From the NCBI GenBank assembly GCA_021813445.1, contig JAKAKP010000103.1, forward strand, positions 1 through 46,385: a stretch of DNA of 46,385 bases. Direction: 5' to 3'. The position numbers were made by a program, and so were the translations under genes. Of the stretch, positions 1 to 46,385 are shown in pieces. Below the pieces are notes generated by a model that saw only the letters and a program-made list of their open reading frames with translations, made no database searches and was not told the origin of the DNA. Numbering within the stretch: the stretch's first letter is position 1; every line of letters starts with the position of its first letter. This DNA is from Deltaproteobacteria bacterium. Lineage in GTDB: Bacteria > Desulfobacterota > Desulfobaccia > Desulfobaccales > 0-14-0-80-60-11.

Positions 1-1549
1 GGTGCTCCAGGTCCCGGAGGCGCTTGGGGGAGTCGTCGTAGCGCTGGGTCAGCAGGGGCTCATAATAGGCCAGGGCCAGGTTCATGCGGGCCACCAGGGT
101 CTGCCCCGGGTCCTTGAGGCTGACCAGCAGCTCCGCCAGGGGTTTTAAGCCCGCCTGGGGACGCATTTTGCCCAACGCCGCCACCGCCTTTTTCAGGTCG
201 AAGCCTTCTTTGAGGTTGCCCTGGAACTTCTTGGCGGTCTGCTTGCCCACCCCCGGCACCAGGAGCAGCACCCGCTGCCAGCTCATGGCGTCCCGGGGAT
301 TGGCCACCACCCTTAAGTGCGCCAGGAGATCCTTGATGTGGGCGCTCTCCATGAACTTGAAGCCCCCGAACTTCATGAACGGGAGGTTTTGCCGCACCAG
401 TTCGATTTCCAGGTCGAAGGAGTGGTACGCGGCCCGAAAGAGCACCGCCATCTTGTGCAACGGGGTTCCCCGGTCGTGCAGGTCCTGCACCTGGGCCACC
501 ACCAGCCGGGACTGCTCGTTTTCGCTGGCGGGCCGGAAGAGCCGGGGCCTTAAGCCGTCGCCTTTGCGGGTAAAGAGGCACTTGGTGTATTTTTCCCTGG
601 CCCCGGCGATGATCTCGTTGGCCAGGTCCAAAATCGGCTGGGTGGAGCGGTAGTTTTCTTCCAGCTTGATGATCTTGGTGCCGGGGAAGAGGCCGGGGAA
701 ATCCATGATATTGCGGAAATTGGCCCCCCTGAACGAATAGATGGACTGGGAATCATCCCCCACGGCCATGACGTTGTTGTGGGTATAGGCCAGGAGGCGC
801 ACCAGCTCCGCTTGCAGCCGGTTGGTGTCCTGGTACTCGTCCACCATCAGGTAGCGGTAGCGCTCGGACAACTGGCGGCGCACCTCTTCGTGTTCGCTGA
901 GCAAACGACGGCCCTCCAGGAGCAGGTCGTCATAATCCAGGAGGGAGTGTGCTTTTTTTTCCTCCAGGTAAGCCATGGCAATTTGCTCCAGGTGGGGCCG
1001 GTGGGGCAGGAACTGCTGGTACTCCCCGTAGAGCAGGTCCTCCAGGGAGAGGTTCTTGTTCACCGTCGCGCCCATGATCTCCGTCAGGGTCTCCTTCCGG
1101 GGGAACGGGCCTTCGAGCTTCCCGAATCCCAGCCGGTCCTTCAACATGGCCAACAGGTCGTCCTGATCGGAGCGGTCCATGACCGTGAAGCCTGAGGTGT
1201 AGCCCAGGCGCTCCCCGTACCGGCGCAGCCATTGATAACAGACGCCGTGGAAGGTGCCCCCCATCACCTGGCCCAGGGGCTGGTGGATGAGGTGGGCTGC
1301 GCGGGTCAGCATCTCCTGGGCCGATTTGCGGGTAAAGGTCAGGAGCAGGATGGAGCCGGGGTCCACGCCCTGCTCCACCAGGTAGGCCAGGCGGTAGACC
1401 AGGGTGCGGGTCTTGCCGCTACCCGCGCCGGCGATGACCAGGACCGGGCCGTCCAGAGTGGTCACCGCCTCATACTGCGCGGGATTGAGCTCGTTTTGGT
1501 AATCAATGCGGGGGGGTACACCGGCTGCGGGTCTTAACATGTGGGGCAT
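1..1549 (-). CDS. UvrD/PcrA-type ATP-dependent DNA helicase (3' end outside window)
   Basis: Superfamily 1 helicase that unwinds DNA in repair or replication restart. The frame is open from the start codon to the window edge, about 516 residues. Visible motifs, in order, are Walker A (GAGSGKT) near residue 40, the Walker B/motif II box VDEYQDTN, motif III (GDDSQSIYSFRGA), and the motif IV region with LEENYRSTQ. UvrD and PcrA proteins are usually 650-750 residues, so the C-terminal part lies beyond base 1. Two in-frame ATGs, at 1549 and 1540, are possible starts; the first has AGG at a suitable distance. UvrD, PcrA and Rep cannot be separated without the missing end. Confidence 0.9.
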   Translation of the reverse strand, partial: MPHMLRPAAGVPPRIDYQNELNPAQYEAVTTLDGPVLVIAGAGSGKTRTLVYRLAYLVEQGVDPGSILLLTFTRKSAQEMLTRAAHLIHQPLGQVMGGTFHGVCYQWLRRYGERLGYTSGFTVMDRSDQDDLLAMLKDRLGFGKLEGPFPRKETLTEIMGATVNKNLSLEDLLYGEYQQFLPHRPHLEQIAMAYLEEKKAHSLLDYDDLLLEGRRLLSEHEEVRRQLSERYRYLMVDEYQDTNRLQAELVRLLAYTHNNVMAVGDDSQSIYSFRGANFRNIMDFPGLFPGTKIIKLEENYRSTQPILDLANEIIAGAREKYTKCLFTRKGDGLRPRLFRPASENEQSRLVVAQVQDLHDRGTPLHKMAVLFRAAYHSFDLEIELVRQNLPFMKFGGFKFMESAHIKDLLAHLRVVANPRDAMSWQRVLLLVPGVGKQTAKKFQGNLKEGFDLKKAVAALGKMRPQAGLKPLAELLVSLKDPGQTLVARMNLALAYYEPLLTQRYDDSPKRLRDLEH

Positions 1550-1557
1550 GGGAACCT

Positions 1558-1753
1558 GGTGGCGCAGGCTTTCCAGCCTGCGCAAATTATTCTTCTCGTC
1601 TTCTCGTTCCCAAGTTGTACTTGGGAACGCAAAATTTCAGTCCAAGCTTTGCTTGGACACCTTATAAATCAAGGGCATCAGTTCATCACGGAGGCCAAGG
1701 CGGCAAAGCCCAGCTTTGTAAAAAAGGGGGGTTCCCAAGTGCAACTTGGGAAC
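1558..1753. repeat. Cluster of short palindromes between helicase and cobA-hemD
   Basis: Four perfect or near-perfect palindromes lie side by side: 1562-1583 (arms GCGCAGGCT/AGCCTGCGC), 1605-1629 and 1731-1753 (both with arms GTTCCCAAG/CTTGGGAAC), and 1641-1657 (TCCAAGC/GCTTGGA). The same arm sequences recur at 23396-23480. No gene is seen here. The function is unknown; they may be REP-like elements or transcript-end structures. Confidence 0.8.
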
Positions 1754-1764
1754 CAGGAAACAAT

Positions 1765-3276
1765 TCATCCCTTCTTAAAATATTCCACGATGGCCGCAAC
1801 CAGGGCGGGAATGGTGTAATTCTCCGGCTGCACCTGGGGCGTAATCCCATATTCCTGCAAAGTCCCCCCGGTAATGGGACCGATGGCGGCCACCACCGCG
1901 GCCTGGGCCAACGCCTGGAAGCGCTCTTTGCCCACCAGGGCCACAAAATTATGCACCGTGGCGGAACTGGTGAAGGTGAGCAGGTCCACCTGGCCTGCCT
2001 GGAACGCGGTTTGAGCCTCCGGGGGAATCTCCCTGACCCGCCGGGCCTGATAGACCGGGACCACGTCCAACTCCACGCCCAACTGCACCAACCCCTGGGG
2101 CAGCACCTCTCGGGCGACCTGGGCCCGGGCCAGGAGCACCTTGTCCCCAGGAGAAATATGGGGAGACAGGGCTTCCAGGAGCACTTCGGCCTTGAACTGG
2201 GCCGGCACCACGTCGGCGTTAAGCCCCCAACTCCCCAAGGCCTGAGCCGTGGCCGGGCCGATGGCCGCAATCTTCAATCCGCCAAAGGCCCGCAAGTCTT
2301 TTCCCTGTCCAAAAAGGCGATCCATGAACGCGACCACGCCATTGGCACTGGTGAAGACCACCCACTTATAGCGGGCCAAATTTGCCAGGGCCGCATCGAG
2401 GGGGGCAAAATCATCCGGCGGGGCAATTTCGATGGTGGGGACCTCCAGGCAGCGGGCTCCGGCTGCGGCCAGCAAGGATACCAGCGCCGAGGCCTGCTCC
2501 CGGGTGCGGGTGACCACCGCGGTCCGGCCCCACAGGGGCCGGCTCTCCCACCATTGCAGGCGCTCCCGCAGGCCCGCCACCTCCCCCACCACCAGGATGG
2601 CGGGAGGCTTGATCCCGGCCTCTTGCGCCCTGGCCGCGATATCCTTCAGGACCCCCACCACCGTGCGCTGCGACAGCGAGGTGCCCCTCTCGATCACTGC
2701 CGCCGGGGTGGAAGGATCACGCCCCCCCTCCACCAGTCGGCGGCAGTTGTCCGCTAGGTTCTTCACCCCCATGAGAAAGACCAGGGTGCCCTGGGTCTTG
2801 GCCAGCACGTCCCAGGCAATGCCGCTGGCCTCCTTGGTGGGGTCCTCGTGGCCGGTGATGAAGGTCACCAGGGCGGCCAGACCCCGGTGGGTCACGGGGA
2901 TGCCGGCATACGCGGGCACGGCCACCGCGGCGCTGACCCCGGGGACGATTACAAAGGGCAGGCCCGCGGCCTTGAGGGCCAGGGCCTCTTCGCCCCCCCG
3001 CCCGAAGACAAAGGGGTCGCCCCCCTTGAGCCGCACCACCCTCAGGCCGGAGCGGGCCTTGTCCACCAGGAGCTGATTGATCCCTTCCTGGGGCAGGGCG
3101 TGGGCCCCGGCCTTTTTGCCCACGTAGATGATTTCCGCGTCCGCCGGCGCCTCTTTCAGCAACTCCGGGCTGGCCAACTGGTCATAGACCACCACCTGGG
3201 CCCGCCGCAAGACCTCCAGCCCTTTCACCGTGATCAATCCCGGGTCCCCGGGCCCCGCGCCTACTAGATAAACCAT
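1765..3276 (-). CDS. cobA-hemD: Uroporphyrinogen-III C-methyltransferase / uroporphyrinogen-III synthase fusion
   Basis: Bifunctional tetrapyrrole enzyme of 503 residues. The N-terminal half (about 1-240) is a SAM-dependent uroporphyrinogen methyltransferase, with the entry motif VYLVGAGPGDPGL, the loop RLKGGDPFVFGRGGEE and the GVSAAVAVPAYAGIPVTHR region. The C-terminal half (about 250-503) is a HemD synthase domain, recognised by VVFTSANGV and LTFTSSATVHNF. The fusion closes uroporphyrinogen III and methylates it to precorrin-2, feeding siroheme, cobalamin or heme d1-type routes. Such CobA-HemD fusions are common in anaerobic Firmicutes and deltaproteobacteria. The start is the only N-terminal Met giving the usual MVYLVGAGPGDP opening. 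No other tetrapyrrole gene lies beside it in the window. Confidence 0.95.
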   Translation of the reverse strand: MVYLVGAGPGDPGLITVKGLEVLRRAQVVVYDQLASPELLKEAPADAEIIYVGKKAGAHALPQEGINQLLVDKARSGLRVVRLKGGDPFVFGRGGEEALALKAAGLPFVIVPGVSAAVAVPAYAGIPVTHRGLAALVTFITGHEDPTKEASGIAWDVLAKTQGTLVFLMGVKNLADNCRRLVEGGRDPSTPAAVIERGTSLSQRTVVGVLKDIAARAQEAGIKPPAILVVGEVAGLRERLQWWESRPLWGRTAVVTRTREQASALVSLLAAAGARCLEVPTIEIAPPDDFAPLDAALANLARYKWVVFTSANGVVAFMDRLFGQGKDLRAFGGLKIAAIGPATAQALGSWGLNADVVPAQFKAEVLLEALSPHISPGDKVLLARAQVAREVLPQGLVQLGVELDVVPVYQARRVREIPPEAQTAFQAGQVDLLTFTSSATVHNFVALVGKERFQALAQAAVVAAIGPITGGTLQEYGITPQVQPENYTIPALVAAIVEYFKKG

Positions 3277-3295
3277 AAATAAATATTACCATATT

Positions 3296-3413
3296 TTCAC
3301 CACGGAGGCACAAAGGACACCAAGGATCACGAAGATAAAAGAGTCATTATCGGGCTAAGGCCCGATAATGACTCTCTTTGTGCTCTTTGTGCCCTTTGTG
3401 TCTTGGTGGTGAA
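3296..3413. repeat. Long imperfect hairpin with a perfect 15-bp core
   Basis: The outer arms run from TTCACCAC to GTGGTGAA and consist of degenerate units such as GGAGGCACAAAGG opposite CCCTTTGTGTC. The inner core is a perfect 15-bp stem (3341-3355 with 3360-3374, GAGTCATTATCGGGC) closed by a TAAG loop. A relative with the same design but a different core sits at 22111-22231. It fills the gap between the hemerythrin gene and cobA-hemD. Confidence 0.85.
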
Positions 3414-3416
3414 TCT

Positions 3417-3989
3417 TTAAATATGGCAGGCCTTCCGGTTCTCGATCCCGGCCACCACCCCCTGGTACTTCTCGTGGATCATCTGCCGGTCGAAATCCCC
3501 CATGGCCTGGAGCATCTCCGCCTTTTCGGCCTCATTGAAATAGGCCATGCAGGGGATGAAGAACTGTTTGTCTTCCTTTTCTATATGCCGGGGATAAAAA
3601 TCCACCATTTCCCCCAGGTTTTTCAAGATTTCCTCCAGGGCCTCGCTCTTCCCCAGGAGATAGTCATTCTTGGCCTGGAGCAGGGCCGCGGTGGTCTTCC
3701 GGGCCCACAAATGGTCCCGGACCAGGTCCTCCATGGCCTCCCGGTGCTCCAAAGAAAGATCCTTCTTTCCCAGGGCCGCAAAGAGGATCTCCTCCTCCTT
3801 GCCGTGGTGGCAGCGGTCCGCGTAGGTGCGGATAAAATCCACCGCGGTGTCGATGAAGACCGCGTCCACGAACGCGAACTCCGGGTCCACGGCCACGTTG
3901 TCCTTAATCCGTTCCAATTCGCAGCGCATGAGGGTGATCATGCGTTCAATCAAGCGATGCTCGATCATCAAGGGGCCGATAGGCTGCAT
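3417..3989 (-). CDS. Hemerythrin HHE domain protein
   Basis: Predicted cytoplasmic non-heme di-iron protein of 190 residues, all helical, with no signal peptide or membrane segment. Iron-ligand candidates are His11 and Glu15 (EHRLIER), His61/His62 and Glu66 (CHHGKEEE), His in the WARKT-preceding DHLW motif, and the HIEKED motif near residue 135. The spacing fits the HHE cation-binding family. Known relatives bind O2, NO or act in iron or redox sensing; which applies here cannot be told. It lies 82 bases downstream of the DUF362 gene in the same direction, which suggests a link with oxidative or iron-sulfur stress but does not prove one. Confidence 0.85.
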   Translation of the reverse strand: MQPIGPLMIEHRLIERMITLMRCELERIKDNVAVDPEFAFVDAVFIDTAVDFIRTYADRCHHGKEEEILFAALGKKDLSLEHREAMEDLVRDHLWARKTTAALLQAKNDYLLGKSEALEEILKNLGEMVDFYPRHIEKEDKQFFIPCMAYFNEAEKAEMLQAMGDFDRQMIHEKYQGVVAGIENRKACHI

Positions 3990-4071
3990 TGGTTGTTTTC
4001 CTTATCTTTGTTTCTCTGCGCCTTTGCGTCTTTGCGTGAGAAATAAATCGCGCAGGTGCCGCGATGGCTAA

Positions 4072-5190
4072 TCAAATCTTCACCAACTCGTAATTCCTGC
4101 TCCCCAAACCCAGCTTTTCCGCGTACTCCAGTTGAATGGGCCAATCCACCTGGGGATAGATGTCCTTGAACTTGTCGCTGCCTGCGCCCACCTTTTTCAG
4201 GGCCGATCCCGGCAGGCCCTTGGCCTGGTTCACCAGGTCCGCGGCCGCCTGGTCGATGGCCACCGGGTCCCGGGAGGCCAGGACGCCGAGGTCCCCGACG
4301 ATGGGGGCGTCGTTGTGGCCGTAACAGTCGCAGGCCGGCGACACCTGGGTGACGAAGTTCAGGAACACGGCCCGGTCCTTTTTGCTCTGCATCACCCCGT
4401 AGGCGTATTCCATCATCTTCTCCAGGAACACGGGGATGGATTCGTTCCACTGGATCTGGATGTTGGCGTAGGGGCAGACCAGGATGCACTCCCCGCAGCC
4501 CACACATTTTTTCGGGTCGATCACCGCCTTCTGGGTCTCGAGATTGAGGCTGATGGCCTCCTGGGCGCAGTGGGCCACGCACTCCCCGCAGCCGGTGCAC
4601 TTCTTTTCCGTCACCTTGGGGGAGATGTTGGAATGCTGGGCGAGTTTCCCCCGGCGGGAGGCGCAGCCCATGCCCAGATTTTTCAGGGCCCCGCCGAACC
4701 CTGCCATTTCGTGGAGTTTGAAATGGGACAGGACCGCCAGCCCCTCCGCCTCCATGATAGCTTCCGCCAGAAAGACTCTCTGGAAATGCCTTTTTTTGAT
4801 GGGCACTTCCCATTCGGCCTTGCCGGTCAGGCCGTCGGCGATGATAAGGGGGGCTTTGACCACCGCATAGGCAAAACCGTTTTCAATGGCCGTGGTCAGA
4901 TGGCTCACCGACTCGGAGCGGGTGCCCACGTAGACGGTGTTGGCGTCGGTCAAAAAGGGGCGGCCGCCGTTGTCCCAGAGGGCGTCCACCACCCAGCGCA
5001 CGAAATTGGGGCGGATAAACGCGGTGTTGCCCTTCTCCCCGAAATGGAGCTTCACCGCCATCAGGGGCCGCTTCTTTTTGCGGTGGATGATGCCTTTCAC
5101 ATCCACCGCGGCCAGCAACTGCTGAAACCGCTTGACATTGGGCTCCTTAACGGAGGCCCGCAGGTCCATGAAGTATACCTGGCTGGGCAT
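4072..5190 (-). CDS. DUF362 protein with two 4Fe-4S ferredoxin clusters
   Basis: Cytoplasmic iron-sulfur protein of 372 residues. The DUF362 portion occupies both flanks (for example VKLHFGEKGNTAFIRP and PVAIDQAAADLV). A central ferredoxin insert has two CxxCxxC...C motifs: CTGCGECVAHC and CVGCGECILVCP, giving ligands for two 4Fe-4S clusters. The family is common in anaerobes; its reaction is not established. The ATG at 5190 is preferred because AAGGTGA lies six bases upstream; a GTG at 5199 would add three residues. The start nearly abuts the stop of the upstream AT-rich gene (5196), but base composition changes sharply there, so common transcription is uncertain. Confidence 0.88.
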   Translation of the reverse strand: MPSQVYFMDLRASVKEPNVKRFQQLLAAVDVKGIIHRKKKRPLMAVKLHFGEKGNTAFIRPNFVRWVVDALWDNGGRPFLTDANTVYVGTRSESVSHLTTAIENGFAYAVVKAPLIIADGLTGKAEWEVPIKKRHFQRVFLAEAIMEAEGLAVLSHFKLHEMAGFGGALKNLGMGCASRRGKLAQHSNISPKVTEKKCTGCGECVAHCAQEAISLNLETQKAVIDPKKCVGCGECILVCPYANIQIQWNESIPVFLEKMMEYAYGVMQSKKDRAVFLNFVTQVSPACDCYGHNDAPIVGDLGVLASRDPVAIDQAAADLVNQAKGLPGSALKKVGAGSDKFKDIYPQVDWPIQLEYAEKLGLGSRNYELVKI

Positions 5191-5195
5191 AGCTA

Positions 5196-5856
5196 TCACC
5201 TTGTTATAATGGACTCAATATTAACCTTTCCGCTGTCAATATTCATCCAGCAAATAGGACATATTTTCTTAGTCTTTATAAATGCATCATTAAATATTTT
5301 TAAAAAACGGGGCTTCCAAAATTTAAGTGATGACTTTAGAAGCGACTTCCATTTCCCATCACTGTCATCTGAATCATAGTATTCCCCTTCTTGTACCCAA
5401 TCCCAAGAAGACCAATCATCATTTGCTACCGGATCACTTTTAAGGGTAGTTATAATAATCCAGACAATTGGCAATCCATCTTCCTTGCAAGGGATAAGAC
5501 ACATAATTGATATAATTTTGTATATCTTTCCACTCTATTCTTAAATCTGATGAATTAATTGATTCATATTCAATTACACATACTATTTTATCATTTGGCT
5601 CCCAACAGATTGCATCTGGTTTGAATTGCCTTGCCTTTTTTCCTGGCTTTAAAGCCCTCTCTATGTCAACGACATACCTTTCTCCTAAATTAATTCTTGC
5701 TATAATACCCAGAACCCTTGAATGAAGTTTACTTTTGGGACTTGAAACGGAATTTCTTTCAAACCATTCAGCACTTATATAATTAGCTTTTTCAAGAGCA
5801 TCGATGCCGTGCTGGAGTTCTTCCCTTAATTTATTTGCGAGAATCTCAGCATCCAT
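5196..5856 (-). pseudogene. Frameshifted AT-rich gene, possibly nuclease-like
   Basis: Two overlapping frames read as one protein broken by a +1 shift. The first frame (ATG at 5856 after GAGGAAAAT, stop at 5440) contains PDAICWEPNDKIVCVIEYES, a hydrophobic strand ending in acidic residues. The second frame continues sensibly from about 5520 with LPIVWIIITTLKSD and ends at 5196. The joined product would be about 215 residues. The Asp...Glu-x-Glu pattern on a beta-strand loosely resembles PD-(D/E)xK nuclease folds, but this is a weak guess. Base composition is much more AT-rich than its neighbours, which suggests horizontal origin. A sequencing error or programmed shift is an alternative to true decay. 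Confidence 0.5.
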
Positions 5857-6034
5857 ACTATTTTCCTCAACCCATGTAAAAATAACGGGTAGGTACAGCA
5901 TAGAATTTTAACAAGAACCACACTCACACCTGCTGATCCCACCAACAGAACCTGAAAAAATCAGCAATCAACCCCCTCTCCCCCCTGGGGGGAGAGGGGA
6001 AAAAAGCGATATCTCTTACTCTAAACCCTGCCTC

Positions 6035-6171
6035 AATAGAAGCCATTAAAAAAGCTCAATTATCCTAATTTGTCATTCTGAGCGCAGCGAAGAATCTCGT
6101 GTTTTCAAGGCGTTGAGATCCTTCACTGCGTTCAGGATGACAGAAAAAGAGGTCTTGAAATGGCTTCTATT
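6035..6171. repeat. Intact copy of a 137-bp MITE-like repeat
   Basis: It is bounded by 13-bp perfect terminal inverted repeats (AATAGAAGCCATT). Inside, a second imperfect inverted pair reads TGTCATTCTGAGCGCAGCG and ATCCTTCACTGCGTTCAGGA. A second copy, split by an insertion, lies at 35012-35340, and a half-copy lies at 6816-6862. The rest of the gap 5857-6201 holds a CCCCCTC/GAGGGG palindrome near 5971-5999 and no gene. Confidence 0.8.
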
Positions 6172-6201
6172 TAAATTGTTTAGTAATAATTACAAACAAT
6201 A

Positions 6202-6714
6202 TCATTTCTCGACGAGCTTATTGCCAACCAGAGTATAAGTAGCGATCTTCGGCACCGTGGGGCAGCAGGCCGGGTCTTTGGGGCCATGGGTCACCATATC
6301 CACGATGATTTTTCCCGATTCGATACGTACGGAATTTATCTTGATTCTATCTTCCAAATCCACCGGCGCGGTATTTTTGAGCTGGCCGTGGTCATTGAGC
6401 ACGGCGCAGAGCATGACAAAAAATCCCGACCCCCCGGTGTTATAACCATAGATAACGGCCGCATCTTGGGATTGCTTATGGGAGAGATGGCCCAGCACTA
6501 CGTCTACAATGCCGACATATAAAAAATTATCCGGATCTTGCCGCTTAAATTCGCCATTATGGAGCTGCACCCATTCGCCCTGGTCCGGGTTTTCCCAGGA
6601 GGGAATGAAGTATCTGCCGTTTTTGAGTTGATTAACGCTTAATTCTGCGGCGCTGACTGGAGAAATCAGGGCAAAGAAAAAGATGCTCAATAATATTGAC
6701 AAGGTCCTGATCAT
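6202..6714 (-). CDS. Exported protein of unknown function
   Basis: Predicted 170-residue secreted or periplasmic protein. The chosen start (MIRTLSILLSIFFFALIS) opens a clear Sec signal peptide with a likely cleavage after PVSA; an upstream in-frame Met at 6807 would bury that signal and is disfavoured, though neither start has a strong ribosome site. The mature part has no motif I recognise. It includes a Gly-rich YGYNTGGSGFF stretch, an acidic VDLEDRIKINS region and a Cys-Cys pair (DPACCPTVPK) near the C terminus. G+C is lower than in core genes nearby, and repeats flank it on both sides, so it may be acquired. Confidence 0.65.
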   Translation of the reverse strand: MIRTLSILLSIFFFALISPVSAAELSVNQLKNGRYFIPSWENPDQGEWVQLHNGEFKRQDPDNFLYVGIVDVVLGHLSHKQSQDAAVIYGYNTGGSGFFVMLCAVLNDHGQLKNTAPVDLEDRIKINSVRIESGKIIVDMVTHGPKDPACCPTVPKIATYTLVGNKLVEK

Positions 6715-6815
6715 CGATGAATTGACCCAAGTATATCGGTACCGGCAAAGTGATATGATTTCAAGGTTGCAATCGGTTAGCAGGGACGACATGAATGATT
6801 GCAACATGCTGAAAA

Positions 6816-6947
6816 TACGAGATTCTTCACTGCGCTACGCTCCGTTCAGAATGACAGATTAGGAGAGTTTAGTTTTGGCAACGACTTTGAGATGCCGGCA
6901 GGCGTGGCCTGCCCCATCATTTTGATCCCTGGCCCCTGATCCCTGAA
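6816..6947. repeat. Repeat remnants between the exported-protein gene and pyrC
   Basis: 6816-6862 is a degenerate half of the 6035-6171 element (GATTCTTCACTGCG...TTCAGAATGACA). 6925-6946 holds TGATCCCTGGCCCCTGATCC, which recurs in the opposite orientation at about 32415-32435. There is no open frame of note. Confidence 0.6.
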
Positions 6948-8225
6948 CTACTCCTCCCACACCACCTTTCCCCCCACGATAGTCATTACGGCTTTGCCTT
7001 TCAAGGTCCAGCCGTTAAACGGGCAGTTGCGGGACCTGGACGCAAAGGTGTTGGCGTCCACGGTCCATTCCCGGTTCAGGTCAATCAGGGTAATATCGGC
7101 CGCGGCCCCCACCGCCAGGGTGCCGCCTTCCACGCCCAAAGCCTGGGCCGGGCCGGTGCTGAGGCGGCTGATGGCCTGCAGCAGGGAGAGGTCCCCGGCC
7201 TGCACCAGTTTCAGGGTGAGCCCCAGGCTGGTCTCCAGGCCGATGAGGCCGAAGGCCGCAGCGTTGAATTCCACTTCCTTCTCCAGGGAGCTGTGGGGCG
7301 CATGGTCGGTGGCGATGGCGTCCAGGGTGCCGTCCCGGAGGGCCTCTTTAATGGAGGTCGCATCCAGGTCCGTCCTGAGAGGCGGATTGACCTTGGCGTT
7401 GGTGTCATAGCCCAGCACCGCGGCCTCGGTCAAAGAAAAATAATGGGGCGCGGTCTCGGCGGTGACGGGCAGGCCCATGGCCTTGGCCAGGCGGATGATG
7501 GCCACGCTGCCCCCGGTGCTGACGTGGGCGATATGGAGCCGGGCGCCGGTAAGGCGGCACAGCGTCAGGTCCCGGTAGACCATGACTTCCTCCGCGGCCG
7601 CGGGGATGCCTTTCAGGCCCAATTGCAGGGAGACGCGGCCTTCGTGCATGACGCCGTCGGCGCGTAATTCCAGGTCCTCACAGTGAGAGATGATGGGCAG
7701 ATCAAAGGTGCGGGCGTATTCCATGGCCCGGCGCATGAGCAGGGAACTGCTCACCGGTTGGCCGTCGTCGCTCAGGGCCACCGCGCCTGCGGCCTTCAGA
7801 TCGCCGTATTCGCTGAGGGCCTGGCCTTTGGACCCCATGGAAATGGCTCCCACCGGGTAGACCCGGGCGTTGCCGGCTTCCCGGGCCTGGGTGAGAATCA
7901 GGCGGGTGACCGCGGCCGTGTCATTCACCGGCCGGGTGTTGGGCATGGCGGCCACCGCGGTGAAGCCTCCCTGCACCGCGGCCCGGGTGCCGGTGGCGAT
8001 GGTTTCTTTGTATTCCTCCCCCGGTTCCCGGAGATGCACGTGCATGTCGATGAGGCCCGGGGCCACCACCAGCCCCGGCGCGGAGATGATCCGGCGGCCG
8101 TTATCCGGTATCTGGCCCGGGGGCTCCACGGCCACGATCTTGCCTTTATCCACCAGCAGGTCCAGAGGTTCCTCCAGGTGCCGGGAGGGGTCCACCACCA
8201 GCCCGCCTTTAATTAGCAAACTCAC
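6948..8225 (-). CDS. pyrC: Dihydroorotase
   Basis: Zinc amidohydrolase of 425 residues that closes N-carbamoyl-aspartate to dihydroorotate, the third step of de novo pyrimidine synthesis, in the cytoplasm. The metal-binding HVHLR motif is at residues 62-66, followed by [11 protein letters not shown]; later come the ISHCED and IAHVST histidines and the catalytic-Asp motif ATDHAPH. Length and motifs fit the class I (PyrC/AllB-like) group. The start codon overlaps the end of pyrB by four bases (ATGA), so the two genes are very likely translated from one message and controlled by the leader upstream of pyrB. Confidence 0.97.
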
Positions 8226-9148
8226 CCTTTTTCTCCTCCGATTAAAAAGTAGAGCACGGCCATCCGCACCGCCACCCCGTTGGTCACCTGCTCCAGGATC
8301 AGGGAATGGGGGCCGTCGGCCACTTCCGGGGAAATTTCCACGCCCCGGTTGAGGGGACCGGGGTGCATGATGATCGCGTCATCTTTGGCCAGTTGCAGGT
8401 GCCTGGGCTCGAGGCCGAAAAACTGTCTGTATTCCCGTAAAGTGGAGATAAAGCCCTGGCTCATGCGCTCCAGTTGCAGCCGCAGCATCATGATCACGTC
8501 CGCGCCCCGCACCGCCTCCACCAGGGAGGTGGTGACCGTGGCCCCCAGGGTTTCCAGGTAAGGGGGCAGTAAGGTGGCGGGACCGGCCACGGTCACCTGG
8601 GAACCCATTTTCGTGAAGGCAAGAATGTCGGAGCGAGCCACCCGGGAATGGGCGATGTCGCCGATGATGGCAATTTTCAGGCCATCCAGGCGCCCCTTGG
8701 CCTCCTGTACGGTTAGGAGGTCCAGCAGCGCCTGGGTGGGGTGCTCGTGGAGGCCGTCCCCGGCGTTAATGACCCCGCACTTGAGGCGCTGGGCCAAAAA
8801 ATGGGGTGCGCCGCTTGCATAGTGGCGAATCACCAAGACATCCGGATTCATGGCTTCCAGGTTGTGGGCCGTGTCTGCCAGGGTCTCCCCCTTGACGGCG
8901 CTGGACGCGGCTACTGTCAGACTTTGGGTGTCAGCGCTGAGGCGTTTGGCTGCGACTTCAAAAGATGTGCGGGTGCGGGTGCTGGGCTCGTAGAACACGG
9001 TCATCATCATTTTGCCCCGGAGGGTGGGTACTTTCTTAATGGGGCGGATGGAGATTTCCTTAAAAGAGGCAGCGGTGTCCAGGATGAGGCGGATCTCCTC
9101 AGGCTCCAGGTCGACGATGCCCAGCAGGTCTTTACGCCGGAATTCCAT
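8222..9148 (-). CDS. pyrB: Aspartate carbamoyltransferase catalytic subunit
   Basis: Joins carbamoyl phosphate to aspartate, the committed step of pyrimidine synthesis. At 308 residues it has the standard catalytic-chain length. The carbamoyl-phosphate loop [12 protein letters not shown] lies at residues 53-64, HPTQALLDL in the middle, and the aspartate-binding MLRLQLER region in the C-terminal domain. No regulatory chain gene (pyrI) is present in the window. It is the first gene of the pyrB-pyrC pair. A terminator hairpin with nine Ts ends only 22 bases before its start, which implies control by attenuation. Confidence 0.97.
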
Positions 9149-9170
9149 AAATCAATCCTTCCTTGGCGGC

Positions 9171-9200
9171 AAAAAAAAACCTCCTTACCGGGTAAGGAGG
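9171..9200 (-). terminator. Intrinsic terminator in the pyrB leader
   Basis: On the minus strand, CCTCCTTA and TAAGGAGG form a stem (extendable to 10 bp) followed directly by nine Ts (9171-9179). It lies upstream of pyrB, not after a gene, so it should stop transcription before the operon unless bypassed. Together with the short ORF that ends inside the stem, it looks like an attenuator. Confidence 0.85.
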
Positions 9201-9235
9201 CGGGTGACAGTATGTATTACCAACATTCGGGTCAT
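9185..9235 (-). CDS. pyrL: pyrB leader peptide (16 residues)
   Basis: A short ORF reads MTRMLVIHTVTRLLTR and stops at a TAA located within the terminator stem. An AGGGG ribosome site precedes the ATG by seven bases and is itself part of a small GUAA-loop hairpin (AGGG/CCCT). A ribosome finishing this ORF would cover the 5' arm of the terminator and let transcription continue. This geometry matches the E. coli pyrBI leader in principle, although that leader peptide is longer (44 residues). It was identified by eye only, and the name is by analogy. Confidence 0.6.
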   Translation of the reverse strand: MTRMLVIHTVTRLLTR

Positions 9236-9293
9236 AGGGTTACCCCTAAAAATTTCCTTACTTTTCTATCATCCTTCTCTCTTAATTTCAAGA

Positions 9294-9322
9294 AGATTAT
9301 CCGGCAATTTTTCCGGGGACAA
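9294..9322 (-). promoter_or_regulatory. Candidate promoter for pyrBC
   Basis: Minus-strand -35 TTGTCC (9317-9322) and -10 TAATCT (9294-9299) are separated by 17 bases. Transcription would start near 9287 and give a leader of roughly 140 bases containing the peptide and terminator. It sits back to back with the hsp20 promoter. Confidence 0.5.
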
Positions 9323-9323
9323 G

Positions 9324-9352
9324 TTGACAGGTCGGAGCCCTATCATTATTAA
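9324..9352 (+). promoter_or_regulatory. Candidate sigma-70 promoter for hsp20
   Basis: A perfect -35 TTGACA (9324-9329) is followed after 17 bases by TATTAA (9347-9352). A second TATAAT-like box lies at 9372-9377. I see no clear sigma-32 box and no CIRCE operator. The -35 is one base from the -35 of the divergent pyrB promoter. Confidence 0.5.
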
Positions 9353-9397
9353 TTTTAATAGGATTCGGTTACTATAATGCCAATCGGGAGGTGTCTT

Positions 9398-9847
9398 ATG
9401 CCTGATATTGTGGAATGGAAACCTTTCCGGGAAGTCTCCCGTCTACGCCGGGAGATGGACCGCCTGTGGGATGATTTCTTCGGGCCCGGACGCCGGGCCC
9501 TCCGGCCCCTGGAAGCGGAATGGGCCCCCGCAGTGGATGTCTCGGAATCCGCAGACAAAGTGACCATCAAGGCCGAAGTCCCGGGGATGGAGGCCAAAAA
9601 TATCGATATTTCCCTCTCTGGAGATATGCTCACCATTAAAGGGGAAAAGAAGTCGGAACGGGAAGAGAAAAAGGAAAACTACCACCTGGTGGAAAGGAGC
9701 TACGGCTCTTTCTCCCGCTCCCTGAGATTGCCCGCGGCCGTGGATGCCGATAAAATCGAGGCCACCTATAAAAGTGGGGTCCTGACCATTTCCTGTCCTA
9801 AGAAGGAAGAGGCCAAACCCAAGGCCATCGAAATCAAGCCGGCTTGA
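9398..9847 (+). CDS. Hsp20/alpha-crystallin family small heat shock protein
   Basis: ATP-independent holdase chaperone of 149 residues, cytoplasmic. The N-terminal arm carries the amphipathic EVSRLRREMDRLWDDFFGPG. The alpha-crystallin domain (about 45-140) has VDVSESADKVTIKAEVPGM, the YGSFSRSLRLP strand and the A-x-Y-x-x-G-V-L-T-I motif typical of class A bacterial sHsps. It ends with a KAIEIKPA tail, close to the usual I-x-I/V oligomerisation signal. The ATG at 9398 is chosen because GGGAGGTG precedes it; a longer in-frame start at 9377 lacks a ribosome site. A strong hairpin follows the stop. Confidence 0.95.
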   Translation: MPDIVEWKPFREVSRLRREMDRLWDDFFGPGRRALRPLEAEWAPAVDVSESADKVTIKAEVPGMEAKNIDISLSGDMLTIKGEKKSEREEKKENYHLVERSYGSFSRSLRLPAAVDADKIEATYKSGVLTISCPKKEEAKPKAIEIKPA

Positions 9848-9851
9848 TAGC

Positions 9852-9893
9852 AACCGGGGAGAGCTCCCGACCCGGGGGCTCTCCCCGGTTTCC
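9852..9893 (+). terminator. Strong GC hairpin after hsp20
   Basis: A perfect 13-bp stem (AACCGGGGAGAGC, 9852-9864, with 9878-9890) closes over a 13-base loop. Only three Ts (TTTCC) follow, so it may act as an RNA-stabilising 3' end or a weak terminator rather than a classic intrinsic terminator. Confidence 0.6.
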
Positions 9894-9947
9894 TCGGGCT
9901 TCTCCAGCCCGCTCCCGGCTTAACCGCCACTAAAATGAGGCCGACCT

Positions 9948-10397
9948 ATGGACACTGAACTTACCGCCATCATCAACAGCGCCATTGCCCAAGAAGAGCA
10001 GTCCCGGGAATTTTATCTGCGCCTGGCCAACCTGGTTAGCCAGGCGGAGACCAAGGACACCTTTGAATACCTGGCCCGAGAGGAGCTGGAGCACAAGGCC
10101 TTTTTGCAATCCTGCTTCACGCCCGCAGGTTGCAAACTGGTGGGGAACCCGCAAGACGTGCATCTGGCGGAACACCTCCAGGCCCCGGAAATCACTTCCG
10201 ATATGTCTCCCAAGGAGGCCCTGGTCATCGCCATGAAACAGGAGGAGAGTTCCCACCGGTTTTATCAGACCTTGGCGGCGCTGCAGCCCCCGGGAGAGAT
10301 CCGGGACTTCCTGGAAAAGATGGCCCAGATGGAACTGAGCCACAAAGAGAAAATGGAATATCTGTATGACAACGCGGCCTTCCCAGAGGTCTGGTAG
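9948..10397 (+). CDS. Ferritin-like di-iron protein (rubrerythrin-type domain)
   Basis: A 149-residue four-helix protein. Helix 1 carries AQEEQSREFY (Glu16/Glu17), helix 2 AREELEHK (an ExxH motif near residues 45-49), helix 3 KQEESSHRFY, and helix 4 MAQMELSHKEKM with the second ExxH. These supply the usual ligands of a di-iron centre. There is no rubredoxin-type Cys domain, so it is the erythrin half only. Likely roles are peroxide reduction or iron handling in an anaerobe; the substrate is not evident. GAGG eight bases before the ATG supports the start. tmk follows after 12 bases, so the two are probably co-transcribed. Confidence 0.85.
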   Translation: MDTELTAIINSAIAQEEQSREFYLRLANLVSQAETKDTFEYLAREELEHKAFLQSCFTPAGCKLVGNPQDVHLAEHLQAPEITSDMSPKEALVIAMKQEESSHRFYQTLAALQPPGEIRDFLEKMAQMELSHKEKMEYLYDNAAFPEVW

Positions 10398-10409
10398 CGA
10401 AGGCTGAAG

Positions 10410-11024
10410 ATGCGGCGGGGATTTCTCCTGGCCCTGGAAGGGGTGGACGGTTCCGGGAAATCCACGCAGGCCCGGCTTCTGGCCGTGTCCCTGCTGCAAC
10501 AGGGCCGGGAAGTGGTCCTGACCCAGGAGCCTGGCTCCGGGCCGCTGGGGCAGAAGCTGCGCCGCTATCTCCAAGGAGCCGACCGCCATCTCGCCCCCGA
10601 GGAGGAGCTGGACCTCTTTCTGGCCGACCGCCGGGAACACGTGGAGCAGGTTATCAGGCCCGCCCTGGCCGCGGGGCAGATTGTTATCACCGACCGTTAT
10701 TATTACTCTTCCGTGGCCTATCAGGGGGCTCTGGGCCTGGACCCCACCTGGATCTTAGAGGAAAACGAAGCCTTTGCCCCCCGCCCTGACCTGGTTTTCC
10801 TCCTGGTCTTGCCCGTGGCCCAGGCCCTGGCCCGGTTGCAGCGACCGCGCCAATTGAGTGAATTCCCCCTGTACCTGGAAGAGGTCGCGGCCATCTATCA
10901 CAACCTGCAGGGCTCCCATATTCAGCGGGTGGACGCCAGCGCCTCCCCCCAGGCTCTTCACGCCAAGCTGTTGGCGCGGACGCTGGAGGCTCTGGGGGAA
11001 TTTGGAGAAGAAAGGCAGGGATAG
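10410..11024 (+). CDS. tmk: Thymidylate kinase
   Basis: Phosphorylates dTMP to dTDP for DNA synthesis. The 204-residue length is normal. The P-loop EGVDGSGKST is at residues 10-19, the DR(Y/H) motif appears as DRYYYSSVAYQGA, and the region before the C-terminal lid helix shows LARLQRPRQLSEF. The gene follows the ferritin-like gene with a 12-base gap; its ribosome site is weak (GAAGGCTGAAG), consistent with coupling or a short operon. The two tRNA genes downstream have their own promoter. Confidence 0.95.
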   Translation: MRRGFLLALEGVDGSGKSTQARLLAVSLLQQGREVVLTQEPGSGPLGQKLRRYLQGADRHLAPEEELDLFLADRREHVEQVIRPALAAGQIVITDRYYYSSVAYQGALGLDPTWILEENEAFAPRPDLVFLLVLPVAQALARLQRPRQLSEFPLYLEEVAAIYHNLQGSHIQRVDASASPQALHAKLLARTLEALGEFGEERQG

Positions 11025-11090
11025 TAAGGGCAGGGTCATCGCCCGCGTCAGATTCCAGCCTGTACCCGTAAAAAACCAGCCCCTGATTCC

Positions 11091-11119
11091 TTGACAACTT
11101 TGGAGGCAGAGGTTAAAAA
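11091..11119 (+). promoter_or_regulatory. Promoter for the tRNA-Lys/tRNA-Glu pair
   Basis: A perfect -35 TTGACA (11091-11096) and -10 TAAAAA (11114-11119) are spaced by 17 bases. Transcription would begin within a few bases of the mature 5' end of tRNA-Lys. Confidence 0.65.
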
Positions 11120-11129
11120 TACAAGGTTT

Positions 11130-11205
11130 GGGCCGTTAACTCAGTCGGTAGAGTATCTGCCTTTTAAGCAGAGAGTCGTTGGTTCGAATCCAACACGGCC
11201 CACCA
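11130..11205 (+). tRNA. tRNA-Lys (anticodon TTT)
   Basis: A 76-base cloverleaf. The acceptor GGGCCGT pairs with ACGGCCC, the anticodon loop is CTTTTAA within the TCTGC/GCAGA stem, the T-loop is GGTTCGAATCC, and CCA is encoded at 11203-11205. It reads AAA/AAG codons. Confidence 0.97.
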
Positions 11206-11217
11206 ACAAACGCTTAC

Positions 11218-11295
11218 GTCCCCATCGTCTAGCCTGGTCCAGGACACCGGCCTTTCACGCCGGCAACACCGGTTCAAATCCGGTTGGGGACGCCA
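11218..11295 (+). tRNA. tRNA-Glu (anticodon TTC)
   Basis: A 78-base cloverleaf. The acceptor GTCCCCA pairs with TGGGGAC, the anticodon loop CTTTCAC sits on a CCGGC/GCCGG stem, the T-arm holds GGTTCAAATCC, and CCA is encoded at 11293-11295. It lies 12 bases after tRNA-Lys and is co-transcribed with it. Confidence 0.97.
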
Positions 11296-11305
11296 ACTGA
11301 AAATC

Positions 11306-11342
11306 AAGGGGCTAGGCCAATAAGCCTAACCCTTCTTTTTTA
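11306..11342 (+). terminator. Terminator of the tRNA operon
   Basis: AAGGGGCTAGGC and GCCTAACCCTT form an imperfect stem around a CAATAA loop, followed by CTTTTTTATT. The position just after tRNA-Glu fits termination. The AT-rich 11343-11569 that follows holds no gene I can support. Confidence 0.75.
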
Positions 11343-11569
11343 TTACCCAAATAGAGCTAAATTAAGGATATTCTGAAAGGCATTATCACCGGCTTAATGG
11401 GATGAGAGCTATTTCTGGTAGAAACGGGGAAAAAAGTAAATTCAGCCAAAATAGAGCTGCCTATTGAATTCACAAAATTAATTGACCTATACCCGTAAAG
11501 AGAGCAATACCCTGCAATAAAATGAGGTAGACTGTCCTGAGAAAGCCCTTGCCCTGATATAATAAAGTC

Positions 11570-12769
11570 ATGAAACCTGTAGTGCATTTTAGTCAGCTAC
11601 GCCTGATTATCTCGAGCGTGGCGATCCTCGCCCAAGTTTATCTTTTCCTGCGGATCAGGCAGGTAATCAGGGCCTCGCAAAGCCTCAAATCACACAAATC
11701 CATGCTTATCGGGGCAGTGGGCCTGACCATCGCCGCGCTCTTTACCATAAACGCGTTCATCTTATCCAGGCCGATCCCCTGGGTAGACCCACCAGCGGTG
11801 GCTGATGTCATCATCTTTTATTTTCCGGCAGTGTGGTCCTTCGGGTCGATCTTTTCGGCCCTGCTCCTCCTCCTGGTCCAGCTCCTAAAGGTGTTGGGGA
11901 GGGTCGCAGTTCGCTGCGGCCGCGGCCCGGACCGCCAGGAAGCCGCCACATCCGTAAATCTCCCACGGCGCCGCTTTCTTCAAGCCGGGGTGAGTGGGCT
12001 GGCCGCGGCGCCCTTGATTCTTTCCGGATACGGGGCTGCCTATGCCAGCAAGGTTTATGAGGTCCGGCAGCTTTCCTTGCCCTTCGGCCGCACTTTGCGG
12101 GTCGTCCAGCTCACCGATATCCATGCCGGGGTTTATATGAGCCGGGCGCAGATACGACGTTACGCCCAGCAAGTGGCAGCCCTTAAGCCTGATCTATTTG
12201 TCCTCACCGGGGATTACATCTCGAATTCCATGAAGTTCCTACCCGACTGCGTGGAGGAAATGGCCCGGGTCCGGGCTCGGTACGGCACCTTCGCGACCAT
12301 GGGGAATCATGAACGCTGGTATGGGCAACAGGGCGCTATCCTGGCCATGTTCCGGCAGCACCGGATTACCTTTTTGCTCAACGCTCACCGGGTAATTCAG
12401 ACCCATCAGGGCCCGGTGGCAGTGGCGGGCATCGATGACCTCCGGGCCGGTTATCCTGATTTGCCGGGGGCCTTGCAGGGACTGGATTCGGCTATCCCCA
12501 CGATTCTCCTTTCCCACCGGCCAGAGATTTTCCCCCTTGCCGCTTCCTATGGGATCCCCCTCACCCTATCAGGCCATTATCATGGGGGCCAGATCAAGCT
12601 TGGCCTGCCGGGCCTGAATCTCAGCCTGATTCAACTGCTCACCCCTTATCCTGAGGGGCTTTACCGGATTGAAGACTCCCATCTCTATGTAAGTCGCGGG
12701 GTCGGGACCACCTTCACCCCCATCCGCTTGAATGCCCGGCCGGAGGTGACCCTGATCCAGCTCACCTGA
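11570..12769 (+). CDS. Membrane-anchored calcineurin-like metallophosphoesterase
   Basis: A 399-residue protein of the YkuE/YaeI-like branch. Three hydrophobic segments occupy the N-terminal third (about 12-30, 45-65, 80-105). A linker then has RRRFLQAGVSGLAAAPLIL, a twin-arginine-like hydrophobic stretch. The catalytic domain (about 175-399) shows all metal-binding blocks: LTDIHAG, LTGDYIS, MGNHERW, LLSHRP and SGHYHGGQ. Relatives hydrolyse phosphodiester or pyrophosphate bonds, some on UDP-diacylglucosamine or membrane lipids; the substrate here is not known. No Shine-Dalgarno precedes the ATG, and TATAAT lies only some 12 bases upstream, so the start could be leaderless or slightly misplaced. 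Confidence 0.85.
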   Translation: MKPVVHFSQLRLIISSVAILAQVYLFLRIRQVIRASQSLKSHKSMLIGAVGLTIAALFTINAFILSRPIPWVDPPAVADVIIFYFPAVWSFGSIFSALLLLLVQLLKVLGRVAVRCGRGPDRQEAATSVNLPRRRFLQAGVSGLAAAPLILSGYGAAYASKVYEVRQLSLPFGRTLRVVQLTDIHAGVYMSRAQIRRYAQQVAALKPDLFVLTGDYISNSMKFLPDCVEEMARVRARYGTFATMGNHERWYGQQGAILAMFRQHRITFLLNAHRVIQTHQGPVAVAGIDDLRAGYPDLPGALQGLDSAIPTILLSHRPEIFPLAASYGIPLTLSGHYHGGQIKLGLPGLNLSLIQLLTPYPEGLYRIEDSHLYVSRGVGTTFTPIRLNARPEVTLIQLT

Positions 12770-12920
12770 TCTTGCCAGCCGGATTGCCGGCACAGGGGGA
12801 GCAACAAAAGTAGAATCACTGCATTTAGGGATAGTTATCAGTCTTTAGCAATTCTTCACCTTCGGAAAGATCATCTGCAATACCCATTTTCGGGAGATAG
12901 GACGGGAAGGCTAAGAAAAG

Positions 12921-13331
12921 ATGAAAACCATTCTTATTGTTGACAATTCCTATTCCACGCTTTTGATGCTCAAAGAGGAATTTGAAGGGGCAGGCTACCA
13001 AGTCTTGGCTACCGAATCTGGAAAAGAAGCCCTTAAGATCCTTAATAACTCTTCTAAAGCTGTGGATTTGGTAATTACTAATCTTCGGCATACCGGACCT
13101 GATAAGTTAGATTTTATCTGGCTTATCAAGAAAAATTGGCCGAAGTTGCCAGTAATCTGCCATACAGCTCTTTATGAATATAAAGAGCTTCCGCCTCATG
13201 ATAGGCCTTTTGATGATTTGGTGGAGAAATCATTTGATTTAACAAAACTTAAGAATAGTGTCGCTAAACAGTTACATTCAGTTAATAAAGGGAAAAAAAT
13301 GGGTGAAGTCGGGAAGGGCAGCAATGTCTGA
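12921..13331 (+). CDS. Stand-alone receiver-domain protein with degenerate phosphorylation site
   Basis: A 136-residue single REC domain (MKTILIVDNSYS opening). The canonical phospho-acceptor Asp is replaced by Asn54 (LVITNLRHTGPD), and the acidic pair at the start is reduced to Asp8 with Asn9. Thr82 (CHTAL) and Lys103 (VEKSFD) are kept. The domain therefore probably does not accept phosphate in the normal way and may be a pseudo-receiver or binding module. No output domain follows; the tail is basic and Gly-rich. Base composition is clearly more AT-rich than in neighbouring genes, hinting at transfer. No kinase gene is adjacent. Confidence 0.8.
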   Translation: MKTILIVDNSYSTLLMLKEEFEGAGYQVLATESGKEALKILNNSSKAVDLVITNLRHTGPDKLDFIWLIKKNWPKLPVICHTALYEYKELPPHDRPFDDLVEKSFDLTKLKNSVAKQLHSVNKGKKMGEVGKGSNV

Positions 13332-13497
13332 GGCTCCACCATAAAATCGTTAAAGATATCTTTTTGCCTTGGGGATGCCAGGCTACCGCTTCATCTAGGA
13401 CCTAGAGCCGAAGAATAGAAGAATTGTTCTATACTGCTCTTAACCTGATGAATTTCCCGGCGCCCGGGTGTCCAGATTGATTGAAATTGCTGAAGTA

Positions 13498-13836
13498 TTA
13501 TTCCCCCTTGGGAGCATCCTTGGCCCGGATGGTTTGACCGCCGATTTTCTTGGTCCCGGCCTTGGCCGGTTCATCTTCCAGGGGGCCCAGGCTGCGGCTC
13601 TTCCTTTGCATTCGCTCCGGTTGGCGCGGGGGCGGCACCTGGGTCGGGGCCGCCTCTGGTTTTTTCAGCACGGATTCCGGACTTGGCGCTTTGGCTTTTT
13701 CCGGCTCCACTTGTTGTGCCAGGAGTAAAGGCTCGGGGTTGCCGACTGCGGCCGTCACCACCCTGGGGTGCAGGGTGACCGCCAAAAAAAGGACCGAAGA
13801 TAGACCTACTATGGCTGCCATGAGGCATCGAGACAT
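13498..13836 (-). CDS. Small Pro/Lys-rich exported protein
   Basis: A predicted 112-residue periplasmic protein of unknown function. The start at 13836 (MSRCLMAAIVGLSSVLFLAV) opens a signal sequence and is preceded by GGGAGGGC. A longer frame starts at 13875, overlapping the stop of the CHAT gene as TAATG, but it would hide the signal peptide. The mature part is low-complexity: Pro-, Lys-, Glu- and Ala-rich with VEPEKAKAPSPES and TQVPPPRQPER, probably unstructured. Last gene of the cyclase-CHAT unit; the close spacing suggests a linked function such as a partner or substrate of the CHAT protein. Confidence 0.6.
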   Translation of the reverse strand: MSRCLMAAIVGLSSVLFLAVTLHPRVVTAAVGNPEPLLLAQQVEPEKAKAPSPESVLKKPEAAPTQVPPPRQPERMQRKSRSLGPLEDEPAKAGTKKIGGQTIRAKDAPKGE

Positions 13837-13874
13837 AAACTGCCCTCCCTTGAAATCCGCAAGTTCCACCTGCA

Positions 13875-16163
13875 TTATATTATACCGGTCAACTCAAAAG
13901 CTGCCCAATAGTAGGGGTGGGGGAACTTTTTTCTCGTGGCCAGTTGGGCCTGGCGCAGCGCCTCCCCCTTATTGCCCTTCTTGAGGTCCGCATAGAACTG
14001 CTGCATCAAGTAAGAAGTGGCCTGATCATCCACCTCCCAGAGGCTGGCCACAATAGTATTGCTGCCGGCGTAGAGGAATCCCCGGGTGAGACCCACCACG
14101 TCGTCGCCGTTACGGATTTTTCCCAAACCGGTGTCGCAGGCGCTCAAGGTCACGAGGTCGGCATGGAGACGCAGGGAATACAGCTCACCCAGACTCAAGA
14201 AGCCGTTGCTCTTGGCGTCATTAGCTAACAGCAGGCCGGAATGCAGCGGCTGGTCCGGGTCGAACCGCCCATGGGTGGCGAAATGGATATAGGAGAATTG
14301 CGGCCCCAGGGTGGTGAACGCCGTTTTGGTGGCGTCTTTACGGACCAGCACTTTGGCCCGGGGGAAGTCTTTGGCAATGGCTTCCGCTTCCTGCTGGGCG
14401 CACTTGAGATCATATTTCGGGTTGCCCAGATCAGGATTGCCCAGGGCCAACACCCCGCTGGCCGGGGAGGCGGGCCGCGCCTGGAGAAATTGCAGGACGC
14501 TGGCGCAGGGGAGTTGGCGCAGGCTGTAGCGGTCGAGCAGATACTCGTTGCCGCACATCAAGACATTGAAAGGCAGGTAGTGGAGAGCCCCGTGCGCCAC
14601 GATCAGCAGTTTCTTCTGAGTCAGCGCCGGTTCCAGCGGTTTGATGAGGCGGGTGTACAATTTCTGAGCCGGGGTGACATAATTTTGGGATTCCGGTTGT
14701 TCCAGGGCGGTCCGCAGTTGCCGGATATCGGCCAGCATCTGGCCGCCATGGAGCTTGAACCCCCGCACCGCCTCCCGGGTCACCACAAAGGCATTGAGAT
14801 CATCACCCTCATAATAATATTCCACCAGCGCCTCGTCGGGCTGGAGCAGAGATTGAATTTTGCTAACCGTCACGGGCATCACCGTGACCAGGGAGGCCAG
14901 TTCCGGGGCCACGGTTTGTAACTTCTGCTTCACCTCAAGGGCCCGGGAACTGCGGGCCGCCCCGGCTTTTTTCACCCGGGCCTGGGCCTCCTGCGTATCT
15001 AACTCGGCCACCAAGGCGGTCACTTGCTGCTGCGCGGCCGGGGGCGCGGCAAAGTCCTTCTGGGCCGCCAGGAGGTCCACCAGGGCCCTGGATTTGGCAC
15101 GTTCCACGTATTCAAAGGCCTCGGCAGTCTTCCCGGCGGCAAACAGGGCTGCCACCAGGGCATGATAGACCTGTTGCTTGTTGCCCACGAAACCGATCTT
15201 GGAGGCCTCGGTATTGATGGTGGACCGCTGCCGTTCGATGACTTCGATGGCCCGGCGGTAAAAGTCGATGGCCTCCTGGAGTTTGCCTTCGGCCTGGGCG
15301 ATCTTGCCCCGGTCGAAGAGGATCAGCCAGTAGATGTCCCCGTTATCCTTGGTCTGGGGGTGGGCCAGGAGCTTATCGTAACCGGCCTTGGCTTTTTGGA
15401 CCTGCCCGGTTTCATATAGGCTCTTATTCAGAATGAAGAGCTTGGGCAGCTGATTAAAGGCAAACAGCTCATCCTGGGCCGACATGGCGCCGATCTTCAC
15501 CGTCATGGCGCTTGCTGCCTGCCGTTCCCCGGCGGCGGCTTCATCCTGCTTGATGGTGGCCAGGCTGCGCTGAAAGTCGCCCAGGGCCATATAGGCCCGG
15601 GCCTGACCGTTCAGGATATCCGTCTTGACCACAAAACCGCCGGTATTTTTCCGGGCCATATCCCCTAACATCCCGGCGTATTTCTCCGCGGCGGCGCGCT
15701 CGCCCTGGAGGGCGCTGGCCAAAGCCAGGACGCCGAGGGCCTGCACCCGCATCCAGGGACTCAGGCGGCGCTGCTGCACGATCTCATAGGCCTTGGCGGC
15801 CTGGGCCGCGGCGCCCCGGTAATCCCCAAAGTCTATAGCAGCCGCGGCCCGGATGACCGCGGGCTCCGCGGAGATATCAAAACCCATGGCGGTCCGGTCT
15901 CCCTGGTCAATGCGGGCTTGGAGCCGGTCCACACAGGGGAAGAGCTTGTTGTATTCCTTCAGATTGAAGTAGGCCCCACAGAGCAGGAACAACTCTTTGG
16001 TACCGGGCGGCTGGTTTTTCGCCTGGCTTTCCAGATATGTTTCCAATTCCGCCCACTTGGACGAACTCGCCAGCCTGTCAGCTTGCGGCACCAAAGCCGC
16101 GGCCGGAGAGCTGACGCTTACAGCCAGCAACCCCAGACAGATTGAGAGTATCAGAGTTTTCAT
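13875..16163 (-). CDS. Exported TPR-CHAT domain protein (caspase-like)
   Basis: A 762-residue protein. A Sec signal peptide (MKTLILSICLGLLAVSVSSP) shows it is exported; GAGGAGAGGGG before this ATG settles the start over one at 16238. Residues about 30-400 are helical TPR-like repeats (for example a LQEAIDFYRRAIEVIERQ motif). The C-terminal CHAT domain (about 480-760) has the caspase-type dyad His631 (FATHGRF) and Cys676 (LSACDTG), followed by GDDVVGLTRGFLYAG and ASLWEVDD. CHAT proteins are clan CD cysteine peptidases; one group (TPR-CHAT) acts in type III-E CRISPR, but no CRISPR genes are near. Here the neighbour is a CHASE2 cyclase. Confidence 0.9.
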   Translation of the reverse strand: MKTLILSICLGLLAVSVSSPAAALVPQADRLASSSKWAELETYLESQAKNQPPGTKELFLLCGAYFNLKEYNKLFPCVDRLQARIDQGDRTAMGFDISAEPAVIRAAAAIDFGDYRGAAAQAAKAYEIVQQRRLSPWMRVQALGVLALASALQGERAAAEKYAGMLGDMARKNTGGFVVKTDILNGQARAYMALGDFQRSLATIKQDEAAAGERQAASAMTVKIGAMSAQDELFAFNQLPKLFILNKSLYETGQVQKAKAGYDKLLAHPQTKDNGDIYWLILFDRGKIAQAEGKLQEAIDFYRRAIEVIERQRSTINTEASKIGFVGNKQQVYHALVAALFAAGKTAEAFEYVERAKSRALVDLLAAQKDFAAPPAAQQQVTALVAELDTQEAQARVKKAGAARSSRALEVKQKLQTVAPELASLVTVMPVTVSKIQSLLQPDEALVEYYYEGDDLNAFVVTREAVRGFKLHGGQMLADIRQLRTALEQPESQNYVTPAQKLYTRLIKPLEPALTQKKLLIVAHGALHYLPFNVLMCGNEYLLDRYSLRQLPCASVLQFLQARPASPASGVLALGNPDLGNPKYDLKCAQQEAEAIAKDFPRAKVLVRKDATKTAFTTLGPQFSYIHFATHGRFDPDQPLHSGLLLANDAKSNGFLSLGELYSLRLHADLVTLSACDTGLGKIRNGDDVVGLTRGFLYAGSNTIVASLWEVDDQATSYLMQQFYADLKKGNKGEALRQAQLATRKKFPHPYYWAAFELTGII

Positions 16164-16277
16164 GAGCTTGCCCCTCTCCTCTAAACTGCATATCGGCAGG
16201 GTTGGATTTGCCAATAAATGAGCTGTGACTCTGCTCACCGCCCGGCCCCAAGCGCCGGTAATGAGTCCGGGCGCGGG

Positions 16278-18215
16278 TCAGGCATCTTCTTGCAGCCCCA
16301 GAACCTCGTAAACTTTCAGAGGTTCCTGGCGGCCCTTAACCGTGCGGGTCTCTTCTCTGCCGGTGATCACCCCCGGGGCCGCGGCGATGGTGCTGTGGCT
16401 GGCCACGATGGTCCAACCCAGTTCTTTGGTCAAAGACTCCAGGCGGGAGGAAGCGTTAACCGTATCGCCGATGGCAGTAAACTCCAGGCGTTTGGGGGAG
16501 CCGATATTGCCGACAATGGCCTCGCCGCTGTGGAGGCCGACGCCGATGGCAAAACCCGGCAGATCCAGATCGCCGAAACGCTGCTGCATCCAGCCGCGAA
16601 ACTTCTGGGCCTTTTGGGTCAGGTCCAACGCGGCTTTGAGAGCGCGGCGGGCATGGTCGGGATAGGGCACCGGCGCGCCGAAGACCGCCATCACCGCGTC
16701 GCCGATGAACTTATCCACCGTGCCCCCCTGGGCCAAAATGGGCTCGCAGGCCTGGCTTAAATAGGTGTTGAGCATCTCCACCACCTGGCGGGGCCCCAGT
16801 TTTTCGGAGATCGTCGTAAAATTGCGGATATCGGAGAACAGGACCGTTACCTGGAAGGCTTCGCCGCCCAAATCCGGGAACTGGCCCGACGCCAGCAGTT
16901 TTTCCACCACTTCGTCTGCGACATAGCGGGAAAAAATCTTCCGGATCCGGGCCCGTTCCCGCTCCTCCCCGGTGAGCTTGATCCCCAGGAAGCCCATGTA
17001 GCTGAGGATGACCGCCAACTGGGCGTTGGCGGCGGGCAGCAGCCAGTACTGGGTAAACAGCAGGTAGGCGCCCCCTGCGGCCAGGGCGCATAAGGCCAGG
17101 CCCGCGGCCAGGCCGCGCCAGGGGGAGAGCCAATAAAATAAGGCGCTGGCAGCCAGGAGGAGGCAGAGCAGATAAAGCCAGGTGAGCCAACGGGGGAGGG
17201 GCCGGGGAAATTTTCCGGTGAGCAGGGTCTCGATGATGTTGGCGTGAATTTCCGGCCCGCTCATGTCGCTGCCCTCCCACGGCCACAGGCTCAGGGAATA
17301 CGGGGTGGGATGGCTGTCCTGAAGCGCCGCGGGTTCATAGGCCATGATCACGGCTTTGTTCTTGAGGGCCATGATCGCCGGGTCCTTCTCCGCCCCCGGC
17401 ATTAGGAAGCGCCCCATGGAGAGGCGCGGGAAGGTCCCCGGGGGACCGGCAAAGCCGATAAGGGGGAAGGTGCTGTTATTTATGCCCTCAGGGTCTACGC
17501 CCGACCAGGCCTGTAAGGCCGGATCGCGGCGCAGCCGTTGTAGCAGGGCCGCGGGGTCGCGGTTCGCGGCTCTCAGGGCCAGCAGTTTGCCGAAGGTAAA
17601 CGCCGCCTGCCCGTAGTCATCCGCCAGGGCCGGCACGAACCGGCGAATCGTGCCGTCATCGTCATTGTAAAAATTGATCAAACCCAGGTCAGACTCTGGC
17701 CGCGGCAAGGTGGAGAAGTAAGCCGGGATAGGGGGGATGATCTTGCTTTTGTCATGGGCATCGGTGGCCAAATTCCCGGCCAGGACGACCCGGCCGGAAG
17801 CGAGCTGTTCTTTAAAAGAACCGTCATAATTCCGGAGGCGGGGGTTTAATGGCAAATCCAGGGTTTCTAGCCAGGAGGAGATGCTGACCTGAAAAAGATA
17901 GTCCATGCCAATGCTTTTGGCGCCCACCCGGCGCAAGATCTCCAGCACCCGGGCAAAGTAGGGCGTCCAGCAGATCAGTGGTTCTTTGGGATGCTCTTGC
18001 AGGGTCTTTTCATCCAGGGCCACTATCACCACCTGCTGCGGCTGATAACGGACCCCGGCCCACTGGTGCCAGAGATCATAATAAATTTCTTCCGGCCGCT
18101 CCAGCCATCCGGCCCAGGTCAGCCCAACCACCGCCCCGTAAACCAGGAGCAGCAGCAGCGCCACCAAGAGCAGGGTGTCTTTCCGGCGTACGTTTTTGGT
18201 CATCGCTTTGGCCAA
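16278..18215 (-). CDS. CHASE2-domain class III adenylate/guanylate cyclase
   Basis: A 645-residue membrane receptor cyclase. One membrane segment (about 14-36) leads to an extracytoplasmic CHASE2 sensor (about 38-340, with VVIVALDEKTL and VGAKSIGMDYLF). Three clustered membrane helices follow (about 345-420), then a cytoplasmic cyclase domain (about 455-640). The catalytic domain keeps both metal aspartates (LFSDIRNFT and GDAVMAVFG), the base-selecting Lys (VDKFIGD) and FTAIGDTVNASSRLE; this pattern favours adenylate over guanylate cyclase. It is the first gene of a three-gene unit with the TPR-CHAT and Pro-rich exported proteins; the gap to the CHAT gene is 114 bases. The signal sensed is unknown. 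Confidence 0.9.
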   Translation of the reverse strand: MAKAMTKNVRRKDTLLLVALLLLLVYGAVVGLTWAGWLERPEEIYYDLWHQWAGVRYQPQQVVIVALDEKTLQEHPKEPLICWTPYFARVLEILRRVGAKSIGMDYLFQVSISSWLETLDLPLNPRLRNYDGSFKEQLASGRVVLAGNLATDAHDKSKIIPPIPAYFSTLPRPESDLGLINFYNDDDGTIRRFVPALADDYGQAAFTFGKLLALRAANRDPAALLQRLRRDPALQAWSGVDPEGINNSTFPLIGFAGPPGTFPRLSMGRFLMPGAEKDPAIMALKNKAVIMAYEPAALQDSHPTPYSLSLWPWEGSDMSGPEIHANIIETLLTGKFPRPLPRWLTWLYLLCLLLAASALFYWLSPWRGLAAGLALCALAAGGAYLLFTQYWLLPAANAQLAVILSYMGFLGIKLTGEERERARIRKIFSRYVADEVVEKLLASGQFPDLGGEAFQVTVLFSDIRNFTTISEKLGPRQVVEMLNTYLSQACEPILAQGGTVDKFIGDAVMAVFGAPVPYPDHARRALKAALDLTQKAQKFRGWMQQRFGDLDLPGFAIGVGLHSGEAIVGNIGSPKRLEFTAIGDTVNASSRLESLTKELGWTIVASHSTIAAAPGVITGREETRTVKGRQEPLKVYEVLGLQEDA

Positions 18216-18316
18216 TTACCTAGTCTGAGCCGGATACCGGTGCAAGTTCCCGAGATTGACAGAAAAACCTTTCGCCGAAGTTATTGTCTGGCGATATTTG
18301 TGATTTTGCGCTCAGA

Positions 18317-20209
18317 TTATGGCGCTGGTTTCTTCCTGCTGCCACCGGGTCTTTGCAAATACACCATCAGCACCGCCAGGGCCGCGGGGGTGATCCCGGA
18401 GATGCGGGCGGCCTGGCCCAGGGACAGGGGCCGCACCTCTTTCAGTTTTTCCCGCACTTCTAGCGACAGGCCCGGCACCCCGTCGTAGTCGAAGTCTTCC
18501 GGGATGCGTTTTTTTTCTCCCTGGACGAATTTCTTGGCCGCTTCTTCCTGGCGCTGAATGTAGCCTTCGTACTTGTGCTTGATCTCCAACTGCTCCACTA
18601 CCGGGGGCGGCACCGGCGGCTCTTCCCCGGAGAGGCGGTAGAGGGTGGGGAGATCCAATTGCGGCCGCTTCACCAGGTGGAGGATGGGAGCCGGCTCTTT
18701 TAAAGGCGTGGTGCCTTTCGCGGCCAGTCCCTGGTTGACCTCCGGCGTGGGATAGAGCCGGCGTCCCGCCAGGCGAGCCTCTTCTTCGGCCAGGAGGCGT
18801 TTCTTGGCCCAGAGGCGCTCCACCGCGTCCTGATCCACCAGGCCCAGTTCGTGACCCCACTCCATCAGCCGCAGGTCGGCGTTATCCTCCCGCAGCAGCA
18901 GGCGGTACTCCGCCCTGGAGGTGAAGAGACGGTAAGGCTCCCGGGTGCCCCGGGTCACCAGGTCGTCCACCAGCACCGCCATGTAGGCCTGGGAGCGGTC
19001 CGGCAGAAAGGGGGGGCGTCCCAGGACCTGGCAGGCGGCGTTGATCCCGGCCCACAGACCCTGGCCCGCAGCCTCTTCGTAGCCGGAGGTGCCATTGATC
19101 TGCCCGGCCAGGAAAAGTCCTTTGATCAGCTTGGTTTCCAGGGTGGGTTTGAGTTGCATCGGGTCCACGTAATCGTATTCGATGGCGTAGGCCGGCCGCA
19201 TCACCTCCGCTGCTTCCAATCCGGGGACGCTGCGGAACAGTTCCAGTTGCACCTCCACGGGCAGGCAATTCCCCAGGCCCTTGGCATAAATCTCTGCGGT
19301 GTCCCGGCCTTCGGGCTCCAGGGTCACCTGGTGGCTGGTCTTATCCGGGAACTGCATCACCTTGTCTTCCAGAGACGGGCAATAGCGGGCGCTCACCCCT
19401 TTGATCACCCCGCTGTATAGGGGGGAGAGGTGGATGTGGTCTTTAACCCAGCGGTGGGTGGTCCCGGTGGTGTGGGTGACGAAGCAGGGCAGTTGGGTGG
19501 CGTCGATGCCCGGAGTGCGCCAGGAGAAGGGCCGGGGCGCGGGGTCTCCCTCCAGACGGCTCATGGACCCGAAATCGATGGACCCGGCCCGCAGCCGGGG
19601 AGGCGTGCCAGTCTTCAGGCGCCCCATCCGGAAGCCCAGTTCTTTAAGGTGCGCGGCCAGGGCGGTGGCCGCGAATTCCCCGGCCCGCCCGGCCTGAATC
19701 TGCACCGGGCCGATATGGATGAGGCCGTTTAAAAAGGTGCCGGTGGTGATCAGCACCGCCCGGGCCCGGTAGGTCAGGCCCAGGGCCTCCACCACCCCGG
19801 TAATCCGGCCGTCTTCCACCAGCAGACGCTCCACCATGGCCTCCCGCAGGTGGATGCGGCTCTCTTTTTCCAACAGTGACTTCATGGCCAGGCGGTAGGC
19901 CTGTTTGTCGCACTGGATGCGGGTGCCCCGCACTGCGGGACCCTTGGAGAGGTTGAGGGTGCGGAACTGGATGCCGGTCAGGTCCGCCAGGTAACCCATG
20001 ACGCCCCCCAGGGCGTCGATCTCTTTGACCACGTGACCTTTGGCCAGGCCTCCCACCGCGGGGTTGCAGGCCATCTGGGCCATGGTGTCCAGGTTGAGGT
20101 TGAACATCAGGACGGAAAGCCCCATGCGGGCCGCGGCCAGGGCCCCTTCGCAGCCGGCATGGCCGGCTCCCACCACGATCAGATCATATTCTTGCGGATA
20201 AAGCGCCAT
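18317..20209 (-). CDS. mnmG: tRNA uridine-34 5-carboxymethylaminomethyl modification enzyme
   Basis: A FAD-dependent enzyme that works with MnmE to modify U34 of tRNAs reading two-codon boxes. The 630-residue length and motifs are standard: the dinucleotide fold [19 protein letters not shown] at about 11-29, the signature [30 protein letters not shown], and [19 protein letters not shown]. The C-terminal helical domain that binds MnmE and tRNA is present (KYEGYIQRQ). mnmE is not in the window. The start gives the usual short N terminus ([14 protein letters not shown]). It does not overlap the cyclase gene 101 bases downstream. Confidence 0.97.
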
Positions 20210-20299
20210 GGAAGGAATATCAAAATCAGGGTTGATTATGGCCGAATGGTGATTATCTTAAACGGTCGTCAGTGCCATTCCAGCTTCGAGGAGTAGACT

Positions 20300-20539
20300 A
20301 TGGTTCTTCCGGTTCACGGCCAAGACCCCGAAAAAATGAAGCATCGTACTTATAAAACCCTGGAGCCCGCAGGGGAAATCGCCGTGGTACAACGCCCCGA
20401 AGGCGTGCTCAAGGTAGTGCTTTACACCGGCAGCGGGGAAAAGAAAAAACAACATCATGAATTTACCATGGATCGCCAGGCTGCGTTCGACTTTGCCATG
20501 GAAATGCTGCAGCACGCCTATCGCCTGGGTGAGCCGTAA
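20300..20539 (+). CDS. Small hypothetical protein
   Basis: A 79-residue ORF with a good ribosome site (GAGGAGTAGACT before ATG), lying divergent from mnmG. The product is charged and soluble, with no signal peptide, membrane segment or Cys. It contains GEIAVVQRPEGVLKVVLYTG, which looks like two beta strands, then a basic patch (GEKKKQHHE) and a helix (RQAAFDFAMEMLQHAYRL). No family is recognised. Its codon use resembles neighbouring genes. It is probably real. Confidence 0.6.
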   Translation: MVLPVHGQDPEKMKHRTYKTLEPAGEIAVVQRPEGVLKVVLYTGSGEKKKQHHEFTMDRQAAFDFAMEMLQHAYRLGEP

Positions 20540-20555
20540 TGAAGCGAGCGGTAAG

Positions 20556-20735
20556 CAGTGAGCAGTAAGCAATTAAAAAAACGGTTTCGAAATGGTCTTG
20601 TTTTTTGCTGCTCACTGTCCTGAAAAGTTCAAAGTTCAAGGTTCAAAGTTCAATGTTAACTGCCGGTAACTTTTCATAATTTACGGGTGAGCTAAGAGCT
20701 CATGAACAACTGTTTACTGCTTACAGCTCACTAAT
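20556..20735. repeat. Composite of two junk-like repeat families
   Basis: 20562-20580 (AAGCAGTGAGCAGTAAGC) and 20712-20731 (TGTTTACTGCTTACAGCTCA) form an imperfect inverted pair. Between them, 20631-20656 carries tandem GTTCAAAGTTCAAGGTTCAA units of the type also seen at 36736-36812 and 25786-25820. There is no gene. Confidence 0.7.
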
Positions 20736-20737
20736 CC

Positions 20738-21127
20738 TCACCTGTCCCATTCCACTTCTCTCACCAGCTCAATGAATTCCGGGGATTCGCCGTAATCTTT
20801 CATAGCCTGCTGGTAATCCACCCAGGTCTGCCAGACCCTTAACCATTCCTTATTATGCCAATAAAAAGGGCTTTGCTCCCCGGTCCCCCGGAGCCGCACA
20901 AACTCTTCGTATTCCGCCTGACAGGAAGTGCAGAGGCGGTAGGGACCTTTGAAACGCTGGTACATCTCCTGGGTTTCGAACTGGACGCTGCATTTGGCGC
21001 AGCGGGCCAGACAGCGGGTGCACTGGATGGTTTTGCGCACCGCCTCCAGCTTCTTGGCCTTGTCCACCTTGGCCTTTTTCTTCTGCTCCAGCTTAAGCCG
21101 GTCCTCTATATCGATCACTTTGGACAT
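20738..21127 (-). CDS. Cys-rich zinc-ribbon-like hypothetical protein
   Basis: A 129-residue cytoplasmic protein of unknown role. The N terminus is a highly basic helix (KLEQKKKAKVDKAKKLEAVR). Next is a metal-binding block: CTRCLARCAKC (CxxCxxxCxxC) and, about 30 residues on, CTSC, giving six cysteines able to hold one or two zinc ions or a cluster. The C-terminal part is Trp- and acid-rich (WHNKEWLRVWQTWVDYQQ). GAGGTCAGCC before the ATG supports the start. Zinc-ribbon proteins with basic tails often bind nucleic acid or ribosomes, but that is only a guess here. Confidence 0.7.
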   Translation of the reverse strand: MSKVIDIEDRLKLEQKKKAKVDKAKKLEAVRKTIQCTRCLARCAKCSVQFETQEMYQRFKGPYRLCTSCQAEYEEFVRLRGTGEQSPFYWHNKEWLRVWQTWVDYQQAMKDYGESPEFIELVREVEWDR

Positions 21128-21248
21128 GGCTGACCTCGATTAGGGTCGGGGAAAATTATCAGTATCTTATATATATATAAATTATCAACCCCCGGCGGCG
21201 CGGTCAATAGCTGGGTCGATCCGGCGCCGCACTCCAGGGGTCTCTCCC

Positions 21249-21896
21249 TCATCTTCCGGCCTGAATAATCCGCCTCAACTCCAGGGCCGCAGCCTGGGGG
21301 GCTGCGGCCGCGGTCACGGCGCTCATCACCGCCGGGTGTCGGGCGCCTTGGGCCACCACCTGGCCGATATTGGCTGCGGTGATGCCCCCCATGGTAGTCC
21401 AAGGAATCCGCAGGCGGGGGGCGATGCGCCCCAGGGCCTCAGGGCCCAGAGGGGTGGCGGTGGGTTTCGTCTGGGTGGCGAAGATGGGGCCGATATTGAC
21501 GTAGCTCGCGCCCGCAGCCTCCGCGGCCAGGGCCTCTTCCAGGGAATGGGTGGACGCGCCGATGATCAGTTCCGGGGCAATGGCGCGGGCGGCGCCGACT
21601 GGCAGGTCTTCCTGGCCCAGATGCACGCCGTCCGCAGCCGCGGCCAGGGCGATGTCCAGCCGGTCGTCGATGATCAACAGGGCGCCCGCAGCTAGGGTGC
21701 GCTGCCGGAACTCCTGGGCCAGCTCAAACAGAGCCCGGCCGCCCAGCTCCTTCTCCCGCATCTGCACCAGCTTGACCCCGGCCGCGAGGGTCTGATCCAG
21801 GATGTCCAGGGCCGTTCTGCCGGCGCAGAACGCGGTGGTGAGGACCACGTAAAGATCGGCTTCTTGAAACGTGGCCAGGCGCTTCCCAGGCTGCAT
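21249..21896 (-). CDS. thiE: Thiamine phosphate synthase
   Basis: Couples the thiazole phosphate and HMP-pyrophosphate moieties to thiamine phosphate. The 215-residue TIM-barrel has the ThiE hallmarks VQMREKEL, LLIIDDRLDIALAAAADGVHLGQEDLP, GASTHSLEEA and GPIFATQTKP. The start codon overlaps the stop of thiS (TGATG), showing translational coupling. It is the last gene in a thiazole-synthesis series reading thiF-like, thiG, (marC, sel1), thiH, thiS, thiE on the same strand. No thiD/thiM/thiC is visible in the window. Confidence 0.95.
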   Translation of the reverse strand: MQPGKRLATFQEADLYVVLTTAFCAGRTALDILDQTLAAGVKLVQMREKELGGRALFELAQEFRQRTLAAGALLIIDDRLDIALAAAADGVHLGQEDLPVGAARAIAPELIIGASTHSLEEALAAEAAGASYVNIGPIFATQTKPTATPLGPEALGRIAPRLRIPWTTMGGITAANIGQVVAQGARHPAVMSAVTAAAAPQAAALELRRIIQAGR

Positions 21897-22093
21897 CAGC
21901 CGCCCCCCACCAGGCGCACCAGCTCCAGGACGTCGCCCGGGGCTAAAGGAGTCTCCCGGTATCCATCCCGGGCCACGATCTCCCCATTTCGCTCCACCAC
22001 CGTGGTCTCGGGCTTGAGACCCAGCTCCTCCAACAGGGCAAATACCGTGGCGGCGGCCACCTCCCGGCCTTCGCCATTAATGGTCAACTTCAA
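21896..22093 (-). CDS. thiS: Sulfur carrier protein ThiS (TTG start)
   Basis: A 65-residue ubiquitin-like sulfur carrier that donates thiocarboxylate sulfur for the thiazole ring. The body (KLTINGEGREV...TVFALLEELGL...VVERNGEIVARD) and the essential C-terminal Gly-Gly (RLVGGG) fit. The start is TTG at 22093: AAAGGAG lies seven bases upstream and the length then equals known ThiS proteins. The upstream ATG at 22144 lies inside a long repeat hairpin and is rejected. It is coupled to thiE by TGATG. Confidence 0.9.
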   Translation of the reverse strand: MKLTINGEGREVAAATVFALLEELGLKPETTVVERNGEIVARDGYRETPLAPGDVLELVRLVGGG

Positions 22094-22110
22094 GGAGTAT
22101 CTCCTAAAGG

Positions 22111-22231
22111 ATTTACCACAGAGGCACAGAGAGCACAGAGTCACACAGAGAAGAACTTTATGGCGGGCTTGCCCGCCATAAAGTTATCTTTCTCTGTGAT
22201 TCTCTGGGTCCTCTGTGTCTCTGTGGTTAAT
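22111..22231. repeat. Long imperfect hairpin with a perfect 15-bp core
   Basis: The outer arms run from ATTTACCACAG to CTGTGGTTAAT and are built of degenerate AGGCACAGAG-type units. The perfect inner stem is AACTTTATGGCGGGC (22154-22168) with 22171-22185. It has the same architecture as 3296-3413, with a different core. It separates thiH from thiS. Confidence 0.85.
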
Positions 22232-22236
22232 CTTTT

Positions 22237-23379
22237 CTATTCCACAAAGGCCTGGTCAAAGTCCTTCCACACCGGGTCGTAGCCGGCCCGGCGGATGGCT
22301 GCGGCCACCTCCTCCGGGGTGCGCCGGTCTTCGGTCTCGAACTGCTCCAGGGTCTCCTGGCCGTATTGGGCGTAGCCCCCGGGCCGGGTGGAGGAGCCCG
22401 CGCTCATCATGGTCACCCCCAGAGGGATCAGGCGATCGCGAAGTTCGGGCCGTTCCCGGGTGGAGAGGTTGATGCCCGCCTCCGGCAGGAAGAGGCGCAG
22501 GGCCAGCAGCAGTTGCACAAATTCTTTATCGCTCAGAATGTGGCGGATGGTATGCCGGGCGGGCACGTTGAAGAGGCGGGGGAAGGAGACCGCCACCGCG
22601 CTCTGCCAGCACTCCTTCTGGAGGTAGCGGGCGTGGAGCCCGGTCCAGAAGCCGTCCACCTGCCAGTCGTACAGCCCCAGGAGCGCGCCCAGGGAGAGAC
22701 GCCGCACCCCGGCATGGCCCGCGGCCTCCAGGGCCCCCAGGCGGAAGGCGAAATCCTTTTTGCGGCCTTTCAGATGCACCTTATCATAGGTCTCCCGGTG
22801 ATAGGTCTCCATGTAGATGGTCACGCCTTCCAGGCCCGCGGCCACCAGGCGGCGGTAGTCCTCCTCCCTTAAGGCATAGACCTCCACGGACACGGCCGGG
22901 AAGTATTCCCGGGCGATGGCCACGGCCCGGACGATATAGTCCACCGGCGCGGCCTGGGGATGGTCCCCGGTGAGGAGCAGAAGGTTTTTAAAGCCGTGTG
23001 CGGCCAGGGCCTCGCACTCCTTGCGGATTTCCGGTTCGGTCAGGGTGCGGCGCTCGCCGGCCTGGCCGGAGTGAAAGGCATAGGAGCAGTAGGTGCAGTC
23101 GCAGGCGCAGAGGTTGGAGAGGTAAATGGGCACGTACATGCCGATGACCCGCCCGAATTGCCGCCGGGTGTTCCGATGGGCCAGCCGGGCCATCTCCTCC
23201 AGCCGCCCCGCGGCCGCGGGCGAGAGCAACGCGGCCAGGTCCTCGGGATGCAGCACCTCCCGGCCCAAGGCCCGGGTGATATCGGCCTCTGTGGCCCCGG
23301 CCATGAGGTCGCAAATGCGGGCTTCAGGCCAGGCATCCAGGGTCTTGATGAAGGGAGAAGGGTTTGATTTTATTGCCAT
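22237..23379 (-). CDS. thiH: 2-iminoacetate synthase (radical SAM)
   Basis: Cleaves tyrosine to dehydroglycine for thiazole formation in anaerobic-type thiamine synthesis. The 380-residue length is typical. The radical-SAM cluster motif is Cys91-x3-Cys95-x2-Cys98 (CACDCTYC), followed by LLLTGDHPQAAPVDYI and YMETYHRETYDKVH. The C-terminal STRPGGY and ETLEQFETEDRRTPEEVA are also characteristic of ThiH. Presence of ThiH rather than glycine oxidase (ThiO) fits an anaerobe. thiS follows after the 22111-22231 hairpin. Confidence 0.96.
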   Translation of the reverse strand: MAIKSNPSPFIKTLDAWPEARICDLMAGATEADITRALGREVLHPEDLAALLSPAAAGRLEEMARLAHRNTRRQFGRVIGMYVPIYLSNLCACDCTYCSYAFHSGQAGERRTLTEPEIRKECEALAAHGFKNLLLLTGDHPQAAPVDYIVRAVAIAREYFPAVSVEVYALREEDYRRLVAAGLEGVTIYMETYHRETYDKVHLKGRKKDFAFRLGALEAAGHAGVRRLSLGALLGLYDWQVDGFWTGLHARYLQKECWQSAVAVSFPRLFNVPARHTIRHILSDKEFVQLLLALRLFLPEAGINLSTRERPELRDRLIPLGVTMMSAGSSTRPGGYAQYGQETLEQFETEDRRTPEEVAAAIRRAGYDPVWKDFDQAFVE

Positions 23380-23395
23380 AGATTTAATTCTTCCT

Positions 23396-23560
23396 CGTTC
23401 CCAAGCTTAGCTTGGGAACGCCTTTGTCCGCCAAGCTCAGCTTGGCGAGCATTCCCGTTCCCAAGTGCAACTTGGGAACGAGAATGCTCGGTGGCGCAGC
23501 CTTTCCGGGCGGCGCCGCAAAGCCGCCCAGGCTGGAAAGCCTGGGCTACCAAAGAATCAA
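23396..23560. repeat. Array of palindromes between thiH and the Sel1 gene
   Basis: In order: 23396-23420 and 23456-23480 (arms CGTTCCCAAG/CTTGGGAACG), 23430-23446 (GCCAAGCT/AGCTTGGC), a wider GCATTC/GAATGC frame at 23449-23487, then GGGCGGC/GCCGCCC and AGGCTGGAAAGCCT near 23507-23545. It matches the cluster at 1558-1753. Nothing coding is seen. Confidence 0.8.
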
Positions 23561-23574
23561 GCCATATCAGGCTG

Positions 23575-24153
23575 CTACTTCAGTTGGGTCAGCCCAATTT
23601 TGGCTTCCATCAACCCCTGGGCCGCGGCCTGTTGCAGCAGGAACTTCGCCTTTTCCAGGTCTTTTGCCACCCCATTGCCTTTGGCGTACATCATCCCCAG
23701 GGTGAGCTGGGCCTTGGCGTCGCCCTGGGCCACGGCTTTTTCAAACCAGGTCTTGGCTTGGCCCCAATCCTGCTTGACACCGTCGCCCTGGGCATACATG
23801 AACCCCAGGCTGAATTGGGCCGCGGCGTTGCCCTTGGCCGCGGCCTTCTCAAACCAGGCCTTGGCCTGGGCAAAATCCTTCTTCACCCCCAGACCCTTGA
23901 GATACATGACCCCGAGATTATTCTCCGCCTTCGCATACCCCTGCGCCGCGGCTTTTTCAAACCAGGACTTGGCCTGGGCCCAATCCTTGGCTACCCCCTC
24001 CCCCTTGGCATAGAGAGAGCCGAGGGCGCACTGGGCCGCGGCGTCGCCCTTCTCCGCTTTGGCCTTGGTTTCCTCCAAAGATTGCGCCTGGGCCAGACAG
24101 GTAAAGAGCACCCAAAAAGCCAGAAAAAATAAAGTCACAAAGCCCTTTTTCAT
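23575..24153 (-). CDS. Exported Sel1-like repeat protein
   Basis: A 192-residue protein with a Sec signal peptide (MKKGFVTLFFLAFWVLFTCLA) and four full 36-residue Sel1-like helical repeats plus a partial fifth. Each repeat shows A-x-x-x-LG-x-x-YAKG-x-GV-x-x-D-x-x-x-AK-x-WFEKAA. GGGGG precedes the ATG at 24153; an in-frame ATG at 24243 would add a non-signal extension and is rejected. Sel1 repeats mediate protein-protein contacts, often in envelope signalling; the partner is not known. It sits in the middle of the thiamine genes without an obvious link. Near-identical repeats suggest recent duplication. Confidence 0.88.
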   Translation of the reverse strand: MKKGFVTLFFLAFWVLFTCLAQAQSLEETKAKAEKGDAAAQCALGSLYAKGEGVAKDWAQAKSWFEKAAAQGYAKAENNLGVMYLKGLGVKKDFAQAKAWFEKAAAKGNAAAQFSLGFMYAQGDGVKQDWGQAKTWFEKAVAQGDAKAQLTLGMMYAKGNGVAKDLEKAKFLLQQAAAQGLMEAKIGLTQLK

Positions 24154-24196
24154 ATTAACCCCCTTTGCCGGGAAATTTGCCTCAGAATTAGATACC

Positions 24197-24240
24197 TTCC
24201 CAGGGCTGGGAACGCTTGTACCCGCCAGGCCCAGCCTGGC
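24197..24240. repeat. Two short palindromes downstream of marC
   Basis: TTCCCAGGGCTGGGAA (24197-24212) and GCCAGGCCCAGCCTGGC (24224-24240) resemble degenerate versions of the palindromes at 1605-1753 and 23396-23480. Confidence 0.6.
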
Positions 24241-24294
24241 CACCAGCCGTTGCCGCGGTCTGGGAATTCCAGATCAGGACCACTATCTGACATA

Positions 24295-24957
24295 TTAACC
24301 CATGGGAATGATTTTGTAATCCCGCAGGGCATCAAATATCCCATGGAAGACCAGCCCCATGCCGATGGCGGCCACGAAAAAGCCGACGATGCGGGTGGCC
24401 GCATCAATCCCGTGCGGACCGATCCGGCCCAAAAGCTCCTTGGCGTACGCCAGGATCAAGTAGGTGACCAGCATCGCCGCCACCACGGCCAGGCAGATGC
24501 ATAGCAACTCGAGAAAATCCGAAATGGGATGTTTCACTAACGAACTCATGCCCATGATGGTGGCCATGACCCCGGGTCCGAACATCAGGGGCATGGCCAG
24601 GGGCACGAACGCGATATTCCCGGCCTGCTGAGGGGAGCCGCCGCCCCCTCCATGGATTACGCCCCCTGAAGCGGAAGGCAAAAAAAGACTGAAGCCGATG
24701 CGCATCAGGATAATGCCCCCCACTATGCGCACCATGCTCAGGGAAACCGAAAAAAGCTTGAGCATCAAAGTGCCGAACACCAGGAAGAAAAAGATCAGGC
24801 CAGTGGCGTAGAAACAGGCAAGGCGGGCAACCTGCCGGTGCGCCTGGCTGTCCTGGCCTGTCAGCAGTTTCAGGAAAATAGGCAGGGATTCCAAGGGATT
24901 AATCACGGCCAACAACGTGGTGAAAGTCCCGATAAACAGAGCCAGCGATTTGCCCAT
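24295..24957 (-). CDS. MarC family integral membrane protein
   Basis: A 220-residue inner-membrane protein with about six hydrophobic helices. Family features include ALFIGTFTTLLAVINPLESLPIFL at the N terminus (the NP motif) and the repeated half with NIAFVPLAMPLMFGPGVMATIMG. The region FLPSASGGVIHGGGGGSPQQAG is an unusually Gly-rich cytoplasmic loop. MarC/UPF0056 proteins were once linked to multiple antibiotic resistance, but their transport role is unproven. It lies between thiG and the Sel1 gene on the same strand; any thiamine role would be speculation. Confidence 0.9.
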   Translation of the reverse strand: MGKSLALFIGTFTTLLAVINPLESLPIFLKLLTGQDSQAHRQVARLACFYATGLIFFFLVFGTLMLKLFSVSLSMVRIVGGIILMRIGFSLFLPSASGGVIHGGGGGSPQQAGNIAFVPLAMPLMFGPGVMATIMGMSSLVKHPISDFLELLCICLAVVAAMLVTYLILAYAKELLGRIGPHGIDAATRIVGFFVAAIGMGLVFHGIFDALRDYKIIPMG

Positions 24958-24987
24958 CGCTCATCCTTCTCAGCTGATTAGGCTTGG

Positions 24988-25764
24988 CTACTCCAAAAAT
25001 CCGGTCAAAGGGGAGGACGCGGCCGCGGCTTGCCGCTCCGGACCCAGGCCGGAGCGGTAGGCCAGGCGGCCCGCGGCCACGGCCATGGCAAACGCCCCGG
25101 CCATCTTGCCGTGATCTGAGGCTTCGGCCAGGGCCGTGTTCACCAGCACCGCATCCGCGCCCATTTCCATGGCCTCCGCGGCGTGGGAGGGCGCTCCCAG
25201 CCCCGCGTCCACCACCACCGGCACCTTGGCCTGTTCAATGATGATGCGGATCATGTCCCTGGTCCGGAGGCCCCGGTTGCTGCCGATGGGCGCACCCAGG
25301 GGCATGACCGTGGCCGTGCCCAGCTCTTCCAGGCGCTTGGCCAGGATGGGGTCCGCCTGGATGTAAGGCAGGACCACAAACCCTTCCTTGATCAGCAGTT
25401 CCGCGGCCTTGAGCGTTTCCACCGGGTCGGGGAGCAGGTAACGGGGCTCCGGGGTGAGTTCCAGCTTTACCCAGGGGGGCAGGCCCATGGCCCGGGCCAT
25501 TTTGGCCAGGCGCACGGCTTCTTCTGCGGTCCGGGCCCCGGAAGTATTGGGCAGAATCAGGTGTTTCTGCGGGTCCAGGACCGATAAGATACTGTCTCCC
25601 TGGGGCCGGGCCAGGTCCACCCGGCGCAGGGCCACGGTGACGATCTCGGCATGGGAGCTGGCAAGCGCCGCTTCCAGGGCCGCGGCGGAGGGAAATTTGC
25701 CCGTACCCACCAGCAGACGGGAACGGAAAGAGCGGCCGGCGATGATTAGGGGATCACTTGACAT
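24988..25764 (-). CDS. thiG: Thiazole synthase
   Basis: Condenses deoxyxylulose phosphate, dehydroglycine and ThiS-thiocarboxylate to the thiazole phosphate. The 258-residue TIM barrel shows [13 protein letters not shown] at the N terminus, [52 protein letters not shown] and [20 protein letters not shown], all ThiG signatures. It lies about 200 bases downstream of the thiF-like gene, from which repeats separate it. No TPP riboswitch (CTGAGA ... GAACCTGAT-type core) is visible upstream. Confidence 0.97.
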
Positions 25765-25785
25765 TATTGACTCATTAATGATGAA

Positions 25786-25958
25786 GTTCCAAGTTTCTGG
25801 TTCAAAGTTCCAAGTTTAAGGCCCCGGTTCACAGACCTTGCGGGTGAGCCGGAGACTCCTGAATAATTCGGGGCATTTTATAATCCCCCCCCCTGACCCC
25901 CCCCTTTATAAAAGGGGGGAAATTCCTTCTGGTTTTTGCCTTTACTACTAACTGCTTA
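25786..25958. repeat. Repeat-filled gap between thiF-like gene and thiG
   Basis: 25786-25820 carries degenerate GTTCAAAGTTCCAAGTTT units. 25884-25922 is a C-run/G-run palindrome (CCCCCCCTTTATAAAAGGGGGG). 25943-25965 reads ACTAACTGCTTACTGCTCAC, matching 20562-20580 in the opposite sense. There is no gene. Confidence 0.65.
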
Positions 25959-25962
25959 CTGC

Positions 25963-26712
25963 TCACTTTCCTTTCCCGCACAAAGGGCAGTCAGGCCTCT
26001 TCTCCCGCTTATGGTGGCGGAAACGGCACTGAAGCCCGTCATAGGCCAACATCTGATGCGTCAGGTCGGATTTCCGGCCCAAAAGCAGCTTCAGGGCTTC
26101 CAGGGCCTGCAAACACCCCATGACCCCGGCCACCGCGCCCAGAATGCCTTCCGGCTTGGTCTCTGACGGCGGCTGCGGCAGCAGGCAGCGGTAACAGGGA
26201 TGCCCCGGGGCCGGGTCCTGGACCAGGAGCAGACCCTGGAATCCGCCCACCGCCGCGGACACCAGGAGGATTTTCTCCCGCCAGCAGCAGTCCGCCACCA
26301 CCAGACGGGTCTCAAAGTTGTCGCTGGCGTCCAGCACCAGGTCATTTTCTTTTAGTATATCCCGGATATTAGCCGCATCCAAGCGCGTATCGTGCAAGTT
26401 AAGCCGGCAATTAGGGTTCAGGGCCGTCAGGGTTTCCCAGGCCGATTCCACCTTGCGCCGGCCCAGGTCATGGAGATTATGGAGAATCTGCCGCTGCAGG
26501 TTAGATAATTCCACTACGTCGCCGTCGATGATGCTGATCTCTCCCACGCCCGCGGCGGCCAGGTAATAAAGGGCCGCGGAGCCGATGCCCCCCGCGCCCA
26601 CCACCGCCACCTTGGCGGCGCGCCAGCGCGCCTGGCCCTCCCAGCCCACCTCCGGCAGCATGGCGTTACGGGAATAGCGGGTATATTCCTCTGCGGAAAA
26701 GTCCGAGGACAT
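25963..26712 (-). CDS. thiF: ThiF/MoeB/HesA-type adenylyltransferase
   Basis: An E1-like enzyme that adenylates the C-terminal glycine of a sulfur carrier, here most likely ThiS. The 249-residue product has the nucleotide-binding loop VVGAGGIGSAALYYLAAAGVG, the Asp pocket IIDGDVVELSNLQRQILH (with the catalytic Arg), and DASDNFETR. Zinc ligands are in the CYRCLLP and CPLCG pairs, and the active-site Cys candidate is in GVMGCLQALEALKLL. MSSDFSAEEYTRYSRN at 26712 is the usual N terminus; an earlier ATG at 26760 lacks a ribosome site. It starts the thi series, so ThiF is preferred over MoeB, but both remain possible. Confidence 0.88.
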   Translation of the reverse strand: MSSDFSAEEYTRYSRNAMLPEVGWEGQARWRAAKVAVVGAGGIGSAALYYLAAAGVGEISIIDGDVVELSNLQRQILHNLHDLGRRKVESAWETLTALNPNCRLNLHDTRLDAANIRDILKENDLVLDASDNFETRLVVADCCWREKILLVSAAVGGFQGLLLVQDPAPGHPCYRCLLPQPPSETKPEGILGAVAGVMGCLQALEALKLLLGRKSDLTHQMLAYDGLQCRFRHHKREKRPDCPLCGKGK

Positions 26713-26783
26713 CAGAGCATCTCGCTTTTTTGCACTAAAAGGTAAATGTTCATGAATCACGCAGTCTTACTACCGGAGCGCCT

Positions 26784-26919
26784 CAAAATCCCCCCTGCCC
26801 CCTTTTTCAAAGGGGGGGTAAAGTCCCCCTTTGGAAAAGGGGAATTTAGGAGGATTAAAAAGCGGAAGGGGGTTGGGTGCGGGAAGGCTAAGGTGCCCAG
26901 GCGAGACGCCTGTGCCACC
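26784..26919. repeat. C-run/G-run and GGTGCCCAGGCG palindromes
   Basis: 26789-26853 holds CCCCCT/AGGGGG inverted runs; 26891-26919 is AGGTGCCCAGGCGAG with its inverted partner GACGCCTGTGCCACC. They occupy the space between the sigma-54 regulator's end and the thiF-like gene's start. There is no gene. Confidence 0.6.
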
Positions 26920-26948
26920 GGCCCTTAGCCCCTTCCCCCAAATCTTTT

Positions 26949-28322
26949 CTACCCTTCCCCTTCCTTGCCCGGCTCCACCCCGCAGGCCTTGAGTTTCCGG
27001 TAGAGGTGGGAGCGTTCCAGGCCGATCTTTTCCGCCAGGTTACTGACGCTGCCCCCGCACTCCTCCAGTTGGCGGCGCAGGTATTCCTTCTCGAACAGGG
27101 CCCGGGCCTCCCGGAAGTCGGCGATTTCCAGGAGGCGGTCCAGGCCCCCGGCCGCGGCTGCCGGCTGGGGGGTAAGATGCAGGTCCGCCAGCTCGATCTG
27201 AGGGCCGGGGGTAAGGATGGCCAGACGCCAGACGAAGTTTTTCAGTTCCCGGACATTGCCGGGCCAGGGTTGATTGGTGAGGGCCTCCAGGGCCTTGGGG
27301 GACAGGGTCTTGGCAGGGGCGTCGTTTTCCCGGGCCAACTCCTGGAGAAAATGTTTGGCCAGCAGGGGGATATCCTCCCGCCGTTCCCTTAAGGGGAGCA
27401 CGTGCAGGGGGATGACGTTGATGCGGTGATACAGGTCTTCCCGGAAGGCCCCCCGCTGAATCTCCTCGGCCAGGTTTTTGTTGGTGGCGGCCACCACCCG
27501 CACGTCCACCTGGATGGGGCGGCTGCCCCCCACCCGTTCAAAACGCTGTTCTTCCAGGATGCGGAGAATCTTGGCCTGGGTCTTGAGGCTCATGTCGCCG
27601 ATTTCATCCAGGAACAGGGTGCCTTCATGGGCCAGGTCGAATTTGCCCTGGCGGCGGCTGGTGGCCCCGGTGAAGGCCCCCTTCTCGTGGCCGAAGAGCT
27701 CGCTTTCGATGAGATCCTCGGGAATGGCGGCGCAGTTGACCTCCACAAAGGGCTTGTGGGACCGGTTGCTGAAGGCGTGGAGGGCCCGGGCCACCAGTTC
27801 CTTGCCGGTGCCGTTTTCCCCGGTGATCAAGACCGAGGCGTTGGTGGGGGCCACCATCCGCAGCTGCTCCCGGAGGCGCTGCACGGCCTCGCTCCTGCCC
27901 ACGATCTCCCGGGCCGGCGTGGCCTGGAGCCGGAGCCGCCGGTTCTCTTCGGACAGGCGGGCCATTTCCAGGGCGTTGCGCACGGTGAGCAGGATATTTT
28001 CGGCGTTGGGCGGTTTTTCGATGAAGTCGTAAGCCCCCAGACGGGTGGCTTTGACCGCGTTCTCCACCGAGCCGTAAGCGGAGATCATCACCACCGGCAG
28101 GGCGGGATTCCGGGCCTTCAGTTCCTGGAGAATCTCCAGGCCGTCTCTCCCCGGCAGGGCGATATCCAGGAGAACCAGGTGCGGGTTGGCCTCGGCCACC
28201 GTCTTGAGGGCAGTTTCCCCATCCGGTGCGGTCAGCACCTCGAAGCCTTCATCCTGAAGGATGCCCGAAACCGCCTGCAAAATTTGGGGCTCGTCATCCA
28301 CCACTAAGAGAGTGGCTGGCAT
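26949..28322 (-). CDS. Sigma-54-dependent response regulator (NtrX-like)
   Basis: A 457-residue transcription activator. The receiver domain (about 1-120) has LLVVDDEPQIL, the phospho-Asp motif VLLDIALPGRDG and the Lys switch in FIEKPP. The AAA+ domain (about 140-380) shows Walker A GENGTGKE, the sigma-54 contact loop GAFTGA, and Walker B FLDEIGDM. A Fis-type helix-turn-helix ends the protein (GGSVSNLAEKIGLERSHLYRKLK), close to NtrX in sequence. ATG at 28322 is preceded by GGAAGGAAT and overlaps the end of the kinase gene by 29 bases, marking translational coupling with its partner kinase. Confidence 0.95.
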   Translation of the reverse strand: MPATLLVVDDEPQILQAVSGILQDEGFEVLTAPDGETALKTVAEANPHLVLLDIALPGRDGLEILQELKARNPALPVVMISAYGSVENAVKATRLGAYDFIEKPPNAENILLTVRNALEMARLSEENRRLRLQATPAREIVGRSEAVQRLREQLRMVAPTNASVLITGENGTGKELVARALHAFSNRSHKPFVEVNCAAIPEDLIESELFGHEKGAFTGATSRRQGKFDLAHEGTLFLDEIGDMSLKTQAKILRILEEQRFERVGGSRPIQVDVRVVAATNKNLAEEIQRGAFREDLYHRINVIPLHVLPLRERREDIPLLAKHFLQELARENDAPAKTLSPKALEALTNQPWPGNVRELKNFVWRLAILTPGPQIELADLHLTPQPAAAAGGLDRLLEIADFREARALFEKEYLRRQLEECGGSVSNLAEKIGLERSHLYRKLKACGVEPGKEGEG

Positions 28323-30537
28323 ATTCCTTCCTATGCATCGGCAGATCGATAATAATTTTGGTGCCCTGGGGCACGTTGTTTTCCACCCGGATTTCCCCGT
28401 GGTGATCGGCGATGATGGAGCTGACAATGGCCAGACCCAAGCCGGTCCCCCCCCGCTTGGTGGAGAAGTAGGGCTCGAAGATGCGCGCCTTGTCACGGTC
28501 CGGGATACCGCCGCCGGAATCGGCCACGGTCAGTTCCACCAGGTCCCGGTCCGGGTCGCCCTTGAGGGAGATGGTGATGGTCCCGGGGCCGGGGATGGCG
28601 GCCAGGGCGTTATCCATCAGGTTGAGGAGCACCCGCTTCATCTGCTCCCGGTCCAGGAGCAGGGGGGGGAGGTCCGGATCAGGCTGAAACTCCACAGTGA
28701 TCCGGGGCTGGACCTCCCGGTAGAGGAGCAGGGTTTCCTGAATCAAGGCGTTCAAATCCTGGGAGGTCAAGGTGAGCTGCGGCAGCCGGGCAAACCGGGA
28801 GAATTCGTTGACCAGGTTCTTCAGTTCGTCCACCTGGCTGATGATGATCTGGGTGCTCTCGTCGAAAATCTGGTTGTCCTCGGCAAAACGTCCCAAATAG
28901 CGGCGCCGCAGCCGTTGGGCCGCCAGCTTGATGGGAGTGAGGGGGTTTTTCACCTCATGGGCGATGGACCGGGCCACCTCCCGCCAGGCCGCCAGTCGTT
29001 GGGCCCGTTCCAGCTCGGTCAGGTCCTCGAAGACAATTACCATCCCCAGGTCCTGACCGGCCTCGTCTTTGAGCACCGTGGGCTTAAGCAAGAGATAGAG
29101 GGTCTTATCCGGCAAGGCCACGTGCAGAGGCGTTTCCACCGCGCCCCGGGGAGAACGGCGGGCCGCAGCAATGACCTCCGCCAGCCGGTGATATTCTCCA
29201 GGGGGCAGCAGGTCCCGGCAATCCCGCCCCAGCACCTCTTCCCGCCGCCAGTTGAGCATCTGGGCCGCGGAGTCGTTGAGGGTGGTGAGGCGGCCCGCGG
29301 CGTCAATGCTGATCACCCCCGCAGCCACGTTCTTCAGCAAGATCTCCATATCCCGCTTCTGGGTGGAGATGAGTTCATGGGACTCGCTCAACTGGCGGTA
29401 GGCCGCGGCCAGTTGCGCCCGGCTCTGCTGCAGGTCCTGGGTCATCTGGTTGAAGGAGCGCACCAGGAAGCCGATTTCATCCCGGCCTTCCTGGTCGATA
29501 TGAATATCGTAGTCGCCCCCGGCCACCTTGATGGCCCCTTCGGCCAGTTGCCGGATGGGGGTGGTGATCTCCCGGGCCATGTAAAACCCCAGCCAGATGG
29601 CGGCCATCATGGCGACCAAAGAGGCGATCCCCAGGGTCAGGTATTGGCTCACTTTCACCGGGCTGAGTTGTAGCTGGCGCTGGCGCAATTCCTTCAGACT
29701 GCGGGTGGCCTCCGCGACCCGCAGCAAATGGGTCTTGGGGATGCGTTTCCGGAGCAGGAGGAAGCCCTTGGTGGCGCCCGCGGCATCAGTCACCGGCACC
29801 AGAAGATTTAAAAGTTCATCCGGGCCGATTTTCTGGCGGATGACTGTATCCTCCCCGGCAGCAGCCGCTCCGGTGACCGGAGTTGGCAACCCCGGCAACC
29901 GGCCCACCCGGACATCGTAACTGGCGGCCAGTTGCGCCCGCTGGGCATCCAGGACCTCCAGGCCGGAAAGGTGATACGCCGCCCGGTTCCGCTCGGCGAA
30001 GGATTGGAGGTAGTTCCGGTCTCCGGAAGTCCAATGGTTTTGCTTCTGCAACTCCTGGCTCAAGATCCGGCCGTAGCTCTTGAGATTGTCTTCCAGGTCC
30101 AGGGAAAAAATGCGGGTCAGGTCAATGGCCCGGTCCAGGGATTCCTCCACCTGCCGGTCCCAGGAGCGGTCCATGCGGCTGGTAATGAATTGCCAGGCCA
30201 TGAAAAAGAGAATGAGGGTGGGCAGCAGGGTGAGGCTGACAAAAGTAAGAACCAGGCGGGTGCGCAGCCGGGAGCCGAAGACCTTGCGGCGCCGCTCCAG
30301 GAAGAGCTTGGACATCTGGCGGAAGATGAGGAAGGTGAAGAGCAGCAGCAGGAAGGTGTTGAGATTGAGGAGGCTGAAGGCCAGGAGGCTGCCGGTGACC
30401 GGCTGACCCCCCTGGTGCACCAGGTAAACCTCCAGGGAGGTAATGGCCACCACCAGGACCAGGATGAGAAGGATGAGTATCCTTTCCCGGCGGCGTTTTT
30501 GCGACTCAAGGGTTTCCGGAGAGGTGGAAGGCTCCAT
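28294..30537 (-). CDS. NtrY-type membrane sensor histidine kinase
   Basis: A 747-residue kinase. Two N-terminal membrane helices (about 18-36 and 44-64), a third near 90-110, then an extracytoplasmic region (about 110-280), a fourth helix (about 305-325), HAMP (about 326-380), PAS (about 395-495), HisKA with the phospho-His in SIAHEVKNPLTPIKLAAQRL, and an HATPase domain with NLMDNALAAI, DSGGGIPD and GTGLGLAIV. The architecture matches NtrY, which pairs with NtrX in nitrogen or redox control. The overlapping response-regulator gene is its probable target. Another kinase gene lies six bases upstream. Confidence 0.95.
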   Translation of the reverse strand: MEPSTSPETLESQKRRRERILILLILVLVVAITSLEVYLVHQGGQPVTGSLLAFSLLNLNTFLLLLFTFLIFRQMSKLFLERRRKVFGSRLRTRLVLTFVSLTLLPTLILFFMAWQFITSRMDRSWDRQVEESLDRAIDLTRIFSLDLEDNLKSYGRILSQELQKQNHWTSGDRNYLQSFAERNRAAYHLSGLEVLDAQRAQLAASYDVRVGRLPGLPTPVTGAAAAGEDTVIRQKIGPDELLNLLVPVTDAAGATKGFLLLRKRIPKTHLLRVAEATRSLKELRQRQLQLSPVKVSQYLTLGIASLVAMMAAIWLGFYMAREITTPIRQLAEGAIKVAGGDYDIHIDQEGRDEIGFLVRSFNQMTQDLQQSRAQLAAAYRQLSESHELISTQKRDMEILLKNVAAGVISIDAAGRLTTLNDSAAQMLNWRREEVLGRDCRDLLPPGEYHRLAEVIAAARRSPRGAVETPLHVALPDKTLYLLLKPTVLKDEAGQDLGMVIVFEDLTELERAQRLAAWREVARSIAHEVKNPLTPIKLAAQRLRRRYLGRFAEDNQIFDESTQIIISQVDELKNLVNEFSRFARLPQLTLTSQDLNALIQETLLLYREVQPRITVEFQPDPDLPPLLLDREQMKRVLLNLMDNALAAIPGPGTITISLKGDPDRDLVELTVADSGGGIPDRDKARIFEPYFSTKRGGTGLGLAIVSSIIADHHGEIRVENNVPQGTKIIIDLPMHRKEYASHSLSGG

Positions 30538-30542
30538 TAAAC

Positions 30543-32357
30543 CTAACTCAGAGGCAATCTTATCAGGAAGGTGGTGCCCTGGCCCGGGGCGCTCTCCACC
30601 TTAATGGTGCCCTGATGGTCGGAAATTATTTTATGGATTACCGCCAGACCCAGGCCGGTGCCTTTTTCTTTAGTGGTGAAGAAGGGATGGAAGATATTTT
30701 CCAGCACCTCCGGGGGCATGCCTTTACCGGTGTCCCGGACCGAAAACCAGGCCTGCCCATCCTCAAACCCGGTGGCCAGGATAATCCGGTCATTTTCTTC
30801 CGTAGCCTCTATGGCGTTTTTGACCAGATTGACCAGCACCTGCTTGAGTTGGTTCGGGTCGGCCTCCAGAAACGGCACGGAGTTCAAATTCTCTGCCAGG
30901 CTGACACCTTTTTCCTTGGCCGCCTCCAGCATCAGTTCCTCAACTTCCCGCATCACCTGGTTCAGATCGATTTTCTGCTTAAAAGGCAGCGCCGGTCGCG
31001 TGAAATCCCGCAAATCCCCCAGGAAGTTTTCCAGACGCCGGACTTCCTTTTGAATGATTTTCAATTTTTCCTGGGTCGGCTGGTCGCTTTCCAGGCGGCG
31101 CTCCACCTGGTGGGCCAGTCCACCGATGACCATCAAGGGATTTTTGATTTCGTGACTGACGTAAGCCGCGGCTTCTCCCACGGCCGCGAACCTCTCGGAA
31201 TGCACCAGGAGTTCTTGGGATTCCAGCAACTCCTGGGTTTTCAGGTCTATTTGCGTGGCCAGGGCCTGGTTCCAGGTGAGCGCGGCCCCGATCATCCCGC
31301 CGGTGGCCAGGAGCACCAGCACCAGAAAGGTCCCTATCAAGAACAATTCCTGGTGCATCACTTCCGAGACCGGGCCGGACACTTCCTCCACCGGGGCCAC
31401 CACGCAGACCCCCCAGAGGTTGTGCTCCGGAGTTTCCAAGTGGGTGACGCCCGTGATCAACCCTTTATTAAAGCGAATGGGGACATAAGCCGCCAACTTC
31501 GGCATTTCCCCCACTTTGGCGCGGTGCCAGCCGGAAACATATTCCGTAACCCCTTCCTTGCCTGCCAGGAGGTCGGTATCCAGTTCTTTAAGCCCCCGGA
31601 AGACGATCCGAGGATTGCGGGCCAAACGGACCTCGATGGCGTTATGGCCGATAAAATCCTTTTCGTAATGGGCCAGAAAGATTTCATCCTGGTCGATGAT
31701 CCAGGCATAGCCGGTCTCGCCGGAGCGAACGCCGGCCGTCACCGTCCTGCAAATAAAGAAGGGATCGATGATCAGTTCCAGCACTCCGGATAATTTGCCT
31801 TTGGCATCCGCCCAGTATAGCGGAGTCAGGAACCTCATGACCCTGCGGCCTTTCCAGGGAGGCTCCTGATAGATGAAAGTCCTGCTGAGAAATAATTTGC
31901 CCCGGTTGGCCGGGTCCCGGGCCCATTCCAGGTAGGTGGCAGGAAGACCGACGCTGCTCGGGGGCGCGGGGTGGGGGGATGAGCTGAGAATCTGCACGGC
32001 CACGCCCTCAGGGTTATAGCGGCGGATTTCCAGGATGCCGAAAAGTTTGTGCCGGGTGAAACGCTCCGCCAGGGAGGCTTCTATGGCATGCTGTTGCGGC
32101 GGGATAGTCTGGTAAAGACCAGCATAGCCCATGAGAATATTTTCCAGGAAATCGAAATAGGACTCCACGTTGTCGGCGATTTTGCGGGCCAGCATCAATT
32201 GTTGCTGGTTAAACTGCTCCCGCATGATGGTTTCGACTTTGTGGTTCAGCTTCTGCCAGAAAAAGAAGAACGTCCCGGAAAGAAGAATCGCACCGGCCAA
32301 AATGACGAGAATGACTGGGGTAGGGGAGAAGAATTTGCGGATGCGGTCGGATTCCAT
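30543..32357 (-). CDS. Cache-domain sensor histidine kinase
   Basis: A 604-residue membrane kinase. One helix (about 14-34), a large periplasmic dCache-like region (about 35-320, with RTFIYQEPPWKGRRVMRFLTPLYW and GETGYAWIIDQDE), a second helix (about 325-350), then a coiled segment, HisKA with YVSHEIKNPLMVIGGL, and HATPase_c with NLVKNAIEATE, DTGKGMPPE and GTGLGLAVIHKI. Cache domains bind small molecules such as amino acids or carboxylates. No receiver gene accompanies it separately; it lies six bases upstream of the NtrY-like kinase, so both may feed the same sigma-54 regulator. Confidence 0.93.
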   Translation of the reverse strand: MESDRIRKFFSPTPVILVILAGAILLSGTFFFFWQKLNHKVETIMREQFNQQQLMLARKIADNVESYFDFLENILMGYAGLYQTIPPQQHAIEASLAERFTRHKLFGILEIRRYNPEGVAVQILSSSPHPAPPSSVGLPATYLEWARDPANRGKLFLSRTFIYQEPPWKGRRVMRFLTPLYWADAKGKLSGVLELIIDPFFICRTVTAGVRSGETGYAWIIDQDEIFLAHYEKDFIGHNAIEVRLARNPRIVFRGLKELDTDLLAGKEGVTEYVSGWHRAKVGEMPKLAAYVPIRFNKGLITGVTHLETPEHNLWGVCVVAPVEEVSGPVSEVMHQELFLIGTFLVLVLLATGGMIGAALTWNQALATQIDLKTQELLESQELLVHSERFAAVGEAAAYVSHEIKNPLMVIGGLAHQVERRLESDQPTQEKLKIIQKEVRRLENFLGDLRDFTRPALPFKQKIDLNQVMREVEELMLEAAKEKGVSLAENLNSVPFLEADPNQLKQVLVNLVKNAIEATEENDRIILATGFEDGQAWFSVRDTGKGMPPEVLENIFHPFFTTKEKGTGLGLAVIHKIISDHQGTIKVESAPGQGTTFLIRLPLS

Positions 32358-32444
32358 ACCTATTTAGCCCCCTTAGGCAAGCTAAATAATATCATTGCGC
32401 TACCCGGGAGGCAAGTTTAGGGATCAGGGGCCAGGCATCAGTGA

Positions 32445-33236
32445 TCACTGCTTTTTGGCGGCCTGCCAGATCTCCTCCATTTCCTCCAGGGTGGCGGTTT
32501 CCGGGGTCTTGCCCTGCTTCACCAGGGTCCGCTCCACCACATGGAAGCGCTTCATGAACTTGTAGATGGTGCGCCGCAAGGCCCCTTCGGAGTCGATATT
32601 CAGAAACCGGGCCACATTGACCAGGGCAAATAGAAGATCTCCCAGTTCCTCTTCCCGGGCCGCAACGGGTGGCGCGGCCAGGGCCCGCCGGAATTCCTGC
32701 CACTCTTCTTCCACCTTGTCCAGGGCGCCCTGCACTGAGGGCCAGTCGAACCCCAAACGCGCGGCCGCCTCCCCCAAACGCTGGGCTTGGACCAGGGCCG
32801 GCATCGCCGGAGACACCTTCTCCAGGGCCGCCTTTTTCTTCCCTTTGCCCTCCTGGGCCTTGGCCCGCTCCCAGATGCGGTGCAAATCTTCCCTGGTCTT
32901 GGCTTCCTCCCCGGCAAAGACATGGGGATGGCGGTGAATCATCTTGGCAGTGATGCCTGCGGCCACCTCGGCAAAGGAAAAGTCCCCCCGCTCCTGGAAC
33001 AGGTCACTGATGAACACCAGGTGCAGCAGGAGATCCCCCGATTCTTCTTTAATTTTCTCCGGGTCCCCGCTTTCCAGGGCTTCCACCAACTCGTAGGCTT
33101 CTTCCAGCAGATAAGTCTTCAGGGTTTCCGGGGTCTGGCGGGCATCCCAGGGGCACCCCCCGGGGCCTCGCAGGCGGCGGACAATGGCGACGAATTCGGC
33201 CACCGCCTCCCCCGGCTCCCGCTTCTTTTTGGGCAT
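32445..33236 (-). CDS. mazG: Nucleoside triphosphate pyrophosphohydrolase MazG
   Basis: A 263-residue all-helical NTP pyrophosphatase that removes aberrant or excess (d)NTPs and can lower ppGpp. Two MazG repeats are present: the first with GGCPWDARQTPETLKTYLLEEAYELVEAL and EESGDLLLHLVF, the second with KVEEEWQEFRRAL and EEELGDLLFALVNVARFL. The EExxE...ExxD metal-binding pattern occurs in both. The length equals that of E. coli-type MazG (two-domain). Downstream of the stop, 32415-32440 holds a GGGATCAGGGGCCAGG repeat also seen, inverted, at 6925-6946. Confidence 0.96.
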   Translation of the reverse strand: MPKKKREPGEAVAEFVAIVRRLRGPGGCPWDARQTPETLKTYLLEEAYELVEALESGDPEKIKEESGDLLLHLVFISDLFQERGDFSFAEVAAGITAKMIHRHPHVFAGEEAKTREDLHRIWERAKAQEGKGKKKAALEKVSPAMPALVQAQRLGEAAARLGFDWPSVQGALDKVEEEWQEFRRALAAPPVAAREEELGDLLFALVNVARFLNIDSEGALRRTIYKFMKRFHVVERTLVKQGKTPETATLEEMEEIWQAAKKQ

Positions 33237-33290
33237 AGTCAGTCAACTCCTCGCAAGCGTATTCCAATGCGACAGCAACCATTTATTTTA

Positions 33291-33352
33291 TGTAGGGGCG
33301 AACCTTGTGTTCGCCCAGCAGCATCGGGGCGAACACAAGGTTCGCCCCTACA
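33291..33352. repeat. Perfect 26-bp inverted repeat with 10-base loop
   Basis: The left arm 33291-33316 opens TGTAGGGGCGAACC and is exactly complementary to 33327-33352. The motif family (TAGGGGCGAAC/GTTCGCCC) recurs at 42134-42184 and, in the GGGGCGGACCCATGTG variant, at 38192-38334 and 35125-35252. It lies between mazG and cvpA. Confidence 0.85.
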
Positions 33353-33427
33353 GTTTGCTTTTTTCAAAAGTAAAATGTCATAACAATTCATTACGGAGGG
33401 CGATTGGTGGAATTTTCCCACCAGAGA

Positions 33428-33967
33428 CTAGGCAGCTTCGTGCCTCTTCTTCGGTTTCTGTAGTTTCTGCAGGTAGTCGTTCAGACGTTGTTTGAAGTCC
33501 GGCGGCAACAGTCCCAGGGCCTGCCGGGAGAAGTGCATCAGTATCGGCGCGGTGCGGGATTCTCTCAGGAGATGGGAGTCTTTGGGCATGACCACGCCGA
33601 TGAGCATGAGAGAAAACCCGATGAGCAGCGCCCCCTTGATCAGGGCAAAAAAACCTCCCAGGAGACGGTCAAAAACGTCCAGATACAGATGGTAAAGTAT
33701 GCGCTGGAGAAAGTAGGCCACCAGGCGGATGCTCCAATAAACCGCCACCAGCACCAGAGCGAAGGCAACCCAGCGGGCATAATCAGGGTTGGTGATCCAG
33801 GGGCTAAGTATCGAGGCCAACACCAGGTGGACATGGGCCGCAGCCAATACTCCCCCCACCACCCCGGCCAGGACCGCCAGTTCTTGAAACAGGCCCCGGT
33901 AGTAGCCCCGCAAGGAGATGAGAATCAGGAGAACCAGTATCCCCAGATCCAATAAATTCAAACCCAT
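33428..33967 (-). CDS. CvpA family membrane protein
   Basis: A 179-residue inner-membrane protein with four hydrophobic helices (about 5-25, 28-50, 62-85, 100-125). The start MGLNLLDLGILVLLILISLRGYYRGLF is the CvpA family's usual N terminus, including the R-G-x-x-x-G-x-x-x-E motif in helix 1-2 (RGLFQE-like). An in-frame ATG at 34015 adds a non-family extension and is rejected; GGGGCG precedes the chosen ATG. E. coli CvpA is needed for colicin V production and envelope integrity; the general role is unclear. The C terminus is basic (KLQKPKKRHE). The mazG gene follows after a repeat. Confidence 0.85.
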   Translation of the reverse strand: MGLNLLDLGILVLLILISLRGYYRGLFQELAVLAGVVGGVLAAAHVHLVLASILSPWITNPDYARWVAFALVLVAVYWSIRLVAYFLQRILYHLYLDVFDRLLGGFFALIKGALLIGFSLMLIGVVMPKDSHLLRESRTAPILMHFSRQALGLLPPDFKQRLNDYLQKLQKPKKRHEAA

Positions 33968-34087
33968 GGTCGCCCCATATGGTTCAGCCCTATCAAAAAA
34001 AATACCCCCCGTCAACCCTCCGGGAGGCGCGGCGGCCGAGCGCGCCCTCGCGGTTCCGGCCGTTTGTGGTCTTAAGGGAAATCCTCC

Positions 34088-34531
34088 TCAGTCCTCTTGG
34101 ATTTTGGCGACATGATGCACCCGGAGATAAAGGCCGGGGCCCAGAGAGGCCAACTCTCCATAAATCATGACATGGTCCAGCCGCTGCAGCTTAAAACCCT
34201 TTTTCAAGGAAGGGTCCAAGGCCGCCAGTTCATAATAACCCCGCAGGTCCGGAGTGCCGTAAGTGGCAAACCAGCGCAGTCTGGGCCAGGTCAAGGGATA
34301 CCTGAGCATGTCCAGGTAATTGCGTACTATAGCCGGATCATAGGTGAGATATTGCCAATAATAAGCGGGGACCTTGATCTTTTGGCCGGCCTGCAGATTG
34401 GCGGCCTTGGGGGCCAGCAGCTCCTCGTAAGTGATGGGGGCATAGGAGTCTGACTCGAACTGGGCCGGCAAGGGCGGAAGCTGTCCGCAAGCGGCCAACA
34501 ATAACAGCAGGCCGGCAAGCAGGGCCATCAT
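34088..34531 (-). CDS. Lipoprotein of unknown function
   Basis: A predicted 147-residue lipoprotein. The ATG at 34531 begins a hydrophobic signal (MMALLAGLLLLLAACG) ending in a lipobox LAAC, and GGGGGAG lies about eight bases upstream. In-frame ATGs at 34615 and 34636 would add a Gly/Ser-rich cytosolic-looking stretch and are less likely. The mature part has many aromatic residues (YYWQYLTYDP, YPLTWPRLRWFATYGTPDLRGYY) and no domain I recognise. It may be an outer-membrane or periplasmic protein conserved only in relatives. It is transcribed away from the small gene at 34676. Confidence 0.7.
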   Translation of the reverse strand: MMALLAGLLLLLAACGQLPPLPAQFESDSYAPITYEELLAPKAANLQAGQKIKVPAYYWQYLTYDPAIVRNYLDMLRYPLTWPRLRWFATYGTPDLRGYYELAALDPSLKKGFKLQRLDHVMIYGELASLGPGLYLRVHHVAKIQED

Positions 34532-34675
34532 CCCCGCCGCTCCCCCGGTGCGGCTCCCGGACGGGCTGCCGCCCGTTTGAGTGCCGAGGCGTTCTTTTCC
34601 GGTCCCGATTTTCATAGTTGCGATCCCGTACCACATACCTTAAAAAGAAAACAGAAATCCGTCAAGGAGATGCTC

Positions 34676-34939
34676 ATGGCTTGTCCGATTATTATCCGCC
34701 GGCATGACGGCTTCCAATCTTACCTGGTGCTGGACCCCCAAAATCCCCGGGAACTCCTGCGCCACTGGGGTTTTCAAGACGAGTTCGAAATCCGCCCCTG
34801 GCTGGGATCCCTGGCCCCGGACGAGGCCATGGAGGAATGGTGCGAAATGCTGGCCGAGGACCTGGATAACTATTCCATTGCCGATGAAGAGAACCGGGAT
34901 TATTGCCTGGACCGGTCAGATTGGGACAAACTTAAATGA
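34676..34939 (+). CDS. Small acidic hypothetical protein
   Basis: An 87-residue soluble protein with no recognised domain. AAGGAG six bases before the ATG at 34676 fixes the start; a longer frame from 34577 is rejected. The product opens MACPIIIRRHDGFQSYLVLD, has many Trp and acidic residues (EEWCEMLAEDLDNYSIADEE) and ends DRSDWDKLK. Codon use matches nearby genes. It is followed by a long repeat-filled region. Confidence 0.6.
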   Translation: MACPIIIRRHDGFQSYLVLDPQNPRELLRHWGFQDEFEIRPWLGSLAPDEAMEEWCEMLAEDLDNYSIADEENRDYCLDRSDWDKLK

Positions 34940-35095
34940 CTGGCGGGGACCCCAAGACGTGTGTCCCTGCCCTCAGATCCCTGTCCGGTTCTCCGCCATC
35001 TGCCAAGTCTTCCTAAGAAGCCATTTTAAAGCCTCAATTATCCTAAATTTGTCATTCTGAGCGCAGCGAAGAATCTCGTATTTCCAAGGCGTTGA

Positions 35096-35283
35096 TACCG
35101 AGTTGCAATCTATCGGCAATTTTTGGGGCGGACCCATGTGTCCGCCCCTGCGTCCGCAAATACAACTGCGTTAATTCTATGATCATATTCATCTTTAGAG
35201 ACTGAAGGATTGTGTTTTTACGAGCGTCCCGGGGGCACACATGGTGCCCCCACAAATCCACGTCGTTAGATTGCAACTCGGTA
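35096..35283. mobile_element. 188-bp non-coding insertion element with 17-bp terminal inverted repeats
   Basis: The ends are TACCGAGTTGCAATCTA and its exact reverse complement. The element is flanked by TGA on both sides, a 3-bp duplication shown by comparison with the uninterrupted copy at 6035-6171. It carries no ORF, so it would need a transposase supplied in trans. Inside it lies a third repeat (35125-35252). Confidence 0.75.
35125..35252. repeat. Inner repeat of the GGGGCGGACCCATGTG family
   Basis: The left end GGGGCGGACCCATGTGTCC and right end GGGGGCACACATGGTGCCCC are each small hairpins and are roughly inverse to one another. The copy at 38192-38334 shares both ends and internal GTGTTTTTACGAGCGTC/GTGTCTTTGCGAACGTC-like words. 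Confidence 0.7.
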
Positions 35284-35476
35284 TGAGATCCTTCACTGCG
35301 TTCAGGATGACAGAAAGAGAGACTTTGAAATGGCTTTAGGCGTATTATTTGGCCTGGAGTAAAAAAAGGGGGGGGACAGGAGCGGGGGCCCCAGGGGTGC
35401 AGTTGCTAACGGGTCAGGAATTGGGGGGAGATGGGGGAGGGGTTACCAGCCCGTGGCCTCCTCCCCCAAGTTTCTG

Positions 35477-36712
35477 CTAGTCCTCCAAAAAGACGTGGGC
35501 CAGGACCCGGGCGTCTCCCAGGAGATTGCTCAGTGTCGTGAATTCATTGGGTTGATGTGCGGTCTGGCTCACCGTCATCCAGACTGCGGCGGGCAGACTC
35601 TTTTGCCGGAGAAACGCAGCCACGGTGCCGCCACCGATCCCCCGGGGGGCGGCCTCCCGGCCGTAGACCTCCCGGATGGCCCGCTCCAGGGCCTTGACCA
35701 CCGGCGCTTCCAGCGCGGTGGCCGGGGCGCTGGGCAACTCCTGCACCGGCTCCATCTGCAGGCTCACTCCGAAGCGCCGGGCCGCGTCCTCCCCCAAAGC
35801 CAGGACCTTTTCCTTCACCCGGGCCAGGTCATAATCCGGCAGCACCCGGCAATCCAAATAGAAAACATCCCGCCCGGGGATGGTGTTGATGTTGGGGACA
35901 TTGGCCTCCTTCTTGGTGGGCTCGAAGGTGCTCACCGGGGGCCGGAACAGTGGATTTTCCCCGGGAAACTCCCGGGCCAAGGCCTCCAGGGCCAGGATCA
36001 CGTGGGCGCAGGCCCGCAAGGTGTTGGCCCCCAAGTCCGGACGGCTGGCATGGCACTGCTTCCCCTCCAGCGTCAGCCGCAGCCAGAGGATGCTCTTCTC
36101 CGCCACCTCGATGAGGGTGCCGTCCAGGCTGCCCGCGTCCGGCACGATGATCAGGTCTGCCGGCGCGAAGAGCTGCGGCTGCTCTTTGAGCAGATGGATC
36201 AGCCCCTTTTCGTTGCCCGTCTCTTCGTCGGAGACCAGGGCCAGGGCCAGGGTGCGGGGGGGCGTGATCCCCAGGTCCAGAATAGCCTTCACCGCCATCA
36301 GGGAGGCAACGATACCGTGGTGGTCGTCCTCCGTGCCCCGGCCAAAGATGCGGTCTCCCTCCACCCGCAGGGTGAAGGGGTCCGAATCCCACAGGGTCTC
36401 ATCCCCCGGAGGCACCACGTCCATATGACTCAGGACCCAGACCTTTTCCGGCCGCTGCCCCGGGACCCAGGCCACCAGGTTGGGACGCTGACCGCCTGCC
36501 ACCCGTTCATCCGGGGCCGGGAAATTATCCACTTTAAGGCCCCAGTTCCGGAGCAAATCCGTGAGAAAGGCCGCCTTTTCCACTTCCCCGGGGCCGCCGT
36601 GATCCGGCCCCACTGCGTTCCTGGCCACCAGTTCCCGCTGCAGATCGATCATCTGTTGCTGATAGGTCCCCAGGCGCTCAGCCACCTGGGTGAATAAATT
36701 TTTATCGGACAT
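35477..36712 (-). CDS. M20 family metallo-hydrolase (ArgE/DapE/CPG2-like)
   Basis: A 411-residue cytoplasmic zinc hydrolase, probably a peptidase or N-acyl amino acid deacylase. Zinc-ligand and catalytic motifs appear in order: VLSHMDVVPPGD, GRGTEDDHHG, SDEETGNEKG (catalytic Glu), a DAG-containing loop (IVPDAGS), and the late His in SQTAHQPNEF. The dimerisation lid region contains HASRPDLGANTL. The substrate cannot be read from sequence; it resembles the succinyl-diaminopimelate desuccinylase/acetylornithine deacetylase group without adjacent lysine or arginine genes. AGAGG precedes the ATG. Confidence 0.88.
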   Translation of the reverse strand: MSDKNLFTQVAERLGTYQQQMIDLQRELVARNAVGPDHGGPGEVEKAAFLTDLLRNWGLKVDNFPAPDERVAGGQRPNLVAWVPGQRPEKVWVLSHMDVVPPGDETLWDSDPFTLRVEGDRIFGRGTEDDHHGIVASLMAVKAILDLGITPPRTLALALVSDEETGNEKGLIHLLKEQPQLFAPADLIIVPDAGSLDGTLIEVAEKSILWLRLTLEGKQCHASRPDLGANTLRACAHVILALEALAREFPGENPLFRPPVSTFEPTKKEANVPNINTIPGRDVFYLDCRVLPDYDLARVKEKVLALGEDAARRFGVSLQMEPVQELPSAPATALEAPVVKALERAIREVYGREAAPRGIGGGTVAAFLRQKSLPAAVWMTVSQTAHQPNEFTTLSNLLGDARVLAHVFLED

Positions 36713-36735
36713 CTGCCAACCTCTGCTTCTGTAAG

Positions 36736-36812
36736 TTTAAGGTTCAAAGTTCAAGGTTCAAAGTCATTGAAGGGTCTTAACCTTGAACTTTGAACCTTGA
36801 ACCTTGAACTTT
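36736..36812. repeat. Hairpin of tandem GTTCAA units
   Basis: Direct units of AAGGTTCAAAGTTC (36739-36764) face their inverse, CTTGAACTTTGAACC (36781-36811), around a short spacer. Shorter relatives lie at 20631-20656 and 25786-25820. It separates M20 from methylmalonyl-CoA epimerase. Confidence 0.75.
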
Positions 36813-36967
36813 ATCAGGAAAATGCATCCCATGCTTTTCCTGGCCGAAACCATCATATATAATGCCAAAGGTTAAGGGCAAGTAGTTTGGGTGTAGACCC
36901 TGCTTCCCTTCCTATCTTTTTCCCGTCAAATCCAAAAATCGATCATCTACCTTTAGGAGGGATATCC

Positions 36968-37375
36968 ATGAAGATCAAAAGAATCGCGCATCTGGGGATC
37001 GCCATCAAGGACCTGGATGCAGGGAAAAACCTTTACGGGAAAAACCTCGGGCTGGCGCTCAAGGGCGACGAAGTGGTGGAAACCCAGAAAGTGAAGGTGA
37101 GCTTCATCGGCGTGGGAGAATCCAACCTGGAACTCCTTCTCCCCACCGCGGACGACAGCCCGGTGGCCAAATTCCTGGAGAACAAAGGCGAAGGCTTCCA
37201 CCATCTGGCCCTGGAAGTGGAAGACTTGGCCGGGGCCCTGGAGGAATTAAAGGCCGCCGGCGTCAAGCTCATCGATGAGAAGCCCCGGGAAGGCGCCCAC
37301 GGCGCGCTGGTGGCCTTTATCCATCCCAAGGCGACCTACGGCCTGCTGTTGGAACTGTGCCAATACCCCCATTGA
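36968..37375 (+). CDS. mce: Methylmalonyl-CoA epimerase
   Basis: Interconverts (R)- and (S)-methylmalonyl-CoA, in propionate metabolism. The 135-residue VOC-fold protein has the metal ligands His8 (IAHLGIAIKD), His79 (GFHHLALEVED) and Glu129 (LLLEL), at the family's usual spacing, and SHPKATYGLLLEL-like ending (HPKATYG). AGGAGG eight bases before the ATG at 36968 rules out the longer frame from 36887. Neither the mutase nor propionyl-CoA carboxylase is in the window, so the gene is a member of a dispersed pathway. The TIM-barrel gene follows after 12 bases. Confidence 0.92.
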   Translation: MKIKRIAHLGIAIKDLDAGKNLYGKNLGLALKGDEVVETQKVKVSFIGVGESNLELLLPTADDSPVAKFLENKGEGFHHLALEVEDLAGALEELKAAGVKLIDEKPREGAHGALVAFIHPKATYGLLLELCQYPH

Positions 37376-37387
37376 GATTAGCCGCCC

Positions 37388-38188
37388 ATGGCCTTGACGG
37401 CTGAGGCCCTGATTGCCCGGGTCCAGGTCAATATTCCTTTCCCTTATCTGGGGCAGGGATACCTGGACCTGTTTCTGGAGCGGGGCCTGAATCCGGAAAT
37501 CGGCATAGACGCCCGCAGTCTGGGCCATTTCCCCCGGCGGGAGTTCAGCCGCATGGCCCGGATCTTCCAGCAGGCCGGGCGCAGTATCACGCTCCACGCC
37601 CCCTTCCAGGACCTGCTCCCCGGGGCCCTGGACGAGATCATCCTCGCCGCCTGCCGCCGCCGCCTGCGCCAGGCCTTCCGCCTGCTGCCGGTCTTTAAGC
37701 CGGTGAGCATCGTCTGCCATCTGGGCTATGAAGCCAAGTTCTATCAATGGGCGCGCTCAGACTGGCTGGAGCGGAGCGCTGTCACCTGGCGGGAATTCAC
37801 CGCCCTGGCCGCGGCCCAGCAGGTTACGGTGATGCTGGAAAACGTCTATGAGACGGACCCGGACCTCTTTCTGGAACTCCTGACCCTGGTGAACGCGCCC
37901 AACCTCCGGGTCTGCCTGGACGTGGGCCACCTCCAGGCCTTCGGCGGCGGTGACTATGACCGCTGGCTGCACGCGCTCTGGCCGCACATCGGCCAACTCC
38001 ACCTCCACGACAACCGGGGCGATTTCGACACCCACCTGGCCCTGGGCCAGGGCACGGTGCCGCTGGGAATGGTCCTCAACTTTCTGGCGTCCCGGGACCG
38101 CCAGCCGCTGGTCACCCTGGAGCCTCACCAGGAAGGCAGCCTCTGGCCGTCCCTGGAATACCTGGCCACCATCTGGCCCTGGGATTAG
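37388..38188 (+). CDS. Sugar phosphate isomerase/epimerase-like TIM barrel
   Basis: A 266-residue protein of the xylose isomerase-like / AP endonuclease 2 superfamily. Metal-ligand motifs are visible: ITLHAPF (His), VCHLG (His), MLENVYE (Glu), CLDVGHL (Asp and His), LHLHDNRG (His), and VTLEPHQE (Glu). The motif order fits the family, but the reaction (isomerisation, epimerisation or phosphodiester cleavage) cannot be assigned. It has no signal peptide. The gap to mce is 12 bases with a weak ribosome site, so the two are probably one transcript. Confidence 0.85.
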   Translation: MALTAEALIARVQVNIPFPYLGQGYLDLFLERGLNPEIGIDARSLGHFPRREFSRMARIFQQAGRSITLHAPFQDLLPGALDEIILAACRRRLRQAFRLLPVFKPVSIVCHLGYEAKFYQWARSDWLERSAVTWREFTALAAAQQVTVMLENVYETDPDLFLELLTLVNAPNLRVCLDVGHLQAFGGGDYDRWLHALWPHIGQLHLHDNRGDFDTHLALGQGTVPLGMVLNFLASRDRQPLVTLEPHQEGSLWPSLEYLATIWPWD

Positions 38189-38191
38189 GGA

Positions 38192-38334
38192 CGTAGGGGC
38201 GGACCCATGTGTCCGCCCGGGCGATCGCAAATATCATAGCATCTTTAATTACATGGGCGTAATCCATATTGGAGTGTTGGCAGGTTGTGTCTTTGCGAAC
38301 GTCAGGGGGGGCACACATGGGTGCCCCCCTACGG
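38192..38334. repeat. MITE-like repeat with hairpin ends
   Basis: The ends read CGTAGGGGCGGACCCATGTG and, inverted, CGTAGGGGGGCACCCATGTG. An inner inverted pair (ATCGCAAA/TTTGCGAAC) is also present. A second copy is nested at 35125-35252. It carries no ORF. Confidence 0.75.
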
Positions 38335-38344
38335 TAAAAATCCT

Positions 38345-38419
38345 TGTAGGGTGCGTCTTACGCAACATTCATGGTATGGGAAATTCTGACCGCATTATTG
38401 GCGCGTAAGACGCGCCCTT
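38345..38419. repeat. Imperfect inverted repeat (GTAGGGTGCGTCTTACGC type)
   Basis: TGTAGGGTGCGTCTTACGC (38345-38363) pairs imperfectly with GCGCGTAAGACGCGCCCT (38401-38418). The loop of 37 bases has no internal signal. It lies immediately after the HAD gene's stop. Confidence 0.7.
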
Positions 38420-38422
38420 GGC

Positions 38423-39028
38423 TCACACGTCCTCGAAGAGCAATCCCGCCAACTCCAGCCAGTCCTGTACCTCCAGAAAGGGGTGGGGCCGGCGGTTCCA
38501 GGGTTGGGCAAAGAGGATGGGGGTGATGCCGTGGGCGGCCAGTTGGTGGCAGGTCTCCAGGCGGTCTTCCACGAAGTAGTGGATGCCGTGGTCCCGGAGG
38601 TAATGGATTTTGCTGTCCGGATCGCCGGTGGCCAAGACCCGGATAGCTTCCGGGTCCACCTGGTCCAGGGTGCGGTGCAGCCAGGTCTCGATGGGCCGGG
38701 CCCGGTCCCGGGCGGTGATGAAGAGCAGCGGGGTTTCTGCGGCCAGGCGGGTCAAGACCGGCGCCGCGTGGGGGAAGGGCTCCACCGGCAGCTCGTGGGG
38801 CCGGTCGATGAGTTCCCGGATCAGGGTGTCGATGATCCAGGGCTCCAGGTCCAGGCACTCTTCCAGATAAAAGGTGGTGAGGTGCTCGTAGCGCAAGTGG
38901 TCCCGGCCGTAGCGCTCCCGGGCCAGGTCCAGGAAGGTGGTCATGATGTCCGCCACCACCCCGTCGATGTCGAAGGCCAGGCGGTCTTTGGGGATCTGTT
39001 TAATCTTTGCAGTGAACGCGGGTTTCAT
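38423..39028 (-). CDS. HAD-family 5'-nucleotidase-like phosphatase
   Basis: A 201-residue soluble HAD phosphatase. The nucleophile motif is FDIDGVVADI (Asp near residue 19 plus the +2 Asp), motif II is LFITARDR, and the acidic motif III region is HYFVEDRLE. The short cap between about 30 and 85 is helical, as in the cytosolic-type deoxyribonucleotidase (NT5C) group. The substrate is unknown. The start overlaps the stop of the phosphoribosyltransferase gene by four bases (ATGA), so the two proteins probably act in one pathway on a phosphoribosyl or nucleotide compound. Confidence 0.85.
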   Translation of the reverse strand: MKPAFTAKIKQIPKDRLAFDIDGVVADIMTTFLDLARERYGRDHLRYEHLTTFYLEECLDLEPWIIDTLIRELIDRPHELPVEPFPHAAPVLTRLAAETPLLFITARDRARPIETWLHRTLDQVDPEAIRVLATGDPDSKIHYLRDHGIHYFVEDRLETCHQLAAHGITPILFAQPWNRRPHPFLEVQDWLELAGLLFEDV

Positions 39029-39714
39029 GCCATCTTCTGGGGTAAGGATTGCAAAATCTCCAGCACTTCCTCCTCTTCTAAATCATACCAATTTTCATAG
39101 GCGTCGGCCACTGCGAAGGACCAGCCGCCCCGGACGTTGAGGCAATAGAGCTCGTCCACCAGGGGCAGCAGGGTCTCCACCGTGCGGGCCGCAGCGGTGG
39201 GCACGGCCACGATGATCCGGCCCGCGGCCTTGGCTTTCAGAAAAGTGACCGCGGCCCGCATGGTATAGCCCGAAGCCAGGCCGTCGTCCACGATGATGGT
39301 GGCGGCCCCGGCCAAATCCGGGTAAGGGCGGTTCTGCCGCAGCCTTTCCTCCCGCTGCTTCAGGTTGGCCAGGGTCTTTTGCACCTGGGCCTCGATTTCC
39401 GCCGGGGGCATTTGCAGGCGTTGCAAAAGTTCTTCGTTGAACACGGCTTCCCCTGCCGGGTTGAGGGCTCCGAAGCCCGCCTCCGTGGTCCAGGGAAGTT
39501 GGATCTTGCGGACAATGACCAAGTCCAGGGGCACCTGCAAGACCCGGACGATCTCCGCGGCCACGGGCACGCCCCCCGCGGGGATGGCAAAGACGCGCAC
39601 TGCCTGCCCCAGATAGCTTTGCAACTGCGCCGCCAGGAGACGCCCGGCCATGGCCCGGTCTTTAAAGGTCTGGACCCGGTCCCGCAACCCCGGTTCTTCT
39701 ATGAGCTTTCCCAT
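39025..39714 (-). CDS. Type I phosphoribosyltransferase family protein
   Basis: A 229-residue protein. The PRPP-binding motif is TIIVDDGLASGYTM (two acidic residues after hydrophobics), with an upstream AIPAGGVPVAAEIVR loop and VRKIQLP. The substrate hood is not diagnostic, so the base used is unknown. The start ATG at 39714 overlaps the end of the ATP-grasp gene by 16 bases; a much longer frame from 40116 is a shadow of that gene. The C terminus is acidic (YDLEEEEVLEIL). Its place between an ATP-grasp ligase and a HAD phosphatase suggests a small nucleotide-related pathway. Confidence 0.88.
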   Translation of the reverse strand: MGKLIEEPGLRDRVQTFKDRAMAGRLLAAQLQSYLGQAVRVFAIPAGGVPVAAEIVRVLQVPLDLVIVRKIQLPWTTEAGFGALNPAGEAVFNEELLQRLQMPPAEIEAQVQKTLANLKQREERLRQNRPYPDLAGAATIIVDDGLASGYTMRAAVTFLKAKAAGRIIVAVPTAAARTVETLLPLVDELYCLNVRGGWSFAVADAYENWYDLEEEEVLEILQSLPQKMA

Positions 39715-40466
39715 TGACGCTGCCACTCTTCTTCCAAGCTTTGCACCCGCTCCCGGAACTCCTCCTGGCCCAGGCGGGCCCCGGTGAGCCCTCCTTTCAG
39801 GCTGATTTCCGAGAGGAATGATTCCCCTGACGCGGATTGGAGCAAGTCCAAAATGGCGTAAGGGAATTTGCCCCGGCCCATGACCTGCTGGCAGAAAGCG
39901 AGTATTTCCGGGGTGAGTTCCAGAGGCCGGGAGGAGCCGCCTTGAAAGATATTTTTTCGGAAGCCCCCGGGGTTGAGCCGTTCGTAGGCCTCGGCATAGT
40001 CCCCCAGCACCACGGCCCGCAGGTCCCGGGCTCCGGAGAGAAAGGGTTGCACCACCAGGGGGAAAGGCAGGCCTTGGAGGCCCCCCAGGCTGCAAAGGGC
40101 TTCCAGGGAAGGCCATAGGCTCACCCCCAGACCCAGGTGGGCCTTATCCCGTTTGGTGACCACCTGGCCGCCGCCCCGGTCCCGGAATTCATTGAGATGC
40201 CGGGCCAGGTCCGGGAGGCTGTAGGCCACAAAGGTGCCGGGGACCATGAATTCCCCCAGGACTTCGGCTTGGGCCACCTTGGAGCGGGCCAGCATCTGGG
40301 CCAGGGCGGAAGGGAAGAAAACCACGCCCCGGTCCACCAGATCCAGGAGCTTGGCCTCTTCCCCCTCCCTCCAGGCCAAGGGGCCGACAACGGCGTCTCC
40401 GGCGTGCAGGCGCTGATATAGGCGGCGAAATTCAGTGATAGTACGTAGTAGAAGGCGAGGGGGCAT
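39699..40466 (-). CDS. RimK-like ATP-grasp protein
   Basis: A 255-residue protein resembling RimK-type carboxylate-amine ligases. Recognisable parts are the ATP-binding QVVTKRDKAHLGLGVSLW (the Lys and Gly loop), LVVQPFLSGARDLRAVVLG (hinge plus DLR), FRKNIFQGGSS (typical FRxNIxxGG) and the metal-binding end LDLL...FLSEISLKGG. The usual metal-ligand Asn of the ExN motif is replaced by Ser (EIS), so catalysis may be altered. The start is uncertain: ATG at 40466 lacks a good ribosome site, and 40502 is possible. It overlaps the glycosyltransferase gene by 35 bases and the phosphoribosyltransferase gene by 16. Confidence 0.75.
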   Translation of the reverse strand: MPPRLLLRTITEFRRLYQRLHAGDAVVGPLAWREGEEAKLLDLVDRGVVFFPSALAQMLARSKVAQAEVLGEFMVPGTFVAYSLPDLARHLNEFRDRGGGQVVTKRDKAHLGLGVSLWPSLEALCSLGGLQGLPFPLVVQPFLSGARDLRAVVLGDYAEAYERLNPGGFRKNIFQGGSSRPLELTPEILAFCQQVMGRGKFPYAILDLLQSASGESFLSEISLKGGLTGARLGQEEFRERVQSLEEEWQRQWESS

Positions 40467-42045
40467 GGAAGCCACTATAATTCGGCTTCTTCGAGACGTC
40501 AAGCCGGGCCGGGATGACCGGGGAAGCCTTGGCTTTCTTTATTTTGGCCAAGCCCTGCCGGGAGAGGTAAATATCATAATCCCCCACCTTGGCCAGGCGG
40601 CGCCACTTCCTGGCGATCCGGTCCGGCGGGTAGATTTGTCTGAAGACGCTTTTGCCGAACGCTCCCACTACCAGCACGTCCGCCCTCACCCGGTTGAAAT
40701 CATACGGTTTCTTCCGAGGGTTAAGGAGCACTATGCGGTCGGGGGTGGACTCCACAAAATAGAAAGCAGGCATTAAGTGGATGCGATAGTCGTTGGTCAG
40801 GAGGGCCAGCTCGTACTCCGGAGTTTCGATGAGGCAGGAGCGGGGCACATGGGTTTTGAGGTAATCCACCAGGCGGTAAGGGGTATCAACGGTGCGGGTG
40901 TAAATCGTCTTCAGATAATCCAGGCCCGAGAAAGGGTAGAACATAATCAGCACCACGGCCACGATACCGGGGGCCAGCCACCGGGGAGGCCGTGTCAGCC
41001 AGGCGCTCAGGCGGACTGTGGCTTTGCCGATAAATAGGGCCGCCAGCGGACTGGCCAGAAAAAAAGCCGGCAGGGCGAAGCGCTGCCACCAGACCGCGGT
41101 GAGATAGACCAGGCTCCAAAGGAGGAAATTCCCCAGCCACAGCTTCTCACCCCAGGAGGTTCCCTTTCTCCAGACCCCGTATGCTCCCAGAATTCCCAGC
41201 CAGAACAGGGGATTCCCCAGGAGGGTGAGCAGGCTTTCCGGATAAATCCGGCCGATGGTCAAGGGCGTAAAAAACTCGTGGCACAGAAGTCTTTTCTGAT
41301 GCAGGAAATGCAGGACCGCAGCTTCCAGACTCCCCAGGATGGCCCATTTCATAAGGAGGTAGGCCAGTAAAGGCAGGCAGGCCCCCAGCACAAACGCGAG
41401 GATGGTTTTCACCAGCCGGACTTTGTCGTGCCGCCACCATTGCCAGGCCAGGAGAAACACCGGCGGCAGGAAGGCCAGGCCGTAGAATTCCTTGGCATCG
41501 AAGGCCAATCCCAAAAAAATCCCGCCCGCAAAGAGGGCGCCCAGGGCCGAAGTATCCAATCCTCGCACCAGAAACCAAAGCCCCATAACAAAGAGCCCCA
41601 GTGCCGGCACGTCCCCCAGGACGGAGCGGCCCCAGGAGAGCACATCAGTGCCCAGCAAGGCCAGGGCCATGGCGCCCAAAGCCACGGCTGGACCCCAGAG
41701 GCGCCGCCCGGCCAGATAGAGGGCCAGGAAGAGGAGAAGCAGATATGCTCCGGCCACCAGGCGGCCGTGGGCCACGCCCACTCCCAGGAGCTTGTAAGCC
41801 AGGGCCACCGGCAGGATGACTGCGGGGCCGGCGCTAATGCGGTAATCCAGATCGGAAAGCTGGTTGGGGGTCTCTACGGTGAAGGCGTAACGTCCGTGCT
41901 GCACGATGTTGGCCGCGGTCTCGGAGAAGATGGCTTCATCCCACCAGATGGTGGGGTAATTGGCCAGGTTATAGAAGCTTCCCCACGCCAACAGGGCCCA
42001 CAGCAAGGCCCCCGCCCAAAACCGAGGACTTTTGAGATTGACCAA
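40432..42045 (-). CDS. Multi-pass glycosyltransferase, GT39/ArnT-like
   Basis: A 537-residue membrane protein with about ten hydrophobic helices and a C-terminal soluble segment. The early periplasmic loop carries WWDEAIFSETAANI, where the acidic pair is the catalytic motif of the PMT/ArnT (GT-C) fold that uses polyprenyl-phosphate sugars. The acceptor could be lipid, protein or polysaccharide and is not known. The start is TTG at 42045 with AGG nearby; this is the least certain part. The gene leads a tight set of overlapping genes (ATP-grasp, phosphoribosyltransferase, HAD). Confidence 0.82.
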   Translation of the reverse strand: MVNLKSPRFWAGALLWALLAWGSFYNLANYPTIWWDEAIFSETAANIVQHGRYAFTVETPNQLSDLDYRISAGPAVILPVALAYKLLGVGVAHGRLVAGAYLLLLFLALYLAGRRLWGPAVALGAMALALLGTDVLSWGRSVLGDVPALGLFVMGLWFLVRGLDTSALGALFAGGIFLGLAFDAKEFYGLAFLPPVFLLAWQWWRHDKVRLVKTILAFVLGACLPLLAYLLMKWAILGSLEAAVLHFLHQKRLLCHEFFTPLTIGRIYPESLLTLLGNPLFWLGILGAYGVWRKGTSWGEKLWLGNFLLWSLVYLTAVWWQRFALPAFFLASPLAALFIGKATVRLSAWLTRPPRWLAPGIVAVVLIMFYPFSGLDYLKTIYTRTVDTPYRLVDYLKTHVPRSCLIETPEYELALLTNDYRIHLMPAFYFVESTPDRIVLLNPRKKPYDFNRVRADVLVVGAFGKSVFRQIYPPDRIARKWRRLAKVGDYDIYLSRQGLAKIKKAKASPVIPARLDVSKKPNYSGFHAPSPSTTYYH

Positions 42046-42133
42046 TCCTTTGTACCTGCTTTTGCTATATAAATAAAGGCCTTGCGGCCAATTTGCCCAG
42101 GCTTAGTTGCGGTCAAGAAGTTATTTAAACGCA

Positions 42134-42184
42134 AGGGCGAACCCGATGTTCGCCCAGATGATGGGCGAATACCAGGTTCGCCCT
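42134..42184. repeat. Imperfect inverted repeat (AGGGCGAACC family)
   Basis: AGGGCGAACCCGATGTTCGC (42134-42153) faces GGGCGAATACCAGGTTCGCC (42163-42182). It is a degenerate relative of the perfect hairpin at 33291-33352. Confidence 0.7.
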
Positions 42185-42226
42185 GACATCCAAAAAACTT
42201 CCACTGCGCAACAGTAATGAAGATAA

Positions 42227-42258
42227 AAAAGCCTGCCCTATTATAGGGCAGGCTTTTA
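42227..42258 (-). terminator. Intrinsic terminator, both directions possible
   Basis: GCCTGCCCTA (42231-42240) pairs with TAGGGCAGGC (42244-42253), with TTTTTT on the minus strand and TTTT on the plus strand. It lies 55 bases after the U32 gene's stop, and is its terminator. Confidence 0.85.
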
Positions 42259-42312
42259 TACACAATAAAGTAAAAAAATGGAATTTTGAGATTTTTACGA
42301 ATATGTTCGTCT

Positions 42313-43341
42313 TTACAGGCCGACAATCTGCCGGTGCAACTCCTTGGTCTTTTCCAGCCGGGCGGCGTCCCGCTCCGCCACCAGGACAGCCAAACGGTCC
42401 TGAATACGCTTATAGAAATTGCTGTTGATGTCTTCGCCCCGCTGATGCGCGTCGATGAGCTGCCGGTAGCAGCAGATCATCTTGGCAATCATGGACACCG
42501 CGTACTCCCGGCCCTGAACCTTGACCGTGGCTATCCCTAGATCCAGATAAGCCTTCAGTTCATTGCCCAGGATAGCAAAGGCCACGTTGGGGTTGCGCCG
42601 GATGCGATCGTTGATGGCTTCGATGACGTGCCCGGGTTGGCCCCGCTTGCGCAACAGCACCCGGCGCTGCTCATCGGTGAGCAGACAGAGCCGGAAGCAG
42701 CTGCCGCTCCGGTCCGGCCAGCCTTCGTATTCCACGATTTCATTGCCCGACTCGTCGTAATAGACCTTGCGCACGTAAGAATCGGCAATGAGTTCATGAA
42801 AGAGGCAGTTGCCGACGCCGCCGATACAGCGGTTGCCGTGAATCAAGACCTCGGTCTTCAAGCCCAGGGAGTCCGCGTCCCGTTTGAACCGGGCCAGTTT
42901 CTCCGCAGTGTTGATTTCCGTGGAGGCCACCAGTTGGGTGGCGCCGTAGGCTTGAAACTCGGCCATTTCCTCCCGGGTCTGGATATTACAGCCGACACTG
43001 GCGTGGATGACCAACTCCGGGAAAAGCCGGTGGATCTCCTGCATCACCGCCGGGGTTTTGACGATCACCCCTTCGACGCCGACCCCGCCGTATTTCTCCA
43101 CTTTCTGCAAGACCAGGGGGAGCTTTTCCGGCGGGATTTCAGCGTTCAGGGCCACCCGCACCTTGCTCTGGTAGGCCCCGGCAATACGCACGGCTTCGCC
43201 GATCTGGCTGTCTTCCAGTTCCCAGGCACATTTACGGCGGCTAAAGCCTTTGGCGCCCACATACACGGCATTAGCGCCGTTTTTCGAAACCGCTTCCACC
43301 ATTTCCAGGCTGCCGCCTGGAGCCAAAAGTTCGTTAACCAT
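42313..43341 (-). CDS. U32 peptidase family protein (iron-sulfur)
   Basis: A 342-residue protein of the U32 family, now known to include 4Fe-4S proteins of tRNA and ubiquinone hydroxylation (TrhP, UbiU/UbiV) as well as peptidases. It opens [28 protein letters not shown], the family's signature. Cluster-ligand candidates are four Cys: RCIGGVGNC and, later, SGSCFRLC. C-terminal [17 protein letters not shown] (the KVQGR motif) is also typical. The length is close to UbiU/UbiV and shorter than TrhP. ATG at 43341 is chosen; a start at 43395 adds 18 non-family residues. A structured leader and a good promoter precede it. Confidence 0.85.
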
Positions 43342-43369
43342 AAGCTTCCCGCACCTCCCTGAGACCGCC

Positions 43370-43513
43370 AAAAAGGTCCCTTTAGGCTCGGCCAAATTCT
43401 TTCTGCCAGTGCCTGTGGTAACCCCCAGGTATGGTGGGTTCCTGCCCCGCGTCGTCTCTTGGCAGAGGCCGGTTTTTCACCGGCTTCCGGTATGTTAGGA
43501 TTTTGTGAAAATT
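43370..43513 (-). promoter_or_regulatory. Structured leader RNA upstream of the U32 gene
   Basis: Read on the minus strand from the predicted start site, it folds into a 6-bp GCCGGT/ACCGGC hairpin with a GAAAA loop (43468-43484), then a CTGCCA/TGGCAG stem (43403-43408 with 43460-43465) enclosing AACCC/GGGTT (43420-43424 with 43436-43440). It could be a riboswitch-like leader or a small RNA of its own. GGAAGCCGGTGAAAAACC recalls one arm of cobalamin riboswitches, but their other conserved parts are not seen. Confidence 0.4.
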
Positions 43514-43520
43514 TTATTAA

Positions 43521-43549
43521 ATTTTACGCCAGGCCCGCTCTTTTTTCAA
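43521..43549 (-). promoter_or_regulatory. Promoter for the structured leader and U32 gene
   Basis: Minus-strand TTGAAA (43544-43549) and TAAAAT (43521-43526) are separated by exactly 17 bases, so transcription would begin near 43514. This makes a leader of about 170 bases. The rest of the 43342-43672 gap is AT-rich and holds no gene. Confidence 0.65.
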
Positions 43550-43672
43550 GAAAGACCTAAAAAAATGTTGCACTTTTTAAGCCTCCTTTTTGAGTTTTTT
43601 TGCCCGGCAATTAAGAAAACCTGGTATCCTCCTCACCGGTCATGCCCGGGAGGTTCTGAGCCCAGTCCTTTC

Positions 43673-43840
43673 CTACCCCCTGAGGTAGGTAACGGCCAGA
43701 GCAAAGCACAGCCCGATTTCCACCGCCCAGGTTAGGGCATAAATCAACAACTCCATTTTGGAGCCGTAATCTTCTTCCAACAAAATGCGGTTGGGCTCCC
43801 GGACGATATCCCAGGAACGCAGTTGTTTCTCAGCCACCAT
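43673..43840 (-). CDS. Small single-pass membrane protein behind korB
   Basis: A 55-residue ORF opening MVAEKQLRSWDIVREPNRIL. AGAGGAGAGAACT just before the ATG is an excellent ribosome site, and the gene begins 12 bases after the korB stop. The N-terminal half is charged and the C-terminal half is one membrane helix (about 31-53, LIYALTWAVEIGLCFALAV). No homolog is recognised. By position it could anchor the oxidoreductase to the membrane or regulate it, which is only inference. Confidence 0.65.
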   Translation of the reverse strand: MVAEKQLRSWDIVREPNRILLEEDYGSKMELLIYALTWAVEIGLCFALAVTYLRG

Positions 43841-43852
43841 AGTTCTCTCCTC

Positions 43853-44707
43853 TTAAAAGAAATCAGCCAGAAGCTGGGGTAAGTCTCGTTGCGACTGCTG
43901 CCGCACCAGCGGGCCGGCCTGCAGGGCCGGATGGGCCTCTTCCAGCAGGGGCCGTGGGTGGCGGGAGATCACGCCGATGGGAATGCGTTCCCCCCACTCC
44001 TTGGCTTTCTGGTAGGCCCAGAGTTCATTTCCCGGGTCATAATCCGGGGTCTCTTCCACCCGGTAGACCCGCTCCCGGTACCACTGATAGGTATTAACCC
44101 GGTTAAAAGTCACACAGGGCTGGAGCACTTCCAAGAACGCCAGGCCCCGATGGGCGATAGCCTGCTGATAGAGTCCTTGCAGGTGCTCCAGGTCCGTGGC
44201 CGAGCCCCGTCCCACCCAGGAGCAGCCCTGGCTCACGGCCAGGGCCAGAGCCGCCAGGGGGGTGTACGGCACCCCCTGGGGCTGGAGCGTGGTCTTTAGC
44301 CCCAGGTCCGTGGTGGGGGAGGCCTGGCCCTTGGTCAAGGCATAAACCTGATTGTTGTGCACCACCAGGGTCAGATCCACGTTGCGGCGGATCGCCCCCA
44401 GGAGATGGTTGCCTCCTTCCCCGTAGCAGTCTCCATCCCCGGCCACGCACACTACTTTCAGGTCCGGGTTGGCCAGCCGGATGCCGGTGCCCACCGGCAG
44501 GGTGCGGCCGTGGATGCCGTTAAAGGTGTTGCAACTCAGGTAGTGGGGGAACTTGCCGGATTGGCCGATCCCCGACACCACCACGATATCCTGGGGCCGG
44601 ATGTCCAACTCTCCCAACGCCTGTTTAAAGGCCTGGAGCAAGACAAAATTGCCGCATCCCGGGCACCAGGCCGACTCTATGCCTGCATATAATTCTATCG
44701 GCAGCAT
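43853..44707 (-). CDS. korB: 2-oxoacid:ferredoxin oxidoreductase, beta subunit
   Basis: The thiamine-pyrophosphate-binding subunit (284 residues) of an enzyme interconverting 2-oxoacid plus CoA with acyl-CoA and CO2, using ferredoxin. The TPP/Mg motif is GDGDCYGEGGNHLLGAIRRN followed by HNNQVYALTKGQASPTT. Cluster Cys include WCPGCGN near the N terminus and PCVTFN later. The start at 44707 has GAGGAAG upstream; the frame from 44749 is rejected. The keto acid (2-oxoglutarate or another) is not certain. The partner alpha subunit gene lies upstream, 160 bases away. Confidence 0.93.
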   Translation of the reverse strand: MLPIELYAGIESAWCPGCGNFVLLQAFKQALGELDIRPQDIVVVSGIGQSGKFPHYLSCNTFNGIHGRTLPVGTGIRLANPDLKVVCVAGDGDCYGEGGNHLLGAIRRNVDLTLVVHNNQVYALTKGQASPTTDLGLKTTLQPQGVPYTPLAALALAVSQGCSWVGRGSATDLEHLQGLYQQAIAHRGLAFLEVLQPCVTFNRVNTYQWYRERVYRVEETPDYDPGNELWAYQKAKEWGERIPIGVISRHPRPLLEEAHPALQAGPLVRQQSQRDLPQLLADFF

Positions 44708-44867
44708 GGCTTCCTCAGATAAAAGCCCCAGGGGCCAAAAGCATAGCACATCTTTTTCCCCCTGAAAAGCCTTATACCTTCACGAATTATAACCGAATCT
44801 AAGGATAATCTGTAACTTATTTATTTCACAAAATCTTTTCACGAAAAACGAAAAACGTAAAACGGTC

Positions 44868-46385
44868 TTATGCCGCTCCGGCCAGACCCCGGAGGATATA
44901 CTCCGGGGTAAAAGGTGCGCCGTCATATTTCAGCACCAGGTGGTCCGCCTGGACGCCGGTTTCCTGGCGCAGCAGCCGGTTTAGCTGGCCGCTGGCGTTC
45001 ATCTCCACCAGCACCAATTTCTTGCTTCCTTTAAGGGCCGCGGCCACCGCTTCCTGAGGGAAGGGCCATAGTTCACTGAGGTGCACCAGGCGGGCTGGAG
45101 TTTGGTCGGCATTGAGGAGAGCCACCGCCTCCTGCACCGGTCCCAGGCTGGAGCCCCAGCACATCAGAGTCAGAGGCGCGTCCGGGTCCCCCGCGCTGGT
45201 AATCCCTCCCATTTCTGGCACCATGGTTTGCAGCTTGCGCAGGCGCTTGTCGTGCATCTTCACCCGCACCGCCAGGTCCTCGGTGAGGTGCCCGTCCGGG
45301 GTGTGTTCGTCGGAATCGGCCACCACCAGTTCCGGCCCGAATCCCGGCAGCCGCCGGGGCGAGACGCCGCTGCCGGTATAGGCGTAGCGTTCATAGACTC
45401 CGGAAGCGGGGCCCGTGGTCACGGCCCGGTCCACCTGCACCTCGGGGAATTCTCCGGGAAGGTGTGTAAGTTGGGTATCAGCGAAGTACTGATCCGTGAG
45501 TAGGAATACCGGCAGTTGATAGCGGTCGGCCCAATTCAGGGCCTTGGCGGTGAGGGCATAACCCTGGGCCGGGGTGCCGGGGGCCAGGACTGCCCGGGGC
45601 GCGTCCCCCTGGCCGGCGGAGAGCACAAAACTTAAGTCCCCTTGCTCCGTGCGGGTGGGGAGGCCGGTGCTGGGACCGGGGCGGCCGGCCACCACCAGCA
45701 CCAGGGGAGTTTCCGTCATGGCCGCCAGGCTTAGGGCCTCGGTCATCAGGCAGAAACCGCCGCCGGAGGTGCCGGTCAGGGACCGGACTCCGGCATAAGA
45801 AGCGCCGATGGCCAGATTGATGGCCGCGATTTCGTCTTCGGCCTGCTCTACCACCACGTGATAGCGGGCGGCCCGTTGCGCCACCGCGTTCAGCAGGCTG
45901 GTCCAGGGGGTCATGGGATAGCCGCTGATGAACTGCAGCCCCCCGGCCAGGGCCCCCAGAGCCATGGCTTCGTGGCCGCTGATCAACAGGCGGGGTGCCG
46001 CCGGCGGCTGGATTCCGGCCAGGGAGAAGCCGAAAGCCTGAGCTGCACCTTGCTCATAGCCCCGGGTGGCGGCCTGGACGTTCCACTCCACCACCTCTGC
46101 CCCTTTGTCCCCAAAAGTCTCTTTTAACAGGGCCAGCATGGGCGCCAGGGGCGCCCGGAGCAGCCCCAGGGCCGCGCCGCAGGCCCCGGCGTTCACCGCG
46201 ATCTCGGCTTTGCCGCTTTCTCCGGAGAGCAGAATATCCGGCGACAGGGCCAGGGAAGGAATATCGCCGGGGACCTTCTGCACCTCTGAGGCATCGTAGA
46301 TGAGGAAGCCTTGGGAGAGGACTTCCGGCCGATGCCGGTCCACCGTCTCCTGGTTCAGGGCGATGAGGAGGTCCACCCCTTCCCG
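44868..46385 (-). CDS. korA: 2-oxoacid:acceptor oxidoreductase, fused gamma-alpha subunit (5' end outside window)
   Basis: At least 505 residues are visible; the frame remains open to the window edge, where REGVDLLIALN shows an incomplete gamma domain. The gamma part ends near residue 110; the alpha part has GHEAMALGALAGGLQFISGYPMTPWT, VVEQAEDEIAAINLAIGASYAGVRSLTGTSGGGFCLM and RPGPSTGLPTRTEQGDL, signatures of the KorA/PorA pyrimidine domain. An internal GTG at 46376 is not a credible start because the gamma domain would be cut. A thiamine cofactor links this enzyme to the thi genes in the window, but not by operon. Confidence 0.93.
   Translation of the reverse strand, partial: REGVDLLIALNQETVDRHRPEVLSQGFLIYDASEVQKVPGDIPSLALSPDILLSGESGKAEIAVNAGACGAALGLLRAPLAPMLALLKETFGDKGAEVVEWNVQAATRGYEQGAAQAFGFSLAGIQPPAAPRLLISGHEAMALGALAGGLQFISGYPMTPWTSLLNAVAQRAARYHVVVEQAEDEIAAINLAIGASYAGVRSLTGTSGGGFCLMTEALSLAAMTETPLVLVVAGRPGPSTGLPTRTEQGDLSFVLSAGQGDAPRAVLAPGTPAQGYALTAKALNWADRYQLPVFLLTDQYFADTQLTHLPGEFPEVQVDRAVTTGPASGVYERYAYTGSGVSPRRLPGFGPELVVADSDEHTPDGHLTEDLAVRVKMHDKRLRKLQTMVPEMGGITSAGDPDAPLTLMCWGSSLGPVQEAVALLNADQTPARLVHLSELWPFPQEAVAAALKGSKKLVLVEMNASGQLNRLLRQETGVQADHLVLKYDGAPFTPEYILRGLAGAA

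Follow-up and report, generated by a model that had tools for sequence, protein, structure and literature searches.

A CHASE2 receptor adenylate cyclase, an exported TPR-CHAT protein and a short exported protein form one gene block in a member of the Desulfobaccales

A stretch of 46,385 nucleotides from a Desulfobaccales bacterium (contig JAKAKP010000103.1 of assembly GCA_021813445.1, hereafter the window) carries a receptor-type adenylate cyclase gene followed by genes for a caspase-like CHAT protein and a very short exported protein, which raises the question of whether the three belong together and what the two exported proteins might do for the receptor. A full-text literature search returned no paper holding both "CHASE2" and "CHAT domain". 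In the order of transcription on the minus strand, mnmG (20209-18317) is followed by the cyclase, the TPR-CHAT protein and the small exported protein, and the last three genes are co-directional:

18216..18255, minus strand: upstream leader common to the window and its sister genome, the 5' edge of the block (DNA comparison)
16278..18215, minus strand: CHASE2 receptor adenylate cyclase, 645 aa (Pfam CHASE2 and Guanylate_cyc; class III motifs)
13875..16163, minus strand: exported TPR-CHAT protein, 762 aa (Pfam CHAT, AlphaFold model, hydrophobic N-terminus)
13498..13836, minus strand: small exported low-complexity Pro/Lys/Glu-rich protein, 112 aa (N-terminal hydrophobic segment, relatives)

The closest genome, the sister genome G001 (record JAGVAH010000049.1), possesses the identical three-gene order in a different chromosomal setting, with a peroxiredoxin-like gene where the window has mnmG and other genes beyond. 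DNA similarity between the two begins about 40 bp before the cyclase and ends about 20 bp past the small gene; in the leader, 17 of 20 and then 18 of 20 positions are identical, after which identity drops to 6 of 20 and less and the upstream genes differ. Since the same block has differing flanks and the similarity ends at the block edges, the three genes form one block, in a three-gene form known from two genomes of one genus (the window genome and G001), and the original prediction that they make up one unit was borne out. The gene mnmG was excluded as an operon member, because the block of G001 sits behind the peroxiredoxin-like gene instead. A promoter and terminator scan gave seven promoter-like sites, as well as terminator-like sites at chance level with none on the minus strand. 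Elsewhere in the window, two tandem tRNA genes are present on the plus strand at 11130-11292 (Rfam).

The cyclase, whose start is annotated as TTG with an ATG possible four codons further on, is recognized by the Pfam models CHASE2 (E 4e-35) and Guanylate_cyc (E 8e-22), which delimit two domains:

17148..18134, minus strand: CHASE2 sensor domain, predicted to lie outside the inner membrane (Pfam, residues 28-356)
16323..16853, minus strand: class III nucleotide cyclase domain, predicted to be cytoplasmic (Pfam, residues 455-631)

The catalytic motifs FSDIRNF, DKFIGDAV and GDTVNASSR are present and keep the residues for metal, substrate and transition state that a class III cyclase should have; with these catalytic motifs intact, the protein is a predicted adenylate cyclase. 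According to hydropathy, CHASE2 is preceded by one hydrophobic segment (residues 14-32) and followed by three (about 343-412), an arrangement of one N-terminal and several C-terminal transmembrane segments from which it follows that CHASE2 would face out, in agreement with the outside-facing sensor proposed at the outset. The AlphaFold model of the CHASE2 domain has a pLDDT of 85, and a fold search with it in the PDB gave no match with E below 0.3. Compared with the sister genome, the cyclase is under purifying selection (dN/dS 0.15). The one paper that we found on the matter gives the signal sensed by CHASE2 as unknown (PMC5192318).

The CHAT gene starts at the ATG at 16163, which is preceded by a purine-rich ribosome-binding site, and not at the GTG at 16238; the dyad numbering used here follows from this start. 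From this ATG, the N-terminus shows one hydrophobic segment (residues 4-22) ending in SSPAAA and is signal-peptide-like; for this protein and the small one alike, signal peptides were assessed from hydropathy and visual inspection rather than with a dedicated predictor. The idea that CHAT and the sensor share a compartment is consistent with this, as hydropathy predicts an envelope location for the CHAT protein, the CHASE2 domain and the small protein alike. The Pfam CHAT match is strong (E 8e-69, 232.8 bits against a cut-off of 24) and is accompanied by weak TPRs:

13884..14672, minus strand: CHAT domain (Pfam, residues 498-760)
14271..14273, minus strand: His631 of the CHAT dyad, in HFATHGRF (invariant in 24 aligned CHATs)
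14136..14138, minus strand: Cys676 of the CHAT dyad, in TLSACDTG (invariant in 24 aligned CHATs)

The intact His631/Cys676 dyad described from the sequence was thus confirmed by the alignment. The AlphaFold model of the protein (pLDDT 81) has its closest solved structures in the PDB in Csx29, the TPR-CHAT of Craspase, then in DdvA, a transmembrane anti-sigma factor, and in separase. The best of these, Csx29 of type III-E CRISPR, combines TPRs and a CHAT fold with a His-Cys dyad, as the window protein does, and is a protease shown to cut Csx30 (PMC10028731). Unlike Csx29, however, the window CHAT is predicted to be exported, and no Cas7-11 gene adjoins it. Membership of Csx29/Craspase was ruled out, with an NCBIfam score of 48 bits against a cut-off of 300. 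By analogy, the dyad and relatives such as Csx29 suggest that the window CHAT would cut something. It is under purifying selection relative to the sister genome (dN/dS 0.20), its GC content resembles that of the neighbouring genes, and no compositional sign of recent transfer was seen in this comparison.

For the small protein, the most likely start is not 13875 but the ATG at 13836, which gives 112 aa. The protein has a single N-terminal hydrophobic segment (residues 4-22), matches none of the Pfam or NCBIfam models searched, and evolves more loosely than the cyclase and CHAT (dN/dS 0.67 against the sister genome). Its relatives were found in five other genomes, only next to CHASE2 cyclases of the window clade, and aligning the copies revealed a conserved tail:

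13525..13551, minus strand: conserved C-terminal motif KKIGGQTIR (alignment of small-protein copies)

The motif takes the form [RK]-[FYI]-G-G/A-x-x-I-R in all copies; G99, I103 and R104 are invariant in seven copies, and also in nine when those of G008 and G021 are included. These nine copies have little in common beyond a hydrophobic N-terminus, a charged Pro-rich linker and the tail motif. Of 5045 ORFs, 6 match the tail pattern in its strict form, and each of these is a small-protein copy; 0.2 are expected in shuffles. This count speaks for specificity and is not independent proof, as the pattern was defined from the small proteins themselves.

The distribution of these copies answers which gene the small protein accompanies. 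In G016, a cyclase 68% identical to that of the window is directly followed by a small-protein relative, and no CHAT gene was found in this genome, which is 97% complete. In G009 (L084:7230-8570), one CHASE2 cyclase gene is followed by a tandem array of four genes for short exported proteins that carry this C-terminal motif. A profile from the known copies, built without the two that it then found, added G021 and G008 (E 8e-10 and 3e-12, respectively). In G021 the CHASE2 cyclase is followed by the small protein with no CHAT between, and in G008 (L146:1495-1908) an in-frame deletion joins the first approximately 60 cyclase residues to the small-protein tail with the ORF kept, so the two genes must have been neighbours there too. 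Thus, four of the six genomes with the small protein (G016, G021, G009 and G008) have no CHAT between it and the cyclase, and in the remaining two, G000 and G001, it comes after cyclase and CHAT. The small protein follows the cyclase, not CHAT, and by its distribution it is not a CHAT accessory; the suggestion that it is a dedicated CHAT substrate does not hold, because it sits beside CHASE2 cyclases without an intervening CHAT in these four genomes. Of the linkage among relatives on which the original prediction depended, the part joining cyclase and small protein stood, and the part joining CHAT to the other two did not, since CHAT genes occur apart from them.

Among the genes beside other CHASE2 cyclases of the phylum, the commonest Pfam family is FecR (5 of 39). 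The small protein was tried as a FecR-like homologue, as the motifs look alike (SRFGAGVIR versus MRYSGVIP), and hhalign against the FecR-like proteins of related operons returned a probability of 1.4%, so that homology was not confirmed and the likeness is kept as a lead only. Accordingly, with neither a Pfam match nor detectable FecR-like homology in its small protein, the block is not an operon of the CHASE2-FecR type. Two FecR-like proteins (L086:7204-7866 and L089:7590-8567) have a linker with repeated R[STA]GA[IT]xxM, faintly like the tail motif, and DUF928 proteins have a GGG[ST]R stretch near the start, whose likeness to the tail motif is likewise kept only as a lead. The short exported proteins form a partner family with no match among the Pfam and NCBIfam models searched, and the block assembles known kinds of parts in a new combination.

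The origin of CHAT in the block was approached through phylogeny. In the CHASE2 cyclase tree, the window protein (WIN) groups with those of G001, G016 and G009 in one clade (SH-aLRT 100), and in the sister clade an exported FecR-like protein comes after the cyclase, with CHAT present as well in several members. One member is the window genome itself, whose contig C95 carries a second CHASE2 cyclase, an exported FecR-like protein and a TPR-CHAT protein in one operon (L007:3507-8921); the same arrangement is found in G004, G011 and G171, and further members are broken by contig ends. The window CHAT groups among solitary exported TPR-CHATs, several of which have lipoprotein-like N-termini, and a tree constrained to unite it with the sister-operon CHATs was rejected (p-AU 3.7e-60). 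The CHAT tree thus conflicts with the cyclase tree, so CHAT was joined to these CHASE2 cyclases more than once. From these trees, the window CHAT is not orthologous to the CHATs of the sister operons, and the exported caspase-like protein is a later addition in the line leading to the window genome and G001.

Whether CHAT and CHASE2 genes meet by chance was assessed in 198 genomes of the phylum, with 42 CHAT loci in 23 families. A CHASE2 gene lies near CHAT in 11 of the 42 loci (0.28 expected) and, counted by family, in 7 of 23 (0.28 expected, P 1.6e-9, where treating families as independent is an approximation). Operon-like loci, on the same strand and close together, number 7 with 0.08 expected. 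There are two CHAT genes in the window genome, both adjoining a CHASE2 cyclase, and four CHASE2 genes in all; as the two CHAT loci had prompted the test, they were also left out, which gave 9 seen with 0.26 expected. CHAT-CHASE2 adjacency is not due to chance and occurs in at least four separate lineages, so the proposal that the two work together gains support. In family f14 (L046, L049, L050 and L053), the CHAT gene is divergent from the CHASE2 cyclase gene or operon, and the operon in L053, L046 and L049 also includes a TrkA/ion-channel-type protein and a family 1 glycosidase (by Pfam in L053 and by clustering in the others). Six plasmid records with CHAT loci have no CHASE2 annotated nearby, and one of these records contains a two-partner-secretion pair.

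Several known or related systems resemble parts of the block. The Sinorhizobium CHASE2 cyclases CyaD1, CyaD2 and CyaK respond through the outer-membrane protein NsrA (PMC13001267); as in the window, CHASE2 is outside and a class III cyclase inside, and the receptor depends on another envelope protein. However, that partner is an outer-membrane beta-barrel, while the window has a tiny tailed exported protein and a TPR-CHAT. The Burkholderia BiofilmReg operon, consisting of a CHASE2 histidine kinase and an exported LysM-FecR protein (PMC5192318), likewise co-encodes a CHASE2 receptor with an exported partner, but it has a kinase output and neither CHAT nor a short motif protein. Closer to home, the C95, G004, G011 and G171 operons come from the same family, combine a cyclase of the same CHASE2 clade with an exported TPR-CHAT, and differ from the window in exported partner, gene order and a non-orthologous CHAT. 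In G175 (L079:456-10904), one operon encodes TpsB, a CHASE2 cyclase, a DUF928 protein and a fusion of TPR-CHAT with a haemagglutinin-type TPS protein; G179 has a similar locus in which CHAT is a gene of its own. These two-partner-secretion loci also combine CHAT and a CHASE2 cyclase with a further exported protein in one operon, although their CHAT is fused or adjacent to the haemagglutinin-type protein, TpsB is present in G175, and their cyclases belong to a distant clade.

The partner habits of other CHASE2 receptors, the FecR neighbours and the distribution of the small protein together mean that it is best read as an envelope partner of the cyclase. The reading that we prefer, with a probability of about 0.45, is accordingly that the CHASE2 receptor works with an exported partner and that a periplasmic CHAT was added to the two as a regulator. 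Against it, the closest relatives of the window CHAT are solitary, so that a CHAT of this type can work without CHASE2. The same solitary relatives, together with the CHAT-free pairs of cyclase and small protein in G016 and G021, would fit a CHAT that is non-proteolytic or unrelated and merely landed in an operon whose other products work without it; yet its dN/dS indicates strong selection, it was retained inside a block whose flanks rearranged, and CHAT-CHASE2 linkage recurs in unrelated lineages, which makes such a bystander unlikely.

If CHAT instead served specifically to cut the small protein or the CHASE2 ectodomain and so switched the cyclase, its place in the same block and predicted compartment, its intact dyad and a fold nearest to TPR-CHAT proteases with known substrates would all be explained. 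Separase is an Arg-specific clan CD protease, and an Arg-ended motif in a flexible tail would suit such an enzyme. However, motif and small protein persist in G016 with no adjacent CHAT and none found in the genome, so the motif was not made for CHAT, and in the sister operons CHAT comes with another exported protein; we therefore consider this explanation quite unlikely. A TPR-CHAT that works as a binding protein, sensing or scaffolding in the envelope without cutting, is more doubtful still: the match to DdvA may point to a TPR-CHAT-like architecture in a membrane regulator, but the invariance of His and Cys in 24 CHATs suggests a retained enzyme. A role in defence, with infected cells killed through cAMP or CHAT, is highly improbable. 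The cyclase domain does match Pycsar cyclase profiles (E 3e-28) and CHAT weakly matches a BovA profile, but any class III cyclase would match the former, and a cyclase that is a membrane receptor and a CHAT that is exported count against such a role; a PADLOC scan of CHAT and the small protein found no Pycsar effector beside the cyclase, whose neighbours are CHAT, the small protein and mnmG, and nothing beyond these generic matches favours a defence role.

In the preferred reading of receptor, exported partner and added CHAT, the core, which the genome comparison demonstrates, is the CHASE2 receptor cyclase and the partner encoded just downstream, and it would act as an envelope-sensing cAMP unit. 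In the window clade the partner is short and of low complexity, its hydrophobic N-terminus joined by a Pro/Lys/Glu-rich linker to the C-terminal motif; in the sister clade the larger exported FecR-like protein occupies the equivalent position. The predicted periplasmic TPR-CHAT joined this core in the lineage of the window and G001. Held in the periplasm, the partner may engage the CHASE2 ectodomain directly or via the C-terminal motif reaching another envelope component, and this engagement would set cyclase activity. The TPR part of CHAT might read an envelope signal and activate CHAT, which would then alter the partner-CHASE2 interaction and thereby cAMP; the simplest means would be cleavage of the tether or of another envelope protein. 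In this scheme we infer the compartment, from hydropathy, as well as the physical contacts, the proteolysis and the direction of the cAMP effect. A bolder version, to which we give little credence, holds that the short proteins are a new family of tethered-peptide partners of CHASE2 receptors, multiplied in tandem in some genomes, and that envelope CHAT proteases were joined to these receptors several times so that tether proteolysis would change cAMP.

For the biology of these receptors, the short protein encoded alongside, with its conserved C-terminal motif, offers a concrete candidate for the CHASE2 input. Moreover, exported CHAT proteins were joined to CHASE2 cyclases repeatedly, which points to an unstudied connection between cAMP and caspase-like proteins of the envelope and suggests a recurrent coupling of envelope proteases to such receptors in bacteria.

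Follow-up and report, generated by a model that had tools for sequence, protein, structure and literature searches.

A gene-less, REP-cored element probably moved by an IS630-type transposase with duplication of a 3-bp TNA target

Results

A 188-bp element at positions 35096-35283 (plus strand) of the window, by which we mean the whole 46,385-nucleotide stretch of DNA analyzed here, is very probably a gene-less MITE with a REP core that was moved in trans by a transposase from a branch of the IS630 family, with duplication of TNA rather than TA at the target. The sequence-based part of this reading comprises the ends of the element, its copy number, one empty site, the TNA duplications of both the MITEs and their autonomous relatives, and the membership of those relatives in the IS630 family.

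The ends of the element, TACCGAGTTGCAATCTA on the left (35096-35112, plus strand) and TAGATTGCAACTCGGTA on the right (35267-35283, minus strand), form a perfect 17-bp inverted repeat, and the element lies between two copies of TGA, at 35093-35095 and 35284-35286. It interrupts an outer element, a MITE with GAAGCC ends, whose left part, first TGA included, spans 35016-35095 and whose right part spans 35287-35336 (both plus strand, both delimited by alignment to an intact copy). A TA stands beside the left end of the outer element at 35014-35015, in the context CTA, and another beside its right end at 35337-35338, in the context TAG; TA is also the consensus flank of the outer copies. The intact copy at 6039-6167 (plus strand), 129 bp long and with TA on each side, represents the empty site. 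When the 188 bp and one TGA are removed from the interrupted copy, the joined sequence shares 119 of 130 positions (92%) with 6039-6167 straight across the junction, where the empty site has a single TGA and no TA. The joined outer flanks at 35 kb also align with many further copies of the outer repeat. Judged from this alignment, a single insertion is demonstrated at the locus, that of the 188-bp element into the outer repeat, and the outer element came first and the 188-bp element second. The preliminary description of this DNA had proposed the 188-bp element with its perfect 17-bp ends and duplicated TGA, and had taken the intact repeat for the pre-insertion site; its coordinates and its reading of the sequence were right.

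No ORF of at least 100 amino acids in the window's ORF list overlaps 35096-35283, and the only known RNA families represented in the window are two tRNAs. As a single strand, the 188-bp sequence folds with a z score of -7.3 relative to shuffled sequences.

The window's genome (4.18 Mb in 166 contigs) contains 70 matches to the 188-bp element, which was matched in 8 of 59 genomes searched, its own included. From 92 first-look candidates in its own genome, 40 places were scored. Both ends are present in 25 of the 30 loci fetched from this genome. An exact 3-bp duplication flanks 14 of the 25, among them every one of the nine best-conserved copies (TGA, TTA, TCA, TGA, TAA, TAA, TCA, TGA and TAA). 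In a wider set, drawn from this genome and its relatives, 34 of 49 elements with both ends are flanked by an exact 3-bp duplication, and duplications in the family are always or nearly always TNA. Identical flanks at this frequency have a binomial probability of ~5e-50 at a chance of 1/64 per copy, and of ~8e-11 with the middle base alone counted as free. An exact duplication is absent from the other 15 elements, several of which keep the T and the A and differ at the middle base (TGA/TTA, TAA/TTA), a mismatch that could have arisen by recombination between copies or by decay. Copies with matched T and A and an unlike middle base are L010, L012, L017, L021 and L092.

A 119-bp subfamily, with TACCAAGTCGCAATCAAA as its ends, occurs in related genomes. 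In one of these, G004, its near-identical copies mostly show clean TNA duplications, which suggests that these copies moved recently. The earlier claim that a short ORF-less element moves is thus upheld both by the empty-site alignment and by the 3-bp duplications (TTA, TCA, TAA and TGA) that it had said should be sought in other copies. It had also named differing ends, or a lack of duplications, as grounds for abandoning that claim; the ends do vary by subfamily (TACCGAGTTGCAATCTA, TACCAAGTCGCAATCAAA and TACCAAGTTGCCATCTAA, the last being those of the resident insertion sequence described below), but a 3-bp duplication accompanies all of them. When the flanks of the 49 copies were joined and searched, the window case was the sole clear junction-spanning match and a second match was weak, at 75% (L115); one true empty site was read. 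As is expected of a MITE, the 188-bp element, classed here as an A-type TNA MITE, is short, non-coding and multicopy, with 17-bp terminal inverted repeats (TIRs), a target duplication and an empty site. A broken copy of it also lies within an outer repeat on the MAG contig JAKAGH010000263.1.

In 43 of the 49 copies, spread over several genomes, a pair of GTAG-tagged REP hairpins in inverted orientation, as defines a REPIN, sits a little inward of the TIRs. The window copy is one of the six that deviate, as both of its tags have decayed: the left hairpin (35125-35148, plus strand) has a degraded GTAG, and the right hairpin (35231-35251, minus strand) has lost its CTAC. Since the pair occupies the same position inside the ends in 43 of 49 copies, the REP pair is a built-in core that was present before the window copy jumped. 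Three successive insertions are rejected on the same grounds, and of the three-level nest originally described, the entry of the 188-bp element into the outer repeat stands and the arrival of the REP pair as a separate insertion does not. The third repeat family that had been placed near 38192-38334 was found at 38193-38332 (plus strand) as a free-standing long REP pair, GTAG...CTAC, which belongs with the core of the 188-bp element in one family and has no TIRs visible around it. A short free-standing REP pair, a perfect inverted GTAG doublet, lies at 33292-33351 (plus strand).

Elsewhere in the genome, by the lists used, 36 of 73 separate REP places lie in end-bounded elements and 37 lie outside them; at least 4 of these 37 (L266, L268, L269 and L270, from 20 of the 37 that were read) have decayed ends. 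The same genome has five Y1_Tnp matches, which are RAYT-like. One of them, L160, is a 170-amino-acid Y1_Tnp gene with GTAG pairs on both sides that differ slightly in sequence from the inner REP, and another, the weak match at L264, has REPs of the inner type scattered through it; no such hairpin was seen in the 3 kb read at L155 or at L167. On these sequence similarities, the REP core is common to a RAYT/REPIN-like population, yet here it travels inside IS630-type ends. At L264 (G000:C25:12900-15600), a REP lies within a reading frame that links the Y1_Tnp-like stretch to a UPF0102 domain.

Many contig ends of the window's genome carry what appears to be a multicopy insertion sequence in collapsed form, whose ends are TACCAAGTTGCCATCTAA, and about 60 bp inward from one such end is an ORF beginning MGKVTKCIAHLSKEE. 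The first 18 positions of the resident end and the MITE end are equal at 16 and differ at two. A flank-free search found 38 resident ends, and TNA precedes TACC in all 30 of the loci that were read (TTA in 12, TAA in 10, TCA in 5 and TGA in 3). No intact copy is assembled in this genome, from whose assembly the middle of the gene is missing, and a PF13358 search of the genome gave no match. The preliminary description had called for a transposase gene with matching ends; this genome contains an insertion sequence whose ends are closely similar, but one with ends exactly matching those of the 188-bp element was not found. A second nest is seen at a contig break (L218, G000:C68:1-214), where a copy of the 188-bp element contains an end of the resident IS630-type insertion sequence.

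Relatives of the resident transposase were found by a phylum-wide search in 25 of 395 genomes, the window's own included. Six autonomous copies have clear end pairs and make up the count given here; most other loci are cut by contig ends or have no credible pair, and L255 and L256 were left out. Exact TNA duplications flank four of the six (TCA/TCA in G234, TTA/TTA in G244, TAA/TAA in G394 and TGA/TGA in G295). The remaining two, TAA/TTA in G046 and TGA/TAC in the decayed copy of G018, have no exact duplication, so that the 2-bp TA duplication of IS630 is seen in none of the six. The G018 copy, full-length yet decayed, has an HTH_33 ORF and a DDE_3 ORF, each a partial match to the IS630 model. 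In the other five, the second ORF (ORFB) scores above the cut-off of NF033545 (IS630) in every case, and above that of PF13358 (DDE_3) in every case as well. A search of solved structures returned a single marginal match, to the Sleeping Beauty transposase (E 0.08). The autonomous copies have two ORFs that overlap near a shared KK, which makes it likely that a frameshift joins them. On the sequence of their transposase, the sole ground on which they are placed, these autonomous relatives are a variant of IS630. A different IS630 copy, at G004:C12 (L195), was considered as the partner of the C-type MITEs and rejected: its own ends are TAGCG, and a C-type MITE adjoins it.

The outer repeat has TIRs GAAGCCATTTCAAAACC and at least 40 copies. 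Of 30 loci, 14 have TA at either end, and the commonest neighbors are C before and G after. These ends and flanks give the outer repeat the look of a classical IS630 MITE of the TA/CTAG type. A 1991 paper on IS630 by Tenzen and Ohtsubo reportedly names a CTAG preference in its title, and the flank pattern of the outer repeat fits such a preference. Of 26 genomes searched for the end pattern of the outer repeat, 15 have it, the window's own among them. No autonomous partner was found among 20 TIR loci scanned in this and related genomes, with ORFs inspected at L173, L182 and L188.

Discussion

TA duplication counts as a hallmark of the IS630/Tc1-mariner superfamily. PMC2170065 describes insertion of IS630 and Tc1/mariner elements at TA with duplication of TA, and PMC6352166 tabulates the IS630 duplication length as 2 bp. 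If the 188-bp element were an ordinary IS630 MITE of this kind, its terminal TA..TA would be the duplication and the outer TNA a target preference only. Elements of the family do begin and end with TA, and other IS630 copies from the same genus (L193-L195) have flanks consistent with TA. However, the empty site, with its one TGA, lacks that terminal TA, which is therefore not the duplication, and the middle base agrees between the two sides far more often than a free base should; we regard this explanation as improbable. The filled sites alone fit the partition TN|ATACC, with a 1-bp duplication at a TNA target and an element-borne A and T, as well as they fit TNA|TACC.

Duplication of 3 bp at TNA is typical of the IS1031 group of IS5, whose transposase is of another family than that of IS630. 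It is conceivable that a transposase of this sort moves the MITEs and that the resident IS630-type sequence resembles them in its ends only, but in both the window's genome and G018 the ORF beside the similar ends is of IS630 type, and autonomous IS630 copies bear the same TNA duplications, leaving this possibility even less probable. We assign the lowest probability of all to movement of the whole by a RAYT, with the REP core rather than the TIRs as the mobile unit: the genome does hold both Y1_Tnp matches and free REP pairs, but the boundaries and the duplications lie at the TIRs, outside the REPs, and the window copy has perfect TIRs and has lost both GTAG tags, although these may have decayed after insertion. 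Movement by a TNA-duplicating IS630 transposase is the reading that we prefer, against which stand the 15 of 49 MITE copies and the two of six autonomous copies that have no exact duplication, the failure to find an assembled intact copy of the resident insertion sequence, its two end differences from the MITE, and the single empty site.

Under the preferred mechanism, an IS630-family transposase acting in trans would recognize the inverted ends; the target here was a TGA within an older MITE of the TA type. The transposase would join the ends of the element to target strands 3 bp apart at TNA, and repair of the gaps would leave TNA duplicated. With TNA as the duplicated unit and the terminal TA excluded from it, we propose a 3-bp stagger, which would be common to the MITE and to its branch of transposases. 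The identity of the mover and the role of this stagger as the cause are what we infer; the mover would be the resident insertion sequence or a sibling with still closer ends. A broader proposal, which we offer tentatively and hold to be possible rather than probable, is that a branch of IS630/Tc1-mariner has come to use a 3-bp stagger (TNA) in place of the 2-bp one (TA), and that its MITEs carry a double address, IS630-type ends and a RAYT-addressable REP pair, such that two unrelated transposases could spread them.

The autonomous relatives resemble known members of the IS630 family, such as ISY100, in a DDE_3 transposase above the IS630 cut-off, short inverted ends, a length of ~1.1 kb and a target bounded by T and A; they differ in duplicating 3-bp TNA instead of 2-bp TA and in having two overlapping ORFs that meet near a KK run. 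The outer 129-bp repeat, with its TIRs, its mostly TA flanks and its C before and G after, is like the IS630-derived MITEs of the TA/CTAG type, whereas the 188-bp element has TNA. The core of the 188-bp element, inverted GTAG-tagged hairpins in a genome that also has free pairs and RAYT-like genes, is like REPINs or BIMEs with their RAYTs, but this pair is enclosed by IS630-type TIRs and has spread as part of that element.

The locus is well explained as insertion of a MITE, and the surprise lies in an IS630 lineage that duplicates TNA. We found no description of TNA duplication in IS630 in the literature searched, and for a REP pair inside a MITE the literature covered papers on REPINs and on MITEs, including PMC3116915, PMC3733652 and PMC10969869. 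ISfinder lies outside this literature and database scope, so a TNA-duplicating IS630 branch with MITEs that have REPIN-like cores is new only provisionally. If such a branch is real, neither the stagger nor the target of IS630/Tc1-mariner transposases is fixed, and annotators who take TA for granted would place the ends of its members 2 bp off. MITEs and REPINs, two classes of short bacterial repeat, would then be joined in one composite element.

Other repeats in the window

A partial inverted core of the outer repeat, 80% identical over 45 bp and without ends, lies at 6792-6836, at the start of the ORF at 6202-6807 (minus strand). Dispersed runs of a AAGTTCAAAGTTCAAGGTTC-like short-unit repeat occur at 20625-20664, 25784-25823 and 36726-36812. 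Another repeat family of the window consists of palindromes of the form GTTCCCAAGT..ACTTGGGAAC, present as inverted pairs at 1601-1756 and 23394-23482.
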